Source of the DNA: Flavicella marina
GTDB taxonomy: Bacteria > Bacteroidota > Bacteroidia > Flavobacteriales > Flavobacteriaceae
Assembly (NCBI RefSeq): GCF_009193215.1
Contig: NZ_VYVA01000002.1
Coordinates: 124,001-188,000, forward strand
Direction of reading: 5' to 3'
Length of the DNA: 64,000 nt
The notes under the pieces were generated by a model. It ran no database searches, was not told the DNA's origin, and saw nothing but the letters and a program-made list of their open reading frames with translations. This document shows, in pieces, positions 1 to 64,000 of this stretch. Numbering within the stretch: position 1 is the first letter of the stretch; every line of letters starts with the position of its first letter. The position numbers and the translations under genes are program-made.

Positions 1-44
1 ACTTTTAATAATTTGCGGCTTCTTATTTTTACGACAATAGAACT

Positions 45-1124
45 ATGTATTTGCAGAAATTATCCTTAGTAAATTTTAAAAATTTGACACAACATGTGTT
101 TGATTTTAAGGAGAAGATAAATTGTTTTGTAGGGAATAATGGTGTTGGTAAAACAAATGTTTTAGATGCTATTTATTATTTGTCTTTCGCAAAAAGTTAT
201 TTTAATTCTGTTGCTGTTCAAAATATAAAACATGGAGAAGAGTTTTTTATGCTCGAGGGAACCTATGAGCTTGAGGATCGAGAAGAAGTAATTCTATGCA
301 GTTTAAAAAAGGGGCAGAAAAAAGTAGTCAAGCGCAATGGAAAATCGTATGAGAAGTTTTCTGATCACATCGGGAAGTTGCCATTGGTAATTATTTCGCC
401 TGCGGATAGGGATTTGATTGTAGAAGGAAGCGATACGAGAAGGAAATTTATAGATAGTGTTATATCTCAACAAAATCAACATTATCTAAAAACACTGATA
501 GCATATAACAAAACATTGGTGCAGCGCAATGCATTGTTAAAATTTTTTGCTGCCAACCGAACTTTCGATGCAGTAAATTTAGAGGTGTACAATCAGCAAT
601 TGATTCAGTACGGAAATAGTATTCATAAAGAAAGAAAAGCATTTTTAGAGATATTTATACCTATCTTTAATGAACGCTATCAAACTATTTCAGAAGGAAA
701 AGAAATTGTGAATTTGGTATACAAATCTCAATTGTTAGATACAGAATTTCCTGCTTTATTAGAAGATTCTTTACCGAAAGATAAAGTGTTGCAATACACA
801 AGTGCAGGTGTTCATAAAGATGATTTGGTATTTGAAATAGGAGAGTACCCTATTAAAAAATTTGGTTCCCAAGGACAGCAAAAATCTTATTTGATTGCAT
901 TGAAGTTGGCTCAGTTTGATTTTATAAAAGAGCAATCGAAACAAGTACCGATTTTATTGTTAGATGATATTTTTGACAAATTAGATGAGAATCGCGTAAC
1001 ACAGTTGATATCGCTAGTGAATAACGATGAATTTGGTCAGTTGTTTATTACGGATACTCATGCCGAGAGAACAGAAGCAGTGGTGAAAAGAATTAATAAA
1101 TCGTATAAAATGTTTGAGCTATAA
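45..1124 (+). CDS. recF: DNA replication and repair protein RecF
   Basis: RecF is an SMC-like ATPase that helps load RecA at single-strand gaps through RecFOR. The 359-residue length fits the family. Walker A (GNNGVGKTN) is at residues 30-38, the ABC-type signature with GSQGQQKS lies near residue 275, and Walker B (ILLLDD) is near residue 303. The ATG at 45 sits just inside the left edge and is followed by a typical RecF N-terminus ([13 protein letters not shown]). A DUF721 gene follows 14 bases downstream, the usual flavobacterial neighbour, and the two probably share a transcript that ends at the hairpin at 1438. The assignment is firm. Confidence 0.97.
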
Positions 1125-1138
1125 AAGCTCTAAATACT

Positions 1139-1435
1139 ATGTCGAAGCGTCAAAAAGAATATTTGTCTGTAAAAGATTTGATGGGAAGTTTTATCAAAGA
1201 AAACAACTTGTCAAAAGGCATGCAAAAGATAACGATTAAAGAAAACTGGAATTCTTTGATGGGGAATGGAGTCGCGAGTTATACAGAAAAAGTAGAACTC
1301 AGAAATGGTACTTTATATGTAAAGTTGAGTTCTTCTGTGTTACGACAAGAGCTTGATTATGGAAAAGATAAAATTAAAGAGATGATGAATGATGCTTTGG
1401 GAGGTGAAGAAATAAAAAAAGTAATGTTATTATAA
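1139..1435 (+). CDS. DUF721 domain protein (DciA-like)
   Basis: This 98-residue protein belongs to DUF721, a small family related to the N-terminal part of DciA, the helicase-loading factor of bacteria that lack DnaC. The visible pattern is an N-terminal helix (LMGSFIKENNLSKG), then a WNSLMG core, and strands with repeated V/L residues (GTLYVKLSSSVLRQEL). It follows recF by 14 bases, which fits a replication or repair role. DciA function itself is inferred from the family. A strong intrinsic terminator starts 3 bases after the stop codon. Confidence 0.85.
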   Translation: MSKRQKEYLSVKDLMGSFIKENNLSKGMQKITIKENWNSLMGNGVASYTEKVELRNGTLYVKLSSSVLRQELDYGKDKIKEMMNDALGGEEIKKVMLL

Positions 1436-1437
1436 AT

Positions 1438-1474
1438 AAAAAGACCAACTAAAATTTTAGTTGGTCTTTTTTTA
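1438..1474 (+). terminator. Intrinsic terminator of recF-DUF721
   Basis: A perfect 34-base inverted repeat (1438-1471) has a stem containing AAGACCAACTAAAA and its complement and is followed by a T run. It lies directly after the DUF721 stop codon. Confidence 0.9.
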
Positions 1475-1492
1475 TAGGATGTCTTCTAAATA

Positions 1493-1642
1493 TTAAGCTA
1501 ATAATATTTTAGCGTCTTTAGTATCGTGAATATTTAATATTTTCAACGATTTAGTTACTTCAACTTTAGTTTCTTGCTCTTTATTTGAGTTAGATGTCAA
1601 GGCAAATAATGCGATTACTGATAAAAAAATAAATACTTTCAT
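1493..1642 (-). CDS. Small secreted peptide, 49 residues, function unknown
   Basis: An ATG at 1642 on the minus strand opens a 49-codon frame ending in TAA at 1493. The product begins MKVFIFLSVIALFALTSNS, a convincing signal peptide with no lipobox cysteine, and continues with a short charged tail (KEQETKVEVTKSLKILN). A TATTTTTG -7-like box lies at 1664-1671 with no good -33 element. It stands alone between the recF terminator and the hemH terminator. I do not recognise a family. Many flavobacteria carry such orphan short secreted peptides, so the coding call rests on the leader and the clean intergenic placement. Confidence 0.5.
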   Translation of the reverse strand: MKVFIFLSVIALFALTSNSNKEQETKVEVTKSLKILNIHDTKDAKILLA

Positions 1643-1727
1643 TTCTGTTTTAATTTTTACACTGCAAAAATAGATACGATATCAGAATTTAAAGTTATGT
1701 CAATGTTAAGAAAAGGTTGTTAAAAAT

Positions 1728-1758
1728 AAAAGCGCTGTCTTTTTCAAGAAGCGCTTTT
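1728..1758 (-). terminator. Intrinsic terminator of araC-hemH
   Basis: An inverted repeat AAAAGCGCT / AGCGCTTTT with a 13-base loop lies 19 bases beyond the hemH stop codon. On the minus strand it is followed by a short T-rich tract. Confidence 0.7.
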
Positions 1759-1776
1759 AAAAATACTATTTAGAAA

Positions 1777-2793
1777 TTAGTTTTTCCAGTTGTTTATCCA
1801 GTCAACCATAACATCAACCCAATCATCATTGTCATTTAAACAAGGGATATGTTTGTAGGATTCACCACCACCTTCTTTAAATTGTTCTTTACCTTCCATA
1901 GCGATTTCTTCTAAGGTTTCTAAGCAATCAGAAACAAATGCCGGTGTTATAACCGCCAATTTCTTTTTCCCTTCTTCTTGAGGAAGTCTTTCGAATTCAA
2001 AATCTGTATACGGTTTTAACCACGGATCGCGACCTAAACGAGATTGAAAAGAATTGCTATAAGTACCTTCTTTAAGTTCTAGTTCTTTTACGATCTCTTT
2101 AGTGGTTTCAAAGCATTGATGTCTGTAACAGGTAGCATGAGCTTTGGATGCAGTTTCACAACAAGAACCATCCAGTTTACAATGAGATCCGGTTGTGTCT
2201 GATTTTAAAATATGACGTTCAGGTATTCCGTGGTATGAGAATAAGATGTGATCGTGTTCAAAACCTTTTAAGTTTTCACGTATGTTTTCAGCCATTACTT
2301 TAATATAGTCTGGCTTATTGTAAAAGGCAGGAAGCACTTCAGTGGTCATTTCTGGGAAATATTTTTTCTGAACTTCTTTCGCTTTCACTTCAACAGTTTC
2401 AAAAGACGACATGGCATAGTGTGGGTATAGAGGGACAAGCAACACCTCTGTTACGCCTTGTTTAGCCAAAGTTTCGTAGCCACTTTTAATACTCATCGAT
2501 CCATAGCGCATCCCTAAAGCTACCGGAATATCGGTTTTGTCAGCGACTTTTTTATGAAACCTTTCAGAGAGTACAATCAAAGGAGATCCTTCTTCCCACC
2601 AAATTTTTTGATATGCTTCTGCAGATTTTTTGGGACGGGTGTTTAAAATAATACCTCTAACAAGTATGTTTCTTAAAATGATATTGGTGTCAATAACACG
2701 CTCATCCATTAAAAATTCATCTAAATACCTTCTTACATCCTTAGGATTTGGTGTGTCTGGAGATCCTAAGTTTACTAATAATACACCTTTCAT
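1777..2793 (-). CDS. hemH: Ferrochelatase
   Basis: HemH inserts Fe2+ into protoporphyrin IX (or coproporphyrin) as the last or next-to-last step of heme synthesis. The 338-residue length is typical. The N-terminus MKGVLLVNLGSPDTP, the active-site SYHGIPERH with His188, and the C-terminal CLETLEEI acidic motif are all visible. A cysteine-rich insert follows the active site, with Cys at 205, 211, 212, 222 and 227. Five bases separate it from the upstream AraC-type regulator, so the two form one transcript, divergent from the hemA-hemF operon. Confidence 0.96.
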   Translation of the reverse strand: MKGVLLVNLGSPDTPNPKDVRRYLDEFLMDERVIDTNIILRNILVRGIILNTRPKKSAEAYQKIWWEEGSPLIVLSERFHKKVADKTDIPVALGMRYGSMSIKSGYETLAKQGVTEVLLVPLYPHYAMSSFETVEVKAKEVQKKYFPEMTTEVLPAFYNKPDYIKVMAENIRENLKGFEHDHILFSYHGIPERHILKSDTTGSHCKLDGSCCETASKAHATCYRHQCFETTKEIVKELELKEGTYSNSFQSRLGRDPWLKPYTDFEFERLPQEEGKKKLAVITPAFVSDCLETLEEIAMEGKEQFKEGGGESYKHIPCLNDNDDWVDVMVDWINNWKN

Positions 2794-2798
2794 TCTAG

Positions 2799-3695
2799 TT
2801 ATTCTTGTTTTGTAAATTGTTTTGGAGTAATGTCAAATCTTTTTTTGAATGCAGCAATAAAGTGACTTGAATTACTGTATCCTATTTGTGTTGCTATTTC
2901 AGAAACATTCAGTTTGTTTTCTTCAAGCAATTTTTTAGAAAAATCTAATTTATAGTTTAATAAAAATGTATAAACAGGGGTGCCGTAAAATTCTTTAAAC
3001 CCCATTTTTAGTTTTTTAATATTCAAACCTACTTGTTTCGAAAGTTCTTCTAAACTTGGTGGGTTTGCCATGTTTTCGATAATAATATCTTTCGCTTTTT
3101 TTATTTGAGCTACGGTTTCCTCATTCGCCATAAAGGGGCAATGGTCAGATTCTGTCTCTTCAGAAATATTAAAATACAAACTCAAGAGCTCGTATATTTT
3201 TCCTTTCATATAAATACTCTGTAACGCTCCGTGTAGTTTTTTGTCTACAAGTTGATTCAAAACAAATTTTAAAGAAGATGAAATAACTTTTTCTTCAATA
3301 ATTGGACGTCCACCTTTGATGCTGTCGAAATTAAAAAAAGAATCACCCTCATGAGCAAAAAGAGAATGAAAATAGGGTACTGGAATAAGTAACCCAAGTA
3401 GCTCTCCATTCGCAGGTAGTGTGGTTAAAACTTTAGTATCGTCTTCTTTGAAGTAAACCAAACCAGAATCTTCCGGAGAAAGATGAATTGCACAATGTTC
3501 CATATTAAATGCAACAGATATTTTTTTCTGAAGACTAAAATAAATTTGAATGTAATTGTCTTCTAGTTCAAATTGTTGGTGCGCAGTTTTGTCTAAGACA
3601 TTCTTTATATGTATCAAAGTAAAAGTACCTTTTTCTCTAAATAGACGAATAGTACTTTTGTCGATGTTTTTAAATTTTGAATTATCGAAATTCAT
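2799..3695 (-). CDS. AraC-family transcriptional regulator beside the hem genes
   Basis: This 298-residue protein has a C-terminal AraC/XylS DNA-binding domain at about 199-298 with two helix-turn-helix units (LEELSKQVGLNIKKLKMGFK, then VSEIATQIGYSNSSHFIAAF). The N-terminal 190 residues are a poorly conserved sensor region in which I see no classic cupin motif. It is the first gene of the operon with hemH and is divergent from hemA. Control of heme synthesis is an inference from this placement and from the direct repeats in the shared intergenic region. Two TATTTTTG -7-like boxes precede it, at 3718-3725 and 3729-3736 read on the minus strand. Confidence 0.9.
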   Translation of the reverse strand: MNFDNSKFKNIDKSTIRLFREKGTFTLIHIKNVLDKTAHQQFELEDNYIQIYFSLQKKISVAFNMEHCAIHLSPEDSGLVYFKEDDTKVLTTLPANGELLGLLIPVPYFHSLFAHEGDSFFNFDSIKGGRPIIEEKVISSSLKFVLNQLVDKKLHGALQSIYMKGKIYELLSLYFNISEETESDHCPFMANEETVAQIKKAKDIIIENMANPPSLEELSKQVGLNIKKLKMGFKEFYGTPVYTFLLNYKLDFSKKLLEENKLNVSEIATQIGYSNSSHFIAAFKKRFDITPKQFTKQE

Positions 3696-4001
3696 GCGAT
3701 ATTATTATTTAACACAGCAAAAATACAACAAAAATACCGATTTAAGCCAATGTTTTTCACAGGGTGTAAAAGGTGTTTATTGTCATGTAATTCTATGGAT
3801 TATTATAGTTTGTTTGTGTAAGTGGTTGGTTTTTAGTGTCTTTGTTTTTGTTTGTAATCATTCTAAATTAAGTGGTTTTTCCCTTGAACGTTATTTATAG
3901 TCCTTTTGGCGTTGTTTTTATCCAAAGTAAGGTGGTACTTTTGGCGTTGTTTATTTGTCAATAGAGATAAATTTACTTGTCAAGAACGTAATATAGTATT
4001 C
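3696..4001. promoter_or_regulatory. Divergent araC / hemA control region with direct repeats
   Basis: This 306-base non-coding region separates the araC-hemH and hem operons. On the minus strand, TATTTTTG boxes at 3718-3725 and 3729-3736 are candidate -7 elements for araC. On the plus strand, TTG at 3947-3949, 18 bases, then TAAATTTA at 3968-3975 is a candidate hemA promoter. TAAGTGGTT occurs at 3819 and again at 3869, with a degenerate TAAGGTGGT at 3928. CTTTTGGCGTTGTTT occurs at 3903 and 3938. Direct repeats of this kind suit an AraC-type activator, but binding is not shown. Confidence 0.5.
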
Positions 4002-5252
4002 ATGAGTGTCGAATCTAAGGGGAAAAAATTATACAATGTTGGATTGAGTTATAAAAAAGCAGACGTAAAAACACGTGGTGCTTTTAGTATAACAAAAGAG
4101 AATCAGGTTTTACTCCTAAAGGAAGCTAAGAAATTTGGGGTAGATGGTGTTTTTATTTTATCTACCTGCAATAGAACAGAAATCATGGGGTTTGCAAATC
4201 ATCCCTTCGAATTGATTTCTTTGCTATGTAAATACTCGAAAGGTTCAGTTGAAGAATTTGTAAATGTCTCAAATGTTTACAAAGGAAAAGATGCCATTCG
4301 TCATCTGTTTAAAATTGCTACAGGTTTAGATAGTCAGATACTAGGAGATTATGAAATAGTAGGTCAATTAAAAGAGTCTTTTCAAACAGCAAAGGACCAA
4401 AATACGTTAAATGCTTATTTAGAGCGATTGATCAATCTTGTTTTACAAGCGAGTAAAAAAGTAAAAAACTCAACAAAATTGAGTTCTGGTACAACTTCTG
4501 TTTCTTATGCTGCGGTGCAGTATATAATTGAAAAAGTAGCGCACTTCGAGAAGAAAAACATTTTAGTATATGGTTTAGGTGATATTGGAAAAAATACTTG
4601 TAAAAACCTAATCGAATATACAGAGAATAATAATGTTGTGTTGATTAACAGAACGGAAAGTAAGGCTAGAGAATTTTACAAAAACCATAAAGAAGTTCGT
4701 GTGGAACCATTATCTGCTTTAAACCAAGAAATTCAGATTGCAGATATCTTAATAGTTTCTACGGGGGCAAATGTACCTACTGTAACTACAGACAATGTAG
4801 CAGTAGATAAAGAATTGTTGATTTTAGATTTATCCATGCCAGAAAATGTTGATTTGTCGGTGGGAGATTTAAACAAAGTAGAACTTGTGAATATTGATGA
4901 GTTGTCAAAAATCACAAACAAGACAATTGCAGAGCGCGAAAAAGAAATTCCAAAAGCTGAGGCTATTATAGAAGAGCATAAAACGGAGTTTATGGAGTGG
5001 CTAGACCATCGAAAATTTACGCCAGCTGTGAATGCATTAAAATCTTCGTTGATGTCTATACAAAATGATGCGATAGATTTTCAAAGTAAAAAAACAGATG
5101 GATTTAATGTAGAGCATGCACAGGTAATTGCCTCTAGAATGATTCAAAAAATTACAACTCAATTTGTCAAACATTTGAAAGCAGAAGATACATCAGTAGA
5201 TCAAAGTATTGATGTGATATCAAAAATGTTTGATATGGAAATCAATAAATAA
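4002..5252 (+). CDS. hemA: Glutamyl-tRNA reductase
   Basis: HemA reduces glutamyl-tRNA to glutamate-1-semialdehyde, the first committed step of C5 tetrapyrrole synthesis. I chose the ATG at 4002, giving 416 residues. An in-frame ATG at 3906 would add 32 residues that do not resemble the family and would overlap the candidate promoter. The N-terminal GLSYKKADVKTR and the catalytic cysteine motif STCNRTEI (Cys56) are clear, followed by the NADPH domain (YGLGDIGKN) and a dimerisation helix. It opens the rightward hem operon, and hemC starts 18 bases after its stop. Confidence 0.96.
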   Translation: MSVESKGKKLYNVGLSYKKADVKTRGAFSITKENQVLLLKEAKKFGVDGVFILSTCNRTEIMGFANHPFELISLLCKYSKGSVEEFVNVSNVYKGKDAIRHLFKIATGLDSQILGDYEIVGQLKESFQTAKDQNTLNAYLERLINLVLQASKKVKNSTKLSSGTTSVSYAAVQYIIEKVAHFEKKNILVYGLGDIGKNTCKNLIEYTENNNVVLINRTESKAREFYKNHKEVRVEPLSALNQEIQIADILIVSTGANVPTVTTDNVAVDKELLILDLSMPENVDLSVGDLNKVELVNIDELSKITNKTIAEREKEIPKAEAIIEEHKTEFMEWLDHRKFTPAVNALKSSLMSIQNDAIDFQSKKTDGFNVEHAQVIASRMIQKITTQFVKHLKAEDTSVDQSIDVISKMFDMEINK

Positions 5253-5270
5253 TTTTCCACAATTAATCTT

Positions 5271-6191
5271 ATGATCCAAAAAATTAGAATTGGTACAAGA
5301 AATAGTGAATTGGCCTTATGGCAAGCTCATTTGGTTCAAAACGCACTTAACGAATTAGGCTATAGTACCGAGATCATTGAACTGTCTTCGGTTGGTGATG
5401 AAATTTTAGATATTCCTTTACATCAAATTGGTAGTATGGGGGTTTTTACGAAAACATTGGATGTAGCCATGTTAAGAGGACAAATTGATATTGCAGTACA
5501 TTCTTTGAAAGATGTACCCACTCAATTACCAGAAACAATAGTACAAGCTGCGGTTTTGGAAAGAGCCGATGTTAATGATGTAATTGTTTACAAAGGAACA
5601 GAAGAGGAATTGGTTGCTGAAGGAGCAACAATTGCAACCGGTAGTTTAAGAAGAACAGCACAGTGGTTAAACAAATATCCTACACATAATTTAACAGATT
5701 TACGTGGAAATGTAAATACACGTCTGAAAAAACTGAAGGATAATAATTGGAATGGTGCCATTTTTGCCAAAGCAGGTTTAGAGAGAATAAACTTGTTGCC
5801 AAAAGAACATATGGTTCTTGATTGGATGATTCCTGCTCCTGCACAAGGAGCGATTATGATTACTGCCTTAGATTCTTCTCCCGAAATATTAGAAGCTTGT
5901 AAAAAACTACATCACGAAGAAACTGCATTGTGTGTAGGTATAGAGCGTGACTTTATGAGTACTCTAGAAGGAGGTTGTACCGCTCCAATTGGAGCTTATG
6001 CCGAAATCGATGGGGAGAACATTTCATTTAAAGGATTGTTAAGTGCTATAGATGGAAAAGAGCAAAAAGGAGTTTTTAGAATTGCACCTATAGATGAAGC
6101 ATCAGAATTAGGGAAAAATTGCGCCAAAGAAGTTTTAGCTGATGGTGGGAAAGAGCTGATGGATGAAATAAAAAAGGTGGTAAAAAAATAA
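5271..6191 (+). CDS. hemC: Hydroxymethylbilane synthase (porphobilinogen deaminase)
   Basis: HemC polymerises four porphobilinogen molecules into hydroxymethylbilane on a covalent dipyrromethane cofactor. The protein has the usual length of 306 residues. RIGTRNSELALWQA is the standard N-terminus, Asp81 lies in HSLKDVPT, the substrate-binding arginines lie in GSLRR and LRGNVNTRL, and the cofactor cysteine is Cys236 in LEGGCTAPIGAYA. It is the second gene of the hem operon, 18 bases after hemA and 14 bases before hemD. Confidence 0.97.
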   Translation: MIQKIRIGTRNSELALWQAHLVQNALNELGYSTEIIELSSVGDEILDIPLHQIGSMGVFTKTLDVAMLRGQIDIAVHSLKDVPTQLPETIVQAAVLERADVNDVIVYKGTEEELVAEGATIATGSLRRTAQWLNKYPTHNLTDLRGNVNTRLKKLKDNNWNGAIFAKAGLERINLLPKEHMVLDWMIPAPAQGAIMITALDSSPEILEACKKLHHEETALCVGIERDFMSTLEGGCTAPIGAYAEIDGENISFKGLLSAIDGKEQKGVFRIAPIDEASELGKNCAKEVLADGGKELMDEIKKVVKK

Positions 6192-6205
6192 GGAATTCAT
6201 TTGCT

Positions 6206-6871
6206 GTGAGGGTATTGTCAACAAAGAAATTATCGGAAAAACAAAAATCGCAAGTCGAAGGATTTACGATTGATGAGATACCGATGATTCGTATCACTTA
6301 CGGAGATGATTTTGCTTTAGAAGAAAATATTATAAATGCAGTTTTTACGAGTGCAAATAGTGTACGCGCGGTATTCGAAAATCGTCCTGAAAACTGCAAG
6401 TGGTTTCACACTGTTTTTTGTGTAGGAAAAAAAACAAAACAACTGTTAGAAGGCTATGGCCTTACTGTAGAAGTTATTGCAAACAATGCTTTAGAATTAG
6501 CAGAAGTGTTAGCACAGCGATTTTCAGAACAAGATGAAGGTATCAAAGAAATAAGTTGGTTTTGTGGCAATTTAAGAAACAATGATTTGCCAATTATAAT
6601 GGCAGAAAATGGAGTGTTGGTAACAGAGTATTTAGTGTATAAAACAGAATTTATTCCTAAAGCTCTAGAAGTTGACTATGATGCAGTTTTGTTTTTTAGT
6701 CCATCTGGAATTAATAGTTATTTGAAAAAAAACCAAGCCAATTCAAATCCAGTTGTTTGCATAGGCAATACCACTGCTTCACAAGCAATTGAGTTTTTTG
6801 ATAATGTATATATGGCAGAAGAAACAACAGTAGAGTCTGTACTCGATAAAGTAAAAGAAATATTAGTCTAG
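6206..6871 (+). CDS. hemD: Uroporphyrinogen-III synthase
   Basis: HemD inverts ring D and cyclises hydroxymethylbilane to uroporphyrinogen III. The family is poorly conserved. The length (221 residues), the motif [13 protein letters not shown] near residue 46, the second-domain [11 protein letters not shown], and the C-terminal [12 protein letters not shown] all match HemD. The start appears to be GTG at 6206; no better ATG is present near the hemC stop. Its place between hemC and hemB supports the call strongly. Confidence 0.9.
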
Positions 6872-6876
6872 TAGAT

Positions 6877-7839
6877 ATGAATAGAACAAGACGACTGAGA
6901 AAAACAGAAGGAATCAGAAGATTGGTTAGAGAAAACAAACTAACAACAGACGATTTAATTTATCCTTTATTTATAGAGGAAGGTGAGAACATCGAAAAAG
7001 AAATAGTATCGATGCCAGGCATCAAACGTTTTTCCTTAGATCGTTTGCATACTGAGTTAGACGAGGTTGTGGAACTTGATATTCCAGCAGTTTTATTGTT
7101 TGGTATTCCTAGCGAAAAAGACGATACAGGTACCGAAACTTGGAATCATCAAGGGATTATGCAGCAAGCAATTCGCTATATTAAAAAAAACTATCCAAGT
7201 TTGTATGTGATAACAGATGTATGTTTTTGCGAATACACAAGCCACGGTCATTGTGGTGTTATTCACGACAATGATGTAGATAATGATGCAACATTAGTGA
7301 ATTTAGCGAAACAGGTTATTTCGCATGCAAAAGCGGGTGTTGATATGGTAGCACCTTCAGGTATGATGGACGGAACGATTGCAACAATTCGTGAAGCCCT
7401 CGATAATACAGGTTTTTACAACTTACCAATTATGGGTTATTCTGTAAAATATGCATCAGCATTTTATGGTCCGTTTAGAGATGCTGCAGATTCTGCGCCA
7501 ACTTTCGGAGACAGAAGAACGTATCAGATGGATCCTTCGAATAGAGACGAAGGTTTAAGAGAAGCTGCTTTTGATGATGAAGAAGGAGCAGATATATTAA
7601 TGGTAAAACCAGCATTGTCGTATTTAGATATCATTAGAGATTTGAAAAACACATATGACAGGCCAATAGCATGTTACAATGTAAGTGGAGAATATGCAAT
7701 GGTAAAAGCAGCTGCTGAAAAAGGATGGATCGATGGCGAACGCGTGATGATGGAGTCGTTATTGTCTATGAAACGAGCTGGAGCGGATATCATTATTACC
7801 TATTTTGCCAAGGAAGTTGCTAAAATTTTAAAAAACTAA
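6877..7839 (+). CDS. hemB: Delta-aminolevulinic acid dehydratase (porphobilinogen synthase)
   Basis: HemB condenses two 5-aminolevulinate molecules to porphobilinogen. The sequence has 320 residues. The zinc-type cysteine set [14 protein letters not shown] (Cys116, 118 and 126) and the two Schiff-base lysines, Lys191 in [11 protein letters not shown] and Lys244 in [10 protein letters not shown], are visible. This makes it a Zn-dependent rather than Mg-only enzyme. It starts 5 bases after the hemD stop, so translation is probably coupled. Confidence 0.97.
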
Positions 7840-7851
7840 GAAGAACGTATT

Positions 7852-9144
7852 ATGAAATTCAAACAATCAGAGAAACTATACACTAAAGGTTTAGAAAATT
7901 TAGTTGGAGCTGTAAATTCTCCTGTGAGGGCATTCGCTTCTGTAGGAGGGAACCCTTTGTTTATTGATAAGGCTAAAGGGAGCAAAATCAAAGATGTCGA
8001 TGGTAACAAATATATTGACATGGTACTATCTTATGGTCCAATGATTTTAGGGCATCGTCATAAACGAGTTGAGAAAGCTATTTCAAAAGCGCTAAAAAAA
8101 GGCTATTCGTTCGGAGCTTCAACGAATGCAGAAATAAAATTAGCGAAAATTGTATGTGATGCTTTTCCGGGAATGGATAAAGTACGTTTTGTGAATTCAG
8201 GGACGGAAGCTGTATTGAGTGCTATTCGTTTGGCAAGAGCACATACTGGAAACGATAAAATCGTAAAGTTTTCTGGTTGCTATCACGGACATATGGATGC
8301 TATGTTGGTAGCTGCAGGTTCTGGTTTGGCTACTTTAAGTTTACCAGGATCTAAAGGAGTACCTTCGCAAGCAGTTGAAAATACATTGATTGCTGAGTAT
8401 AATAATTTGGAGAGTGTTGAAAAACATTTCTCCGAACACAAAGATATCGCTGCGGTTATTTTAGAGCCAGTAACGGGTAATATGGGAGTTGTACAACCAT
8501 CTCAAGAATTTATCCACGGATTGAGAAAGTTAACAAAGGAGAACGGTGTTCTCTTGATTTGTGATGAGGTAATGACAGGTTTTCGTTCTAAATTTGGTGG
8601 AGCGCAAGAGTTGTTAGGTATCGAAGCAGATATTACTTGTTTGGGTAAAGTTATCGGTGGTGGATTTCCGGTAGGGGCTTATGGTGCTAGGAATGAAATT
8701 ATGGAAAATGTAGCGCCTTTAGGAGGGATGTATCAAGCAGGAACTTTGTCAGGAAACCCAATTGCAATGGCTGCTGGAATTTCTACATTGTCTGAATTGA
8801 AGCGTCAAAATCCATATGAGAAATTCGAAAAAATTGCAGAAAAAATTGCATCAATTTTAACGAGTGCAGCTTCTAAATATGGGGTTGACATTACTGTGAA
8901 TAAATTTGGATCGATGATCAATCCATTTTTTGCAAAAGAAGAAATTACAAATTTTACAGAGGCTCAAAAGTGCGATACAGAAAAGTTCGCAGTTTTCTTT
9001 TGGGAGATGATCAAACATGGAGTGTTTTTGCCACCATCTCAATTTGAGTCATGGTTTTTGTGTTCTGCATTGTCAAGTAAAGATTTAGAAAATTTTGAAG
9101 TAGCGGTGGATGCAGCAATGAAAAAAGTGTCAGAAATAAAATAA
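7852..9144 (+). CDS. hemL: Glutamate-1-semialdehyde 2,1-aminomutase
   Basis: HemL is a PLP enzyme that converts glutamate-1-semialdehyde to 5-aminolevulinate, working directly after HemA. The 430-residue chain has the N-terminal GAVNSPVRAF motif, NSGTEAVLSAIRLAR, the PLP aspartate in LICDEVMTGFR, and the PLP lysine Lys266 in CLGKVIGGGFPVGAYG. It follows hemB by 12 bases. The gap downstream to hemE is unusually long and holds repeat scars and a gene stump. Confidence 0.97.
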   Translation: MKFKQSEKLYTKGLENLVGAVNSPVRAFASVGGNPLFIDKAKGSKIKDVDGNKYIDMVLSYGPMILGHRHKRVEKAISKALKKGYSFGASTNAEIKLAKIVCDAFPGMDKVRFVNSGTEAVLSAIRLARAHTGNDKIVKFSGCYHGHMDAMLVAAGSGLATLSLPGSKGVPSQAVENTLIAEYNNLESVEKHFSEHKDIAAVILEPVTGNMGVVQPSQEFIHGLRKLTKENGVLLICDEVMTGFRSKFGGAQELLGIEADITCLGKVIGGGFPVGAYGARNEIMENVAPLGGMYQAGTLSGNPIAMAAGISTLSELKRQNPYEKFEKIAEKIASILTSAASKYGVDITVNKFGSMINPFFAKEEITNFTEAQKCDTEKFAVFFWEMIKHGVFLPPSQFESWFLCSALSSKDLENFEVAVDAAMKKVSEIK

Positions 9145-9156
9145 GATACGTGAATA

Positions 9157-9180
9157 AGGATTCAAGAATCAGGAGTTGCT
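9157..9180. repeat. Repeat scar upstream of the four-helix-bundle stump
   Basis: The sequence AAGGATTCAAGAATCAGGAG shares AGAATCAGGAGT (9165-9176) exactly with 10435-10446, on the far side of hemE. Its GATTCAAG core appears inverted at the right flank of the stump (CTTGAATC, 9367-9374). It looks like one end of a dispersed element. Confidence 0.5.
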
Positions 9181-9321
9181 ATGATGCATAATTTTAAAGA
9201 ATTACATGTTTGGAAGTTGTCTAAGGATCTTTGTAAAGAGATTTACTTGGTGACTAATACTTTTCCAGATTCTGAAAAGTTTGAGTTAACTTTTAAAAAG
9301 GTTGAAAATTCAATTCAGTAA
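9181..9321 (+). pseudogene. Truncated four-helix-bundle (23S rRNA intervening-sequence type) protein
   Basis: A 46-codon frame starts at ATG 9181 and begins MMHNFKELHVWKLSKDLC, followed by EIYLVTNTFPDSEKFELT. This is the characteristic opening of the four-helix-bundle / 23S IVS-encoded / Avd-like family, whose full length is about 115-120 residues. The family normally continues with arginine-rich and SIPSNIAEG segments. Here the reading frame degenerates after FELT and stops at 9321, and what follows in frame does not restore the family pattern. The stump lies inside the hem operon, flanked by GATTCAAG-type repeats, and was probably carried there on a small mobile or repeat-associated cassette that has since decayed. 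Confidence 0.75.
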
Positions 9322-9361
9322 GTACAAAAGATGTTATATAAATTTAACCGACAATTAAAAT

Positions 9362-9392
9362 AAAGCTTGAATCTTGTTTCTTGATTCGAGAT
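9362..9392. repeat. Repeat scar downstream of the four-helix-bundle stump
   Basis: GCTTGAATCTTGTTTCTTGATTCGAG is an imperfect palindrome of the CTTGAATC/GATTC type and contains the inverted core of the upstream scar. It abuts the hemE start region. Confidence 0.45.
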
Positions 9393-9403
9393 ACTATTAT
9401 ATT

Positions 9404-10429
9404 ATGATAAAAAACGATTTATACTTAAGAGCATTAAAAGGAGAGGTAGTTGAAAGACCACCTGTTTGGATGATGCGTCAAGCAGGAAGGTATTTACCAG
9501 AATTTCAAGAAATCAAGAAAAAATATGATTTCTTTACGAGATGTCAGACACCAGAATTGGCTGCAGAAATTACCGTACAACCGATCAGAAGATATGGTAT
9601 GGATGCTGCGATTTTATTTTCTGATATTTTGGTAATTCCTCAAGCGATGAATATTGAAGTAGAAATGAAAAATGGAATAGGACCATGGTTGCCTAATCCG
9701 ATTCGTACTATGGAAGATGTTAACAAAGCGATTGTTCCTGATATTGATGAGACTTTGGGGTATGTAATGGATGCTATCAAGCTAACCAAACAAATGTTAG
9801 AGGATGAAATTCCTTTGATTGGTTTCGCTGGTTCTCCTTGGACTATTCTGTGTTATTGTATACAAGGGCAAGGTTCTAAAAACTTTGATAAGGCTAAAGA
9901 GTTCTGTTTTACACAGCCGGTTGCTGCACATACTTTATTGCAGAAAATTACAGATACTACAATTGCCTACTTAAAGAAAAAAGTAGAAGCAGGTGTAAAT
10001 GCAGTTCAGGTTTTTGATTCTTGGGGAGGTATGTTGTCTCCGGCAGATTATCAAGAGTTTTCTTGGAAATACATCAATCAAATAATTGAGGCATTGAAAG
10101 ATGATGCTCCAGTTATTGCTTTTGGAAAAGGCTGTTGGTTTGCATTGGAAGAAATGTCAAAATCTAATGCCTCTGCTTTGGGGGTTGATTGGACAATTAC
10201 TCCAGAATGGGCTAGAAAATTAACAGGTGGAAATATCACTTTACAAGGGAATTTTGATCCAACTCGTTTGTTTTCTCCTCCAGCAGAAATCAAGAAACAA
10301 GTTAAAACGATGATTGATGCTTTTGGAAAAGATAAATATATTGTGAATTTAGGTCATGGAATATTACCAAATATTGGACTTGAAAACGCAGGTGCTTTTA
10401 TAGAGGCTGTGAAAGAATATCGCAGTTAG
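9404..10429 (+). CDS. hemE: Uroporphyrinogen decarboxylase
   Basis: HemE decarboxylates the four acetate side chains of uroporphyrinogen III to give coproporphyrinogen III. I place the start at ATG 9404 (341 residues). The longer in-frame start at 9374 would be encoded by the repeat scar and adds no conserved residues. The signature [16 protein letters not shown] with Arg25, the aspartate motif [12 protein letters not shown], and [12 protein letters not shown] are visible. The gene is bracketed by related repeat scars, 9157-9180 and 9362-9392 on the left and 10431-10497 on the right. Confidence 0.96.
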
Positions 10430-10430
10430 A

Positions 10431-10497
10431 ATCGAGAATCAGGAGTCAAGTGCTAAGTTTGAAAGTCATGAAACTTGAATGCTATATCTAGAATCGA
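10431..10497. repeat. Repeat scar between hemE and hemF
   Basis: This 67-base stretch begins ATCGAGAATCAGGAGTCAAG, sharing 12 bases exactly with the scar at 9165-9176, and ends with an ACTTGAATG...AGAATCG segment of the opposite polarity. It looks like an internally deleted copy of the element flanking the stump. The remaining spacer to hemF holds only its ribosome-binding region. Confidence 0.5.
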
Positions 10498-10503
10498 AAA
10501 AAA

Positions 10504-11406
10504 ATGAAAGAACAATTTTATCAGTATATACAAAACCTTCAAGATACCATTACTTCAAAGTTAGAGGCGGTTGATGGAAAAGCAAAGTTTGTTGAAGATT
10601 TATGGAACCGACCAGAAGGTGGTGGAGGTAGAACTCGTGTTATTGAAAACGGAGCTGTTTTCGAAAAGGGCGGTGTCAATATTTCAGCTGTTGAAGGTGA
10701 GTTGCCACAAGCTTTACGTGATAATTTTGGTGTCAAAGAAGGTAATTTCTTTGCTTGTGGTTTGTCTTTGGTGTTGCATCCAAAAAATCCAATGGTACCA
10801 ACAGTTCATGCAAATTGGCGTTATTTTGAAATGTATGACGACCAAGGAAATGTTGTTACGCAATGGTTTGGAGGAGGACAGGATTTAACTCCGTACTATT
10901 TGTTAGATGAAGATGCTAAACATTTTCATTCGGTTTGCAAAAATGCCTGCGATAAACACAATCAAGATTTTTATCCGATGTATAAAAAACGTTGTGATGA
11001 ATATTTTTGGAATGCACATAGAGATGAAGCTAGAGGAATTGGAGGGCTTTTCTTTGATTATTTGAAAGAGACTGATGAATTTAGTTTACAGGATCGTTAT
11101 AACTTTGTGACAGAGGTAGGAAATAGCTTTTTAGAAAGTTACATTCCAATTGTTGAAAAGCGAAAAGAATTAAAATATACAGCGTCACAACGTGACTGGC
11201 AGGAGGTGAGAAGAGGTAGGTATGTAGAATTTAATTTAGTTCATGATAAAGGAACGTTGTTTGGTTTGAAAACAAATGGACGTATTGAATCGATATTAAT
11301 GAGTTTACCACCAAAGGTACAATGGCACTACAATCATATTCCAAAAGAAGGAAGTGACGAAGCTTATTTGGTTTCTGTGTTGCAACAACCTAAAAATTGG
11401 ATATAA
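10504..11406 (+). CDS. hemF: Oxygen-dependent coproporphyrinogen III oxidase
   Basis: HemF oxidatively decarboxylates two propionates of coproporphyrinogen III to vinyl groups, using O2, which points to aerobic life. The 300-residue chain has GGGRTRVI at 40-47, HANWRYFEM around His102, the GGGQDLTPYYL core (123-133), and the C-terminal GRYVEFNLVHDKGT and RIESILMSLPP signatures. It is the last gene of the rightward hem operon and is followed within 2 bases by a hairpin terminator. Confidence 0.97.
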   Translation: MKEQFYQYIQNLQDTITSKLEAVDGKAKFVEDLWNRPEGGGGRTRVIENGAVFEKGGVNISAVEGELPQALRDNFGVKEGNFFACGLSLVLHPKNPMVPTVHANWRYFEMYDDQGNVVTQWFGGGQDLTPYYLLDEDAKHFHSVCKNACDKHNQDFYPMYKKRCDEYFWNAHRDEARGIGGLFFDYLKETDEFSLQDRYNFVTEVGNSFLESYIPIVEKRKELKYTASQRDWQEVRRGRYVEFNLVHDKGTLFGLKTNGRIESILMSLPPKVQWHYNHIPKEGSDEAYLVSVLQQPKNWI

Positions 11407-11407
11407 A

Positions 11408-11440
11408 TTAAAAGGGATGCTTTTTAGTATCCTTTTTTTT
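11408..11440 (+). terminator. Terminator of the hem operon
   Basis: An AAAGGGAT / ATCCTTT stem with one bulged G and the loop GCTTTTTAGT is followed by eight T residues, directly after the hemF stop. Confidence 0.8.
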
Positions 11441-11533
11441 GTTGCGGACAGCTGTGTTGTATACAATTTTACGATTGTAATTAGATATTACTTTTGAAGA
11501 GCAACGTGTAAAAGTTAATTTTATAAAATATAA

Positions 11534-12247
11534 ATGGATTTAAATAAAAGGTTAATGAAGCATATAGTTAGAGTTTTAATGACGATCGTTTTGGTTGTTT
11601 CGTGTAAGTCAGAGAAAAAAAATGTAGTGAAGAAACATTCTTTTGCGCATGAAATTGTTGTTCAAGAAGTGATTCAGGTTACAGGGTATACTTATATAAA
11701 TGCAAAAGAGAACAATCGAAGTTATTGGTTGGCAGCTCCTTCTACTCAGGCTAAAGTCGGTGAGACATATTTTTTTAATGATGGATTAGAAATGGTGAAT
11801 TTTAAGAGTAAAGAGCTCAATAAAACGTTTGAGACTATTCTTTTTTTACAGAATATTTATTCGAATACGGATACAGCTGCAGTGGAGAAGCCAGTTGTTC
11901 CTTCAAAGTCAAAAGAGAAGCAGGAAAAGATAAAGATTGATAAAGAAGCAGGGGTTACTACAATCGCTGAACTATACGAAGAACTTGAAGCGTATAAGGG
12001 TAAAAAAGTTGTGATAAAAGGAAAGGTGACAAAATTCAATGAGATGATCATGAATAAAAACTGGATTCATATTGAAGATGGAACTGATTTTAATGGTGAG
12101 TACGATTTGATACTTACATCTCAAGAGAAATTTACAGTTGGTGCTATTGTAACAATAGAAGGGGTAGTTGCTACAAATATAGATTTGGGCTATGGATACA
12201 AATACAAATTGTTAGTAGAACAAGCTACTCAATTGATTCATCTATAA
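11534..12247 (+). CDS. Lipoprotein with C-terminal OB-fold-like domain
   Basis: This 237-residue protein has a lipoprotein leader (MTIVLVVSC, lipobox Cys near residue 24; the internal ATG at 11555 is an alternative start). Residues 35-110 contain a repeated strand pattern (GYTYINAKENNRSYWLAAPS) typical of short SH3/OB-like modules. A lysine-rich linker leads to residues 135-235, where TIAELYEELEAYKGKKVVIKG, then NWIHIEDGT and GAIVTIEGVV match the bacterial nucleotide-binding-like OB-fold family. The function is unknown. A TACTTTTG -7-like box is at 11489-11496. It is monocistronic, convergent with the lipocalin-like gene. Confidence 0.7.
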   Translation: MDLNKRLMKHIVRVLMTIVLVVSCKSEKKNVVKKHSFAHEIVVQEVIQVTGYTYINAKENNRSYWLAAPSTQAKVGETYFFNDGLEMVNFKSKELNKTFETILFLQNIYSNTDTAAVEKPVVPSKSKEKQEKIKIDKEAGVTTIAELYEELEAYKGKKVVIKGKVTKFNEMIMNKNWIHIEDGTDFNGEYDLILTSQEKFTVGAIVTIEGVVATNIDLGYGYKYKLLVEQATQLIHL

Positions 12248-12280
12248 GTTTTGAATAAAACTCTAAAATAAAACAGTTAT

Positions 12281-12643
12281 CTATTGTTTTATGTAAACGG
12301 TAGGTCCGTTTTCATTTGCCATGGTAAGGTACAATTCACGATCGGTTGAAGAGTATTTTCCTGAGTCGGTTTCACCATTGGAATAGGTAAATGATAAATT
12401 TGTTCCGTCTGATTTATAAGTTCCGATGATGGTAACATTTAAGAGAGGGTCATTATTGTTTACCCCATGATAGGTGTAAGACAGGTCTTCACTAAAACTA
12501 CGAGTAATAGTTATACTGCCTCCATCAGAAGTATATTTCCAAGTACCAACTATAGGGTATACTCCTGGTGTAACAGTAGAAGCATTACAAGAGATTAACA
12601 AGATAGTAACGCAAAATGCGATTGCTCTTAATGTGATTTTCAA
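12281..12643 (-). CDS. Lipocalin-like lipoprotein, 120 residues
   Basis: The leader CVTILLISC gives a lipoprotein cysteine at residue 19. The mature chain has VGTWKYTSDGGS, then GTYKSDGTNLSFTYSNGE and a final RELYLTM strand, the layout of short lipocalin-like domains common in Bacteroidota. The ligand is unknown. It lies downstream of, and may be read through from, the DUF2867 operon on the same strand (50-base gap). A similar gene lies at 18561-18944, so the TetR-linked region is framed by two such lipoproteins. Confidence 0.7.
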   Translation of the reverse strand: MKITLRAIAFCVTILLISCNASTVTPGVYPIVGTWKYTSDGGSITITRSFSEDLSYTYHGVNNNDPLLNVTIIGTYKSDGTNLSFTYSNGETDSGKYSSTDRELYLTMANENGPTVYIKQ

Positions 12644-12693
12644 AACAAAAATAATTAGATTTTAAAATTAAAAAAATTAGCCTAAAGAATTCT

Positions 12694-14112
12694 TTATTCT
12701 ACAATTTTTTTTAACATTCCTTCGAATATAATATCGTGAAAAGGGAGTACAGCATACCAATACAGTCTTCCCATGATTCCCTTAGGTCTAAAGACTGCTC
12801 TTTGGTACAATTGATCTTTTACAACGATAAATTCCAACCATGCCTCTCCAGGAAGTTTCATTTCGGCATATAGCAAAAGTCTTCCTTCTTCTTTATTTGC
12901 ATATAAGACTCTCCAAAAATCAAGAGCATCACCAGTTTGTAGTTTTGTAGGATGTGTTCTTCCTCGTCTCAAACCAATTCCGCCAACCAATTTGTCCATA
13001 TAGCCTCGTATTTTCCATAAAAAATTTGCGACATACCAGCCGTTTGTTCCTCCAATTGACCAAATTTTATTTAACGCTTTTTCTTTGTCTGTAATTTTTT
13101 TCTTACGGATGTCTTTGAAGCAACCAAAATGAGGGATGTTGATATGTTGTGATAACTTGTCTTGAAAAGCTCCATTTACCATAGCGTCCTTCCAACTCGA
13201 AATCAAAACATTTTGTTCTATGGTATCAAAAGCTTTTTCTACGGCGGTTTTATAGCTTATCGGGTGGATGTTTAATTGATGTGCAAGGTTGTTTTCTTTT
13301 GCAATAATTTCAACTTTCATACTATCTACCAAAGATGAAGCAAGTTGATAAGAGGTTGAGGTAACAAAATACAACCAATATGATGAAAGTTTAGGAGTCA
13401 TTACTGGTACCGTAATGATGGTTCGTTTGAAACCTCTCACTTCAGCAAATTGCAACAACATTTTTTTATATGTAAGAATTTCAGGACCATAAATGTCATA
13501 AGAATTTCCGAATGTTTCTTTTTTTAATAGTACACCATGTAAAAAAAGAATAACATCTGATATTCCTATTGGCTGTGTTTTCGTTTGTAGCCATTTAGGA
13601 GCAATCATTACAGGTAGTTTTTCCACTAAATCTCTGATGATTTCGAATGAAGCACTTCCGCTACCAACGATAATACCCGCTTTCAAGGTGGTTAGATTAA
13701 ATTTTCCTTTGGCTAATATATTCGCTACATTTTGTCTTGACTGCAAGTGTTCTGACAGGTCTTCATCATTCGTTATTCCGCTTAAGTAAATAACTTGCTG
13801 TGCTTGTGTTTCGTTTAGATAGCTGTTGAAGTTTGTTGCGCACGATTCTTCTAATGATTTAAACGAGGTAGAAGAAGTAGACATTGAATGGATCAAATAA
13901 TAAGCTGCATCAATGTCTTTAGGGATGCTATCTGTTTTAACTTTTGCTAAAAAATCGATTTCTACAAAAGATATTTGAGGATTGTTTTTTAAGTTTTCCG
14001 GAATTCTCATCAAATCTCGGATACAACAGACCAACTCATGACCCTGCTCTAATAAAACAGGAATCAATCTTTTGGCAATGTAGCCTGTAGTACCAGTGAT
14101 TAGAATTTTCAT
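12694..14112 (-). CDS. SDR-family NAD(P)-binding protein with C-terminal DUF2867
   Basis: Residues 1-300 form an extended NmrA/SDR-type Rossmann domain: GTTGYIAKRLIPVL at 7-20, an IYLSGI strand, and a YYLIHSM segment. The last about 150 residues (GGTNGWYVANFLWKIRGYMD, later GRTHPTKLQTGDALDFWRVL) are DUF2867, an SRPBCC-like lipid-binding fold. The fusion is common in flavobacterial light-response clusters beside photolyase genes. Its substrate is unknown. It is the last gene of the TetR / ABC1 kinase / flavin reductase operon, 6 bases after the flavin reductase. Confidence 0.85.
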   Translation of the reverse strand: MKILITGTTGYIAKRLIPVLLEQGHELVCCIRDLMRIPENLKNNPQISFVEIDFLAKVKTDSIPKDIDAAYYLIHSMSTSSTSFKSLEESCATNFNSYLNETQAQQVIYLSGITNDEDLSEHLQSRQNVANILAKGKFNLTTLKAGIIVGSGSASFEIIRDLVEKLPVMIAPKWLQTKTQPIGISDVILFLHGVLLKKETFGNSYDIYGPEILTYKKMLLQFAEVRGFKRTIITVPVMTPKLSSYWLYFVTSTSYQLASSLVDSMKVEIIAKENNLAHQLNIHPISYKTAVEKAFDTIEQNVLISSWKDAMVNGAFQDKLSQHINIPHFGCFKDIRKKKITDKEKALNKIWSIGGTNGWYVANFLWKIRGYMDKLVGGIGLRRGRTHPTKLQTGDALDFWRVLYANKEEGRLLLYAEMKLPGEAWLEFIVVKDQLYQRAVFRPKGIMGRLYWYAVLPFHDIIFEGMLKKIVE

Positions 14113-14118
14113 GACGGG

Positions 14119-14733
14119 TTATTTAGGTCTTTGGTATGTAAATCTTTCAGTCGACTCGGGAACGGTATATCCATCCAGTCCGTTAATGGCAGCGATATTT
14201 CCGTGACTTAAGTTAACAAATAAATCTTTTTCTACTAGTGCTTCTTGTATGTTAATGTTTTGTATTTCTCCTAAAACGAGAATGGTGTTGTTAGCTTTGA
14301 TATGATATTCTTCTAAAAATTTCATGCCTAGTTGAATCGGTGCATTTTTAACATATGGTGCGTAAAAATCTTCTAAATACAATTCACTAAATGAGGTAAC
14401 GTCAAACTCAGAGATTTCTTTTGGGTATTTAGCAGAGGTATGGTGTGCATCTTCTAAGGTACTTCCAAAAATTGAATTAATGGTGTAAAAACCTGTTTCT
14501 TTTAAGTTCTCATAGGTGTTTCTAAGAACCGTTGTCGGTCTTACGACAAAACCTAATATAGCAGGACTAGATCCGTAATGGGTTACAGAGCTAAACACAG
14601 CCAAGTTGGTAATCCCATTTTTAGACTTGCTACCAATAAGATTTGCTGACTTGTACCCACCGACACTGTTGATCAAATTAATTTTTTGAAGGTGAGGTAA
14701 AGCTTCTATTTGAGATTTTGTAAAACGCATCAT
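14119..14733 (-). CDS. Flavin reductase-like domain protein
   Basis: This 204-residue FMN-binding split-barrel protein has KSANLIGSKSKNGITNLAVFSSVTHYGSSPAILGFVVRP-like order (residues about 28-66), then TYENLKETGFYTIN and ISEFDVTSFS. It would bind FMN or act as a flavin reductase. It overlaps the end of the kinase gene by one base, indicating translational coupling. Its role in this operon is probably redox or flavin supply in oxidative or light stress, which is inference from context. Confidence 0.85.
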   Translation of the reverse strand: MMRFTKSQIEALPHLQKINLINSVGGYKSANLIGSKSKNGITNLAVFSSVTHYGSSPAILGFVVRPTTVLRNTYENLKETGFYTINSIFGSTLEDAHHTSAKYPKEISEFDVTSFSELYLEDFYAPYVKNAPIQLGMKFLEEYHIKANNTILVLGEIQNINIQEALVEKDLFVNLSHGNIAAINGLDGYTVPESTERFTYQRPK

Positions 14734-16043
14734 TAAAGTTTGTAATAATTATTGATTTTTATGTTTTGTGATTTTAAATCGAACATCAAATTGTACAATC
14801 CAAAAAAGGTACGGTTGATATAAATGAAATGTTTCGATCCTCTATTCCCGTTCATGTCTTTTAATTCTGTACTCTTGCTATATTTTGCTCCTAACTCTGC
14901 AATTTTCCCAAAGAACGCCGCGTCAGAAAAATCAAATGTTTCTGCGTGAAATGGCTGTGTGAATAAACTTAACATCTCGTGGAATAATTCTTTAAAAAAC
15001 GTTTTTTCTTTCAAAGAATCGTCTTCTCGCAAGATTTCTAATTTATACAAGGTTTTTTCAAAGAATTCTGGGTTATCGATATTTTCTTTTTTTGCCAATT
15101 CGAAATAAGGGATGTAGAAATCATCAGGGATTGTTTTCATACAACCAAAGTCAATAACAATCAATTCACCATCCTTACTAACTAAAAAATTTCCCGGATG
15201 TGGATCTGCATGTACTTTTTTCAGATGATGAATTTGGTACATATAAAAATCCCATAATGCCTGACCAAGTTTGTTTGCTGTTTTCTGATCCCAATTTTCA
15301 GAAATGTATTCAGATAAGTGCAGTCCTTCCATCCAGCTCATGGTTAAAATTCTTTCAGAAGAAAATTCTTTAAAATAGGTAGGGAATTTCAAATTGAGAA
15401 TATGTTTGCATGCTGCTGCTATTTCCTCGCTTTGTTCAAATTCTAAGTTGTAATTTGTTTCTTCTGTAAGTTTGTCCTCTACTTCTTTAAAGTACCTATC
15501 TGAGTCTTTTCCTTTTATATTGAACATTTTCATGGCAATTGGTTTCACCAAAGCCAAATCAGAAGAAATACTTTCTGCAACACCGGGGTACTGAATTTTT
15601 ACCGCCAATTTCTTTTTACCAATTTCAGCCTTGTGTACTTGACCAATACTGGCAGCATTTACAGAACTCGAATCAAAAGTATCGAATAGTTCCGAAGGTT
15701 GTTTTCCAAAATATTTTTTGAAAGTCTTTACAACTAATGGAGGAGATAAAGGTGGTACAGAAAATTGGGCTAATGAAAATTTTTCGACATAGGCCCTTGG
15801 TAAAATATTTTTTTCCATACTCAACATCTGCGCTACTTTTAAGGCACTTCCTTTCATTGTTTTTAGGCCATCATAGATGTCGGAGGCATTTGAGTTGTTT
15901 AAGTTTTCTTTAGCTTCTTCTTCAGAATTGATCAGTTTTTCACCATAATACTTAACGTAATTGATGCCAACTTTTGCTCCCGTTTGTACAAGTTTGGTAG
16001 CTCTTTGAATTTTTGATGTGGGAATGCTGTCTATGGTTTTCAT
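14733..16043 (-). CDS. AarF/ABC1/UbiB-family atypical kinase
   Basis: This 436-residue protein is of the ABC1 (ADCK/UbiB) family. It shows the family-specific KxGQ-like segment as MKGSALKVAQMLSM (a KVAQ variant of KxGQ), the nucleotide loop AASIGQVHKAE, the catalytic VHADPHPGNFLV and the metal site VIDFGCMK. UbiB proteins act in isoprenoid-quinone metabolism, but several homologues are stress-linked with unknown targets. Its neighbours suggest a stress role rather than core ubiquinone synthesis, since flavobacteria use menaquinone. It starts 10 bases after the TetR gene. Confidence 0.9.
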   Translation of the reverse strand: MKTIDSIPTSKIQRATKLVQTGAKVGINYVKYYGEKLINSEEEAKENLNNSNASDIYDGLKTMKGSALKVAQMLSMEKNILPRAYVEKFSLAQFSVPPLSPPLVVKTFKKYFGKQPSELFDTFDSSSVNAASIGQVHKAEIGKKKLAVKIQYPGVAESISSDLALVKPIAMKMFNIKGKDSDRYFKEVEDKLTEETNYNLEFEQSEEIAAACKHILNLKFPTYFKEFSSERILTMSWMEGLHLSEYISENWDQKTANKLGQALWDFYMYQIHHLKKVHADPHPGNFLVSKDGELIVIDFGCMKTIPDDFYIPYFELAKKENIDNPEFFEKTLYKLEILREDDSLKEKTFFKELFHEMLSLFTQPFHAETFDFSDAAFFGKIAELGAKYSKSTELKDMNGNRGSKHFIYINRTFFGLYNLMFDLKSQNIKINNYYKL

Positions 16044-16053
16044 ATAGTAAAAC

Positions 16054-16713
16054 TTAAAGTTTGAAATTCATGTTTTCTTTCAAGATGAATTTTCCAAAAT
16101 CTATGATGCTTTTTACAGGTTTTGTATTCATTGCTTCGAAACTTGCATGGATACTTTTTTCGATGAAAATGTCGGTTTTCTCAAAAGAAGGAGAGGTGTC
16201 TTTCATCCAAAACTTTAAAGTCAAAAGGAGTTGAATCCAAAAGCCTTCCTCGATTCCCTTGTTTTGAATTTTTTGCAATTTTTCTTGGGTTAGGTTGATG
16301 CGCTCAACCTCTAGAGTATTCACAAATTCGATGAAGGTTTCTTTCATTTTGCTCAATTTTTTAAAACTTTGCAATTTCGAGTCAAAACCGTTTAATGCGA
16401 AAAATACGTAAGATCTATTCGCAGTAAGGTTTTCAAAAAAGGTGTAATAAAAACTTAGAAGTTTGTCTTTTGAAGTAAACTTGTTAAAGTCTTTGTTTTT
16501 TTCTAACAGTTTAATAGAGTTTTCTGAAAATAAAGAGAATATCTCATTTTCAATTTGTTCGAATGAGCTAAAATGTTTGTAAAATTCTGATTCTTCAATA
16601 TTCATTTTTTTTGAAAATTGATAAATAGATTCAGGGTTTTTTCCATTAACTAAAACCGTATCCATGTATTCGGATATAATTTTATCGCTTGTTGTTTCGG
16701 TTGTTTTTTTCAT
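16054..16713 (-). CDS. TetR/AcrR-family transcriptional regulator
   Basis: This 219-residue regulator has an N-terminal helix-turn-helix (SIYQFSKKMNIEESEFYKHF, about 27-46) and a divergent ligand-binding domain with a long helical tail. It leads the operon with the ABC1 kinase, flavin reductase and DUF2867 protein, divergent from an SDR-TspO operon. A TATTTTTG box at 16736-16743 (minus strand) is a candidate -7. An inverted repeat at 16750-16777 sits between the divergent genes and is the likely operator. The regulator's inducer is unknown. Confidence 0.88.
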   Translation of the reverse strand: MKKTTETTSDKIISEYMDTVLVNGKNPESIYQFSKKMNIEESEFYKHFSSFEQIENEIFSLFSENSIKLLEKNKDFNKFTSKDKLLSFYYTFFENLTANRSYVFFALNGFDSKLQSFKKLSKMKETFIEFVNTLEVERINLTQEKLQKIQNKGIEEGFWIQLLLTLKFWMKDTSPSFEKTDIFIEKSIHASFEAMNTKPVKSIIDFGKFILKENMNFKL

Positions 16714-16749
16714 GTGTATCGGACTTTCTTTTTTTCAAAAATACAAAAT

Positions 16750-16777
16750 GTTTAATAAATAATATTGTTTGTTAAAC
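16750..16777. promoter_or_regulatory. Candidate TetR operator between divergent operons
   Basis: GTTTAATAAA (16750-16759) and its inverted partner TTTGTTAAAC (16768-16777) are 10-base arms with one mismatch and an 8-base spacer. The site covers the -33 TTG (16765-16767) and part of the 19-base spacer of the rightward promoter, which is classic for repression. Confidence 0.55.
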
Positions 16778-16794
16778 GAAATTGTGTAATTTTA
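16765..16794 (+). promoter_or_regulatory. Promoter of the SDR-TspO operon
   Basis: TTG at 16765-16767, a 19-base spacer, and TAATTTTA at 16787-16794 match the Bacteroidota TTG-N19-TAnnTTTG form at all but the last base. Confidence 0.5.
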
Positions 16795-16836
16795 CAGCAA
16801 TCATAAACTTAAGTTTAAAGATAAAACAGGAAAAAG

Positions 16837-17520
16837 ATGAAACAGATATTGATAGTCGGTGGAAATAGCGGTGTCGGAAAATCACTTGTAGCATTAGAAA
16901 AAGTTCAAAATAATTTGATTTTATTTCATAGAAGCGAGGCTTCATTCAATGAAAACAATATTGCTGAATACAAATTAGATGTTTTACAAGATGAGTTGCC
17001 AGATCTAGAATCCTTAGATGCCATAGTGTATTGTCCAGGTAGTATCAATCTAAAACCATTTAGTAGACTTTCAGAAGAGGATTTTAGAGATGATTTTGAA
17101 ATTAATGTTTTGGGAGCAATTCGTGTGTTGAAAAAATATCTTACAGTTCTGAAAAAAAGTGAAGCACCAAGTGTTTTGTTATTTAGCACAGTTGCTGTGA
17201 AGGTTGGGATGCCTTTTCATACGAGTGTAGCTGCTTCCAAAGGGGCTGTTGAAGGTATGGTAAAGTCATTAGCAGCGGAATATGCGCCAAAAATTAGGGT
17301 GAATGCTATTGCTCCAACATTGACGGATACAGCGCTAGCATCGAAAATTTTAAGGAATGAAAAATCTAAAGAAATGAGTGCCGAAAGACATCCGTTAAAA
17401 CGGTATTTAGTGCCTGATGAGGTGGCAGAAATGGCTAGTTTTTTAATTTCTGATAGAGGCAGATCAATGTCTGGTCAAATTGTTGAAATGGATTGTGGAA
17501 TTACAAATTTAAAAGTTTAG
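16837..17520 (+). CDS. Short-chain dehydrogenase/reductase (SDR)
   Basis: This 227-residue classical SDR has the Rossmann motif GGNSGVGKS at 7-15, an IVYCPGSI strand in place of NNAG, a serine in LLFSTVAVKVG, and the end motif SFLISDRGRSMSGQIVEMDCG. The usual YxxxK pair is altered: after the serine strand the sequence reads FHTSVAASKGAVEGM, where the tyrosine is replaced (HTSVAASK) while the lysine is kept. Catalysis may therefore be modified. It leads an operon with Lacal_2735, DUF2452 and TspO genes. Confidence 0.87.
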   Translation: MKQILIVGGNSGVGKSLVALEKVQNNLILFHRSEASFNENNIAEYKLDVLQDELPDLESLDAIVYCPGSINLKPFSRLSEEDFRDDFEINVLGAIRVLKKYLTVLKKSEAPSVLLFSTVAVKVGMPFHTSVAASKGAVEGMVKSLAAEYAPKIRVNAIAPTLTDTALASKILRNEKSKEMSAERHPLKRYLVPDEVAEMASFLISDRGRSMSGQIVEMDCGITNLKV

Positions 17521-17522
17521 TT

Positions 17523-17690
17523 ATGTTTAGTTTATTTAAAAGAAAATCAAAAGCAGAAAAATTAAAACAAAAATTTGATTTATTGTTAGAGGAGTCTTAC
17601 AAGCTTTCAAAAATCAATCGAACAGAAAGTGATAAGAAGTTTGCGGAAGCACAAGGCGTGATGGCTGAATTGGAAAAAATTTCTGCATGA
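17523..17690 (+). CDS. Lacal_2735 family small protein
   Basis: This 55-residue protein starts at ATG 17523, 2 bases after the SDR stop. MFSLFKRKSKAEKLKQKFD, then LEESYKLSKINRTESDKKFAEAQ, matches the Lacal_2735 family of short helical flavobacterial proteins of unknown function, usually found near photolyase and light-stress genes. It overlaps the next gene in an ATGA junction (17687-17690), so translation is coupled. A longer in-frame start at 17493 lies inside the SDR gene and is not favoured. Confidence 0.85.
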   Translation: MFSLFKRKSKAEKLKQKFDLLLEESYKLSKINRTESDKKFAEAQGVMAELEKISA

Positions 17691-18085
17691 AATCAGACAA
17701 ACCAGACGCAGTAGTTTTTAATTCTTTAATTGGAAAATACGATGCTTCCTTAAAAGAATACCCAACAAATGTTGGCGCTCCTGTAATTGAAGTTCTTAAT
17801 ACAGTTGCATGGAAAAATAAAAATTTACAATCGGTAAATGCACAACTTGATGCGAAGTTTAATGATTTGAAACATCAATTAACAATATTTAAATCGCTTT
17901 ACGAAAACAATCAACGTGTGTATAATGCCAAGTTTAGTTTTGAGCCTATCGTGGGGAATGTGTATCATCTTTATATAAATTCGAATGGTACAGAATTTTT
18001 ATCGATTTTAGCACCAAATGAATGTAACTTTGAGTTTATTGATAGTTTTAGGTTGAACTCCGATAAAATTTGGGAGAAATTATAA
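17687..18085 (+). CDS. DUF2452 domain protein
   Basis: This 132-residue protein begins MKSDKPDAVVFNSLIGKYDA and continues with YPTNVGAPVIEV, the DUF2452 pattern. The C-terminal FEPIVGNVYHLYINSNGTEFLSILAP segment is the conserved second half. The function is unknown. The family commonly occurs with photolyase, TspO and SDR genes in Flavobacteriia. It is coupled to the preceding gene and lies 4 bases before tspO. Confidence 0.85.
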   Translation: MKSDKPDAVVFNSLIGKYDASLKEYPTNVGAPVIEVLNTVAWKNKNLQSVNAQLDAKFNDLKHQLTIFKSLYENNQRVYNAKFSFEPIVGNVYHLYINSNGTEFLSILAPNECNFEFIDSFRLNSDKIWEKL

Positions 18086-18089
18086 TTGT

Positions 18090-18551
18090 ATGAAAAAAAT
18101 ATATGTTTTCCTGTTTTTCTTGTTCTTAAATTTTGCTGCATTAGGTGTTGGAACTCTTTTAATGAATTCAGGTCCTACATCAGAATGGTATGCCAATTTA
18201 AATAAGGCGCCATGGACTCCACCAGGTTGGGTGTTTGGTGCAGCCTGGACTAGTATTATGGTCTTTTTTTCTATTTACATGACAGTGCTGTCGTTTACAT
18301 CAAAAAACAAGAATATTTGGTGGTTATTTGGTTGTCAATGGTTGTTGAATGTTTCTTGGAACTGGATCTTTTTTAATCAACATCAATTGTTGCTGGGGCA
18401 AATTGTACTCGTTGCACTAACATTATTGGTTGGTTATTTTATGATCAATTACCGTGGTAAAACAAAGCTAGCTAATTTCTTTGTTTTACCTTATTTTTTA
18501 TGGTTATTGGTGGCAAATTCGTTGAATTTATACACGATGATTTATAATTAA
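18090..18551 (+). CDS. tspO: TspO/MBR family tryptophan-rich sensory protein
   Basis: TspO is a five-helix membrane protein that binds porphyrins and related ligands and is tied to oxygen, light and oxidative stress. The 153-residue sequence is hydrophobic, has five membrane segments, and carries the family signatures NLNKAPWTPPGWVFGAAWTS, NVSWNWIFF and a C-terminal WLLVANSLNLYTM. It ends the SDR-Lacal_2735-DUF2452 operon. Its position about 7 kb from the heme operon is suggestive for porphyrin handling, but no functional link is shown by sequence. Confidence 0.95.
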   Translation: MKKIYVFLFFLFLNFAALGVGTLLMNSGPTSEWYANLNKAPWTPPGWVFGAAWTSIMVFFSIYMTVLSFTSKNKNIWWLFGCQWLLNVSWNWIFFNQHQLLLGQIVLVALTLLVGYFMINYRGKTKLANFFVLPYFLWLLVANSLNLYTMIYN

Positions 18552-18560
18552 GGTTTAAAT

Positions 18561-18944
18561 TTATTGTCTGGAATATACATCGGCTTGTTCTTCTGTATCT
18601 CCTTGATACCAAATTGAGAGTGTGTTTTTACTTAATTTGTAGGTTGCTGTTTCGGTTTCAGGTTCTCCATTTTCAATAAAATCCAAATGAAGTGAATTTC
18701 CATCCAATGTGAAACTACCTTGGATAAAATAATTATCGTTGGCATCTTCCACATTTTGACCAGTAGCACTGAATGTGTTTTTTTCGGTAAAAACAACAAT
18801 TTCGTTGTAGGTATTTTCGTTTTCATCTAAGGTGGTGATCCATGTACCCACGATAGAGTAGTTCGAGGTATCGTCATCATTTCCGCTACAAGAGATCAAA
18901 GAAAATGTAGGGATTACAATCAAAAGAAATAAGAGGTTTTTCAT
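18561..18944 (-). CDS. Lipocalin-like lipoprotein, 127 residues
   Basis: A leader with lipobox FSLISC (Cys19) is followed by a GNDDD acidic linker, then VGTWITTLDENENTYNEIVVF, QGSFTLDGNSLHLDF and a final YKLSKNTLSIWYQG strand. This is the same lipocalin-like layout as the protein at 12281-12643. The ligand is unknown. It is convergent with tspO, whose stop is 10 bases away, and stands alone. Confidence 0.7.
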   Translation of the reverse strand: MKNLLFLLIVIPTFSLISCSGNDDDTSNYSIVGTWITTLDENENTYNEIVVFTEKNTFSATGQNVEDANDNYFIQGSFTLDGNSLHLDFIENGEPETETATYKLSKNTLSIWYQGDTEEQADVYSRQ

Positions 18945-19257
18945 AATTTAAGTAGTTTGGGTTTACTTAAAGGTAGTTGTTTTTTTTGGGAAAAACTGAA
19001 TTATCTCTGTAATGTAATGATTTTATGCATTATAACACATTGATTTAAGAAGGAAGGCTGTTTTTTTGAATGATTTTTCAAATATTTTTGTTATCGATAT
19101 ACTTGTTTTTAAGAAGAAGATTATTACATAATATGATATTTTTGATGTCTTTATTTTTACTAAATTTGCAGCGGAACTAACTACAGAAATGACCCTATAT
19201 TTTGTGACTTTCTGTAATAAATTTGTAGAACGATATCGTTCTAAATAAATTGTAACT
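18945..19257. promoter_or_regulatory. Control region before the E2 acyltransferase gene
   Basis: This 313-base gap holds two TAAATTTG boxes (19161-19168, with TTG 16 bases upstream at 19142-19144; and 19218-19225). TACAGAAA / TTTCTGTA arms lie at 19182-19189 and 19209-19216. A perfect 18-base palindrome, TAGAACGATATCGTTCTA, at 19226-19243 directly abuts the second box and ends 14 bases before the start codon. The palindrome is a plausible operator. I see no gene in the region. Confidence 0.5.
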
Positions 19258-20556
19258 ATGGCTAAATTTGAATTGAAACTACCCAAAATGGGAGAGAGTG
19301 TTGCAGAGGCAACTATAACATCTTGGTTAAAAGAGGTAGGGGATACTATTGAAGCAGATGATTCGGTTGTTGAAATAGCTACGGATAAAGTAGATTCAGA
19401 TGTTCCCTGCGAAGTTTCAGGTACCTTGATTGAGATTTTACATGATAAAGATGCTGTTGTTAAAGTTGGAGAAACTCTAGCAATTATTGAAGTTGAAGGT
19501 GAAATTGAAGAAAGTATAAGTCAACCAATAGCTATCGAAGTTGACGAAACAGTTGCAAAAGCTGCTGCTAGTGTTGAACAAGAAATTGAAAAAGTAGTTG
19601 CAACAAAATCAGCAACTCCAAAAATTGTTACTTCCGATCGTTTTTACTCACCTCTGGTTAGAAATATTGCAGAAAAAGAAGGAATCTCTCAAAAAGAATT
19701 AGATACAATTCCTGGTTCTGGTTTAGAGGGCCGTGTTACGAAAATCGATATTTTAGAATATTTAGAAACAAGGGTTGTAGAAACCAAAGTGGAAAAAAGT
19801 AAGGAGACTGCTAAACCTACTGTGGTGCCTTTGTCTGTAAATGGAGAAGACGAGTTGATTGAGTTAAGTAGAATGGGAAAAATGATTTCAGATCATATGA
19901 TTCATTCTGTACAGAAATCTGCTCACGTACAATCTTTTATTGAAGTAGATGTTACAAATTTAGTGACATGGAGAGGGCAAAATAAAGATGCTTTTTTCAA
20001 AAGAGAGGGTGAAAAATTAACGTATACACCGGTGTTTATGATGGCTGTTGCCGCAGCTATAAAAGAATATCCATTGGTGAACTTGTCATTTGACGGAGAT
20101 AAAAAAGTTGCAATTCGTAAAAATATCAATTTAGGAATGGCAGCTGCATTAGGAGATGGGAACTTAATCGTTCCTGTAATTCATAATGCAGACGAGTTGA
20201 ATTTAATAGGCATGGCAAAAGTGGTCAATGATTTAGCGCTTCGTGCCAAAAATAACAAACTAAAACCTGACGAAATACAAGGGGGAACGTATACAGTTAC
20301 GAATGTTGGTGGTTTTGGTAGTTTGTTTGGTACTCCGATAATCAATCAACCTGAAGCAGCAATATTGGCTATTGGAGCGATTCGTAAGGTACCTGCTGTG
20401 TTAGAAACACCTGAAGGAGATGTAATTGCCATACGACATAAAATGTTCTTATCGCATTCTTACGACCATCGCGTAATAAACGGTGCGTTGGGAGGATTGT
20501 TTATTAAGTTTATCAAAGATTATTTAGAAGCTTGGGATGTAGATGCTGGTTCTTAG
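19258..20556 (+). CDS. 2-oxo acid dehydrogenase E2 (dihydrolipoamide acyltransferase)
   Basis: This is the E2 core of a 2-oxoacid dehydrogenase complex, transferring an acyl group from a lipoyl arm to CoA. The 432 residues are ordered as a lipoyl domain with Lys44 in EIATDKVDSDVP, an E1/E3-binding domain near 127-167 (YSPLVRNIAEKEGI, GSGLEGRVTKIDIL), and a catalytic domain ending with SYDHRVINGALGGLF. The catalytic His is near 404; the usual following Asp-Gly reads Asn-Gly here, a variant I believe also occurs in relatives. The ATDKVDSDVP form is typical of branched-chain or mixed-substrate E2 in Bacteroidota, so the substrate is not certain. Confidence 0.92.
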   Translation: MAKFELKLPKMGESVAEATITSWLKEVGDTIEADDSVVEIATDKVDSDVPCEVSGTLIEILHDKDAVVKVGETLAIIEVEGEIEESISQPIAIEVDETVAKAAASVEQEIEKVVATKSATPKIVTSDRFYSPLVRNIAEKEGISQKELDTIPGSGLEGRVTKIDILEYLETRVVETKVEKSKETAKPTVVPLSVNGEDELIELSRMGKMISDHMIHSVQKSAHVQSFIEVDVTNLVTWRGQNKDAFFKREGEKLTYTPVFMMAVAAAIKEYPLVNLSFDGDKKVAIRKNINLGMAAALGDGNLIVPVIHNADELNLIGMAKVVNDLALRAKNNKLKPDEIQGGTYTVTNVGGFGSLFGTPIINQPEAAILAIGAIRKVPAVLETPEGDVIAIRHKMFLSHSYDHRVINGALGGLFIKFIKDYLEAWDVDAGS

Positions 20557-20560
20557 TGTC

Positions 20561-22201
20561 TTAGTTTAATGCTTCTTCAATAACTTTTCCTGTTGTTCCG
20601 TTCGGAAATTCAATTTGTAACAGATTGGCAAGCGTAGGCGCAATGTCTATGATTGGATAATATTTTTTTGAAGTCCCTTTTTTGATTCCTTTTCCAAAGA
20701 ACAATAGAGGTACATGAGTGTCGTAGCTATATCCACTTCCGTGTGTAGTACCGGTTTTTTTATGACCGCTACCAATCACAGAATGGTTGGGTATAATATA
20801 TACATTTCCTGAAAGTTTTTGATTGTGACCTTGTTGCACTAAGCTGTATATACCATTTGAAAATTCAGAAGTGTTTAAAGTATGTGATGTTATTGTTTTG
20901 TTTACATTTTCGAAGAATAATAATTCTTCGGCAAAAAAATCTTCCACAGCAGTCTGATCTAAATTGAGTTTTTTTAAAGTTTCTTTATTAAAAAACAATT
21001 GGAAGTTAGAAATGTTTTCTACGATGTTTTCTGAGTTGTATTTTTCTTTTGATAAAGTTTGAACGAAGTTTTTGAATTCGGCAAGATCAAAATAACCTCC
21101 TGGAATTTTCAGAGAATTTAAATAATTAGGTGTTTGTGCTACAGCATGATCTGCCGTTAAAAACAAAGTGTAATTATTTTTACCTATATGTTTGTCTAAA
21201 TAGTTTAACAAACGCTCAATTTCTAAGTCCATTCGAATATAGGTGTCTTCGATTTCTTTAGAATCTACACCATATCGATGTCCTACATAATCTGTACTTG
21301 AATAGCTGATAGCTAAAAAGTCTGTTTGATTTTTGGTTTGACCTAAATTTTCACCTTGAATTGCAGCTAAAGAGAAATCTGTAGTTAAAGAATTTCCAGC
21401 GGGGATACTTTTTATTAGGTTCGTATGTCCGTTTTTTTCTTTTAAAACTGGAATGTTGTGAGGAAATGTCGGAGTTTTTTCACCTCTGAAAACTCCTTCA
21501 TATGGATTGTTATCGTCTATGCTTTCTGTGTAAGTTTCTATTGGCGCATAGGTATTCCATTCTTCCTTTAAATAAGCATCTGCTTTTTTTAAGTTGTTAA
21601 ATGCTAGTACCCAATTCGGTAACGTATCTCTGTAAAAATTACTAGTGATCCATTTTCCATCTTTTCCACCTTCAAACCAATAAGCTGCATTTGCCGTATG
21701 CCCACCAGGTAGAATTGCAGATCGATCTTTTATGGCAACACTAATTGTTTTTGAATGTAAGTTTTGAGCAAGTCTCAGTTGATCTGTAATGGTTGTAGTC
21801 TGCAATCTATATGGAGATTTGTTACCTGCATTTGAATTACTTCCAACAGTAGTATAGTTTGCATCATCGACACAATAGATATTCTTCTTTAAAAATTTGT
21901 CGTACCAATTATTACCGATGATTCCATGGTTTTGAGGTGTGGTACCGGTGTATATTGAACTATGCCCAACTGCTGTATAAGTAGGAATGTAATTATAATG
22001 TGTGTTTTCTGCATGAAATCCGTCATTTAACAATCGTTTAAACCCATTTTCTCCATACTTTTCAGAAAATCTATAGAGGTAATCATAGCGCATCTGATCA
22101 ACGACGATACCTACGACCAGTTTTGGTTTTTCTTGAGAATAAAGTAGATTTAAGTTCGGTAGAAAGAATAGGAAAATGATGAATGAGACGGCTTTTTTCA
22201 T
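20561..22201 (-). CDS. pafA: PafA-type alkaline phosphatase
   Basis: This secreted phosphomonoesterase belongs to the alkaline phosphatase superfamily and is phosphate-insensitive in characterised Bacteroidota PafA enzymes. The 546-residue chain has a signal peptide (about 1-22), the metal motif GIVVDQMRYDYLYRF (Asp36), the nucleophile segment YIPTYTAVGHSSIYTGTTP at 71-89 with the catalytic threonine, an asparagine at IIGNNWYD, and C-terminal metal ligands in LTADHAVAQTP and GTTHGSGYSYD. It would release phosphate from organic phosphates in the periplasm. It is convergent with the E2 gene, 4 bases away. A TAAGTTTG -7-like box lies at 22221-22228 on the minus strand. Confidence 0.93.
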   Translation of the reverse strand: MKKAVSFIIFLFFLPNLNLLYSQEKPKLVVGIVVDQMRYDYLYRFSEKYGENGFKRLLNDGFHAENTHYNYIPTYTAVGHSSIYTGTTPQNHGIIGNNWYDKFLKKNIYCVDDANYTTVGSNSNAGNKSPYRLQTTTITDQLRLAQNLHSKTISVAIKDRSAILPGGHTANAAYWFEGGKDGKWITSNFYRDTLPNWVLAFNNLKKADAYLKEEWNTYAPIETYTESIDDNNPYEGVFRGEKTPTFPHNIPVLKEKNGHTNLIKSIPAGNSLTTDFSLAAIQGENLGQTKNQTDFLAISYSSTDYVGHRYGVDSKEIEDTYIRMDLEIERLLNYLDKHIGKNNYTLFLTADHAVAQTPNYLNSLKIPGGYFDLAEFKNFVQTLSKEKYNSENIVENISNFQLFFNKETLKKLNLDQTAVEDFFAEELLFFENVNKTITSHTLNTSEFSNGIYSLVQQGHNQKLSGNVYIIPNHSVIGSGHKKTGTTHGSGYSYDTHVPLLFFGKGIKKGTSKKYYPIIDIAPTLANLLQIEFPNGTTGKVIEEALN

Positions 22202-22336
22202 GTGGTAAAATTTATGATACCAAACTTAGTATTTTTTTTGACACGAATATCGATATCTGTTTGTCATTCGCTGATAAAAAAGATTGTAGAGCTCAATATT
22301 TTCTGATAATTTAATACTTTAGCAAAAAACAGATAG

Positions 22337-23077
22337 ATGAATTATATAGAACATGTCGGAAAGTATTTTTTAATGCTGAAGCAAGTTTTTAAAAAACCTC
22401 AAAAAAGAAATGTTTTTTGGGAAGCTATTTTTCGAGAAATAGAAGATTTAGGACTTAAATCACTTGGAATAGTAGCCTTTATAGCATTTTTCGTAGGTGG
22501 TGTGGTAGCAATTCAAACCGCATTAAATGTCGATAGCCCTTTGATTCCGAAATACCTCATTGGTTTTGCGACAAAAAGATCGATGATATTAGAGTTCGCT
22601 CCAACTTTTGCTTCTATTATATTGGCAGGAAAAGTAGGGTCATTCATTACTTCTAGTATTGGAACGATGCGAGTGACGGAACAAATAGATGCCCTAGAAG
22701 TGATGGGGATAAATTCTTTGAATTATTTAGTGCTTCCAAAAGTAATCGCTGCGGTGTTTTTTTATCCATTGATTGTCATTATTGCTATGTTTCTCGGAAT
22801 TTTTGGAGGATGGGTTGCCGGAGTTTTGACAGGATTATTTCATTCTCATGATTATATTGAAGGAATTCAATTAGAGTTTGATCCTTACTTGATACAATAT
22901 GCGTTGGTTAAGTCTGTGGTTTTTGCTTTTTTGATAGCAACTATACCATCGTATCATGGATACTATGTGAAAGGTGGAGCATTAGAAGTTGGTAGAGCAA
23001 GTACTCAAGCTGTAGTTTGGACAAGTGTAGTTATTATTTTGATGAATTATTTTTTAACTCAAATGCTTTTAGGATAG
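22337..23077 (+). CDS. MlaE-family ABC transporter permease
   Basis: The 246-residue permease has five predicted membrane segments and the MlaE signatures: GVVAIQTALN early, EFAPTFASIILAGKVGSFITSSIGTMRVTEQIDALEVMG-type text across 89-128, then ATIPSYHGYYVKGGALEVG. MlaE with MlaF drives phospholipid transport between the membranes. The next gene encodes the ATPase and starts at the base after this stop. No MlaD-type substrate-binding gene follows, so the third component must be elsewhere. Confidence 0.9.
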   Translation: MNYIEHVGKYFLMLKQVFKKPQKRNVFWEAIFREIEDLGLKSLGIVAFIAFFVGGVVAIQTALNVDSPLIPKYLIGFATKRSMILEFAPTFASIILAGKVGSFITSSIGTMRVTEQIDALEVMGINSLNYLVLPKVIAAVFFYPLIVIIAMFLGIFGGWVAGVLTGLFHSHDYIEGIQLEFDPYLIQYALVKSVVFAFLIATIPSYHGYYVKGGALEVGRASTQAVVWTSVVIILMNYFLTQMLLG

Positions 23078-23845
23078 ATGATAGAAGTAAAGGGATTGCA
23101 AAAAGGATTTGGAGGGACACAAATTTTAAAAGGGATTGATGCCAAGTTTGAACGTGGTAAGACAAGTTTGATAATTGGGCAAAGTGGCTCGGGTAAAACT
23201 GTATTTTTAAAGAGTTTATTGGGCCTTCATGTGCCAGATGATGGAAGTATCATTTTCGATGGTAAGATCAATAAAGATTTGAATGTCGAAGAGAAACGAC
23301 AATTACGTCAAGATATAGGTATGGTTTTTCAAGGGAGTGCATTGTTTGATTCTCTTACTGTTGAAGAAAATGTAATGTTCCCAATGAAGATGTTTACCAA
23401 TAGTGTGAAGTCTGATATGCTAGATAGGGTAAATACTGTGTTAAAAAGAGTAAACCTTGTGGATGCAAATAAAAAATTCCCGGCAGAGCTATCTGGAGGG
23501 ATGCAAAAACGTGTTGCCATTGCACGTGCAATTGTGATGAATCCAAAATATTTGTTTTGTGATGAACCAAATTCAGGGTTAGATCCAAAAACAGCAATTG
23601 TAATTGATAATTTGATACAAGAAATCACTGCCGAATTTCAAATTACAACAGTTATAAATACCCATGATATGAACTCAGTTATGGAAATTGGAGAAAAAAT
23701 TATTTTTTTAAAAAATGGTTTAAAAGCATGGGAAGGGACGAGTAAAGATATCTTTAAAACTGATAATGAATCGGTTGTAGATTTTGTCTATAGTTCTAAC
23801 TTATTTAAGAAAGTTAGACAGGCATATTTAGACGAAATAAAATAA
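23078..23845 (+). CDS. MlaF-type ABC transporter ATP-binding protein
   Basis: This 255-residue ABC ATPase has Walker A GQSGSGKT at 34-41, the Q-loop in IGMVFQGSALFDSLTVEENV, the signature LSGGMQKRVAIARA and Walker B YLFCDEPNSGLDP. The segment after the Q-loop and the MQKR signature variant are typical of MlaF. It follows mlaE without a gap, so the two form a membrane phospholipid transporter core. It ends about 30 bases before a candidate tRNA-operon promoter. Confidence 0.93.
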   Translation: MIEVKGLQKGFGGTQILKGIDAKFERGKTSLIIGQSGSGKTVFLKSLLGLHVPDDGSIIFDGKINKDLNVEEKRQLRQDIGMVFQGSALFDSLTVEENVMFPMKMFTNSVKSDMLDRVNTVLKRVNLVDANKKFPAELSGGMQKRVAIARAIVMNPKYLFCDEPNSGLDPKTAIVIDNLIQEITAEFQITTVINTHDMNSVMEIGEKIIFLKNGLKAWEGTSKDIFKTDNESVVDFVYSSNLFKKVRQAYLDEIK

Positions 23846-23854
23846 AAAAAATGT

Positions 23855-23884
23855 TTGTTTTATTGGAATAAGGTTCTATATTTG
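23855..23884 (+). promoter_or_regulatory. Promoter of the tRNA-Lys/Tyr/Lys cluster
   Basis: TTG at 23855-23857, exactly 19 bases, then TATATTTG at 23877-23884: a full match to the Bacteroidota promoter form, 24 bases before the first mature tRNA. Confidence 0.75.
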
Positions 23885-23908
23885 CACCCGCTAAAACAAA
23901 GGAAATAT

Positions 23909-23981
23909 GACCTGGTAGCTCAGTTGGTAGAGCATCTCCCTTTTAAGGAGAGGGTCCTGGGTTCGAGCCCCAGCCCGGTCA
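23909..23981 (+). tRNA. tRNA-Lys (anticodon TTT), copy 1
   Basis: A 73-base cloverleaf can be drawn: D-stem GCTC/GAGC, anticodon stem TCTCC/GGAGA with loop CTTTTAA (TTT reads Lys codons), T-stem CTGGG/CCCAG with TTCGAGC, discriminator A. CCA is not encoded. The acceptor stem GACCTGG/CCCGGTC has a T-C mismatch at pair 5-68, shared exactly with the second copy. Confidence 0.95.
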
Positions 23982-24023
23982 CTAAATTTAGTGCAAACTA
24001 AATGTCCTTTTTATTGAAATATT

Positions 24024-24104
<81 letters not shown>

Positions 24105-24127
24105 CAATATTTTCTTGTTTTAGCAAT

Positions 24128-24200
24128 GACCTGGTAGCTCAGTTGGTAGAGCATCTCCCTTTTAAGGAGAGGGTCCTGGGTTCGAGCCCCAGCCCGGTCA
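24128..24200 (+). tRNA. tRNA-Lys (anticodon TTT), copy 2
   Basis: Its 73 bases are identical to the copy at 23909-23981, including the T-C acceptor mismatch. It closes the tRNA cluster just before a strong terminator. Confidence 0.95.
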
Positions 24201-24201
24201 C

Positions 24202-24236
24202 AAAAAAGTCTGCAATTTATTGCAGACTTTTTTTTG
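24202..24236 (+). terminator. Terminator of the tRNA cluster
   Basis: A near-perfect stem AAAAAGTCTGCAAT / ATTGCAGACTTTTT with a 2-base loop runs into a T tract immediately after the last tRNA. Confidence 0.9.
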
Positions 24237-24327
24237 TTTTAGGGTCTTTTGTTTTCTTTTAGAGTTATATAGTGCAATTCTTAATAACTATGAACAAATG
24301 TGATAGTTTTCTATACATATGTATTCA

Positions 24328-24355
24328 TTGTTCTTTTTTTGACTCGTTACTTTTG
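24328..24355 (+). promoter_or_regulatory. Promoter of the small secreted protein gene
   Basis: TTG at 24328-24330, 17 bases, then TACTTTTG at 24348-24355. The predicted transcript starts about 24 bases before ATG 24386, which supports that start. Confidence 0.6.
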
Positions 24356-24385
24356 AAACAACTAATAACAATTAATTATTTATTT

Positions 24386-24796
24386 ATGAAAGCAATTCAA
24401 AACAAATTAAAACTGTCATTTTTATTATTAACCCTTACTGTTGGATTGAGCTCTTGGGATAACGCTCCAATTGAGTCAAAAGACAAGGTTGAAGCTGTAG
24501 CACTAATTGAAGAAGATTCTTACAAGTCAGAAGGAAAATTAGTAACTTTTGAAGTTGAATATACAGCCAACCAAGAAAGACAGATTTATATTGAACTTAA
24601 AAAAGGGAAAGAATGGATCGGAAATAAAAAAATGGTGGTGAAGAAAGGACATAAAAAAATTAAAATTACGGTAAAATGTAAAAAGAATTTCAAGCCTGGA
24701 GACGACTATATCATGAAATTAAACATCAATGAGGTAGACGGAGATTGGAAACAGATTATTGCTAAAAAAACTTACAAAAACATAGTAATTAAATAG
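24386..24796 (+). CDS. Small secreted lysine-rich protein, function unknown
   Basis: I take ATG 24386 as the start (136 residues). A longer frame from 24272 would run through the promoter. The leader LKLSFLLLTLTVGLSS is a signal peptide without a lipobox cysteine. The mature part has an acidic start (EEDSYKSEGK) and then a beta-rich, strongly basic domain (RQIYIELKKGKEWIGNKKM, GHKKIKITVKCKKN, DYIMKLNINEVDGDWK) that suggests an Ig-like or jelly-roll fold. I do not recognise a family. It lies alone between two tRNA loci. A short hairpin AAAAGAC/GTCTTTT (24801-24817) follows its stop codon. Confidence 0.7.
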   Translation: MKAIQNKLKLSFLLLTLTVGLSSWDNAPIESKDKVEAVALIEEDSYKSEGKLVTFEVEYTANQERQIYIELKKGKEWIGNKKMVVKKGHKKIKITVKCKKNFKPGDDYIMKLNINEVDGDWKQIIAKKTYKNIVIK

Positions 24797-24841
24797 AGAT
24801 AAAAGACAGTGTCTTTTGAAATTATATCCGTAATAAAATAT

Positions 24842-24868
24842 AAAAGCCTCCTTTTTAAGGAGGCTTTT
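24842..24868. terminator. Bidirectional terminator between secreted-protein gene and tRNA-Gly
   Basis: AAAAGCCTCCTT and AAGGAGGCTTTT form a 12-pair stem with a 3-base loop. The T-rich side favours termination of the leftward tRNA-Gly transcript. Confidence 0.7.
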
Positions 24869-24869
24869 G

Positions 24870-24942
24870 AGCGAAAGACCGGGTTCGAACCGGCGACATT
24901 CAGCTTGGAAGGCTGACGCTCTACCAACTGAGCTACTTTCGC
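24870..24942 (-). tRNA. tRNA-Gly (anticodon TCC)
   Basis: The minus strand folds as a 73-base tRNA: acceptor GCGAAAG/CTTTCGC, D-stem GCTC/GAGC, anticodon loop CTTCCAA in TCAGC/GCTGA, T-stem GCCGG/CCGGT with TTCGAAC, discriminator T. CCA is not encoded. Confidence 0.95.
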
Positions 24943-24958
24943 GTTTGGTATTGCTCTG

Positions 24959-24988
24959 CAAATATACTACGTTTCTACATTTTTGCAA
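24959..24988 (-). promoter_or_regulatory. Promoter of tRNA-Gly
   Basis: On the minus strand TTG (24988-24986), exactly 19 bases, then TATATTTG (24966-24959) precede the tRNA by 16 bases. Confidence 0.75.
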
Positions 24989-25100
24989 GAAAAAAACACT
25001 GTTTTTTGTGGTTTTTCGAATTCAGTTTTATAACTGATTGTGGCAGAGGAAACTGTCTGAAAATTATTTTTTCTGCTATGATAAAACTCGTATAATCATA

Positions 25101-25132
25101 AAATCCCTTCTACAATTTAGAAGGGATTTTTA
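25101..25132 (-). terminator. Terminator after the cyclophilin-FKBP gene
   Basis: AAATCCCTTCTA and its inverted copy TAGAAGGGATTT form a 12-pair stem 17 bases past the stop codon, followed on the minus strand by TTTTATG. Confidence 0.75.
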
Positions 25133-25148
25133 TTGTTTTTTGTTACGT

Positions 25149-26081
25149 TTATTTTACTGCAACCAATTCAACATCAAAAATTAGAATTGCGTTTGGAGGA
25201 ATTACTCCACCAGCACCAGCAGCTCCATATGCTAAGTCAGAAGGGATTACCAACCTTGCTTTATCTCCAACTTTTAATAATTGAATTCCTTCATCCCATC
25301 CTTTGATTACTTGCCCTACACCGACGTTAAAATCGATAGGTTGTTTGCGCTTATAAGAAGAATCGAAAACTGTTCCATCTAACAATTGTCCCTTGTAATG
25401 TACAGATACTCCAGCTCCTTTAGTAGCCTGTTTTCCGTTACCATTCTCTAATATTTTGTAGCGTAAACCAGATGCTGTTTCGTCGTACCCTGCAGAAACC
25501 TCGTCTAATTTTGCTTTTTGTTCTGCTTTTGCTTTGGCAATTCTTTCTTCTCTAGCTCCTTCAAACTTTCTAAAAGCTTCAACTGCATTAAAGTTTTCTG
25601 CTTCTTCTCCTACACGTATAATTTCTAAAGTATCGATTAAGTCGTCTTGAGCAATTACGTCAACAATATCTTGTCCTTCAATTACATGTCCGAAAACAGT
25701 ATGTTTGTTATCTAACCAAGGTGTTTCTACATGAGTGATGAAAAATTGACTTCCGTTAGAAGCCGGACCTGAGTTAGCCATAGACAATACTCCAGGTTTG
25801 TCGTGTTTTAATTCTGGGTGAAATTCGTCTTCAAAGCTATATCCAGGACTACCTGTTCCTGTTCCAAGAGGACATCCACCTTGAATCATGAAATCAGCAA
25901 TAACTCTATGGAATTTTAATCCATCGTAGTAAGGGGTTCCTTGTGGTTTAGCGTTGTTTTCTAAATTTCCTTCAGCCAAAGCAACAAAGTTACCAACCGT
26001 TCCAGGAGTTTTGTCGTGTGTTAAATTCACCAAAATAGCTCCTTTGCTTGTGTTGAATTTAGCGTATAATCCGTTGTTCAT
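25149..26081 (-). CDS. Peptidyl-prolyl isomerase: cyclophilin-FKBP fusion
   Basis: Two different prolyl isomerase folds are joined in one 310-residue chain. Residues 1-160 are a bacterial cyclophilin ([20 protein letters not shown], then [23 protein letters not shown]). A charged helical linker follows ([18 protein letters not shown], near 175-193). Residues about 205-310 are an FKBP domain ([56 protein letters not shown]). Such dual-family immunophilins are known from flavobacteria. There is no signal peptide, so the enzyme is cytoplasmic and probably a general folding catalyst. Confidence 0.95.
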
Positions 26082-26105
26082 TGTATTATGTTTTTTTTAG
26101 AGCTG

Positions 26106-26135
26106 CAAATATAACTATTCTCGATTGATCTACAA
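26106..26135 (-). promoter_or_regulatory. Promoter of the cyclophilin-FKBP gene
   Basis: Reading the minus strand: TTG (26135-26133), 19 bases, TATATTTG (26113-26106). The start codon lies 24 bases downstream. Confidence 0.75.
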
Positions 26136-26185
26136 GGTACTACTTATAAGCCTAACGTTGAAGTTTTGTTAAATTAGAGCTATCC

Positions 26186-27313
26186 TTAATCTAATTTTGA
26201 AAAGAATAGAGGGGTGTAATTTGGTAGCAATTCTGGATGCGCTATTTTAATGATGTCTTTTAAAATAATATCCGGTCGAATAGGACCCAATTCAAAATAA
26301 AACATACCACCTGTAGCTCCTTTATATTTTGAAAAAGTATATACTTCGTTGTTTTTGAAGGCTTCGAACTGAGCGTAGTGTTGGTTGGCATTTAACAATT
26401 GATATTTTGTTTCATTCATGCTACAACCAATCCAAATATCAGCTCGTTGTCCTTTGCTATAGACACTTTCAAAATTCAAAGACAAACTACCTGTTCCTTT
26501 GGTGTCTCTCCATAAATATTCTGTTTGAGCATCTTCAAAGTATTGGGCAATAAAACTTTCACCAGCAGGTAAATACCATACATCTTGAAAAATAGAGCCT
26601 GAAAGTACTGTAGGCTTTTTATTCACTTTTAATGCTATTTGCTTGGCGTTGTTGTATTCGGTTTCAATATGTTTAAAAATACTGTCCGCTTTTTTTTCTT
26701 CGTTAAAAAGAGCGCCAAAAACATGTATCCATTCTGCTCGACCCAATGGAGATTCTTCGAGCCAATCGCCATTTAATAGTACCGGAATTCCCATTTTCTG
26801 AACGGTGGCAAATGATTTATTTGGTTTGTCGACAGCAAAACTCATAACCAATTCTGGCTCAATGGCTAATAACATTTCGGTGTTGATATGTTCTTCTTTT
26901 CCGATTTCTTTCACTTGTTTTGAGTCAATAAGTTTTCTCGTTTTTAAAGAAGAAACAAAGTTGGTGTTTGGAAAACCTACCAAAGTATTTTCTTTATTGA
27001 GTAGTTCTAACAGGGGGATATGCGAAGTAGAAGTAACTACGATCTTTTCTATGGGTGTTCTTATTATTTGGACGTCTTTGTTGTGTTTGGGAATTTGTCT
27101 GTTTTTTGGAACTAGTAAATACTCAAAGCTTTTATCAGCATTTTTGTAGGCATTACTAATGCTAATTTTTTTTAACCCATCTATAGTGCCAATAGTGAAA
27201 CCTTTTGCATATTTTAATTCCTTATTTTTTTGAGGAGTGATTTCTTTTTTATTTGGAGTATCGCAAGAAAATAATACGAATGAGATGCTTAAGACTAGAA
27301 GTGTTTTTTTCAT
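26186..27313 (-). CDS. BtuF-like periplasmic binding lipoprotein of the corrinoid cluster
   Basis: This 375-residue protein has a lipoprotein leader (SISFVLFSC, Cys17) and the two-lobed class III binding fold of BtuF/FhuD type. Visible segments are IEKIVVTSTSHIPLLELL, EPELVMSFAVDKPN and a C-terminal GATGGMFYFELGPIRPDIILKDI. It is the last gene of the leftward cobU-cobT-cobS-cobC operon, starting 2 bases after cobC. That position makes corrinoid the likely ligand, although FhuD-type ligands are not excluded by sequence. The matching ABC permease is not adjacent; a FecCD-type pair lies at 54293-56120. Confidence 0.82.
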   Translation of the reverse strand: MKKTLLVLSISFVLFSCDTPNKKEITPQKNKELKYAKGFTIGTIDGLKKISISNAYKNADKSFEYLLVPKNRQIPKHNKDVQIIRTPIEKIVVTSTSHIPLLELLNKENTLVGFPNTNFVSSLKTRKLIDSKQVKEIGKEEHINTEMLLAIEPELVMSFAVDKPNKSFATVQKMGIPVLLNGDWLEESPLGRAEWIHVFGALFNEEKKADSIFKHIETEYNNAKQIALKVNKKPTVLSGSIFQDVWYLPAGESFIAQYFEDAQTEYLWRDTKGTGSLSLNFESVYSKGQRADIWIGCSMNETKYQLLNANQHYAQFEAFKNNEVYTFSKYKGATGGMFYFELGPIRPDIILKDIIKIAHPELLPNYTPLFFSKLD

Positions 27314-27315
27314 GA

Positions 27316-27870
27316 CTATAGTGCAATTTTAATGGATGTATTCGTTGATATATTTAAATGACTCACTTGGCAATAATTGATTTTTATACCAAAGGAATCC
27401 TTTAGTTCAATGTTGGTTAACTTCGCAAGAAGACTTCTGATAACACCACCATGACACACAACAACGATACATGATGTTTTTAGTTTTATAATTTCTTTGT
27501 AAAACGTATCAACCCGATTTGCTAGATCAATATACGATTCTCCATTGGGTACTTTAACATTGACGAAGTCTTCCATCCATGGAGTGATTTCATCTTTTGG
27601 AATCGCATTCCAGTTTTTTAGTTCCCAATCTCCAAAATCGAGTTCAAGCAATCTTTCGTCGGTCGTGTAGTTGCTATTGAATTTTTTCGCCAATTCGGTA
27701 CAACGCTTCAACGGACTAGAAATTATTTTTGTGTTTTGGTCAAAAGGTATTTTTTCCAAAATTTCCTTCGATTCTTCTTCAAAAGTATCGGCAAGATCTA
27801 AGTCACTTTGACCGTAGCAAATTCCTTTTTCAATATCCGGGGTGGTATGTCTTACCAAATATATTTCCAT
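27316..27870 (-). CDS. cobC: Alpha-ribazole phosphatase-type histidine phosphatase
   Basis: CobC removes phosphate in the alpha-ribazole branch of cobalamin nucleotide-loop assembly. I take ATG 27870 as the start, giving 184 residues beginning MEIYLVRHTTPDIEKGICYG with the catalytic His8 in the RHG-type motif. An earlier in-frame ATG at 27954 lies inside cobS and adds unlike sequence. The second catalytic segment VVCHGGVIRSLL is near residue 142. The gene overlaps the 3' end of cobS by 19 bases. Confidence 0.88.
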   Translation of the reverse strand: MEIYLVRHTTPDIEKGICYGQSDLDLADTFEEESKEILEKIPFDQNTKIISSPLKRCTELAKKFNSNYTTDERLLELDFGDWELKNWNAIPKDEITPWMEDFVNVKVPNGESYIDLANRVDTFYKEIIKLKTSCIVVVCHGGVIRSLLAKLTNIELKDSFGIKINYCQVSHLNISTNTSIKIAL

Positions 27871-28616
27871 AATCCAACAAGGCTTAAATAAAATACTACT
27901 TCTGAGAGTTGTTGCAATGCACCAGCACAGTCTCCGGTTTGACCACCGATCCATTTTTTAAAAAATCGAGCGAGCCACCATTTGGTGATGACTAATGGAA
28001 TCAGAACAAAGAAAATTTTTGGGTTTTTAAAAAAGACAAGAGGTAATACCCCAAAAAATGCGCTAGTCATAAATGAATTTAAAGTCATTCTATCTGCAGC
28101 TGGTTTCGCTTTACTATCATCGGTATCTCTAACATAAGGTAATGTGAAAATTAAAGCGGTAGCTGTAAATCTACTGATGCTATGGCCTGATATCAAGATC
28201 AATACTATAAATTCTTGTGGTAATTCTTTCAATGCTAGAAACTTCGTTGACAATAGAAATAAAATTCCTACAGTACCATAGGTTCCCAAACGTGAATCTT
28301 TCATGATGAGTAGAATTTTTTCTTTGGTCCAACCACCTCCAAAGCCATCACAAACATCTGCAAAACCATCTTCATGAAAAGCACCGGTAGTCCAAACAGA
28401 AGCAACCATGCTAAGTAAAATTGCGATTTCATTGCTGAAAAATAAAGTGGCAATCGAATAAAAAAATGCAGCAATACATCCAACCAATATGCCAATTAAA
28501 GAAAAATAGCGAGTGCTTTTATTTAAGATTTCAGGAGAGTGATCTACCCATTTTGGACATGGAATTCTTGTAAAAAACATCAAAGCCGTTAAGAATATGT
28601 GAATTTGCTTTTTCAT
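27852..28616 (-). CDS. cobS: Adenosylcobinamide-GDP ribazoletransferase
   Basis: CobS is the membrane cobalamin synthase that joins adenosylcobinamide-GDP to alpha-ribazole. The 254-residue chain is hydrophobic with about six to seven membrane segments. The family motifs TRIPCPKWVDHSPEIL, GAFHEDGFADVCDGFGGG with its acidic metal-binding residues, and KDSRLGTYG are clear. It lies between cobT (3-base gap) and cobC (19-base overlap), so the operon encodes the whole lower-ligand assembly branch. Confidence 0.96.
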   Translation of the reverse strand: MKKQIHIFLTALMFFTRIPCPKWVDHSPEILNKSTRYFSLIGILVGCIAAFFYSIATLFFSNEIAILLSMVASVWTTGAFHEDGFADVCDGFGGGWTKEKILLIMKDSRLGTYGTVGILFLLSTKFLALKELPQEFIVLILISGHSISRFTATALIFTLPYVRDTDDSKAKPAADRMTLNSFMTSAFFGVLPLVFFKNPKIFFVLIPLVITKWWLARFFKKWIGGQTGDCAGALQQLSEVVFYLSLVGLWKYIW

Positions 28617-28619
28617 AGA

Positions 28620-29651
28620 TTAGTTTTTTTTTGAAACACCAGCACTTGCAAAAGAAGCCATTTCGTTTAAAAATGATACGGCAGCTTTTATTGTCGGTAT
28701 TGCAAGGGCTGCACCGGTACCTTCACCTAAGCGCAAACCTAAGTTTAAAAGTGGTTCTGCTTTCAAATAGTTCAACATGTTTTTATGTCCAAATTCTCCA
28801 GATGTATGTGAGAATATACAATAATCAAGAACGTTTTTGTCGATTGCATGAGCAGCCAATAAAGCAGAGCTAACAATAAATCCGTCAATTACGAGAGTCA
28901 TTTTTAATTGTGCAGCTTGCAAGATTGCACCAGAAATCATTACAATTTCAAAACCACCAAAATTTGCTAAAATATTCTTTGCATCTGTTGCGGTGTGTTT
29001 TGATTGTACATTTTTTAAGATTTCAATTTTATTTTGGAGCCCTTCTTCTGAATGACCTGTTCCTTTCCCTGTGCATGATTCAAGTGGTAATTTTGTAAAT
29101 GCACTCATCAATAAAGATGCTGCTGAAGTATTACCTATACCCATTTCACCAAACCCAATTGTATTGCAACCCGTGGAATAAATTTTGGTGACAATTTCAG
29201 CACCTTTAGCGATCGCTAATTCACATTCTTCTTCAGTCATTGCTGATGTTTGCGTGTAATCTTTTGTACCAAAATTAATTTTAGCATCGATGAGATTATT
29301 GCTCTTTGGAAAATTGAAATTTACACCACTATCCACAATTTTTAAATCAATCTCATTCAACTTAGAGAACACATTTATGGCAGCTCCACCACTCAAAAAG
29401 TTTACTACCATTTGCGAAGTAACTTCTTGCGGAAAGGGACTTACGGGATGATTTTTTACAATACCATGATCACCAGCAAAAACAACGATTGTAGGTTTAG
29501 AGATATTAGGACTTAATGTATTTTGAATCAAGCTAATTTGAGTCGCAATTTTTTCTAAAACCCCTAAAGACCCTATAGGTTTTGTTTTGAAGTTTATTTT
29601 ATGTTGAATCTCTTGTTCGAGATTTCTATTTAGTTTGTCTATCGAAAACAT
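28620..29651 (-). CDS. cobT: Nicotinate-nucleotide-dimethylbenzimidazole phosphoribosyltransferase
   Basis: CobT makes alpha-ribazole phosphate from dimethylbenzimidazole and nicotinate mononucleotide. The 343-residue sequence has KTKPIGSLGVLE, VFAGDHGIVKNHPVSPFPQEVT, FGEMGIGNTSAASLL, and the C-terminal LRLGEGTGAALAIP motif that bears the catalytic glutamate. It starts 3 bases after cobU. With CobU and CobS it completes cobalamin from imported cobinamide or similar precursors; no corrin-ring genes are present in the window, so salvage is the likely mode. Confidence 0.97.
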   Translation of the reverse strand: MFSIDKLNRNLEQEIQHKINFKTKPIGSLGVLEKIATQISLIQNTLSPNISKPTIVVFAGDHGIVKNHPVSPFPQEVTSQMVVNFLSGGAAINVFSKLNEIDLKIVDSGVNFNFPKSNNLIDAKINFGTKDYTQTSAMTEEECELAIAKGAEIVTKIYSTGCNTIGFGEMGIGNTSAASLLMSAFTKLPLESCTGKGTGHSEEGLQNKIEILKNVQSKHTATDAKNILANFGGFEIVMISGAILQAAQLKMTLVIDGFIVSSALLAAHAIDKNVLDYCIFSHTSGEFGHKNMLNYLKAEPLLNLGLRLGEGTGAALAIPTIKAAVSFLNEMASFASAGVSKKN

Positions 29652-29654
29652 GGG

Positions 29655-30161
29655 TTATTTTTTTAATTCTAAGGGCAATCCAGATACCATAAAAGTTGCT
29701 TTGTCGGCAATTTTTGCCAAGTGTTGGTTTGTCCAGCCTTGCAATTCAGTAAATTTTCTTCCTATTTCGGTGTCAGCATGAATTCCCATACCAATTTCGT
29801 TTGAAATAATAATGAGTGTAGCTTCAAGTTTTTTAAGTTTCTCTATTTCAACTTTTGCTAATTCTAGTGATTTTTGAACATCGTATTGGGTGTCTACATA
29901 ATAGTTTGTGAGCCATAGGGTTACACAATCAATTACAACAACTCCGTTTTTAGGAATCACAGAACTGAGTTGTTTTTCTTCTTCTATAGTAGTCCAACGT
30001 TCATCTCGATCAGAAACATGTCGATCTACTCTTTTTTGAAAGTCATTGTCCCAGATTCTTGCAGTTGCTAAATAATAGGGAGTATCAGATAGTTTTTCTG
30101 CGAGTTTTTGAGCAAATGAGCTCTTTCCAGAGCGTTCACCTCCTGTTATATAATAAATCAT
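29655..30161 (-). CDS. cobU: Adenosylcobinamide kinase / guanylyltransferase
   Basis: CobU phosphorylates adenosylcobinamide and transfers GMP to it. I use ATG 30161 (168 residues), which places the P-loop GGERSGKSS at 7-15 as usual; the longer start at 30182 is less likely. The guanylylation histidine segment VDRHVSDRDERWTTIEEE and the STNEIG-like IISNEIGMGI motif are present. It is the first gene of the leftward corrinoid operon. No cobalamin riboswitch fits the short 109-base gap upstream. Confidence 0.93.
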   Translation of the reverse strand: MIYYITGGERSGKSSFAQKLAEKLSDTPYYLATARIWDNDFQKRVDRHVSDRDERWTTIEEEKQLSSVIPKNGVVVIDCVTLWLTNYYVDTQYDVQKSLELAKVEIEKLKKLEATLIIISNEIGMGIHADTEIGRKFTELQGWTNQHLAKIADKATFMVSGLPLELKK

Positions 30162-30270
30162 TGAAACGAATTTTGGTTGCAAAGATTATTAGAATTTTAA
30201 GAATAATGGTAGAATTCAATAAAAATATATTTAATTCGATTAATTTCGCAACAAGTTAAAATCGTAATGG

Positions 30271-30723
30271 ATGCTTCGTTTTGAAATAAAAAAGTTTGAA
30301 GATTTTTCAATTCAAGAACTGTATTCCGTATTGAATTTACGGTCTCAGGTTTTTGTTGTTGAGCAACAATCTATTTATTTAGATTTGGATTTTAAGGATC
30401 AAAGAGCGTTACATGTTTTGGGCTATTCTTCTGATAAACTAGTAGCTTACGCTAGAATATTTAAGAGTAAAGATTGCTATGATTTGGCAAGTATTGGAAG
30501 AGTAGTAGTGGCAAAAGAATTTCGTTCTTATGGTTACGGGCATCAATTGATTGATTTTTCAATTGCCGGTATTGATGAACATTTTAACGAACAAAATATA
30601 CACATATCTGCACAGTTGTATTTACAACAGTTTTACGAGTCTCATGGTTTTGTTGCTGTGGGTGAAGAGTATTTGGAAGATCAGATTCCGCATATTGCAA
30701 TGGAATTAATAAAAAATAAATAA
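30271..30723 (+). CDS. GNAT acetyltransferase, ElaA-like
   Basis: This 150-residue GNAT protein resembles ElaA: FSIQELYSVLNLRSQVFVVEQ at the N-terminus, IGRVVVAKEFRSYGYGHQLID forming the acetyl-CoA loop near 77-97, and HISAQLYLQQFYESHGFVAVGEEYLEDQIPHIAMEL-type text at the end. The acceptor is unknown. Its stop codon overlaps the start of the BtuF-like gene in a TAATG junction (30721-30725), so the two are translated together. Why a GNAT enzyme is coupled to a corrinoid-type binding protein is not clear. Confidence 0.88.
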   Translation: MLRFEIKKFEDFSIQELYSVLNLRSQVFVVEQQSIYLDLDFKDQRALHVLGYSSDKLVAYARIFKSKDCYDLASIGRVVVAKEFRSYGYGHQLIDFSIAGIDEHFNEQNIHISAQLYLQQFYESHGFVAVGEEYLEDQIPHIAMELIKNK

Positions 30724-31658
30724 TGAAAGTAGCTTCTTTTTTACCAGCCATTACCCAGATGATATATGATATGGGGTTGCAGCATATGCTGGATGGAATC
30801 ACGTTTGAATGTCCAAAGGTTGCATTGAATGAAAAACAACGTGTGGTTCGTTGTGTAATGGAAGGGAAAAATTATACAAGTGACGAGATAAATACGTTGT
30901 TTTCAAATAGTAAAAAGACAGGTGAAAGTTTGTATTATGTTGATGAACCTGTGCTATCGAGCATTGCACCAGATATTATTTTTACCCAAGATGTTTGCGA
31001 AGTTTGTCAAATAGATACAAAGTGCACGGCAGCTGCTGTTGCAAATTTGGAAAAACAACCTGAACTGATTCCTATCAATCCAGCCTCTTTGCAAGATGTA
31101 TTTGATTCTGTTTTGACTATTGCTAAGGCTTTGAGGCAAGAAGAAGTTGGAAAAAAACATCTTGAAAATCTTGAAGAACGTGTTGCCAAAGTTCTTGATG
31201 TTCAACGAAAAAATAGACTGTTACAAAAATCAGTTATGCTTCTTGAATGGATTGATCCTTTATTTAATTGTGGCCATTGGATTCCTCATCAAATTGGTTG
31301 TGCAGGTGGTGTTGATTTGCTTGCGCATCCTTCAGGTGATAGTATTGTGATTGAATGGGAGAAAATTGTAAAGTACGATCCTGAAGTGTTGATAATTGCA
31401 CCTTGCGGGTATACTACAGAAACAACTTTGAAAGACATGCCTTTTTTAACAAACAGGGTGGAATGGCAACAATTGAGAGCAGTAAAGAATAAAGCTGTCT
31501 ATATCGCTGATTTTGATATGTTCACCCAACCTTCGGCAAGTACATTAGTGAATGGTATTGAGGTTTTGGCAAAAATAATTCATCCAGCATATTTCACTGT
31601 TGAATCAAATCTTCAATCAAAATTCTCGAATTATTTCGATTTGTTAGTACAAGAATAA
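30723..31658 (+). CDS. Leaderless BtuF-like cobalamin-binding protein
   Basis: This 311-residue protein has the class III periplasmic binding fold of BtuF/YvrC type (MKVASFLPAITQMIYDMGLQ, later MLLEWIDPLFNCGHWIPHQI and VLIIAPCGYTTE), but it starts directly with the first beta strand and has no signal peptide or lipobox. Three cysteines cluster at 92, 95 and 101 (DVCEVCQIDTKC). It would thus act in the cytoplasm unless exported in some other way. It is translationally coupled to the acetyltransferase and followed 50 bases later by the promoter and riboswitch of btuB. Binding of corrinoid is inferred from fold and context. Confidence 0.85.
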   Translation: MKVASFLPAITQMIYDMGLQHMLDGITFECPKVALNEKQRVVRCVMEGKNYTSDEINTLFSNSKKTGESLYYVDEPVLSSIAPDIIFTQDVCEVCQIDTKCTAAAVANLEKQPELIPINPASLQDVFDSVLTIAKALRQEEVGKKHLENLEERVAKVLDVQRKNRLLQKSVMLLEWIDPLFNCGHWIPHQIGCAGGVDLLAHPSGDSIVIEWEKIVKYDPEVLIIAPCGYTTETTLKDMPFLTNRVEWQQLRAVKNKAVYIADFDMFTQPSASTLVNGIEVLAKIIHPAYFTVESNLQSKFSNYFDLLVQE

Positions 31659-31672
31659 ACTTGATAAAATAC

Positions 31673-31702
31673 TTGTTTATCCAAACATTGTATCTATTTT
31701 TG
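31673..31702 (+). promoter_or_regulatory. Promoter of the riboswitch-btuB-btuG transcript
   Basis: TTG at 31673-31675, exactly 19 bases, then TATTTTTG at 31695-31702. The predicted start near 31709 coincides with the first bases of the riboswitch. Confidence 0.75.
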
Positions 31703-31710
31703 CAGCGAAT

Positions 31711-31890
31711 TTGGTTTTCATTTCAATTGGTAAGAAATGAGATTAAAAGGGAACTTCGTTAAATTCGAAGGCTGTACCCGCAACTGTAAGCTTAGTCATT
31801 TTTTTTGATGCTTGTTGTAAACTTATACCACTGTAAAGAAATTTATGGGAAGGTAACAACAAGACGCAAGCCAGGAGACCTGCCTTATTC
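31711..31890 (+). promoter_or_regulatory. Cobalamin riboswitch
   Basis: This leader holds the conserved cobalamin aptamer pieces in order: AAAAGGGAA at 31745-31753, GCTGTACCCGCAACTGTAA at 31771-31789, and the B12 box GCCAGGAGACCTGCC at 31870-31884. It sits between the promoter and btuB. There is no obvious T-tract terminator before the start codon, and the ribosome-binding region (31911-31920) lies 27 bases past the B12 box, so control is probably by blocking translation. Adenosylcobalamin would lower btuB expression. Confidence 0.93.
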
Positions 31891-31926
31891 ATAGTATAAA
31901 TTCTTTCGGGAGTAAAGGAAATTATT

Positions 31927-33828
31927 GTGAATATATGTAAGACTATTTTAATTCTGGTTGTAGTATCTGTACACCCTGTTTTTGCACAGCAAAAATTAGT
32001 GGTAGAAAACTCTCTTGATTCTATTCAAAAAATAAAAACAGTAGAAATAGTTGCTACAAAATTTCATTCAGAAACCGTTCTAGGGCAAAAAACTGTTGAG
32101 ATTTCTGAAGCAGAAATAGTTAGAAATACTTCAAATTTTACAGAGTTATTACGTTACAATAGCCCAATTGCATTTAAAGATTATGGTAATGGTGGTACGA
32201 GCTCTGCAAGATTTAGAGGAACTTCAGCAACCAATACGGTTGTATTGTGGAACGGAATCAATATCAATTCTGTTGGGAGTGGACAAACAGACTTTAATGC
32301 CTTATCTGCAAACACATCAGATCAAATTATTATCAAAAGCGGTGGGGGGAGTGTGACTTATGGTTCAGGAGCTATTGGCGGAACGGTTCATTTAAACGAT
32401 CTGCTAGATTTTAAACAACATCAAGACTTCCAGTTGTTTACATCTTATGGTAGTTTTAATACTTCGTCTAATTTTTTCAAAGCAAATTTAGGAACAGGTA
32501 AATGGGCGGTAAAACTGTCTGGAACCTATAACAGTTCAGATAATGACTATGAGTACATCGATACGAGATATACAGACGAAGACGGAAACCCTTTGTTCAA
32601 TGAAAATGGGGCATATAAAAACTATGGGATAGACTTTAGTGTTGGATATGAGTTTTCTGATGTAAACAAAATCTATTTTTTTACAACAGGTTATTACGGA
32701 GATCGATTGTTTTCTGACGGATTGCCCAATCCATCTGCCGGTAGTGAAAGAAATGAAGATTTAAGTCAACGAAATTTATTGAAATGGACGGCAAAATTCG
32801 GTGGTTTTTCACAACAAATAAACTTCGGATATCTAACACAAGAATATAGATATTATAACAATAAAGATGCTGAAATGTATGATTTTGGTAGGTCAAAACG
32901 TTTTTTGATAGATTATTCTTTAGATTATAGAATTTCGAATGTTTGGAATTTGAAATACCTAATGCTCTATGAAAACACGAATGGAGATACAAATCAGATC
33001 AATCCGAAAATTAGAGAAGCCCTTTCTTTTGGAGGGATGGTTACCTGCAAACCTACAGATAGTTTTATAGCAAATATTAGCATTCGTAACGAAAATAACT
33101 CTGACTTTGAAGTGCCGCTTGCAGCATCTTTATCAGTAGAACAAAAAATTTTTAGGTCTATTTGGTTGAAAGGAAATCTTTCATCTAATTATAGAGTACC
33201 TACGTATAACGAAATGTATTGGCCTGTAGTTGGGAATGATGCGTTGATTCCAGAAAAAGCAAAGCAAGGTGAGTTAGGTTTAGAGTTTGATAAATTTGAC
33301 ATCCGTTTGAATGCTACTGCTTTTTACATTCATATTGAAGATAAAATAATTTGGAAACCTGCGGGGAATACTAATTTATGGACGCCATTGAATTTAAAAA
33401 CTGTTGTCAACAAAGGCGCGGAGTTTTTTCTGGGGTATGATAAAATTTTAGGCAAACATTCAATTCATTTTTCAGGTAATTACACATTCACATTATCAGA
33501 AAATTTGGACAATGGAAAAGCATTACCCTTTGCACCGAAGCATCTTGTAAATTACAATATAGAATATGGGTACGATCGTGTAAAACTATATTTCCAAGAC
33601 TTGTATCAAAGCGAAGTTTTTACGAATGAATTGGCTTTAGAATTTTATTCATTAGCCCCTGTGAGAGTGATGAATCTAGGAGTTGATTATGCATTGCTAC
33701 AAAACAAAGATCATGAATTAATCTTAGGAGGGAAAGTAAATAATATTATGAATGAAGTCTATTATTTCACAAATCTTAGACCCATGCCTGGAAGAAATAA
33801 TACAATAAATATCAACTATAAATTTTAA
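31927..33828 (+). CDS. btuB: TonB-dependent vitamin B12 receptor, BtuB type
   Basis: This outer-membrane beta-barrel takes up corrinoids in a TonB-dependent way. The start is GTG at 31927 with a purine-rich AGTAAAGGAAA upstream, giving 633 residues with a signal peptide (cleavage after VFA, residue 20). The plug domain is visible at about 45-160 (NTSNFTELLRYNSPIAFKDYG, GTSATNTVVLWNGININ, SGGGSVTYGSGAIGGTVH), and the barrel ends in aromatic MPGRNNTININYKF. The cobalamin riboswitch upstream makes the substrate assignment strong. The BtuG-like lipoprotein follows after 10 bases. Confidence 0.93.
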   Translation: MNICKTILILVVVSVHPVFAQQKLVVENSLDSIQKIKTVEIVATKFHSETVLGQKTVEISEAEIVRNTSNFTELLRYNSPIAFKDYGNGGTSSARFRGTSATNTVVLWNGININSVGSGQTDFNALSANTSDQIIIKSGGGSVTYGSGAIGGTVHLNDLLDFKQHQDFQLFTSYGSFNTSSNFFKANLGTGKWAVKLSGTYNSSDNDYEYIDTRYTDEDGNPLFNENGAYKNYGIDFSVGYEFSDVNKIYFFTTGYYGDRLFSDGLPNPSAGSERNEDLSQRNLLKWTAKFGGFSQQINFGYLTQEYRYYNNKDAEMYDFGRSKRFLIDYSLDYRISNVWNLKYLMLYENTNGDTNQINPKIREALSFGGMVTCKPTDSFIANISIRNENNSDFEVPLAASLSVEQKIFRSIWLKGNLSSNYRVPTYNEMYWPVVGNDALIPEKAKQGELGLEFDKFDIRLNATAFYIHIEDKIIWKPAGNTNLWTPLNLKTVVNKGAEFFLGYDKILGKHSIHFSGNYTFTLSENLDNGKALPFAPKHLVNYNIEYGYDRVKLYFQDLYQSEVFTNELALEFYSLAPVRVMNLGVDYALLQNKDHELILGGKVNNIMNEVYYFTNLRPMPGRNNTININYKF

Positions 33829-33838
33829 TTAAATAAAA

Positions 33839-34942
33839 ATGAAAACAATTAAAGTAATTTTTAAACTATGCTTAATGAGTTTAGTTTTAATCTCATGTAA
33901 TGAAAACGATTCGGATGAATTGAAAGAGATTTTAGATCGATTTGAAAACGGAATTATTGTGAGTGCTGAAGGGGCTTGGCAAGCAAAAGATGGGTCAATA
34001 TCATTTGTTTCTAGTGATTATAGTGTTGCATCTAACTTTGTGTACGATGGAGTAAATGGAGCAAAATTGGGAGGATTGATCCAATCAATAGCTTTCAATG
34101 GGGAAAATGCCTATGTGGTTTTGAATGATGTGAATACGATTGTCGTAATGGATCGTTATACTTTTAAGAAAAAAGCGATTATCACAGAAGGATTAGAAAA
34201 TCCAAGATATATGGCATTTGCTAATGGAAAAGGATATGTAACAAATTGGGGAGATTCAAATGTTATAACAGATGAATTTGTTGCTGTTGTAGATTTAGAA
34301 TTAAACAAAGTAACTTCTTCAATTTCTGTATCAAACGGACCAGAGCAAATTGTAAGTAAAAATAATAAGATATATGTTTCTAATAGAGGAGGGACTGGCT
34401 ATGGTACGGCTTTTAACAATCTTATTTCTGTGATTGATGCGAGTACAAATAATATTACTTCGACAATAGAAGTAAAGGATGCTCCAGATGATTTGGCATT
34501 TAACTCAGCTGGAAATTTAGTGGTTTTATCTCAGGGAGAAGAAACATGGGCGCAAGATAATGAAGAAAATTGGTATGTGGCTAGGGAAAGTATCGGTGCT
34601 ATTCAGACAATTGATTTGTCAACAAATACCGTGTCAATTTCAATAGAATTTGCTGATGGTGTTCATCCAAACTTGTTAGACACTGATAATGGAAAAATTT
34701 ATTACCACATTGGTTATTCAGGTGTTTATGCTATCGATGAAGCTGCAGTTGAGTTATCTCAAAATGCTGCAATTACAACAGAAAATTTGTATGGAATGTC
34801 TGTAGATAATGATAAAATTTATGGTGTACAGTATTCTTTCGAGGCTTTAAGTAAGTTGTTTATTACCGATGTCAATACATCAAGTACTTTGTACTCGACA
34901 GCTGTTGGTTTGGGTGCTTCAAAAGTGTATTTCAACGAATAA
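33839..34942 (+). CDS. BtuG-like beta-propeller surface lipoprotein (YncE / DUF5074 type)
   Basis: This 367-residue lipoprotein (lipobox LISC, Cys20) has repeated blades with the pattern NxxYVxNxGxxxVxVID: VVLNDVNTIVVMDRYTFK, GKGYVTNWGDSN, NKIYVSNRGGTGYGTAF, and further copies to the C-terminus. It belongs to the YncE/DUF5074 seven-blade propellers. In Bacteroides the same arrangement, a propeller lipoprotein encoded with btuB, is BtuG, which binds cobalamin tightly at the cell surface and hands it to BtuB. I infer that role here from fold, leader and operon position. Confidence 0.85.
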   Translation: MKTIKVIFKLCLMSLVLISCNENDSDELKEILDRFENGIIVSAEGAWQAKDGSISFVSSDYSVASNFVYDGVNGAKLGGLIQSIAFNGENAYVVLNDVNTIVVMDRYTFKKKAIITEGLENPRYMAFANGKGYVTNWGDSNVITDEFVAVVDLELNKVTSSISVSNGPEQIVSKNNKIYVSNRGGTGYGTAFNNLISVIDASTNNITSTIEVKDAPDDLAFNSAGNLVVLSQGEETWAQDNEENWYVARESIGAIQTIDLSTNTVSISIEFADGVHPNLLDTDNGKIYYHIGYSGVYAIDEAAVELSQNAAITTENLYGMSVDNDKIYGVQYSFEALSKLFITDVNTSSTLYSTAVGLGASKVYFNE

Positions 34943-34965
34943 AAAACACATCCTACCCCTTAAAT

Positions 34966-34995
34966 AAAAACACCTCCAAATTTGGAGGTGTTTTT
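34966..34995. terminator. Bidirectional terminator between btuG-like and sulfatase genes
   Basis: A perfect 30-base inverted repeat (core CACCTCCAAA / TTTGGAGGTG) with A and T tracts on either side serves both convergent genes. Confidence 0.9.
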
Positions 34996-35002
34996 GTTTA
35001 TC

Positions 35003-36397
35003 TTAATTCAAATGGTATTTGTCCATTCGTTCTATATCGTAAATTTCATATTTACGCTTAAGCAACCATTTAGGTTGTGGCATTTGCTTTTCCCAATTCC
35101 ATATTTTTTTATACATCCTACGTACTTTTTCAGGGTATTTTGCGGCCAAATCATTTGTCTCAGAGATGTCTTCAGCAATATTGTATAACTGAGCAGGACG
35201 ATCAGGGAAACGTATTAATTTCCAATCACCTTCTCTCACTGAAGCTCGACAAGATTTTTTCCAATACAAATCGTCATGCGGATTATGCGCAATAGCCGTG
35301 TTTAAGTATGGGATTAAATCTACTCCTTCAATCAGTGGATATTTCTTAATATCTATACCAGCTGCTTTCATAAAAGTAGGAGCGAAATCCATTGTTGAAA
35401 CCGGCAAATCGTATTCAGTATTTGCAGGGATACCATTTGGCCATTTCATGAAAAATGGAATTCTAATACCGCCTTCTAAATGATTTGATTTCGTTCCGCT
35501 TAATGGTAAATTGGAAGATGCATTTTTGTCGGTTGGTCCCCCATTATCACTTACAAAGGCTACAATAGTGTTTTCATCTAGGTTTAATTCTTTCAATTTC
35601 TCAAAAATAGTTCCGCAGGCCCTATCTAACGACAATGTCATCCCTGCTAAAATTTTTCTTTTTCCTTTTAAATTTGGAAATTGTGCTGTGTCTTTTTCTA
35701 AAAATTCGAGAGGAGTATGTACCGCATTAAAAGCTACAATCTGAAAGAAAGGTTTGTCTTGATGCTTTTCGATAAACTTAGCAGCTTGGTCTCCTAGTAA
35801 ATCTGTTAAATAGTATTCAGGCTCTTTATATTTTTTATATCCCCATTCTAATCTGTTATGATTTAATTGTGGGGTCTTTTTTAAGGTTTTTTTAGGATAA
35901 GCAAAATAACTTCTTCCACCAGATCTAAATCCGACAAACTCATCAAATCCACGTTTCGTAGGGTGAAACCTATCAGCTTCGCCTAAATGCCATTTTCCAA
36001 AATAACCAGTGGTATAACCTGCTTTTTTCATATGGTCACCCAATGTGTTTTCTTCTAGCGGCAACCCCATATCTTCTCCTTTAAGAGCAGAGTTTTCAGA
36101 CATAAATCCTGTTACATTAATATGCTCGTAACCATATCGTTGTTGGTATCTGCCCGTTAGAATCCCCGCACGTGATGGTGCACATACAGATGAAGTAACA
36201 TAACCTTCTAAGAACCGTACCCCATCTTTACAAGCTTTGTCTAGGTGTGGAGTCTTCATTACTGTGCTACCTTGGAATCCAAAATCAGCAAAACCAGCAT
36301 CATCGCATATGATAAGAACTATGTTTGGTTTTTTTGCTTGGGCGTGTACCATTGAGATGCTAAATAAGCTCAGAATTGAATAAATTATTAATTTCAT
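35003..36397 (-). CDS. Formylglycine-dependent sulfatase (S1 family)
   Basis: I take ATG 36397 as the start, giving 464 residues with a signal peptide (cleavage near VHAQ, residue 20). The longer frame from 36448 overlaps the upstream gene and lacks a better leader. Metal ligands in [15 protein letters not shown], the modification site [15 protein letters not shown] with Cys72 (CxPSR type), [10 protein letters not shown] and [12 protein letters not shown] identify a type I sulfatase. It would remove sulfate esters from an algal or host polysaccharide. No SusC/SusD or glycoside hydrolase gene is adjacent, so the target is unknown. Confidence 0.93.
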
Positions 36398-36425
36398 ATT
36401 GTAGATGTTTAATTGATATTTGAGT

Positions 36426-36938
36426 TTAAAATAGTAGTGCAACTTCATTTTTTAAATTAGACAAAGCCACTGTTGTTGGTGGAGAGGTTTTTAAGATAGC
36501 AGTTAAAATACCTTCACGCAATTCTTGTGCATTTGTTATATCTGTCTGTTTTGTTGTGTCAGAAATAATTTTTGAAATCGTGTTTTTAGCGGATACTACA
36601 ATGCTCCAGCTTTCTTCTGAGACATATATTTGCTGACTTAAATTGTGTTCGTATTCTTGTTCGATTGTGCTAACAAGTAATGAAGCGTAATCTTCCTTAA
36701 GATTTCCTATTGGTTTCACTCTAATTAATAATTGACTTGGATTGATACGTTCTAAAAATAATGTAATTCTTTCGTACGCTTGCAATCTAATGGGTAAAGT
36801 CAATTTTTTATTTTTATAAATTGTATTGTGCTTCCTTTTAGAATGTTCGTTCTGCATTTGAGTTTTGAAAAAATAGTATGCCAATACTGCAATAATTATT
36901 GAAGGTAAAAGATTGCTAAGAAGATTTGTCAAATTCAT
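36426..36938 (-). CDS. Conserved membrane-anchored protein, DUF7935-like
   Basis: This 170-residue protein (start ATG 36938; 36965 is an alternative) has one N-terminal membrane segment, [19 protein letters not shown], followed by a helical soluble domain with the conserved [20 protein letters not shown], then [17 protein letters not shown]. Proteins of this form are widespread in Flavobacteriia and of unknown function, grouped I believe under DUF7935. The soluble part probably faces the cytoplasm. It precedes the sulfatase gene on the same strand with a 28-base gap, but a functional link is doubtful. Confidence 0.7.
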
Positions 36939-37134
36939 GTATGAAATTTTTCTATAGAATTCCAAAACTAACGATACTTCATAAAAAAGTAAAGGGTTTA
37001 GTATATTATTTTCAAAAAATTCAGATAATATAGATAGAAACTTGTAGATAACTTTTATTGCTTATAGAATATTGAAGCCTTATTTTTGAAACTCGTAGAA
37101 GAATATATTTTTACAACATTTTAAAGATATTAGT

Positions 37135-39477
37135 TTGGCAGATTATTTAGAAGGATTGAATCCATCACAAAAAGCAGCAGTTTTACAAACCAAAGGACCT
37201 ATGATTATTATTGCAGGTGCAGGTTCGGGTAAAACTAGGGTTCTTACGTATAGAATTGCACACTTGATGAAAAGTGGTGTTGATGCTTTTAATATTTTGA
37301 ATTTAACATTTACCAACAAAGCTGCACGTGAAATGAAGGAACGTATCGCATCGGTTGTTGGTCAAAGTGAGGCGAAAAATTTGTGGATGGGTACGTTTCA
37401 CTCAGTTTTTGCTAGAATTCTTCGTTCTGAAGCTGATAAACTAGGGTATCCTTCAAATTTTACGATATATGATACTCAAGATTCTGTAAAACTACTAGGG
37501 GCCATTATAAAAGAAATGCAACTCGATAAAGATCGTTACAAAGCGAAACAAGTATTAGGACGTATTTCACAATTTAAAAACAGCTTGATTACGGTAAAGG
37601 CTTATCACAACAACCCTGATCTAAAAGAAGCAGATATTATGGCAAGTCGACCGAAAATGGGAGATTTGTACAAAGCCTATGTAGAGCGTTGTTTTAAATC
37701 TGGGGCTATGGATTTCGATGATTTATTGTTACGTACGAATGAATTATTATCTAGGTTTCCTGATGTGTTGGCGAAATATCAAGATCGTTTTCGTTACGTG
37801 ATGGTTGATGAGTACCAAGATACCAACCATTCACAATACTTAATTGTTCGAGCGTTGGCAGATCGTTTTCAAAATATTTGTGTGGTAGGTGATGATTCTC
37901 AAAGTATCTATGCTTTCCGTGGTGCAAACATCAATAATATATTGAATTTCCAGAAACATTACGAAGATGTAAAAACCTTTAAGTTAGAGCAAAACTATCG
38001 TTCTTCGGGAAATATAGTAGAAGCAGCGAATAGCTTGATTGAAAAAAATAAAACAAAGCTCGATAAAGAAATCTTTACCGCAAATCCAGAAGGACCTAAG
38101 GTGAAAGTAATGCGCACTATTTCTGATGGAGAAGAAGGTCGATGGGTTGCGAATTCTATTTTCGAAAATAAGATGAATCATCAATTGACGAATGACAAGT
38201 TTTGTATTTTGTATAGAACCAATGCACAATCTCGTGCGATGGAAGACGCTTTGCGAAAAAAGAGAATAGCTTATAAAATTTACGGAGGTACTTCTTTTTA
38301 CCAGCGTAAAGAAATCAAAGACGTGCTGTCGTATTTAAGAATTCTGATCAATCCAAATGATGAAGAGGCTTTGAAAAGAATTATCAATTACCCTGCTAGA
38401 GGTATTGGGGCAACTACAATTGATAAGTTAACCATCGCTGCGAATCATTACAACAAGCCGTTGTTTGAAATTGTAAAACACATCGACAAAGTAGATTTAA
38501 AAATAAATGCATGTACGAAGACAAAATTGAAAAATTTTGCCAATATGATTCAAGCGTTTACTATCAATGCTCAAAAGGTGAATGCTTTCGAAATTGCAGA
38601 TCAAGTGGTGAAGCAAGTTCAGATTGTAAAAGACTTAGAAGCAGATGGTACGCCTGAAGGAATTAGCAAGGTTGAAAACGTGCAAGAGCTATTAAATGGA
38701 ATTAAATATTTTATAGATGATGCGAAAGAAAAAGAACAAGAAGATTCTTTGGCTGTTTTCTTAGAAGATGTTGCTCTTAAAACGGATTTAGACAGCGACA
38801 AAGAAGACGATGAACCAATGGTTTCTCTGATGACAATTCACTTGGCAAAAGGACTAGAATATCCGTACGTGTATGTGGTTGGTATGGAAGAAGATTTATT
38901 TCCATCAGCAATGAGTATGAACACTAGAAGTGAATTGGAAGAGGAGCGAAGATTGTTTTATGTGGCACTTACTAGAGCAGAGCATCAGGCCTATTTGAGT
39001 TTTGCGAATACAAGATATCGTTGGGGAAAATTAATTGATAGTGAACCGAGTCGTTTTTTAGAAGAGATTGATTCAAAATATTTAGAATATTTAACTCCGA
39101 AAAAGTTAGCTCCTAGAACAAATAACTTTGTGGATAGTTCATTGTTCGAAGATGATATTCCGAAAGATAGAATACGTTTTAGAAAACCAGTACCACGAAA
39201 AGCTACAAGTGTTCGTACCGCAAAGCCCAATACTTTAAAGAAACCGTTAGTGGTTCCGAAAAACATGAAACCAGTTTCTAAAGTAGTTGCTAAAGGAGGG
39301 GTTGCTCAAAATGCTAAAATTCAACAAGGAAGTATTGTCGAACATGTACGATTTGGGAAAGGAGAAGTTGTAAAATTAGAAGGGGCTGGTGGAGACGCAA
39401 AAGCCGAAATCAAATTCGAAAAAGAAGGACTGAAAAAATTGATTTTGAAATTTGCTAAATTGAATGTGATTGAATAA
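37135..39477 (+). CDS. UvrD/PcrA-type superfamily 1 DNA helicase
   Basis: This 780-residue 3'-5' helicase starts at TTG 37135, directly before the conserved LEGLNPSQKAAV Q-motif. Walker A is GAGSGKTR (28-35), motif II is VDEYQDTNHSQY, motif III GDDSQSIYAFRGANI, motif IV NYRSSGNI, and motifs V-VI are MTIHLAKGLEYPYVY and FYVALTRAE. The C-terminal VEHVRFGKGEVVKLEG segment is the Tudor-like tail seen in PcrA that contacts RNA polymerase. It would act in nucleotide excision repair, replication restart and clearing of RecA filaments. Confidence 0.96.
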   Translation: MADYLEGLNPSQKAAVLQTKGPMIIIAGAGSGKTRVLTYRIAHLMKSGVDAFNILNLTFTNKAAREMKERIASVVGQSEAKNLWMGTFHSVFARILRSEADKLGYPSNFTIYDTQDSVKLLGAIIKEMQLDKDRYKAKQVLGRISQFKNSLITVKAYHNNPDLKEADIMASRPKMGDLYKAYVERCFKSGAMDFDDLLLRTNELLSRFPDVLAKYQDRFRYVMVDEYQDTNHSQYLIVRALADRFQNICVVGDDSQSIYAFRGANINNILNFQKHYEDVKTFKLEQNYRSSGNIVEAANSLIEKNKTKLDKEIFTANPEGPKVKVMRTISDGEEGRWVANSIFENKMNHQLTNDKFCILYRTNAQSRAMEDALRKKRIAYKIYGGTSFYQRKEIKDVLSYLRILINPNDEEALKRIINYPARGIGATTIDKLTIAANHYNKPLFEIVKHIDKVDLKINACTKTKLKNFANMIQAFTINAQKVNAFEIADQVVKQVQIVKDLEADGTPEGISKVENVQELLNGIKYFIDDAKEKEQEDSLAVFLEDVALKTDLDSDKEDDEPMVSLMTIHLAKGLEYPYVYVVGMEEDLFPSAMSMNTRSELEEERRLFYVALTRAEHQAYLSFANTRYRWGKLIDSEPSRFLEEIDSKYLEYLTPKKLAPRTNNFVDSSLFEDDIPKDRIRFRKPVPRKATSVRTAKPNTLKKPLVVPKNMKPVSKVVAKGGVAQNAKIQQGSIVEHVRFGKGEVVKLEGAGGDAKAEIKFEKEGLKKLILKFAKLNVIE

Positions 39478-39646
39478 TTTTTCAAGACATTCTTGTCTTT
39501 CATTGAAACAATGATGGCATCCTGTGTAATTTACACTAGCAAACTGTAAAAGTGTAGTACATCAAATGGAAAAAAGTGACCTATTTGATTAGATGTATTA
39601 AAAAATAATGAAGCTATTTGATAAGTTGTTTTATGCTTGTTGTGTT

Positions 39647-40033
39647 TTATTCTGTGATTTCAATTAAGTTTCCTTCTGGGTCAGAAATGATACTTTCGTA
39701 GTATCCATCCCCAGTTGTTCTAGGGTTTCCGATAATTTTAACACCTTCTTTTCTTGCTAATTCAGTAAGCATATCAACATTTTTTTTTGAACCAACTGAA
39801 ACCGCAAAATGAGTCAGTCCCAATGTGGCACCTGTTTTTTCTATCAGTTCAGAGATGTCGGGACGGTGCATTAATTCTAAACGAGCACCTGTTTCAAATG
39901 ACAAAAAGTAGGAACTGAAATTTTTCCTCGGATTATAGTACTTTTTATTTGACTTGAGCTTAAAGAATTTGATGTAAAAATTCTTCATTTTTTCCAAATC
40001 TAATGTCCAAATAGCAATATGTTCTATGTTCAT
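39647..40033 (-). CDS. VOC-family protein (glyoxalase-like)
   Basis: This 128-residue vicinal-oxygen-chelate protein starts at ATG 40033. The pattern MNIEHIAIWTLDLEKMKNFY, then GARLELMHRP, GLTHFAVSVGSKKNVDML and GDGYYESIISDPEGNLIEI, is standard for single-domain VOC proteins with four metal-ligand positions. The substrate is unknown. It is 5 bases downstream of the redoxin gene and the last gene of the TlpA-redoxin-VOC operon. Confidence 0.88.
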   Translation of the reverse strand: MNIEHIAIWTLDLEKMKNFYIKFFKLKSNKKYYNPRKNFSSYFLSFETGARLELMHRPDISELIEKTGATLGLTHFAVSVGSKKNVDMLTELARKEGVKIIGNPRTTGDGYYESIISDPEGNLIEITE

Positions 40034-40038
40034 TTGCT

Positions 40039-40644
40039 TTATTGTTTTTTTATAGAACAACCAATAGCTCTGGTTTCTTTTTTAGTTATTGCATTGTTTG
40101 TCAATAATGCATCCACAGCGTTTTCAACATATTTTTCTGTAACCTTGCTTGCATCTCTAGAGCTATTATCTATCGCACCGATATATTCAACCTTCATTTC
40201 GTTGGCTGATACAATAAATACATGAGGAGTTTTGGTAGCACCGAATTTTGGGTATGCCGTCTGTTTTTTATCAAAAAGATAGGGAAAAGTAAAGCCTTTG
40301 TCATGTGCTCTAATTTTCATTTTTTCAAAGCTATCTTCAGGTGAAGCGACTGGATCGTTTGGGTTGATAGCTATTACTGGGTAGCCAAGCGGTTTGTACT
40401 TTTTGTCTAGGGCAATAATTCTATCTTCATTTGCAATAGAATATGGACAATGGTTACATGTAAAAACAATAATAAAACCTTTAGCATTGTGAAAATCTGA
40501 TAATGAAACCATTTTATCATCAATATTGACCAAAGAAAAGTCTTCAACACTGTCACCTATAGAGTACCCCTTTGCAGAGTTAACAGTAAATGCAGTTACT
40601 AATGCGAAAATAATAATGAGCGCTACAGAATGAATTTTTTTCAT
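40039..40644 (-). CDS. Secreted thioredoxin-like redoxin (AhpC/TSA type)
   Basis: This 201-residue exported protein has an N-terminal signal segment (SVALIIIFALVTAFTVNSA) and the core EDFSLVNIDDKMVSLSDF, followed by FTCNHCPYSIANEDRI with Cys63 and Cys66 in a CNHC motif, then NPNDPVASPEDSFEKM and the cis-proline region TKTPHVFIV. CxxCP-type redoxins of this layout are common in marine bacteria. The chain would act as a periplasmic thiol oxidoreductase or peroxidase. It is 3 bases downstream of the TlpA-like gene. Confidence 0.88.
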   Translation of the reverse strand: MKKIHSVALIIIFALVTAFTVNSAKGYSIGDSVEDFSLVNIDDKMVSLSDFHNAKGFIIVFTCNHCPYSIANEDRIIALDKKYKPLGYPVIAINPNDPVASPEDSFEKMKIRAHDKGFTFPYLFDKKQTAYPKFGATKTPHVFIVSANEMKVEYIGAIDNSSRDASKVTEKYVENAVDALLTNNAITKKETRAIGCSIKKQ

Positions 40645-40647
40645 AAT

Positions 40648-41172
40648 TTATGGTTTTAAAAAGGTTTTGAGTTCGTTTTCTAGTGTTTGATAGTCAAAAG
40701 ATTGTTCGTAAAATTTTCTTTTGGTTTTATTGTAAATAAGCGTTGCAGGTATGGCACCGGTCCAATTCGCATCTATAGCTTTAATCCATGTGTCTTCATC
40801 GATATCATTTAATACAATTACATTTGAATTTAATTTTTTTTTCTTTAAAAAAGGAATTAGTTTACTTTCTATATGATTTGGAAAGTCTAAACTAACCAAC
40901 AGAACTTCAACATTTTTAGAAGAGAAATTCTCGTTTAATTTTTCAAATGCAGGTAGCTCCTTTACACACGGTGCACACCAAGTGGCCCAAAAATTTATCA
41001 CATAAGTTTTGTTGTCGTTTTTTTCTAACAATGGCTTTAATTCATTGTAAGTGTATGTAGCAATCTCTGTTTTAGTTGTTGGCTGGTTTTTAATTTTGTC
41101 TTTTTTAGATTTCTTTTCACAAGAAAATAACGCAACCAAAACGACAGTAAAAATTATAAATTTTGTTTTCAT
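40648..41172 (-). CDS. TlpA-family thiol-disulfide lipoprotein
   Basis: This 174-residue lipoprotein has its lipobox at VALFSC (Cys18) and a thioredoxin fold with FWATWCAPCVKELPAFEKL, the catalytic pair being Cys66 and Cys69. TGAIPATLIYN carries the cis-proline. It would reduce disulfides in the periplasm, for example in cytochrome c maturation. It begins the leftward operon with the redoxin and the VOC protein. Confidence 0.92.
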   Translation of the reverse strand: MKTKFIIFTVVLVALFSCEKKSKKDKIKNQPTTKTEIATYTYNELKPLLEKNDNKTYVINFWATWCAPCVKELPAFEKLNENFSSKNVEVLLVSLDFPNHIESKLIPFLKKKKLNSNVIVLNDIDEDTWIKAIDANWTGAIPATLIYNKTKRKFYEQSFDYQTLENELKTFLKP

Positions 41173-41293
41173 TTTTTAAATTTAAGTATTTAGCAGAAAA
41201 AAGAAGAAATTAATTCTAAAAACTTTATGGTTTCAGATTAAATAAATCGTAGTTTTATAAGTAAGTAATTTTAAATGGGTAAGAAAAATTAAT

Positions 41294-41806
41294 ATGAAAA
41301 ATTCAGGACTACTTTTGTTGCTTTTTGTGTTATTCAGTGCATGCGAAAACAAAGAAGAAGCAATAGAAATAAAGAAAACAAATTTTGAGAATAAATATGT
41401 TTCAGACTTAGATGTGTCGAAATTAGAAGAAGGAGCAACCTATTTACCTGTCTATTCACATGTGTATCAGATGCACGGTAATAACAATTTGTATTTGACA
41501 ATTACTACGAGTTTACGAAATACTTCACCATCCGAATCGATCTATATTTTAAATGCAGATTACTATGATACTTCAGGAAAAAAAATAAGAAGATATATTA
41601 AAAAACCTATAGAAATCAAGCCTTTAGAAACGGTTGAAATAATTATAGAACAAATCGATAAAGAAGGAGGTTCTGGTGCAAATTTTATTTTTGATTGGGC
41701 TGTTAAAGATACCAAAAACTTGCCGTTGTTTGAAGCAGTTATGATATCTACATATGGGCAGCAAGGAGTTTCATTTACCACAAAAGGGGTACAAATTTTT
41801 AAATAA
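41294..41806 (+). CDS. DUF3124 lipoprotein
   Basis: This 170-residue protein has lipobox FSAC (Cys17). The mature part reads TYLPVYSHVYQMHGNNNLYL, then TTSLRNTSPSESIYILNADYYDTSGK and IKPLETVEIIIEQIDKEGGSGANF, the DUF3124 pattern of an Ig-like surface or periplasmic domain of unknown role. It is followed after 2 bases by the marC gene, so the two are likely cotranscribed. The leader predicts attachment to the outer or inner membrane. Confidence 0.85.
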   Translation: MKNSGLLLLLFVLFSACENKEEAIEIKKTNFENKYVSDLDVSKLEEGATYLPVYSHVYQMHGNNNLYLTITTSLRNTSPSESIYILNADYYDTSGKKIRRYIKKPIEIKPLETVEIIIEQIDKEGGSGANFIFDWAVKDTKNLPLFEAVMISTYGQQGVSFTTKGVQIFK

Positions 41807-41808
41807 TT

Positions 41809-42417
41809 TTGGCAGAAATATTTAGTGCTATATTGTTGTTGATTGCTGTAATTGACCCAATGGGTTCAGTACCTGTTTATTTGGAAGCAACGAAGAATTT
41901 TGACACAAATCAAAGAAAGAAAATCGCGATAAATTCTTCTTTGATCGCTTTTTTTGTGCTGTTCTTCTTTATTGTAGTAGGTCAAATAATTTTGGATGGA
42001 ATGGAAATAAGCTTAGAGGCTTTTCAAATTTCTGGTGGAGTAATTCTTTTTTTATTCGCCATATCTATGGTGTTAGGAGAAAGTAAACCAGAATCAGAAA
42101 TGAGTTTGATTACAGATTATAAAAAAGTAACAATATTTCCTGTAGCGCTGCCTTCGATAGCCTCTCCTGGTGCAATTTTGGCAGTCGTATTAATGACTGA
42201 TAATAAAATTTATTCAATTACCCAGCAGTTGATCACTATTGTCGAATTGGCTTTTGTGGTCGGACTTACTTGTCTCGTTCTGTTGGTTTCTAATAAGATT
42301 CAAAAAAGAATTGGAGAAGGAGGGATAATTGTTATTAGTAAGGTAATGGGGTTGATCTTAGCTGCATATGCTGCTCAAAGTATCTTGAGTGGGATTAAAA
42401 CTTTTTTTATGTCGTAA
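41809..42417 (+). CDS. MarC-family integral membrane protein
   Basis: This 202-residue protein has six membrane segments. The start is TTG at 41809 in the typical MarC opening IFSAILLLIAVIDPMGSVPVYL. The family motifs FQISGGVILFLFAISMVLG and FPVALPSIASPGAI are present. MarC proteins are conserved inner-membrane proteins whose transport role is not established, despite the old name linked to multiple antibiotic resistance. It lies 2 bases after the DUF3124 gene. Confidence 0.93.
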   Translation: MAEIFSAILLLIAVIDPMGSVPVYLEATKNFDTNQRKKIAINSSLIAFFVLFFFIVVGQIILDGMEISLEAFQISGGVILFLFAISMVLGESKPESEMSLITDYKKVTIFPVALPSIASPGAILAVVLMTDNKIYSITQQLITIVELAFVVGLTCLVLLVSNKIQKRIGEGGIIVISKVMGLILAAYAAQSILSGIKTFFMS

Positions 42418-42437
42418 ATATTTCTTGTAAACTTGCA

Positions 42438-42468
42438 TTGATTCCCTAAGTTTTATTTCTTACATTTA
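42438..42468 (+). promoter_or_regulatory. Candidate promoter of the KAS III gene
   Basis: TTG at 42438-42440, a 20-base spacer, and TACATTTA at 42461-42468 (last base differs from consensus). The start codon lies 28 bases downstream. Confidence 0.4.
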
Positions 42469-42496
42469 ATAGTGTTAACCAAATAAACGTTAAATC

Positions 42497-43504
42497 ATGT
42501 ACAGTTCTAAAATTACGGGTTTGGGATTTTATGTCCCAGATAATATTGTAACCAATCACGATCTTTCAAAACTAATGGATACCAATGATGAATGGATTCA
42601 AGAAAGAACGGGTATTAAAGAACGTAGATGGATCAAAGAAGGAACAGATGATTCCACCTCTGTTATGGGGGCAAAGGCTGCTAGAAAAGCTATCGAGAGA
42701 TCTGGTTTAACGAAAGATGATATAGATTTTATTGTATTTGCTACATTGAGTCCTGATATGTATTTCCCTGGAGGTGGAGTAGAAATTCAAGATATGTTAG
42801 AAATGCCTACGATTGGAGCATTAGATGTAAGAAACCAGTGTTCTGGTTTTGTTTATGCTATGTCTGTCGCCGACCAATTTATAAAAACAGGAATGTACAA
42901 GAATATTTTGGTGATTGGATCTGAAAATCATTCTGGTGGATTAGACAAAACCACAAGAGGAAGAAATGTATCTGTGATTTTTGGAGATGGGGCAGGGGCT
43001 GTCGTTTTAAGTAGAACAGAAGAAAAAGGCAAAGGTATTTTATCTTCTCACTTGCATTCTGAAGGAAAACATGCTAAAGAATTGGTTTTAGAAGGACCAA
43101 GCACAGCTCGTTGGGTACCAGAAATACTAGAAAATAATGACCCTAATGATACTTCATATTATCCGTATATGAATGGGCAGTTTGTTTTTAAACACGCAGT
43201 TACACGATTCTCTGAAGCAATTCTTGAAGGTTTAGAAAAAAATAATTTATCAGCTAGTGATATTGACTTGTTAGTTCCTCATCAAGCGAACTTAAGGATT
43301 GCACAATTCATCCAAAAGAAATTTAGACTAACAGACGATCAAGTATATAACAATATCATGCATTACGGAAACACAACTGCCGCATCGGTAGTTATTGCGT
43401 TGAGTGAAGCATGGGAAAAGGGTAGAATAAAAGACGGAGACTTGGTTGTTTTGGCTGCTTTTGGAAGTGGATTTACTTGGGGGTCTGTCTTTATTCGTTG
43501 GTAG
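42497..43504 (+). CDS. 3-oxoacyl-ACP synthase III (KAS III, FabH-like)
   Basis: This 335-residue thiolase-fold enzyme has the FabH opening MYSSKITGLGFYVPDNIVTN, then TNDEWIQERTGIKERRW, the nucleophile Cys115 in NQCSGFVYA, the catalytic His in VPHQANLRI and Asn in HYGNTTAAS. It would start fatty-acid synthesis or make a related Claisen product. Flavobacteria often carry more than one KAS III, and this one is not next to plsX or rpmF, the usual neighbours of housekeeping fabH. It may therefore be the paralogue, so I give no symbol. Confidence 0.9.
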   Translation: MYSSKITGLGFYVPDNIVTNHDLSKLMDTNDEWIQERTGIKERRWIKEGTDDSTSVMGAKAARKAIERSGLTKDDIDFIVFATLSPDMYFPGGGVEIQDMLEMPTIGALDVRNQCSGFVYAMSVADQFIKTGMYKNILVIGSENHSGGLDKTTRGRNVSVIFGDGAGAVVLSRTEEKGKGILSSHLHSEGKHAKELVLEGPSTARWVPEILENNDPNDTSYYPYMNGQFVFKHAVTRFSEAILEGLEKNNLSASDIDLLVPHQANLRIAQFIQKKFRLTDDQVYNNIMHYGNTTAASVVIALSEAWEKGRIKDGDLVVLAAFGSGFTWGSVFIRW

Positions 43505-43566
43505 CATCAAGAGAATTTGACAAACTTTGTCTAAACTATTATCAAATTCAAATTATTAAAAAAAAA

Positions 43567-43624
43567 TGTACCCTGAGCTAGTCGAAGGGTACAGTGGATT
43601 GGTAAAGTCGAAGAGTACAGTGGA
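43567..43624. repeat. REP-like hairpin and direct repeat
   Basis: TGTACCCT...AGGGTACA (43567-43593) forms an 8-pair hairpin around GAGCTAGTCGA. A 19-base segment, AGTCGAAGGGTACAGTGGA (43580-43598), repeats with one change at 43606-43624. The CCCTGAGC-GTCGAAGGG core is a dispersed intergenic repeat seen in many bacteria. It sits between the convergent KAS III and lptB genes. Confidence 0.7.
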
Positions 43625-43625
43625 A

Positions 43626-44363
43626 TTACTTGAACTTATTTTCTTTTAAAATAAAACTTTCTCCTAGATATACTTTTCGAACTGTTGGGTCATCTGCTAG
43701 TTCTTGAGGGGTACCTTCTTTTAAAATACCACCTTCGTACATCAAATAGGTTTTATCAGTAATGGCCAAGGTAGCTTGTACATCATGATCGGTAATTAAA
43801 ATACCAATATTTCTGTTTTTTAGCTGAGCAACGATACTTTGAATATCTTCTACGGCTATAGGGTCAACTCCTGCAAAAGGCTCATCTAAAAGAATAAATT
43901 TAGGATCAGAGGCCAAACAACGAGCAATTTCGGTACGTCTTCTTTCACCTCCAGAAAGTAAATCACCCCGATTTTTTCTCACATGTCCCAAACTAAACTC
44001 TTCAATAAGTGATTCTAGTTTTTCTTTTTCTTCTTTTTTGGTTCTCCCTGTAAATTGTAGTACAGAGCGAATGTTGTCTTCAACAGACAGTTTTCTAAAA
44101 ACAGAAGCTTCTTGTGCTAAGTAACCAACACCATGTTGTGCACGTTTGTGCATAGGAAATTCGGTGACTTCTAAGTCGTCTAAAAATACTTTTCCAGAAT
44201 TCGGTTGAATCATTCCAACCACCATGTAAAAAGAAGTGGTTTTACCAGCTCCATTAGGACCCAACAAACCAATAATTTCTCCTTGATTTACCTCTAAAGA
44301 AATTCCTTTTACAACCTTTCTGCTTCCGTATATTTTTTGGATGTTTTCAGCTCTTAGTTTCAT
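43626..44363 (-). CDS. lptB: LPS export ABC transporter ATP-binding protein
   Basis: LptB powers extraction of lipopolysaccharide from the inner membrane with LptF and LptG. The 245-residue ATPase shows Walker [10 protein letters not shown] (35-43), the Q-loop [20 protein letters not shown], the signature [17 protein letters not shown] and Walker [21 protein letters not shown], the last being a hallmark of LptB. It is the third gene of the leftward kdsD-tatC-lptB group, which joins two LPS functions, Kdo precursor synthesis and LPS export. Confidence 0.96.
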
Positions 44364-44382
44364 AGAAAATGCATGCGTTTAA

Positions 44383-45192
44383 TTATGCTTGTTGTTCCTG
44401 TTTTTTTACGACAAATCGTGATACAAAAATACTCACTTCGTATAAAATCAATACAGGAATTGATACAATTATCTGACTCGCAATATCGGGCGGAGTAATA
44501 ATCGCTGAGAGTAAAAGTACAACAACCAAAGCGTGTTTGCGATAGGTTTTTAAAAATTCTGGTGTAATCAATCCTAATTTAGTCAAAAAGAATATCAAAA
44601 CAGGTAATTCAAAAACAACAGAGACTCCTAAAATCGTATTGGTTACCATCGAAATGTATGAAGACAAAGTAAAGTTATTTTGAATGGCATCTGTGATTTC
44701 GAAATGGTAAAAGAAATAAACTGACATCGGAACAATTACATAAAAACTGAACAAGACTCCTGCAAAAAATAAAACCGAAGTAATGAATAAGAATCCTTTT
44801 GATTTTTTTCTCTCGCTTTCATGAAGCCCAGGTGCAATAAACTTCCACATTTCCCATAAAACATATGGAAATGAAATAATTAAACCTAAAATCAATGAAG
44901 ACCATATAGCATTCATCAATTGGTTGGTCATGGATAAACTTTGCAACTTTTGAGGAAATGATACACCGCAAAAATCGCTGTCTATACCGATAGTTTGGAA
45001 AGCGTTACAGAACCATTGGTAGGTAACAAAGTTTGAGTCTAAGTGTGCTAACAAAAAATGATCGTAAACTTCAGTTTTAAAAACGAAAAGTACGATTCCG
45101 AAAATAAAAATAGAAGCTGTTGATCGAACTAAATGCCATCTTAATTCTTCAAGATGGGATAAAAAAGACATTTGATTTTTTTCTTCACTCAT
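44383..45192 (-). CDS. tatC: Sec-independent protein translocase TatC
   Basis: TatC is the receptor of the twin-arginine export pathway. The 269-residue protein has six membrane segments, begins with the typical MSFLSHLEELRWHLVRS motif, and carries the cytoplasmic FPYVLWEMWKFIAPGLHESERK loop. A longer extracytoplasmic loop near 40-75 (FCNAFQTIGIDSDFCG) is as in other Bacteroidota TatC. It lies between kdsD (22-base gap) and lptB (19-base gap). tatA is not in the window. Confidence 0.96.
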   Translation of the reverse strand: MSEEKNQMSFLSHLEELRWHLVRSTASIFIFGIVLFVFKTEVYDHFLLAHLDSNFVTYQWFCNAFQTIGIDSDFCGVSFPQKLQSLSMTNQLMNAIWSSLILGLIISFPYVLWEMWKFIAPGLHESERKKSKGFLFITSVLFFAGVLFSFYVIVPMSVYFFYHFEITDAIQNNFTLSSYISMVTNTILGVSVVFELPVLIFFLTKLGLITPEFLKTYRKHALVVVLLLSAIITPPDIASQIIVSIPVLILYEVSIFVSRFVVKKQEQQA

Positions 45193-45214
45193 AATGTAAA
45201 AGAGATGTTACGGT

Positions 45215-46183
45215 TTAAAAAATACCCTCTTTGATTAAATCATGTAAATGTATGATACCTACATATTCATTTTGTTCATTAAGCACAAGTATTTGTGTAA
45301 TTCCGTAGCTTTCAAGTGTGTTTAGAGCATCTATCGCCATGGCGTCTGCTGCCATAGTTTTAGGGTTAGCAGTCATGATTTCTTTAGCTGTAAATTTTGA
45401 AATATCTGCATTTTTTTCAAGCATTCTACGAATATCTCCATCAGTTATCATACCTACCAATTCATTGTCATCAATTACAGCAGTAGCTCCCAAACGTTTT
45501 TTAGAAATCTCAATGATAACGTCTTTCACACTCGTATCAGAAGTTACCTTTGGTAATTCGTTATTAGAAATTAAATCATTGACACGTAAATATAATTTTT
45601 TCCCAAGTGCTCCTCCTGGGTGGTATTTCGCAAAATCTTTACTTGAAAAATCTTTCATTTCAAGCAGACAAATAGCTACAGCATCACCTAAAACCAATTG
45701 CGCTGTTGTGCTAGTGGTAGGAGCTAAGTTGTTTGGACATGCTTCTTTTTCAACCTCACAATTCAAAACAAAATCAGCATTTGTTCCTAAAAAAGATTCA
45801 GGGTTTCCTGTAAGGGCAATTATTTTATTGCCATAATTTTTAATCAGAGGAACTAATACCTTAATTTCAGGTGTGTTACCACTCTTAGAAATACAAATAA
45901 CAGCATCGTCTTCTTGTATGTTTCCTAGGTCTCCATGGATGGCATCTGCTGCATGCATAAATATAGCAGGAGTACCAGTAGAATTCATGGTAGCAACAAT
46001 TTTATTTGCGATAATTGCACTTTTACCAATCCCTGTAATAATCACTCTTCCTTTAGCGTTAAAAATGAAATTTACAGCTTTTTCAAAATCAGAATTGATT
46101 AAATTTTTTAAATTCGCTATCGCTTTACTTTCAATGTCAATTGTGCGCAAAGCATTGTCAATAATTGTATTCGAGTTTTTCAA
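45215..46183 (-). CDS. kdsD: D-arabinose-5-phosphate isomerase (KpsF/GutQ family)
   Basis: This enzyme interconverts ribulose-5-phosphate and arabinose-5-phosphate for Kdo synthesis. The 322-residue chain has a SIS isomerase domain (GRVIITGIGKSAIIANKIVATM at about 45-66, VICISKSGNTPEI, ALTGNPESFLG) and two CBS domains (about 205-322; VIDDNELVGMITDGDIRR and ILVLNEQNEYVGIIHLHDL). It leads the kdsD-tatC-lptB operon. TACATTTG at 46235-46228 (minus strand) is a possible -7 box, overlapping that of recQ. Confidence 0.94.
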   Translation of the reverse strand: MKNSNTIIDNALRTIDIESKAIANLKNLINSDFEKAVNFIFNAKGRVIITGIGKSAIIANKIVATMNSTGTPAIFMHAADAIHGDLGNIQEDDAVICISKSGNTPEIKVLVPLIKNYGNKIIALTGNPESFLGTNADFVLNCEVEKEACPNNLAPTTSTTAQLVLGDAVAICLLEMKDFSSKDFAKYHPGGALGKKLYLRVNDLISNNELPKVTSDTSVKDVIIEISKKRLGATAVIDDNELVGMITDGDIRRMLEKNADISKFTAKEIMTANPKTMAADAMAIDALNTLESYGITQILVLNEQNEYVGIIHLHDLIKEGIF

Positions 46184-46215
46184 AAGTTTTAATTTTGTAG
46201 AATAAAAAAAAGTGA

Positions 46216-46235
46216 TACCTTTATTTGCAAATGTA
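46216..46235. promoter_or_regulatory. Overlapping divergent -7 boxes of kdsD and recQ
   Basis: TACCTTTA (46216-46223, plus; TTG 18 bases upstream near 46195) and TACATTTG (46228-46235 read on the minus strand) lie within 20 bases, so the two promoters share space. Only the minus box fits consensus fully. Confidence 0.35.
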
Positions 46236-46259
46236 TCTAAAAATAGATTAAGATAGGTA

Positions 46260-48458
46260 ATGAATAGAGAGGAAATTGATTTACATGGACCGTTAAAAAA
46301 GTTTTTTGGTTTTTCGAAATTTAAAGGCTTACAGGAAGATGTTATTCGAAGTATTGTTGCAGGTGAAAATACCTTTGCAATTATGCCAACTGGAGGAGGA
46401 AAGTCGTTATGTTACCAGTTACCGGCATTGATGAAAGAAGGAACGGCAATTGTGGTTTCGCCACTTATTGCATTAATGAAAAATCAAGTGGATGCCATCA
46501 GAGGAATATCTGAGAATGATGGAATTGCTCATGTCTTAAATTCTTCATTGAACAAATCTGAAATCGCGAATGTGAAAAAAGATATAAGTTCAGGTGTTAC
46601 AAAGCTATTATATGTTGCTCCTGAATCTTTGATAAAAGAAGAGTATGTAGCATTTTTACAATCACAAAAAATATCTTTTGTAGCCATTGATGAAGCACAT
46701 TGTATCTCAGAATGGGGACACGATTTTAGACCAGAATACAGAAACTTACGTAACATTATCAAAAACATTGATAATGTACCAGTGATTGGTTTGACTGCTA
46801 CGGCAACTGAAAAAGTTCAGGAGGATATTTTGAAAACTTTGGGCATCACCAATGCAAACAGATTTAAAGCATCTTTTAATAGACCGAATTTGTTTTATGA
46901 TGTACGACCGAAAACAAAGGATATCTATAGTGATATGATTCGTTTTGTGCGTGGTTATGAGGGCAAGTCGGGAGTTATTTATTGTTTGAGCAGGAAAAAG
47001 GTTGAAGAGGTAGCGCAAATATTACAGGTGAATGGTATCAAAGCAATGCCATACCACGCTGGTTTAGATGCTAAAACTCGTGCAAAACATCAAGATATGT
47101 TTTTGATGGAAGATGTCGATGTGATTGTTGCAACCATTGCGTTTGGAATGGGTATAGACAAGCCTGATGTGCGTTTTGTAATTCACCATGATATCCCGAA
47201 AAGTTTAGAGAGTTATTACCAAGAAACAGGTCGTGCCGGAAGAGATGATGGTGAAGGGTATTGTTTGGCTTATTATTCTTACAAAGACATTGAAAAGTTA
47301 GAAAAATTTATGTCGAGCAAGCCAATTGCAGAACAAGAAATTGGTCATGCTTTGTTGCAAGAAGTAGTTGGGTATGCTGAGACTTCGATGAGTCGAAGAA
47401 AATATTTACTGCACTATTTTGGTGAAGAGTTTGATGAAATCAATGGACTTGGAGCTGATATGGATGATAATACAAGAACTCCTAAGCCAAAAGTTGAGGC
47501 AGGCGAAGAGGTGAAAATATTACTTTCAGTTGTAAGAGATTCAAAAGAAAAATATAAAGCAAAAGATATCGTTGCCACCTTGAGAGGAAAGGAAAATGCG
47601 ATGCTCAATTCGCATAAGACTCCTGAAAGGCCTTTTTTCGGAATTGGTAAAAAACACAAGTCAGACTACTGGATGGCGTTAATTCGTCAAACATTGGTAG
47701 TGAATTTATTGCGAAAAGAAATAGAGCAGTATGGTGTTTTAAAAATGACGGATAGTGGACATGAGTTTATTGCCAATCCAAAGTCCTTTATGATGACAGC
47801 TGATCATACATACGGGCATACTGAAAATGTTGGGCAAGGTGTTATCAATTCAAAAGCTACCGGTGTAAGTGATCAAAAATTGATGGCGATACTAAAAGAT
47901 TTGCGAAAGAAGGTCGCTAAAAAGATGGGAATTCCACCTTTTGCGATTTTTCAAGATCCGTCGTTAGAAGCTATGGCACTGCGCTATCCAATATCTTTAG
48001 ACGAATTGTCGAATGTACATGGTATTGGTGATGGTAAAGCAAAGAAATTCGGGAAAGCATTTGTCGAACTTATTGAAGCTTATGTAAAAGAAAATGATAT
48101 TACCAGACCTGATGATTTGATCGTGAAAGGTACGGGGGTAAAATCGGGCCTTAAACTTTACATCATTCAAAATACAGATAGAAAATTGTCTTTAGATGAC
48201 ATCGCAACGGCTAAAGGGCTAGAAATGGATGAGTTGATCAAAGAGATAGAAACCATTGTTTATTCGGGTACAAAATTAGATATCAGTTATTGTATCGATG
48301 ATATTTTGGATGAAGATCAGCAAGAAGAAATCATGGAATATTTTATGGAAGCAGAATCTGATGATATTCAAGAGGCCATGGATGAATTTGATGGTGATTA
48401 TGAAGAAGAAGATTTACGCTTGATGCGAATTAAGTTTTTAAGCGAGGTAGCAAATTAA
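46260..48458 (+). CDS. recQ: ATP-dependent DNA helicase RecQ
   Basis: RecQ unwinds DNA 3'-5' in recombination and fork repair. The 732-residue chain is ordered as a helicase core with Walker A MPTGGGKSLCYQ (42-53), DEAH motif IDEAHCISEWGHDFRPEY and motif VI HDIPKSLESYYQETGRAGRD. A RQC region with shortened zinc-cysteine motifs follows, then an HRDC domain near 540-610 (LRKKVAKKMGIPPFAIFQDP, IGDGKAKKFG). An acidic C-terminal tail with a helix-turn-helix-like segment makes it longer than E. coli RecQ, as in other Bacteroidota. ATG 46260 begins the conserved chain. Confidence 0.96.
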   Translation: MNREEIDLHGPLKKFFGFSKFKGLQEDVIRSIVAGENTFAIMPTGGGKSLCYQLPALMKEGTAIVVSPLIALMKNQVDAIRGISENDGIAHVLNSSLNKSEIANVKKDISSGVTKLLYVAPESLIKEEYVAFLQSQKISFVAIDEAHCISEWGHDFRPEYRNLRNIIKNIDNVPVIGLTATATEKVQEDILKTLGITNANRFKASFNRPNLFYDVRPKTKDIYSDMIRFVRGYEGKSGVIYCLSRKKVEEVAQILQVNGIKAMPYHAGLDAKTRAKHQDMFLMEDVDVIVATIAFGMGIDKPDVRFVIHHDIPKSLESYYQETGRAGRDDGEGYCLAYYSYKDIEKLEKFMSSKPIAEQEIGHALLQEVVGYAETSMSRRKYLLHYFGEEFDEINGLGADMDDNTRTPKPKVEAGEEVKILLSVVRDSKEKYKAKDIVATLRGKENAMLNSHKTPERPFFGIGKKHKSDYWMALIRQTLVVNLLRKEIEQYGVLKMTDSGHEFIANPKSFMMTADHTYGHTENVGQGVINSKATGVSDQKLMAILKDLRKKVAKKMGIPPFAIFQDPSLEAMALRYPISLDELSNVHGIGDGKAKKFGKAFVELIEAYVKENDITRPDDLIVKGTGVKSGLKLYIIQNTDRKLSLDDIATAKGLEMDELIKEIETIVYSGTKLDISYCIDDILDEDQQEEIMEYFMEAESDDIQEAMDEFDGDYEEEDLRLMRIKFLSEVAN

Positions 48459-48480
48459 ATTGCTCTTAAGAGAAAAAAAT

Positions 48481-49338
48481 ATGCAAAAAAAAGAAGGATT
48501 AACCTTAGAAGAAATAGAAAAACTAAATTCAAAAGATGAATTAAAGGAATTATTGGCTTCAAAAGAAGGAAAATATAAAGTGATTCTGAATACGATTCAA
48601 TATGAAGAGGAGTTAAAAAAACTTCAAATAGAATTGGTGAAATTTCAACAATGGGTTGCGAAAAACAACAAACGTGTTGCTGTAATTTTTGAAGGAAGAG
48701 ATGCTGCAGGTAAAGGAGGAGCTATTAGAAGATTTATGGAACATTTAAGTCCAAGAACTTCGCGTTTGGTAGCTTTGAACAAACCTACAGATAAAGAAAG
48801 AGGACAGTGGTATTTTATGCGATATATTCGTGAGCTACCAAACCCTGGAGAGATTGTATTTTTCGATAGAAGTTGGTATAATAGAGCGGTGGTAGAACCT
48901 GTAATGGGGTTCTGTAATGACGATCAATACAATGAATTTATGTCTCAAGTTCCAGAATTTGAGCATATGTTGTATGAAGATGGTTTGATTATCATTAAGT
49001 TTTGGTTGTCAATTTCTAAAGATGAACAAGAGAAACGTTTCAATTCAAGAATGAAAAATCCATTGAAACGATGGAAATTCAGTCCGGTAGACCAGAAGGG
49101 GCAACAATTATGGGACAGGTATACGCATTTTAAAGAACAGATGTATAGTAAAACCCACACTAGTTATAGCCCTTGGGTGATTGTAAAGACAAATAATAAA
49201 GAAGTTGCTCGATTAGAGTGTATTCGTTATGTGTTGTCTAAATTCGAATATGAGGGGAAAGATTTTTCACAGACAAGTTTGTTTCCTGACCCCAATGTGA
49301 TTATGCATTATTTTAGATCATCACATCAAATAGATTAA
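48481..49338 (+). CDS. ppk2: Polyphosphate kinase 2, first tandem copy
   Basis: PPK2 transfers phosphate between polyphosphate and nucleoside phosphates. I use ATG 48481 (285 residues); the frame is open to a TTG at 48460, but AAGAGAAAAAAAT upstream of the ATG is a plausible ribosome site. Walker A is FEGRDAAGKGGAIRR at 70-84, and the second nucleotide motif is FFDRSWYNRAVVEPV. The single-domain layout and these motifs fit class I PPK2 enzymes. It follows recQ by 22 bases and is paired with a paralogue 30 bases downstream. Confidence 0.93.
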   Translation: MQKKEGLTLEEIEKLNSKDELKELLASKEGKYKVILNTIQYEEELKKLQIELVKFQQWVAKNNKRVAVIFEGRDAAGKGGAIRRFMEHLSPRTSRLVALNKPTDKERGQWYFMRYIRELPNPGEIVFFDRSWYNRAVVEPVMGFCNDDQYNEFMSQVPEFEHMLYEDGLIIIKFWLSISKDEQEKRFNSRMKNPLKRWKFSPVDQKGQQLWDRYTHFKEQMYSKTHTSYSPWVIVKTNNKEVARLECIRYVLSKFEYEGKDFSQTSLFPDPNVIMHYFRSSHQID

Positions 49339-49368
49339 CAGGTATAGTCTCAAAAATAAATTGTTAGA

Positions 49369-50157
49369 ATGAATCAAAATTCAGAAGGAAAATCTGTTAT
49401 AGATAAATTAAATACCAAAATCGGTATTAAAGGATTGTTTGCGAAAGATGCAATTAGCATAGAACGTGCTTTGCGTATTCATGATTATGAAAAAAAGTTA
49501 AAAAAACTTCAAGTTCAATTGATCAAAATGCAAGCTTCGGTAATTGAAAAAAATGAGCGTGTTATCGTTATTTTTGAAGGTAGAGATGCTGCAGGAAAAG
49601 GAGGGGCGATTCGTCGTATCACCGAAAGAATTAATCCACGTCATTTTAGAATTGTTGCTTTGCGTAAACCATCTGAAGAAGAACGTTCTCAATGGTATTT
49701 CCAACGCTATATCAAAAAGTTTCCGAAGGCAGGTGAAATCGTGTTTTTTGATCGAAGTTGGTACAACCGTGCAGTGGTTGAACCTGTTAATGGATTTTGC
49801 ACGAAAGAAGAGTATGATATTTTTATGAATCAAGTAAATGATTTTGAAAAAATGATTACCCAATCAGGTATTCGTTTGGTTAAAATATATATGTCTATTA
49901 ATAAAAAAGAGCAAGCGAAGAGGTTTGAAGATATCAAAAAGAATCCTCTTAAGCAATGGAAGATGACTTCGGTCGACGAGTCTGCTCAAGAATTATGGGA
50001 TGAATATACCGTTTACAAAGCGAAAATGTTTGAGAATACTTCTGAAGGTGCTGTACCATGGAAAATTATCAAAGCGAATAGAAAAACTTCGGCAAGAATA
50101 GCCTCTATAGAATATTTATTATCGCAAATTCCCTACGATAAATCACGAGAGGTATAA
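49369..50157 (+). CDS. ppk2: Polyphosphate kinase 2, second tandem copy
   Basis: This 262-residue PPK2 paralogue has the same motifs as its neighbour: FEGRDAAGKGGAIRR at 69-83, FFDRSWYNRAVVEPV, and PLKQWKMTSVDESAQELWDEY matching PLKRWKFSPVDQKGQQLWDRY in the first copy. Its N-terminal 40 residues differ completely from the first copy, and the lid and end differ as well. The two genes arose by tandem duplication and may prefer different nucleotides or directions of reaction. It is followed 9 bases later by the Smr gene. Confidence 0.93.
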   Translation: MNQNSEGKSVIDKLNTKIGIKGLFAKDAISIERALRIHDYEKKLKKLQVQLIKMQASVIEKNERVIVIFEGRDAAGKGGAIRRITERINPRHFRIVALRKPSEEERSQWYFQRYIKKFPKAGEIVFFDRSWYNRAVVEPVNGFCTKEEYDIFMNQVNDFEKMITQSGIRLVKIYMSINKKEQAKRFEDIKKNPLKQWKMTSVDESAQELWDEYTVYKAKMFENTSEGAVPWKIIKANRKTSARIASIEYLLSQIPYDKSREV

Positions 50158-50166
50158 GAGATTTTC

Positions 50167-50718
50167 ATGAGTTTTAAGAAAGGAGATAAAGTAGCCGTAT
50201 TGGATGCTGCTATAAAAGGCGTTGTCATAAATGCTTCAACCAAACAAATTGTAATTGAAGACGAAGATGGCTTTGAGTTAAGTTTTCGTCCGGATCAATT
50301 GGTTAAAATTTTAAGAGATCAGAATGAGTTGAGTAAGTTTTCTGATATCAACAATCCCTTGTTAAAAGCAAAGATTCAAGACACTTCAAGAAAGAAAAAA
50401 ACTGTAATTAAAAGTAAAAAAGAAGGTACGATTCCTCCTATGGAAGTAGATCTGCATATACAGCACCTGGTAAAATCAACAGCAGGTATGCAGAACTTTG
50501 ATATGTTGACTGTTCAGTTAGACACAGCAAAAATGAAAATTGAGTTTGCCCAACGCAAAAGAATACCTCGAATTATTTTTATTCATGGAGTTGGAGAAGG
50601 GGTTTTGAAAGACGAACTGTATCGTTTGTTGAAAAGATATCCTGTAAAAATATCAGATGCATCTTATCAAAAATATGGAATGGGAGCTACCGAAGTTTAT
50701 TTTTTACAAAACAGGTAG
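50167..50718 (+). CDS. Smr-domain protein (DUF2027 type)
   Basis: This 183-residue protein has an N-terminal barrel-like segment (FKKGDKVAVLDAAIKGVVIN, IEDEDGFELSFRPDQLVKI; residues 1-45), a basic linker near 72-90, and a C-terminal Smr domain (MEVDLHIQHLV, then FIHGVGEGVLKDELYRLLKR, YGMGATEVYF). Smr domains of the MutS2 type have DNA- or RNA-nicking activity. The role of this stand-alone protein is unknown. The gene follows the ppk2 pair closely. Confidence 0.88.
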   Translation: MSFKKGDKVAVLDAAIKGVVINASTKQIVIEDEDGFELSFRPDQLVKILRDQNELSKFSDINNPLLKAKIQDTSRKKKTVIKSKKEGTIPPMEVDLHIQHLVKSTAGMQNFDMLTVQLDTAKMKIEFAQRKRIPRIIFIHGVGEGVLKDELYRLLKRYPVKISDASYQKYGMGATEVYFLQNR

Positions 50719-50725
50719 TTTGTGT

Positions 50726-51622
50726 TTATTCTGTAGGGAGTTCACTTGTAGTAAATGAACCTGTTTTCGTACCATAGGTATATCCATCGGGATAGGTAAT
50801 AGTATTTCCAGATTCACTAGATAAAATAAGTGATTCAAAGAAGAAAAACATTGAATAGCTTTGCGTGTAATTGTTAGTAACCGGAGAAGCTGCTTCTATA
50901 CTATCTGTATCGTTTACATCTAAATAAGCAGGGATTCCATTATTATTTGCATCCCCTCCAGTCTCAGATTCATTGATAGATAATACATTATCATTATCAT
51001 CATCGGTATCTAAATAATTTAGAGTACCATCACCATCTGTATCAATTAAAGTAGGGTCACCTGTATTCGAAATAGGTAAGGTGGTAATATCAATATCTTC
51101 ATTGATGGTCAATTTGTTGTCTCCATCGTCATCAATATCAATATAATCTGGGTATCCATCTTTGTCGGTATCAAGCCATGTACCAGTATCTGGGTCAATT
51201 ACTTTTTCGATTTCTGAGGGTACACCATCGTTATCATCTAAGGCAATCGTATTGGTAATAAGTAATGTACCTTCTCCAGTCCAACTTTCAGATACTACCG
51301 GTGTAGTAGGTGGGATGTCTTGGCAAAAATAGTCATTGCCCAAAGCATCATTGAAAATTCGATACGACATGGAATTGACACCTGATTCAGAAATTTGAAA
51401 AGGCTGCTCATCAAAAGGAACCTTGAAGAAAATGTCGTCGGTATTGTCTACATCCAATTGAATCATCAAAGATTCTGTCGCGCTACTTGTAGTTTTATAG
51501 AATACTAAATTCCCACAATTGTTAATCGTTAAACCATCAAAATCAAATGAAGGAACGTTAAACTCACCATCATCACAGGCTAAGAAAAATGTAAGGAATA
51601 ATAGAAAACTAAGTTTTTTCAT
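50726..51622 (-). CDS. Lipoprotein with thrombospondin type-3-like calcium repeats
   Basis: This 298-residue lipoprotein has lipobox FFLACDDG (Cys16). Residues about 25-115 form a beta-rich domain with Cys pairs, and 120-235 contain several acidic repeats of DxDxDGxxDxxD type: DDNDGVPSEIEKVIDPDTG, DTDKDGYPDYIDIDDDGDN, DTDGDGTLNYLDTDDDNDN, GDANNNGIPAYLDVNDTDS. These are typical TSP3 calcium-binding loops. It would sit on the cell surface or in the periplasm. A final beta segment ends the chain with no sorting domain. The function is unknown. Confidence 0.82.
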   Translation of the reverse strand: MKKLSFLLFLTFFLACDDGEFNVPSFDFDGLTINNCGNLVFYKTTSSATESLMIQLDVDNTDDIFFKVPFDEQPFQISESGVNSMSYRIFNDALGNDYFCQDIPPTTPVVSESWTGEGTLLITNTIALDDNDGVPSEIEKVIDPDTGTWLDTDKDGYPDYIDIDDDGDNKLTINEDIDITTLPISNTGDPTLIDTDGDGTLNYLDTDDDNDNVLSINESETGGDANNNGIPAYLDVNDTDSIEAASPVTNNYTQSYSMFFFFESLILSSESGNTITYPDGYTYGTKTGSFTTSELPTE

Positions 51623-51753
51623 TGTCTATAAAATATGTAACAAATGTAGTGGTTTTAAAGAGAATGAAAAAAGTGTTTTTTGTTAATTTTAATTAGTATA
51701 TTTTTGTGTGATACAGAGTAGATTTATCATTAATTATTTTCAAGATTCGACGT

Positions 51754-52896
51754 ATGAAAAAGGTTTATTTAGACAATGCAGCTACAACTCCAGTTTTTGA
51801 TGAGGTGGTAGATGTTATGATGGAATCTATGAAAGAAAATTTTGGAAACCCGTCTTCTACACATCAATTCGGTAGAAGCGCTAAATCTCTGATAGAGAAC
51901 TCGAGAAAAAATATTGCCAAACACCTCAATGTGAGTTCAAGCGAATTGATTTTTACATCTGGAGGTACAGAAGCGAACAATTTAATTTTGCGGAATGCGA
52001 TTTTGAATTTAGGTGTAACTAAGATTGTTACTTCGTATTTAGAGCATCATGCAGTCTTAAAAACCGTCAAATTATTACAACAAGAATTCTCTATTGAAGT
52101 TGTGTATGTAGATTTTGATACTAATGGAACTATTGATATTGTTGACCTTAGAAAGAAACTTGAAGGAGATCAAAAAACACTTGTAAGCTTGATGTTTGTA
52201 AACAATGAAATAGGAACAATATTAGATGTGAAAAAAGTGGCGGGTATCTGTTCAGAATACAAAGCGCTATTTCATTCTGATGCGGTTCAAGCCGTTGGAC
52301 ATTTTGATATTGATTTACAAGAGTTAGGAGTTGATTTTATATCTGCAGGAGCACATAAGTTTCATGGTCCAAAAGGAGTAGGATTAGCCTATTTTAAAAA
52401 AGGTTTTGGTGTACAACCGATGTTAATTGGAGGTGAGCAAGAAAAAGGAGCTAGAGCAGGTACTGAACCTGTTCACTCTATATTAGGTATGGACAAAGCA
52501 CTTGAGATGAGCCTTTCAAACTTAAGCTCAGATATTAGAAATATTGCCATTCTGAAAAAGTATTGCGTAGCATTGATTCAAAAAGAATTGCCAAATGTAG
52601 TTTTTAATGCAAACTCTCAGAATATTGAAAATAATACCGTTACGGTATTGAATATGAGACTGCCATACGATTTGCCTTTTGTTATGTTTACCTTAGATTT
52701 AAAAGGTGTTGCTATATCTGGTGGTAGTGCTTGTCAAAGTGGTAGTAGTACCGGCTCACATGTATTAGAGAAATTGCTAACTGTTGATGAAGCCATGAAA
52801 ACTTCTATGCGAATCTCATTTAGTAAATTTAATACGAAAGAAGAGATTGCCTATTTTGTAGAAGTATTAAAAGAAGAGTTGTTAAAGAAGAATTAA
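51754..52896 (+). CDS. Cysteine desulfurase (class V aminotransferase fold)
   Basis: This PLP enzyme moves sulfur from cysteine to an active-site cysteine for Fe-S clusters or thiolated tRNA. The 380-residue chain has YLDNAATTPVFDEVVD, TSGGTEANNLILR, the PLP lysine Lys202 in SAGAHKFHGPKG, and the persulfide cysteine Cys326 in SGGSACQSGSSTGSHVL. The loop around the cysteine resembles the IscS/NifS group. No iscU or sufE gene is adjacent. A TATTTTTG box at 51699-51706 with TTG 16 bases upstream is the likely promoter. The 3' end overlaps the convergent 73-residue gene by 4 bases. Confidence 0.92.
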   Translation: MKKVYLDNAATTPVFDEVVDVMMESMKENFGNPSSTHQFGRSAKSLIENSRKNIAKHLNVSSSELIFTSGGTEANNLILRNAILNLGVTKIVTSYLEHHAVLKTVKLLQQEFSIEVVYVDFDTNGTIDIVDLRKKLEGDQKTLVSLMFVNNEIGTILDVKKVAGICSEYKALFHSDAVQAVGHFDIDLQELGVDFISAGAHKFHGPKGVGLAYFKKGFGVQPMLIGGEQEKGARAGTEPVHSILGMDKALEMSLSNLSSDIRNIAILKKYCVALIQKELPNVVFNANSQNIENNTVTVLNMRLPYDLPFVMFTLDLKGVAISGGSACQSGSSTGSHVLEKLLTVDEAMKTSMRISFSKFNTKEEIAYFVEVLKEELLKKN

Positions 52897-53114
52897 GGGG
52901 TTAATCTTCCTTTCAGTCTTTTTTCAAATTTTTGTTTGATTACAGTAATTCTTTTCATGATATCCATGATTTTAGGATCTTTATTTTCTTTATAGATCTC
53001 ATTCAATCCTAATACCAATTCTTTGGCAGTATGCGAAGCTTTGATACGTTCGTCTCTAGATTTGAACGTTGATTCATTGGCTTCAAACTCTAAAGCTCTG
53101 TCAATTATTTCCAT
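52893..53114 (-). CDS. Small helical protein, 73 residues, function unknown
   Basis: This conserved-looking short protein (MEIIDRALEFEANESTFKSR, then DERIKASHTAKELVLGLNEI and MDIMKRITVIKQKFEKRL) is predicted to be almost all helix, highly charged and without membrane segment or leader. It is convergent with the cysteine desulfurase gene, overlapping it by 4 bases. The 162-base AT-rich gap upstream (53115-53276) would hold its promoter and shows no other feature. I do not recognise a characterised family. Confidence 0.65.
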   Translation of the reverse strand: MEIIDRALEFEANESTFKSRDERIKASHTAKELVLGLNEIYKENKDPKIMDIMKRITVIKQKFEKRLKGRLTP

Positions 53115-53276
53115 AGTTATTTATAGATATTATTTCTTTATTTGGGCAATATAATAAATAAGTTTGATTTTAAAACTTTTGTAAAGAAAAAAATATTTTT
53201 TTGTTTTTTTTACATATTTCTTAATATCTAAAAAATATTGGTCAATTTTTTGCTTTTTTTATTAAGATGAAGGTTT

Positions 53277-54275
53277 TTAGTCTACTTTAATTCGTTCTTC
53301 TCTATTGACTAACTCCCAGGCTGTATAAAATACCAATTGTGTTCGTTTGTGTAATAATTCGTAATTAATTTTTTCAGGTGTGTCGGTTGCTTTGTGATAA
53401 TCTTCATGCACGCCGTTGAAATAAAATATAATAGGAATGTTGTTTTTTGCAAAGTTATAATGGTCTGATCGATAATAAAATCGATTCGGGTCGTTTTCGT
53501 CGTTGTAAGTATAATCTAGTTGTAAATTCGTGTATTTGGTATTGACTTCTTCAGATAAGAAATGCAGTTCTTTACTCAATTTGTCAGAGCCAATTAAATA
53601 AATGTAATTTTCATTGTTTTCATGTGCTGAATCAATACGACCAATCATGTCTATATTTAAATCTGCGATATGATTTTCTATTGGGAAAATAGGATTTTCA
53701 ACATACCATTTAGATCCATATAAACCTTTTTCTTCAGCAGTAAGGTGTAAGAACAAAATACTTCTTTTTAGTGGAGTTCCATTTTTTTTCGCTTGTTGAA
53801 ACGCCTCTGCGATTTCTAATAAAGCAACCGTTCCTGATGCGTCATCGTCTGCTCCGTTAAAGATATCTACACCATTTGTTCCTATATGATCGTAATGCGC
53901 AGAAAGTACTACTATTTCGTTTGGGTATTCAGAACCTTCAATATATGCAACAACATTTTCGGTTTCTTTTACACCTCCTGGTAAAAATGATTTCGGAATT
54001 TTTTGAAAATAGTTATCATCGGCTAAAGGACTTTGAATACCTAATTTTTGATATTCACTTTTTAAAAATTCAGCAGCTTTTTTTTGTCCAGGCTCACCAG
54101 TTTCGCGACCTTCAAAAGCATCTGAAGCAAAATAATACAAATCTTTTTTTAGTTCTTCAACAGTTATAGTGTTTGCAAAAACAGTGTCTGTATCTTCAAC
54201 TTTTATTTTTTTGGTACTCGTACAGGCTGTAAATAACGATGTAGCTATAAGTATTGGAATAATTATATTTTTCAT
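53277..54275 (-). CDS. M28-family metallopeptidase lipoprotein
   Basis: This 332-residue zinc aminopeptidase-like protein has lipobox FTAC (Cys18). Zinc-ligand motifs of the M28 family are visible in order: VVLSAHYDHIGTNG, FNGADDDASGTVALLE, LTAEEKGLYGSKWYVEN, LNIDMIGRID, and YRSDHYNFAKNNIPIIFYFN with a final histidine at NGVHEDYHKATDT. It would cleave peptides in the periplasm or at the surface. It follows the FecCD-type ABC transporter genes on the same strand, 17 bases after the ATPase gene. Confidence 0.94.
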   Translation of the reverse strand: MKNIIIPILIATSLFTACTSTKKIKVEDTDTVFANTITVEELKKDLYYFASDAFEGRETGEPGQKKAAEFLKSEYQKLGIQSPLADDNYFQKIPKSFLPGGVKETENVVAYIEGSEYPNEIVVLSAHYDHIGTNGVDIFNGADDDASGTVALLEIAEAFQQAKKNGTPLKRSILFLHLTAEEKGLYGSKWYVENPIFPIENHIADLNIDMIGRIDSAHENNENYIYLIGSDKLSKELHFLSEEVNTKYTNLQLDYTYNDENDPNRFYYRSDHYNFAKNNIPIIFYFNGVHEDYHKATDTPEKINYELLHKRTQLVFYTAWELVNREERIKVD

Positions 54276-54292
54276 ATTGAAATATAATAAAA

Positions 54293-55087
54293 TTATTTTT
54301 TGAGAATAAATTGTTTCGAATCAGTATTGAAACGTACTTGATCTTCAGGAAATAAATTTTGTAAATCTTGATTTTCTATCAATGTGTCTATGGTGCCAGT
54401 CACAAATTTATTTGGAGTCATCAACCACAATTCATCTGCAAGTTGCAGCGCTAAATTTACTTCGTGTGTTGAAATAATGATTGTTTTTTGCGTTTCAAGA
54501 ACTAAACGCTGTAGTATTTTAAAAACTTCAATTTTATGATGTAAATCAAGGTGGGCAGTGGGTTCGTCTAAAATAATGATATCCGTATCTTGAGCCAATG
54601 CTCTTGCAATCATTACTTTTTGAAGCTGGCCGTCACTCAATTCGTAGTTTTTTCTGTCTCCTAAATCAGAAATGTTAACCAATTTTAAGGCTTGTTCTAT
54701 CTTTATCAAATCTTCTTTGGACAATCTTCCTAACCAATTGGTATAGGGCTGTCGACCTAAGGCAACGAGTTCGTAGACCGATAATTGACTTTCAGGTATT
54801 TTTTCAGTCAATACGAGACTCATAGATCTTGAGAGCGAAACGTTGTCTATGTCATATAGTTTTTTGTTATTGATCCGGATTTCTCCCTCAAGTTTGTATT
54901 GGGTTTTAGATAAGGTTCTTAACAGGGTTGATTTACCAATACCATTTTTACCCAATAGCGTTACTAGTTTTCCTTTTTCTAGAGCGATATTTAAATTTTT
55001 TGCAACAAAATGAGTACCTTTTTTATTGCAATAACCAATAGCCAAATCTTCGGTTTTTAGTATGATATGTCGATGTTCATTTTTCAA
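54293..55087 (-). CDS. ABC transporter ATP-binding protein, BtuD/FecE type
   Basis: This 264-residue ATPase has Walker A GKNGIGKST (47-55), the Q-loop region VLTEKIPESQLSVYELV, a modified signature ELSDGQLQKVMIARALA (SDGQ in place of SGGQ), Walker B DIIILDEPTAHLD and the switch HEVNLALQLADE. The partner is the FecCD permease, whose stop lies 1 base before this start. Family members carry cobalamin, heme or siderophores; the corrinoid cluster in this window lacks its own permease, so cobalamin is one candidate. Confidence 0.9.
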   Translation of the reverse strand: MKNEHRHIILKTEDLAIGYCNKKGTHFVAKNLNIALEKGKLVTLLGKNGIGKSTLLRTLSKTQYKLEGEIRINNKKLYDIDNVSLSRSMSLVLTEKIPESQLSVYELVALGRQPYTNWLGRLSKEDLIKIEQALKLVNISDLGDRKNYELSDGQLQKVMIARALAQDTDIIILDEPTAHLDLHHKIEVFKILQRLVLETQKTIIISTHEVNLALQLADELWLMTPNKFVTGTIDTLIENQDLQNLFPEDQVRFNTDSKQFILKK

Positions 55088-55088
55088 A

Positions 55089-56120
55089 TTACATTGTCAA
55101 TTTTTGTTTTCGAATCAGCAACCAAATTACAATTGGAGCACCAAATAATGAAGTAATTGCATTAATCGGCAGTGTGTATTCACTATTGGGTACCTGTGCA
55201 ATCGTATCACAAATAAGCATTAAGATTGCTCCAGTAAGTGCGACAGTCGGAATCAATATTTTGTGATCCGATGTGTCGAATAATAATTTTGTCAAATGCG
55301 GTACAGCCAAACCAATAAAAGCAATAGGTCCAGAAAACGCTGTGATAACACCTGTCATTAAACTCGTTACGATTAGTACTAAATTTCTTGTTTTTTTTAA
55401 ATTGATGCCCATACTTATGGCATAGTTTTCACCAAGTAATAAACCGTTTAGAGGTTTGATACTGCCTAGAAGTAATAGGATGCTAATAGAAATTATCGAA
55501 GCAAAAATTATGAGTTCGTTCCAAGTAAGATTTCCTAAGCTTCCAAAACTCCAAAATATAAATTGCTGTAGGAGTTCTGCACTACTGAAGTAACTTAAAA
55601 CGTTAATAATTGCAGCACTGATACTACCAAACATGAGTCCGATTATGAGTATTGACATAGTGTTTCTAATCTTTTTTATGGCAATTAATACTACTGATAA
55701 AACCATAAATGATCCCAAACTAGCTGCGACAGTAACACTCCAATTAGAAAGTAAAAAGCCCCCTAAATAGGTTCCTAAAAAACCAGATCCTAAAATTAAG
55801 ATAGCCACACCTAAGCTTGCACCAGAACTTATTCCTAAAACAAACGGACCTGCTAATGGGTTTCTAAATAACGTTTGCATGAGCAATCCACTAATTCCAA
55901 GTCCTGATCCGACTAATATTGCGGTAATCGATTTAGGAATTCTATAGTTGAGAATGATATATTTCCAGTTTTCGTTTTCTGCTGTGGTCCCTGTTATTAT
56001 ATTAATAATTTCTTTGAAAGGAATGCTTACAGACCCCAAGTTGATATTTATCAACCAAGTTGCAAGCAGTAAAAATAGTAAGACCGCAGCTGAATACTTG
56101 TATGTTTTTTTTGTAGCCAA
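55089..56120 (-). CDS. FecCD-family ABC transporter permease
   Basis: This 343-residue permease of the BtuC/FecCD/FhuB type has about ten membrane segments. Motifs such as YRIPKSITAILVGSGLGISGLLMQTLFRNPLAGPFVLGIS-type text at 56-95, then FWSFGSLGNLTWNEL and GPIAFIGLAVPHLTKLLF, are standard for the family. It forms a complex with the downstream ATPase. The substrate (heme, ferric siderophore or corrinoid) cannot be told from sequence. It lies 5 bases downstream of rdgB. Confidence 0.93.
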   Translation of the reverse strand: MATKKTYKYSAAVLLFLLLATWLININLGSVSIPFKEIINIITGTTAENENWKYIILNYRIPKSITAILVGSGLGISGLLMQTLFRNPLAGPFVLGISSGASLGVAILILGSGFLGTYLGGFLLSNWSVTVAASLGSFMVLSVVLIAIKKIRNTMSILIIGLMFGSISAAIINVLSYFSSAELLQQFIFWSFGSLGNLTWNELIIFASIISISILLLLGSIKPLNGLLLGENYAISMGINLKKTRNLVLIVTSLMTGVITAFSGPIAFIGLAVPHLTKLLFDTSDHKILIPTVALTGAILMLICDTIAQVPNSEYTLPINAITSLFGAPIVIWLLIRKQKLTM

Positions 56121-56125
56121 GAGAG

Positions 56126-56698
56126 TTAGAGCGTATTTAAAAAGGCGATAAGTTTCGCAACAGCCAAGCCTCGATGACTAATTTTACCTTTTTCATGCAT
56201 ACTCATTTCTGCAAAAGATGTAGTATAACCCTTAGGTTTAAAAATAGGGTCGTAACCAAAGCCTTTTGAACCCGATTTCTCTTTGAGTATTTCTCCTTCA
56301 CAAACACCTTCAAATTGAAATTGCTTACCATCTAAATTTAATGCTATTACCGTTCTAAAACGCGCACTTCTATTTTCTTGACCTCGCAAAGCATTGAGCA
56401 ACTTGTCCATATTCTTTTCCGCATCACCATCTTCACCAGCATATCTTGCTGAATAAACGCCAGGTGACCCATTTAACGCATCCACTTCTAAACCTGTATC
56501 ATCTGCAAAACAATTAAGTTTGTATTTTTCGGTTACATAATTTGCTTTGATTGCAGCATTACCTTCAAGTGTTGTTGCTGTTTCAGCGATTTCTTCAAAA
56601 CAAGCGATTTCCTCTAAAGTGACCAACTCAATATTAGGTAGTAATGCAGCTACTTCTTTAGCTTTATTTATGTTATGTGTGGCAAAAACAATTTTCAT
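56126..56698 (-). CDS. rdgB: XTP/dITP diphosphatase (RdgB/HAM1)
   Basis: This house-cleaning pyrophosphatase removes non-canonical purine nucleotides. I take ATG 56698 (190 residues), which gives the family opening [20 protein letters not shown]. The earlier in-frame ATG at 56755 lies upstream of a TATATTTG -7 box (56729-56722, minus strand) and is less likely. [45 protein letters not shown] and [14 protein letters not shown] complete the signature. It is first in the transcript with the FecCD transporter. Confidence 0.95.
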
Positions 56699-56834
56699 AC
56701 AAGATATTTCTAAATTTGAAACAAATATACTTTTGATTTGCGAGAATATGGTCAATCAAATAAAATTTGTTAATCGGGTAGGGTAATTCAAAACAAACTT
56801 GTTTTAAAAATAAGAACCCTAAAAATATTACCAA

Positions 56835-57674
56835 ATGAAAGCTATTTCTAAACCATCGAGTATTGTATCTATGTTATTTTTGTTTTTAATATTGTTGAGT
56901 TGCAATGCAACTTCGCAAGTAGAAATTGAAGATGAAACTCCAACAGAAGAGTTAGAAGATACAGTTGAAGAAACTGAAGAAGAAACTTCTGAAGAACCAG
57001 AAAATACCAATTATGATATTTCTTCTATATTATCAATATTTGATAATGTTGAAGCCATTAGTTATACGGTAACGAGTACTTCAGTGATTATAAATACTAC
57101 GAATTTACCGAACCATAAATCACCTTATTACGAAGGTACAGATTGGGAAACAGAAATGTATACAGATTATTCAGGTACAAATTCTAATTTTCGATTGAAC
57201 CCAAATAGAATTGGAGAGCAACAAATATCGATTACGATTCCGTTGTACCCTGAAGAGGCTGATAACAAAGAAGCGACTCCAATGGGACCTATGGGGATTT
57301 CTAGAAATGGAGTGGTGTTTTTCAATCAATATGCAGCCGGTTTTTCAGCCTTAGATAATGAAATAGATTCGTTCGACCAATATTTAGGTCACCCAGCTGG
57401 AACGGGTGCATACCATTATCATATAGAGCCTGTGTATCTTACAGAAACTTTTGGTGAAGATGCGCTGTTAGGGTTATTAGCGGATGGATTTCCTGTATAC
57501 GGACCACTAGAAAATGATGCAATTATCTCTACAGATGATTTAGATGATTATCATGGACATTATGGTGCTACAAAGGAATTTCCAAACGGAATTTATCACT
57601 ATCATGTTACTGCAACGGCTCCTTATATTAATGGAGATGGTTTTTATGGAACTCCAGGAAATATCTCTCGATAA
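56835..57674 (+). CDS. YHYH-domain lipoprotein
   Basis: This 279-residue lipoprotein (LLSC, Cys23) has a strongly acidic linker (residues about 30-56, rich in Glu and Thr) followed by a YHYH domain. The defining motif occurs twice, in GTGAYHYHIEPVYL and GIYHYHVTATAPY, with LLGLLADGFPVYGPLE and DDYHGHYGATKEFPNG between. YHYH proteins are extracytoplasmic proteins of uncertain function; their histidines suggest metal binding. It overlaps the next gene in a TAATG junction, and an SCO copper chaperone gene follows, so copper handling is a possible theme. Confidence 0.87.
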   Translation: MKAISKPSSIVSMLFLFLILLSCNATSQVEIEDETPTEELEDTVEETEEETSEEPENTNYDISSILSIFDNVEAISYTVTSTSVIINTTNLPNHKSPYYEGTDWETEMYTDYSGTNSNFRLNPNRIGEQQISITIPLYPEEADNKEATPMGPMGISRNGVVFFNQYAAGFSALDNEIDSFDQYLGHPAGTGAYHYHIEPVYLTETFGEDALLGLLADGFPVYGPLENDAIISTDDLDDYHGHYGATKEFPNGIYHYHVTATAPYINGDGFYGTPGNISR

Positions 57675-58219
57675 TGAAACATTTCCATTACATATTATTT
57701 TTATGTTTACTCGCAGTGTCGTGTACCAAGAATAATGTAGTAATTGATGAAAATGATGTTGGTTTATCTCAGGAGCAAGGAATTTTGTTCTTTGAAGGTA
57801 GTCCGTTTTCAGGAACTATAGAAGCTCGATTTTCTGACCATCACCTAAAGAGTCAAACTCATTACCGCTATGGAAAATTACATGGTGTTCAAAAAAAATG
57901 GTATGCAAACCGACAATTGTTCTCTGAAAGGAATTTCCAAAATGGAATAAAAGTAGGAGTGCACGTTGGTTGGTGGGCAAATAGCAACAAAAAGTATGAA
58001 TTTGAGTTTAATGATAATGGTGAGCATCATGGAATCGCAAATGAATGGTTTGAAAACGGTCAAGTTTTTAAACAATTTAATTATCAATTTGGTAGAGAAG
58101 AAGGTAGCCAGAAAATGTACAAGCCAAATGGTAATTTAAGAGCCAATTATGTTGTCGTTAATGGAGAGAGATTTGGGCTTATTGGATTAAAAAGATGTGA
58201 TGCAGTATCAACAATGTAA
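57674..58219 (+). CDS. MORN-repeat lipoprotein, YwqK-like
   Basis: This 181-residue lipoprotein (AVSC, Cys17) has several MORN/YwqK-type repeats of the form YxxGKxHGxxxxWYxNGxxxxxxxF: THYRYGKLHGVQKKWYANRQ, GIKVGVHVGWWANSNKKYEF, GEHHGIANEWFENGQVFKQF, GREEGSQKMYKPNGNLRANY. Such repeats make beta-hairpin rods on cell-surface proteins; the antitoxin label of YwqK does not fit a lipoprotein. It is translationally coupled to the YHYH gene and 3 bases before the SCO gene. Confidence 0.85.
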   Translation: MKHFHYILFLCLLAVSCTKNNVVIDENDVGLSQEQGILFFEGSPFSGTIEARFSDHHLKSQTHYRYGKLHGVQKKWYANRQLFSERNFQNGIKVGVHVGWWANSNKKYEFEFNDNGEHHGIANEWFENGQVFKQFNYQFGREEGSQKMYKPNGNLRANYVVVNGERFGLIGLKRCDAVSTM

Positions 58220-58222
58220 TAA

Positions 58223-58894
58223 ATGATGAAACAAATTATAAACATATTTCTGTTGCTTTTGATTGTTGGGTGCGCTAATGACAACAAAAAACGTAAAATA
58301 GCAGAACAAACTACTAAGGTCGTAACGTTGCCTTTTTTCAATTCGGCTGAGTTTACACCTGAATGGATTCAAAAAGGAACAAAAGCATATAAAGAAATAC
58401 ATCAAATACCTGACTTTTCATTTTTTAATCAGAATGGAGAATTGGTTACAAAGAATGATTATTTGGGTAAAATTTATGTGGCAAATTTTTTCTTTACGAG
58501 TTGTACAGGTATCTGCAGAGATTTGAGTTTAAACATGCGTTTAATTCAAGAGAAATTTAAAGGAGATGATGAAGTAAAATTATTATCACATTCTGTAACA
58601 CCAGAAATCGACTCTGTTCCTGTGTTAAAAAAGTACGCAACTGATTATAAAATTAATTCAGAACAATGGAATTTGGTTACTGGAGATAAAGAGGTCATTT
58701 ATGAATTGGCACGAACGGCTTATTTCTCAGATGAAGACTTTGTGAAAACCGAAAAGCCAAGTGAATTTATTCATACAGAAAACCTTTTATTGGTAGATAA
58801 AAAAGGAAGAATAAGAGGGGTTTATAACGGTACGATAAAATTAGCAACGAAACGTTTAATGAAGCACATTGAGTTGTTGAAGAATGAAGAGTAA
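58223..58894 (+). CDS. SCO1/SenC-family copper chaperone lipoprotein
   Basis: This 223-residue lipoprotein (IVGC, Cys17) has a thioredoxin fold. FFFTSCTGICRDLSLNMR carries the Cu-binding pair Cys94 and Cys98 (CxxxC), and PSEFIHTENLLLVDKKGR supplies the distal histidine. SCO proteins deliver copper to the CuA centre of cytochrome oxidase or act as thiol reductases. The three lipoprotein genes YHYH, MORN and SCO overlap or abut, which points to a joint function at the cell envelope. Confidence 0.93.
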   Translation: MMKQIINIFLLLLIVGCANDNKKRKIAEQTTKVVTLPFFNSAEFTPEWIQKGTKAYKEIHQIPDFSFFNQNGELVTKNDYLGKIYVANFFFTSCTGICRDLSLNMRLIQEKFKGDDEVKLLSHSVTPEIDSVPVLKKYATDYKINSEQWNLVTGDKEVIYELARTAYFSDEDFVKTEKPSEFIHTENLLLVDKKGRIRGVYNGTIKLATKRLMKHIELLKNEE

Positions 58895-58926
58895 TTTTGT
58901 ATATTTACCTTCCTAAACTTTAGGAA
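58877..58926 (+). promoter_or_regulatory. Candidate promoter and palindrome before the DUF748 gene
   Basis: TTG at 58877-58879, 20 bases, TATATTTA at 58900-58907. A perfect palindrome, TTCCTAAACTTTAGGAA (58910-58926), begins 2 bases after it and would cover the transcription start. There is no T tract for a terminator on the plus strand. Confidence 0.4.
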
Positions 58927-58962
58927 AAAATAAAAGATTCTCGATAATTCAATCTACCTAAC

Positions 58963-61182
58963 TTGAAGAAAAAAAAATTAAAAATTGTTTTAGGCGTTGT
59001 TGTAGTTTTTATAACGCTAATTTTGTGGTTGTTACCTGTAGTTTCGAAAAGCTTACTAGAGAAAAATGGTAAAGAATGGATTGGACGAAAAGTTTCGGTT
59101 GAAGATATCGACATCAATCTTTTTACCGGTACAGTGAAGGCTTTTAATTTTGATTTATACGAATCAGACGATAGTACCAGTTTTGTGTCTTTTGATACCC
59201 TTGTTTTAAACACAAGACCTTTTCATTATTTTACTTCAAAAATAACGTTACAACAATTTTACGTTAAAAATTTAGAAACGAAGGTTATCAAAGAAAATGA
59301 TTCGTCATTTAATTTTGATAGCCTGATTGCTTTTTATAATACTCCAGTTGATTCTTCGGAGGTAGAAGAAGTAGAAATAGACACAACGGAGGTTTTGAAA
59401 TTTAGCCTGTCTAATATTGAATTTGTGAATGCGCAAATATCTTTTAATGACAAAGTGATTGAAGAAGAATTTGTTTTTGATGAATTAGATCTTCTGATTC
59501 CGAATATTGAATGGAATCAAAAAGATGCAAGTAATGCTGATTTAGAGTTCAATTTTAGAGACGGAGGACGTTTTTATTCTTCCACTAACTTTGATCCTAT
59601 AAAAGGTGATTTCAACGCAAATATAGGTTTGGTAGATTTAGATTTATCGGCTTATACTAAATACCTGCAAGATTTTTTATTGTTAGATTCTGCAAATGGC
59701 TTGCTTACAACCAATCTTAATTTTAATGGGAATTCTAACTATTTAGATACTTTAGCGATTGATGGTTTTGTAAAGCTTAACGAGTTTCAGATGAACGATA
59801 CGTTGAAGAAACCAATTTTAAAGGCAGAAGAGATTAGTTGTGTCTTTGGGAAACTAGAACCTTTAAAGAATTCTTACCTAATTGATTCTGTGCAGTTAAC
59901 TAAGCCATATGTTCGTTTCGATATGTATCAAACTACTACAAATTTTGATGCATTTTTTAGACTTAATGAACCGGTAGATTCTGTAGCAGTAGCTGAAGTT
60001 GAGCTTGATAGTTCAGAAGGTGTTGCAAATGATAGCGTACCTGAGTTGTATTATAAATTAAATTCATTTAGGATTGTTGATGGTAAATTGCAGTTCAATG
60101 ATATCACGACCTCACAACCATTTCAGTACAATTTAACGAGTATTGAAGTAGATTTAGATTCTATGGATAGCAAAACGGAATGGGTGGATATGCAAGCACA
60201 AATGTTGCTTAATAAGAGAGGGGTTATGAAAGTTGATGTGAGCTTCAATCCGTTGGATCCAATGGAATTAGAGTTGAAATATGTGATTTCTGGCTTTAAA
60301 TTAAACGACTTGAATATTTATTCGATGGATTATATGGGGGTTCCTGTTTTAGAAGGAGATATGTATTACAAAACAAATACCAAGATCCATAATGGAGAAT
60401 TAGATAGTCAAAATAAGTTGATTGTACATAATGCAACCTTAGGTGATAAAAGGGGAGGACTCTATAATTTACCGCTAAAATTTGCATTGTTTTTATTAAA
60501 AGATAAAGATGGAGTTGTAAACTTAGATGTTCCGGTTGATGGAGATTTAAATGATCCGAATGTAAGTATCAATAAGATTGTTTGGTATTCATTTAAAAAT
60601 TTATTGGTAAAAACGGTAGCATCGCCTGTGAAATTTCTAGGAGGTTTGGTAGGAGGTGATCCTAAAGATTTAGAAACTTTTGAATTTTCTTATCTAGATA
60701 CCGCTTTGAGTGATGCTCATTTAAAACAATTGGATAAGTTACAAGAGCTTGAAAAAAAGAAAGAAGGATTGTTGATAGATATGTTGTATTTGAATGATAT
60801 TGAAATTGAAAAAAGACATATCGCTGTGCAGCAAATTGGAAATGATTTTAATAAAAAGTACAAAAAGAAAAATTATTTAGATGACGAGAAAGAATTTAAA
60901 TTGTACTTACTTGAAAAAACTCAAAAGGATGCATCTGATGCCACTATAGAAAAAATGTTAGACTCTTCATTTGTTGAAGGAGCTTGTGTATCACTAACGA
61001 GCCCAGTATTAATCGATTCATTGGCTCATGTTTATGAAACAAAAAGAATTGAGGGAATACGAAAACAGTTATTAGAGAGTGAGACGAAAAATCATATCAA
61101 GGTTAGAAAAGCGAAACCTGATGATCCCGAAAATATTGCGAGTAAACCTATTTTTAAAATAGTATATTCAATAGAAGAATGA
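58963..61182 (+). CDS. DUF748 (AsmA-like) membrane-anchored protein
   Basis: The TTG at 58963 opens a 739-residue protein with one N-terminal membrane anchor (IVLGVVVVFITLILWLLPVV) and a long beta-rich periplasmic part. GKEWIGRKVSVEDIDINLFTGTVKAFNF is the DUF748/AsmA opening. The typical late segment FKLNDLNIYSMDYMGVPVLEGDMYYKTNTKIHNGELD-type text lies near 445-482, and PLKFALFLLKDKDGVVNLDVPVDGDLNDP follows. AsmA-like proteins bridge the membranes to move phospholipid. The role of DUF748 members in detail is not known. A C-terminal charged helical tail ends the chain. Confidence 0.88.
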   Translation: MKKKKLKIVLGVVVVFITLILWLLPVVSKSLLEKNGKEWIGRKVSVEDIDINLFTGTVKAFNFDLYESDDSTSFVSFDTLVLNTRPFHYFTSKITLQQFYVKNLETKVIKENDSSFNFDSLIAFYNTPVDSSEVEEVEIDTTEVLKFSLSNIEFVNAQISFNDKVIEEEFVFDELDLLIPNIEWNQKDASNADLEFNFRDGGRFYSSTNFDPIKGDFNANIGLVDLDLSAYTKYLQDFLLLDSANGLLTTNLNFNGNSNYLDTLAIDGFVKLNEFQMNDTLKKPILKAEEISCVFGKLEPLKNSYLIDSVQLTKPYVRFDMYQTTTNFDAFFRLNEPVDSVAVAEVELDSSEGVANDSVPELYYKLNSFRIVDGKLQFNDITTSQPFQYNLTSIEVDLDSMDSKTEWVDMQAQMLLNKRGVMKVDVSFNPLDPMELELKYVISGFKLNDLNIYSMDYMGVPVLEGDMYYKTNTKIHNGELDSQNKLIVHNATLGDKRGGLYNLPLKFALFLLKDKDGVVNLDVPVDGDLNDPNVSINKIVWYSFKNLLVKTVASPVKFLGGLVGGDPKDLETFEFSYLDTALSDAHLKQLDKLQELEKKKEGLLIDMLYLNDIEIEKRHIAVQQIGNDFNKKYKKKNYLDDEKEFKLYLLEKTQKDASDATIEKMLDSSFVEGACVSLTSPVLIDSLAHVYETKRIEGIRKQLLESETKNHIKVRKAKPDDPENIASKPIFKIVYSIEE

Positions 61183-61187
61183 AATAT

Positions 61188-61216
61188 AAAAAGCCAATGT
61201 CAGTCATTGGCTTTTT
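61188..61216. terminator. Terminator between the DUF748 and GH3 genes
   Basis: AAAAAGCCAATG and CATTGGCTTTTT form a 12-pair stem with a 5-base loop and A/T tracts on either side, suited to both convergent genes. Confidence 0.85.
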
Positions 61217-61228
61217 ATTTTTTTGCTA

Positions 61229-63436
61229 TTATTTAAGTTGAATCTCTTTTGAGATGGGCTTCGATGCACCTAATTTGATACTTAATTCGGAAGGGGAAGA
61301 ATTTCCAACAGTAATTGTATAAAGCCCCTTTCTCCATACTTTTTTACCTTTTTCATTCACTACTTTTAAATCATCAGGTTTTAAAGTAAAAGAAATATTT
61401 TTTGATTCTCCTTTGTTGATTGAAATTCTTTCAAAGCTTTTAAGACTTGTCAAGGGTAGGTTTTCTTCATTTTTATTTGGGCTGATGTACAATTGAACTA
61501 CTTCTTCGATATCGTAATTTCCAGTGTTTTTTATGAGAACGGAAACTTCCAGGTTGTCTTTTTTTCTTAAAACATCTGATGTGAGCTTTAGTTCTGAAAA
61601 TTCAATCTTAGAATAGGTAAGTCCGAAGCCAAACGGAAACATAGGTTCTTGGGTCATGTATTTATACGTACGTTCTTTCATAGAATAGTCATCAAAAGCA
61701 GGTAGTTGAGCTACATTTTTTGGAAAGGTTATCGGTAAATGTCCAGAGGGAGATACGTCTCCGAATAATATATCAGCCACCGCATTACCACCTTGTTCAC
61801 CTGGATACCACATTTGTAGTATGGCATCACACCCTTCTTCAATGCCTTCTAACGAAACTGCACTACCACTTGCGATAACTAATATCAAAGGTTTGTCCTT
61901 TTTCTTTTCGATCATCGTTTTTATGTAGTCAATTTGGTTTTGTGGTAATTTCAAATTTACCCGGTCTCCTTTGCTATTTGAAGCAATGGCGTCGACTTCT
62001 TCACCTTCCATATCAGCAGATATACCTGCCACACAGATGGTTGCATCAGACATTCCAACAACAACAGGTGCATAATTCAAAGGATTTAGATTTTTTTGAA
62101 AAGGCAATGCCCCGCTTCTGTAATTTAACGAAGTACCCAATGACACGGCATCAGCGATTCCTTCTAGGACAGTTACTAAATTCGGACTAACACCGTAGTA
62201 ATTACCCATTAATACATCTGAAGAATTTGCAAAAGGTCCGGTTACATAGGGAACTTTAATGTCCTTTGGGAGTGGTAAAATATTATTTTTGTTTTTTAGC
62301 AGAACGATTGATTTTTGTGCAGCTTCTCTTGCCAATTGTATGTGCTTTTCTGAGTGTATGTGCTCTGGCCCAATTGCTGTATATGGGTTGTTCGTTGCGT
62401 TTTTATCAAACATTCCAAGTCTAAATCGCGTCTTAAAAAGTTGTATCAATCTTTGATCGACTAATTTTTCTTTTATTAATCCTTCTTCAAGTGCTTTTTT
62501 AAGGTAGTTGTATGTACCACCGCAATTTAGATTCACTCCCGCCATCAAAGCAATTGCAGCTGCTTCTTCTCTAGTAGAGGCAGTTTTGTGCCCTTTGTAG
62601 ATGTCATTGATGGCTCCACAATCAGAAACCACGTACCCATCAAAATTCCATGCTTCTCTAAGCGTTTTTTGCAGTAAAAATTTACTTCCTGAAGCAGCAT
62701 CTCCATAAACAGCGTTGTAAGCACTCATAACACCTTCTACTTTGACTTCTTCTACCAGTGCTTGGAATACAGGTAGGTAAGTCTCATAAAGATCCTGTTG
62801 ACTTGGGTTTGCATTGAAATGGTGCCGTAATTCTTCGGGTCCAGAGTGTACTGCAAAATGTTTAGCGCAGGCTGCTGTTTTTAAATAAGTAGGGTCTTCA
62901 CCTTGAAGGCCTTTTACGAATGAAATACCCATTTTAGCCATTAAATAAGGATCTTCTCCATAGGTTTCTTGACCGCGACCCCAACGCGGATCTCTAAAAA
63001 TATTGATGTTCGGACTCCAAAATGTCAAACCAGCATACCTACTATGATTTCCCATTTTTTGAGAAATTATATATTTTGCTCTTGCTTCAGTAGAGATCGC
63101 GGTTCCAACTCGGTTTGCCAGCGATGGGTCAAAAGATGCTCCAATAGCAATTCCTTGTGGGAAAATTGTAGCCTTTCCGTTTCTTGCAACACCATGTGAA
63201 GCTTCATTCCACCAATCATAACTAGAGACTTCTAATCTTTCAATGGCTGGTGCAGTATTTAATAATTGACTTAGTTTTTCTTCAAGAGTCATTTGAGAGA
63301 CTAAAATTTTTGCTCTTTGTTCAATCGAAAGATTCGAGTCTTGAAAAGAGAAATCTATTTTTTGTGCACTTGTTATTTTTGAGAAGAATAATGTTAACAT
63401 TAAGATTTTTAGTAAGGATATCTTTTGTAATTTCAT
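61229..63436 (-). CDS. Glycoside hydrolase family 3, beta-xylosidase type
   Basis: This 735-residue secreted enzyme has a signal peptide (cleavage near TSAQ, residue 25). GH3 features are in order: SYDWWNEASHGVAR at 72-85 and SPNINIFRDPRWGRGQETYGEDPY, the nucleophile Asp272 in GYVVSDCGAI, a second (alpha/beta)6 domain with GVNLNCGGTY and WYPGEQGGNAVADILFG, and a C-terminal fibronectin III-like domain starting MFPFGFGLTYSKIEFSEL. The WWNEASHGVA and ERTYKYMTQEP forms fit the beta-xylosidase/arabinosidase subgroup better than BglX. It is 9 bases downstream of the next carbohydrate-active gene. Confidence 0.92.
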   Translation of the reverse strand: MKLQKISLLKILMLTLFFSKITSAQKIDFSFQDSNLSIEQRAKILVSQMTLEEKLSQLLNTAPAIERLEVSSYDWWNEASHGVARNGKATIFPQGIAIGASFDPSLANRVGTAISTEARAKYIISQKMGNHSRYAGLTFWSPNINIFRDPRWGRGQETYGEDPYLMAKMGISFVKGLQGEDPTYLKTAACAKHFAVHSGPEELRHHFNANPSQQDLYETYLPVFQALVEEVKVEGVMSAYNAVYGDAASGSKFLLQKTLREAWNFDGYVVSDCGAINDIYKGHKTASTREEAAAIALMAGVNLNCGGTYNYLKKALEEGLIKEKLVDQRLIQLFKTRFRLGMFDKNATNNPYTAIGPEHIHSEKHIQLAREAAQKSIVLLKNKNNILPLPKDIKVPYVTGPFANSSDVLMGNYYGVSPNLVTVLEGIADAVSLGTSLNYRSGALPFQKNLNPLNYAPVVVGMSDATICVAGISADMEGEEVDAIASNSKGDRVNLKLPQNQIDYIKTMIEKKKDKPLILVIASGSAVSLEGIEEGCDAILQMWYPGEQGGNAVADILFGDVSPSGHLPITFPKNVAQLPAFDDYSMKERTYKYMTQEPMFPFGFGLTYSKIEFSELKLTSDVLRKKDNLEVSVLIKNTGNYDIEEVVQLYISPNKNEENLPLTSLKSFERISINKGESKNISFTLKPDDLKVVNEKGKKVWRKGLYTITVGNSSPSELSIKLGASKPISKEIQLK

Positions 63437-63445
63437 AGTATAGTT

Positions 63446-64000
63446 TTATTCGATGATGGCTATCCAGTCTTGGTTTGGTGTTGGGGCGGTTGCCCATAGC
63501 CACTGTTTCCATTCAAGTTGTATAGTTTTGTTGTAAGTACCGGTGTAGATATTAAACCAAGTAATAGAAACTTTTCCAGAACTTGGCTTTTTTATATGGA
63601 TGGTTATGCTGTTGTTTTCTGAAGGATGAAAAACAATATATTTTCCTTTTTTGTTAGAAACGTTCCAACTCATAGCAGCATTTGATACTGACAATTCATT
63701 AAAATTATGTGCAGAAAAGAATTCATTAAAATATTTGTAGTAATGTAGTTTTGGTTTGTCCTCTTCATCTAGAGTATCTATATCAGTAATGACAGTGCTC
63801 CAAGAGTTTGCCTGCCAATAATGAGTTGAATAAGTACCAGCAAAAGCACAGATGTAATTTCTTCTCAAGCATGTTTTAGGATTGTCAAAATTTCCGATGA
63901 AAACTTTGTATGGACTTTTTTCATAGCCTCCATGCTCGATATTAAAAATAGGTTTGTTCGGAAAGTTGTTTTTACATCGTAGCATCACATTATACAACTC
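63446..64000 (-). CDS. Partial carbohydrate-active enzyme, DUF4038/DUF5060-type (C-terminal part)
   Basis: The 183 visible residues are the C-terminal end of a larger protein; the 5' part lies beyond the right edge, so the in-frame ATG near 63997 is probably internal. NKPIFNIEHGGYEKSPY, then RRNYICAFAGTYSTHYWQAN, is the end of a TIM-barrel of the DUF4038/GH140 type. The last about 85 residues (GKVSITWFNIYTGTYNKTIQ, WKQWLWATAPTPNQDWIAII) match the putative collagen-binding C-terminal domain that follows these catalytic domains. Plant or algal side-chain cleavage is likely. Coexpression with the GH3 gene is suggested by the 9-base gap. Confidence 0.65.
   Translation of the reverse strand, partial: ELYNVMLRCKNNFPNKPIFNIEHGGYEKSPYKVFIGNFDNPKTCLRRNYICAFAGTYSTHYWQANSWSTVITDIDTLDEEDKPKLHYYKYFNEFFSAHNFNELSVSNAAMSWNVSNKKGKYIVFHPSENNSITIHIKKPSSGKVSITWFNIYTGTYNKTIQLEWKQWLWATAPTPNQDWIAIIE

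Follow-up and report, generated by a model that had tools for sequence, protein, structure and literature searches.

Three neighbouring lipoprotein genes of Flavicella marina raise the question of whether they form a single unit and, if so, what such a unit does in the cell envelope. The preliminary description had proposed an unreported envelope copper-handling or redox module. We analysed these genes in the window, i.e. the whole stretch of 64,000 nucleotides in which they lie, together with related loci from other genomes.

Gene order and conservation of the three-gene set

An ORF check of the window placed all three genes on the + strand, to which all coordinates below refer, in the order yhyh-morn-sco. 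They encode a YHYH-domain lipoprotein of 279 aa (yhyh, 56835..57674; PF14240), a MORN-like beta-rod lipoprotein of 181 aa (morn, 57674..58219) and a SCO1/SenC lipoprotein of 223 aa (sco, 58223..58894). The first two genes overlap by one base, at 57674, and a gap of 3 bases separates morn from sco. A second yhyh-morn-sco copy is found in the same genome on contig C14, giving two copies together with that of the window. In alignments with relatives, the lipobox cysteine is invariant in each protein (C23 of YHYH, 43 rows; C17 of MORN, 45 rows; C17 of SCO, 34 rows), which bears out the claim of three lipoproteins encoded by overlapping or abutting genes. Likewise, a crude lipobox pattern fits 121/125 YHYH, 118/125 MORN and 125/125 SCO proteins of the triplets described below. 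Since the lipoboxes are conserved, the envelope location put forward for the three proteins is supported.

As a refutation check, we surveyed the conservation of the gene set beyond this genome. Among 199 Flavobacteriaceae genomes, 40 carry a total of 43 triplets in the order yhyh-morn-sco, and a search with MORN only retrieved the same 43 genes, the worst of them at E 3.5e-37 and the next match at 1e-24. Operon-type MORN (E <= 3.5e-37) is thus confined to triplets in these 199 genomes. The triplet is also present in 76 of 80 named loci, with 82 triplets altogether, and the four named loci lacking it all end at a contig edge. Polaribacter and Flavivirga strains are examples of carriers. Gene order is standard in 80/82 triplets of this named sample, while MORN and SCO are swapped in the other two (yhyh-sco-morn). 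These 82 triplets and the 43 of the family sample make up the 125 triplets examined here. In a sample across the phylum, a strong YHYH match (E <= 6.5e-55) was obtained in 16 genomes, three of them also in the family sample, and 15 of the 16 contain the triplet. It is present in one metagenome bin titled Ignavibacteria as well. With the genes conserved together across Bacteroidota, the proposal withstood the check. The 21 loci counted as lying outside Flavobacteriaceae were hand-picked based on titles and tree position.

The three genes also share their history: the SCO tree splits into groups of 32 versus 93 sequences, the trees of YHYH and MORN reproduce this split with no exception, and all three proteins hence show the same two clades. 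One genome (G368) has yhyh and morn without an adjacent sco. Overall, the linkage of the three genes is far beyond chance, and yhyh-morn-sco is, with near certainty, a co-inherited three-lipoprotein operon of Bacteroidota. No description of this operon was found in the open-licence literature, which leaves out most subscription papers; within that scope, the term "unreported" fits. The downstream DUF748 gene was rejected as a fourth member, its profile having matched only itself among 87 loci plus the window, many of these loci being short. A role as a defence system is without support (PADLOC, best E 0.006).

Conserved residues of the three lipoproteins

SCO scores 80.8 bits against PF02630 (SCO1/SenC; curated cut-off 22.8), its relatives in the PDB include YpmQ/Sco1 (E 4e-20), and it also scores above the AhpC/TSA cut-off. 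Its CxxxC motif, C94-TGI-C98 (58502..58516), and a conserved histidine beyond it, H184 (58772..58774), are invariant in 34 rows, and a pattern comprising CxxxC and a distal histidine matches 125/125 triplet SCOs. In SCO1/SenC proteins, which are known as assembly factors of cytochrome oxidase, these residues are the copper ligands. From this family knowledge and from the CxxxC and distal histidine of the operon protein, we infer the link to copper or redox chemistry. In a quick tree, a branch with an SH-aLRT of 94 separates the operon SCOs from 20 sampled non-operon SCOs of 13 genomes. Because of this separation, a role of the operon in cytochrome oxidase assembly is not indicated by the sequences. 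While 197/199 genomes have a SCO match, the triplet occurs in only 40. Triplet genomes encode 3-7 SCOs (median 4), as compared to 0-6 (median 2) in the others, but this higher number is not separate evidence, as the triplet SCOs themselves raise the count.

YHYH scores 75.4 bits against PF14240 (curated cut-off 25). Its AF2 model reaches a mean pLDDT of 88.9, with ten-residue block means of 87-98 from residue 61 onward, and structure comparison of this confident model found no solved relative of the fold. Viral YHYH proteins have the same predicted fold. Both histidine-rich motifs noticed at the outset are present, namely GH-x6-YHYH (residues 185-196, 57390..57422; H186 and Y193-H194-Y195-H196, 108/108 triplet rows) and GH-x11-YHYH (residues 241-257, 57558..57605; H242 and Y254-H255-Y256-H257, 107-108/108 triplet rows). 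Including H94 within NLPNH (57114..57116, 107/108), seven histidines are kept in 107-108/108 distinct triplet rows, and D217 (57483..57485) is kept in 108/108.

For comparison, we used 66 YHYH rows outside the triplets, four of them tandem copies that flank triplets and bear the full signature, which leaves 62 for the counts below; triplet loci of the phylum sample and four contig-edge loci were left out. Of the 62 rows, 61-62 retain H186, H194, H196 and D217 (D217 in 62/62), and H242, H255 and H257 are all present in 26/62, which rules out the second motif as a hallmark of the triplets. Since they also occur in non-triplet YHYH, neither the core histidines nor the second motif alone point to SCO or copper. 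In contrast, E198 is found in 103/108 triplet rows versus 3/62 non-triplet rows, and H94 together with Y98 in just 2/62 of the latter. The acidic linker that had been taken as consistent with metal binding does exist in the window protein (D and E make up 47% of the 30 positions that follow the cysteine), but it is an extreme case, ranking third of 121 against a mean of 25%, and its length and sequence vary among relatives, so that it was rejected as a metal site.

YHYH domains are not restricted to the operon. Long Bacteroidota forms occur without SCO, and YHYH is found on plasmids (11 records, 4 inspected), where no SCO was seen in three alphaproteobacterial records with an incomplete gene table. 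A plasmid of Persicobacter (Bacteroidota) carries the triplet. As YHYH occurs without SCO in the Bacteroidota forms and on plasmids, SCO is not required by the whole YHYH family. A tblastn search of a phage collection gave nothing at 1e-5, and PHROGs yielded weak matches (best 6e-8). According to published accounts (PMC7824862, PMC7029224, PMC11992049), such domains occur in bacteria and diatoms as well as in giant viruses and the tails of phages. A measured activity of YHYH domains was not found in the open-licence literature.

With respect to MORN, the rod shape that had been proposed is reproduced by the model (mean pLDDT 93.8), a row of beta strands with the predicted beta-hairpin repeat rod of MORN proteins. 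The family assignment fell just short: the MORN_2 score (PF07661) is 28.9 bits against a curated cut-off of 29.6, and therefore we call the protein MORN-like. Its model matches solved MORN proteins with TM-scores of about 0.3-0.4, the matches comprising MORN1 proteins and SET7/9 plus other beta-sheet proteins such as OspA. C175 (58196..58198), located in a C-terminal motif with the consensus FGLIGLKKC, is invariant in 45 rows. In one locus (L038), a MORN match of 83 bits stands without partners.

A putative regulatory cassette upstream of the operon in relatives

Of the 125 triplets, 54 (35/82 of the named and 19/43 of the family sample) are preceded on their own strand, at a distance of up to 6.5 kb, by a Spy/CpxP/CnrX-like gene, and the other 71 have none within this distance. 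The gene is accompanied by an ECF sigma gene in 50 of the 54 and mostly also by an anti-sigma-like gene, the order in the loci inspected being ECF, anti-sigma-like, Spy/CnrX-like. This cassette is often kilobases away from the operon (<= 400 bases in 17/35 and 1/19). A Spy/CnrX-like gene occurs in 28 genomes, 21 of which also carry the triplet (Fisher p 6e-12), and in 5/28 the cassette is located away from any YHYH gene. The window copy itself has no sigma, anti-sigma or sensor gene upstream, and the Spy/CnrX-like gene was not found in the Flavicella marina genome at E <= 1.

Profile matches of the upstream protein (Spy 3e-6, NccX 6e-4, CnrX just 0.02-0.35) relate it to the Spy/CpxP/CnrX/NccX superfamily. 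Pfam Metal_resist is touched at E <= 0.1 by 20/29 of these proteins, the member shown being below the curated cut-off. The His119 column is histidine in 20/29, whereas the CnrX ligand Met123 occurs in 0/29 (V, I, L or F instead), and on account of this missing residue we did not file the protein as CnrX. Among the other neighbours, an Nramp-like gene on the opposite strand recurs in the flanks of 20/80 loci. Twenty neighbour proteins representing recurrent families were run through Pfam, while other families were looked at by eye; the 20 include one ABC ATPase subunit and no oxidase subunit, efflux pump or P-type ATPase.

Candidate functions and known systems

In our tentative explanation, YHYH would obtain metal (probably copper) or thiol reduction from the dedicated SCO, and MORN would serve as a scaffold. 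YHYH would most likely be a surface or periplasmic metal-dependent enzyme, and the conserved histidines would hold its metal, presumably copper. The operon SCO would load this site or keep it reduced instead of acting on cytochrome oxidase. The MORN rod may hold YHYH and SCO together on the membrane, and its invariant C-terminal cysteine could provide a thiol for the CxxxC of SCO or for the metal. Where the cassette is present, the Spy/CnrX-like protein might sense metal or misfolded protein in the envelope, and this signal would release the sigma factor and thereby activate the operon. As a whole, the preliminary description is partly supported.

A serious rival to the copper reading takes YHYH as a zinc-dependent envelope hydrolase, acting for instance on peptidoglycan or polysaccharide, and assigns SCO a thiol-disulfide or peroxide-protective role towards the MORN cysteine or surface stress, with copper playing no part. 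The accessible part of PMC7824862 predicts a zinc site of three histidines and one aspartate in a tail-associated YHYH hydrolase of phages; the shared fold of the viral proteins, the near-complete retention of H186, H194, H196 and D217 outside the triplets, the AhpC/TSA score of SCO and the invariant cysteine of MORN are all consistent with this. Yet a zinc hydrolase, which we regard as somewhat unlikely, leaves unexplained why H94 with Y98 and E198 are typical of triplet YHYH and so rare elsewhere, and why the partner is a SCO with CxxxC and histidine in 125/125 cases rather than an ordinary thioredoxin-like protein. Very improbable is an accessory unit of cytochrome c oxidase assembly, in which SCO would metallate CuA or CuB with YHYH and MORN as helpers. 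The assembly function known for SCO1/SenC, after which some of the solved relatives are named, argues for it, but the near-universal SCO matches as against 40 triplet genomes, the separate position of the operon SCO in the quick tree and the lack of an oxidase subunit among the 20 Pfam-tested neighbours disfavour it.

Two further readings involve the upstream cassette. The operon might be an envelope response to metal stress or misfolding, with YHYH sequestering excess copper or another metal, SCO detoxifying or reducing it and the cassette sensing metal. The kinship of the upstream protein with Spy, NccX and, more weakly, CnrX, its Metal_resist matches, the cassette order and the flanking Nramp-like gene point in this direction; we nevertheless judge it unlikely, given that no efflux pump or P-type ATPase was among the 20 tested neighbours, that Met123 is absent and that the window genome has no detectable cassette. 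More doubtful still is a new, signal-regulated envelope metalloenzyme system, where YHYH would be a copper enzyme whose fold has no counterpart yet among solved structures. In triplet members, H94, Y98 and E198 would complete the two GH...YHYH half-motifs of this protein, giving two three-histidine (type-3-like) copper sites; the dedicated SCO would load these, the MORN rod with its terminal cysteine would dock both proteins, and in many relatives the ECF sigma factor and the Spy/CnrX-like sensor would turn the unit on. The occurrence of the second motif in 26/62 YHYH outside the triplets weakens this type-3-like reading.

To return to the idea of a dedicated SCO supplying YHYH, the strict linkage of SCO and MORN provides a genetic handle on the YHYH metal and its loading, and YHYH may be one more non-respiratory client of SCO. 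This idea lends itself to direct tests, given the residues that mark triplet YHYH and the MORN partner exclusive to it. With the SCO1/SenC copper chaperones, the operon SCO shares the CxxxC and histidine, here on a lipoprotein. The closest parallel in function would be the Streptomyces Sco-DtpA-GlxA pathway, where, according to the available text of PMC4736821, Sco is required under copper limitation to mature the non-respiratory copper enzyme GlxA. As in that pathway, the operon SCO would serve an extracytoplasmic non-respiratory client; here, however, the client would be YHYH where Streptomyces has a radical copper oxidase, and MORN accompanies it as another lipoprotein. The YHYH proteins described from diatoms, giant viruses and the tails of phages (PMC7824862, PMC7029224, PMC11992049) fall into the same Pfam family, PF14240, and the viral ones match in predicted fold. 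Unlike these, the window YHYH is a lipoprotein with a single domain and is linked to MORN and SCO, and it has the H94, Y98 and E198 signature seldom seen outside triplets. Finally, the cassette of the relatives resembles CnrYXH of Cupriavidus, as described in the accessible part of PMC7689651, in placing an ECF sigma factor, a small anti-sigma-like membrane protein and an anchored Spy/CnrX-like protein ahead of effector genes. It differs in lacking the conserved Met123 and in that it was not found in the window or its genome, and it precedes yhyh-morn-sco instead of genes for an RND pump.

Organization and conservation of the yhyh-morn-sco operon

The genes yhyh, morn and sco form a real operon that is widely conserved beyond this genome, one of the points on which the preliminary description had made its proposal depend. 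In the window, the yhyh (56835-57674), morn (57674-58219) and sco (58223-58894) ORFs all lie on the + strand; the first two share one base (TAATG) and the last two are three bases apart, which bears out the overlapping or abutting arrangement claimed previously. Pfam assignments were clear for YHYH (75.4 bits, cut-off 25) and SCO1-SenC (80.8 bits, cut-off 22.8), and narrowly below the cut-off for MORN_2 (28.9 bits, cut-off 29.6). A sequence search of the PDB related the SCO protein to the solved structures of Sco1 and YpmQ (best E 3.8e-20) and returned no relative of YHYH at E ≤ 1. Since all three proteins are predicted lipoproteins, they are predicted to be located in the envelope. Acidic residues at positions +2 to +5 after the lipobox Cys are more frequent in YHYH (mean 1.5) than in MORN (0.7) and SCO (0.7); this extra acidity would presumably fit the Bacteroidota lipoprotein export signal and surface export. 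The 5′ neighbour ORF is encoded on the opposite strand. On the 3′ side, a gene for a DUF748 protein lies on the operon strand; it was rejected as an operon partner, as searches of other loci found no relatives of its product beside the operon.

In the family sample, PF14240 matches were found in 57 of 199 Flavobacteriaceae genomes. Profiles built from the window proteins and applied to 54 regions surrounding YHYH genes (with L004-L031, the long YHYH genes, mostly covered within short loci only) revealed 43 triplets in 40 genomes, the window included, with identical order and strand. Three genomes harbour two triplets each: G002, G140 and the window genome, whose second copy lies on contig C14 (L054) and whose four SCO genes comprise two in triplets and two elsewhere. 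When the MORN alignment alone was searched against the same 199 genomes, the 43 matches at E ≤ 3.5e-37 were all 43 triplet MORN genes; the next match fell to 1e-24, and 59 genomes had any match at 1e-15. By this search, operon-type MORN was therefore not seen outside the triplet in the 199 genomes.

The best 80 named loci by YHYH alignment, a sample skewed towards near relatives of the YHYH in the window, derive by their titles (many of them metagenome bins with possibly wrong labels) from Flavobacteriaceae genera, Cytophagales, Saprospiraceae, Chitinophagaceae, a Mucilaginibacter bin and one Ignavibacteria bin (L140). At least one triplet was present in 76 of them, 82 altogether, and in the remaining four the contig ends within morn or just beyond. 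The order is yhyh-sco-morn in two of these triplets, at L145 (where 548 bases separate yhyh from the gene that follows) and L167; the linkage thus persists despite the altered order. Across 296 evenly taken Bacteroidota genomes, 27 encoded YHYH at E ≤ 1e-20. Among the 16 at E ≤ 6.5e-55 (including G000, G001 and G119, also members of the family sample), 15 carried the triplet; in G368, yhyh and morn are present and sco is absent from the 9 kb examined. The 11 weaker matches are longer proteins, with partner genes absent from the short stretch examined. A triplet also accompanies a Persicobacter plasmid YHYH gene, and the incomplete gene table of three alphaproteobacterial plasmids listed no SCO beside YHYH.

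Trees were calculated for 125 triplets (43 + 82, certain genomes represented twice). A split of 32 versus 93, first read from the SCO tree, where its support of 0.997 is not independent, recurs error-free in the YHYH (0.88) and MORN (1.0) trees. In a quick tree, the operon SCOs branch apart (SH-aLRT 94) from 20 SCOs that are encoded outside the operon in 13 genomes; these 20 split into two clades, one of 11 and one of 9. Since they make up a small fraction of the SCO genes carried by the 199 genomes, there may be further SCO types. The operon SCO of L161, titled Cellulophaga sp. BC115SP, clusters with that of the Cytophagales bin L157 in the same quick tree, so its organism label may be wrong.

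Conserved residues and predicted structures

Among 108 distinct triplet YHYH sequences, H186, H194 and H196 of the first motif (GH-x6-YHYH), H242 and H255 of the second (GH-x11-YHYH), and D181, D217 and D237 are invariant, while H94 and H257 occur in 107 and E198 in 103. The comparison set comprised 66 non-triplet sequences once triplet copies were removed. Four of these show the full signature and are additional yhyh genes shortly 5′ of a triplet. Among the remaining 62, H186, H194, H196 and D217 are found in 61-62, whereas H94 with Y98 is found in two and E198 in three; 26 have the second motif in full, and in 27 it is not aligned. Based on these alignments, the core site is shared throughout the YHYH family, and the triplet form is marked by NHxxxY and by the Glu that follows the first YHYH.

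CxxxC and the distal His are present in 125/125 triplet SCOs, and the MORN protein has a single invariant Cys beyond the lipobox Cys, near its C-terminus (45 sequences). The YHYH structure was predicted with confidence; its matches to PDB structures were unconvincing (best E 0.44; 0/240 chains with Z ≥ 2), and it matched viral YHYH proteins (best E 6e-11, seven matches at 1e-3). The MORN model matched MORN1 and SET7/9.

A regulatory cassette and other neighbours in relatives

At many loci, genes for three proteins lie 5′ of the triplet: an ECF sigma factor (Pfam), a protein of ~105 aa with one hydrophobic stretch and no clear Pfam match, termed anti-sigma-like from its place and size only, and an anchored protein of ~155-240 aa. 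Among PDB entries, the profile of the latter matched Spy (3e-6) and NccX (6e-4), with a weak match to CnrX; Metal_resist and LTXXQ were each touched by 20/29 members (E ≤ 0.1). This Spy/CnrX-like gene is located on the same strand no more than 6.5 kb upstream of 35 of the 82 triplets in the best 80 named loci (34 with a sigma gene) and 19/43 family-sample triplets (16 with a sigma gene), with less than 3 kb of upstream sequence examined for three triplets scored without it. Loci hand-judged as outside Flavobacteriaceae showed it in 11/21 cases. The distance from this gene to yhyh is less than 400 bases in 17/35 named and 1/19 family-sample cases; in the others, genes for EF-hand, CotH, sulfatase or additional YHYH proteins often intervene. 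Across the family sample, 28/199 genomes contain a single match each (1e-5); 21 of the 28 also carry the triplet (Fisher p 6e-12), and the match lies ~6 kb or less from a YHYH gene in 23/28. In G050, G082 and G169, the cassette adjoins a gene for a long YHYH protein that lacks MORN and SCO partners. A profile search found no Spy/CnrX-like gene in the window genome, an absence that is weak evidence. In three further genomes, G084, G134 and G188 (L247-L249), the complete cassette occurs with YHYH, MORN and SCO absent from the 8 kb examined.

Met123 is a metal ligand in CnrX (PMC7689651), from which the upstream protein of the relatives differs by having V, I, L or F in that column in 29/29 members; the His119 column is H in 20/29. 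The signal sensed by the cassette therefore need not be metal.

Further genes recur around the triplet. A CotH-kinase gene (PF08757) separates the sigma cassette from the YHYH genes at L091, L093, L094, L106, L107, L114, L120 and L133, and small EF-hand protein genes recur 5′ of the triplet at other Flavobacteriaceae loci, which together suggest a larger cluster. A sulfatase lipoprotein gene (PF00884) is located directly 5′ of the triplet or between two (L069, L093, L094, L114, L130, L131, L132). Extra yhyh genes occur directly or shortly 5′ at L077, L046, L152, L157 and L206, the first four with the complete triplet-type residue signature. A di-haem CCP/MauG-type peroxidase lipoprotein gene follows sco at L043 (7865-9211) and L065, and an Nramp-like metal transporter gene flanks 20 of the best 80 named loci on the opposite strand (e.g. 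L102, 6651-7871, -).

Possible function and comparison with known systems

Pfam analysis of 20 neighbour proteins standing for recurrent families, the remaining families being inspected by eye, identified one ABC ATPase, one di-haem CCP/MauG peroxidase and one Nramp-like protein, and no oxidase subunit, RND pump or P-type pump. In the open-licence literature, a scope that leaves out most subscription papers, we found no description of the operon, in line with its earlier designation as unreported. Among the matches listed, the string "YHYH" mostly had other meanings, and none combined YHYH with SCO1 or MORN. For the flavobacterium Bizionia argentinensis, the published copper inventory includes SCO proteins, and YHYH is absent from the main text of that article (PMC11213822).

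That an extra SCO stands constantly beside the histidine-rich YHYH protein suggests that the operon SCO may metallate it, with the MORN rod as a putative bridge between proteins. A serious rival is that YHYH acts as a Zn hydrolase, a reading already published (PMC7824862). For metallation by the operon SCO, there is a parallel in Streptomyces, in which maturation of the copper enzyme GlxA requires Sco under copper limitation (PMC4736821), and a copper mechanism is plausible.
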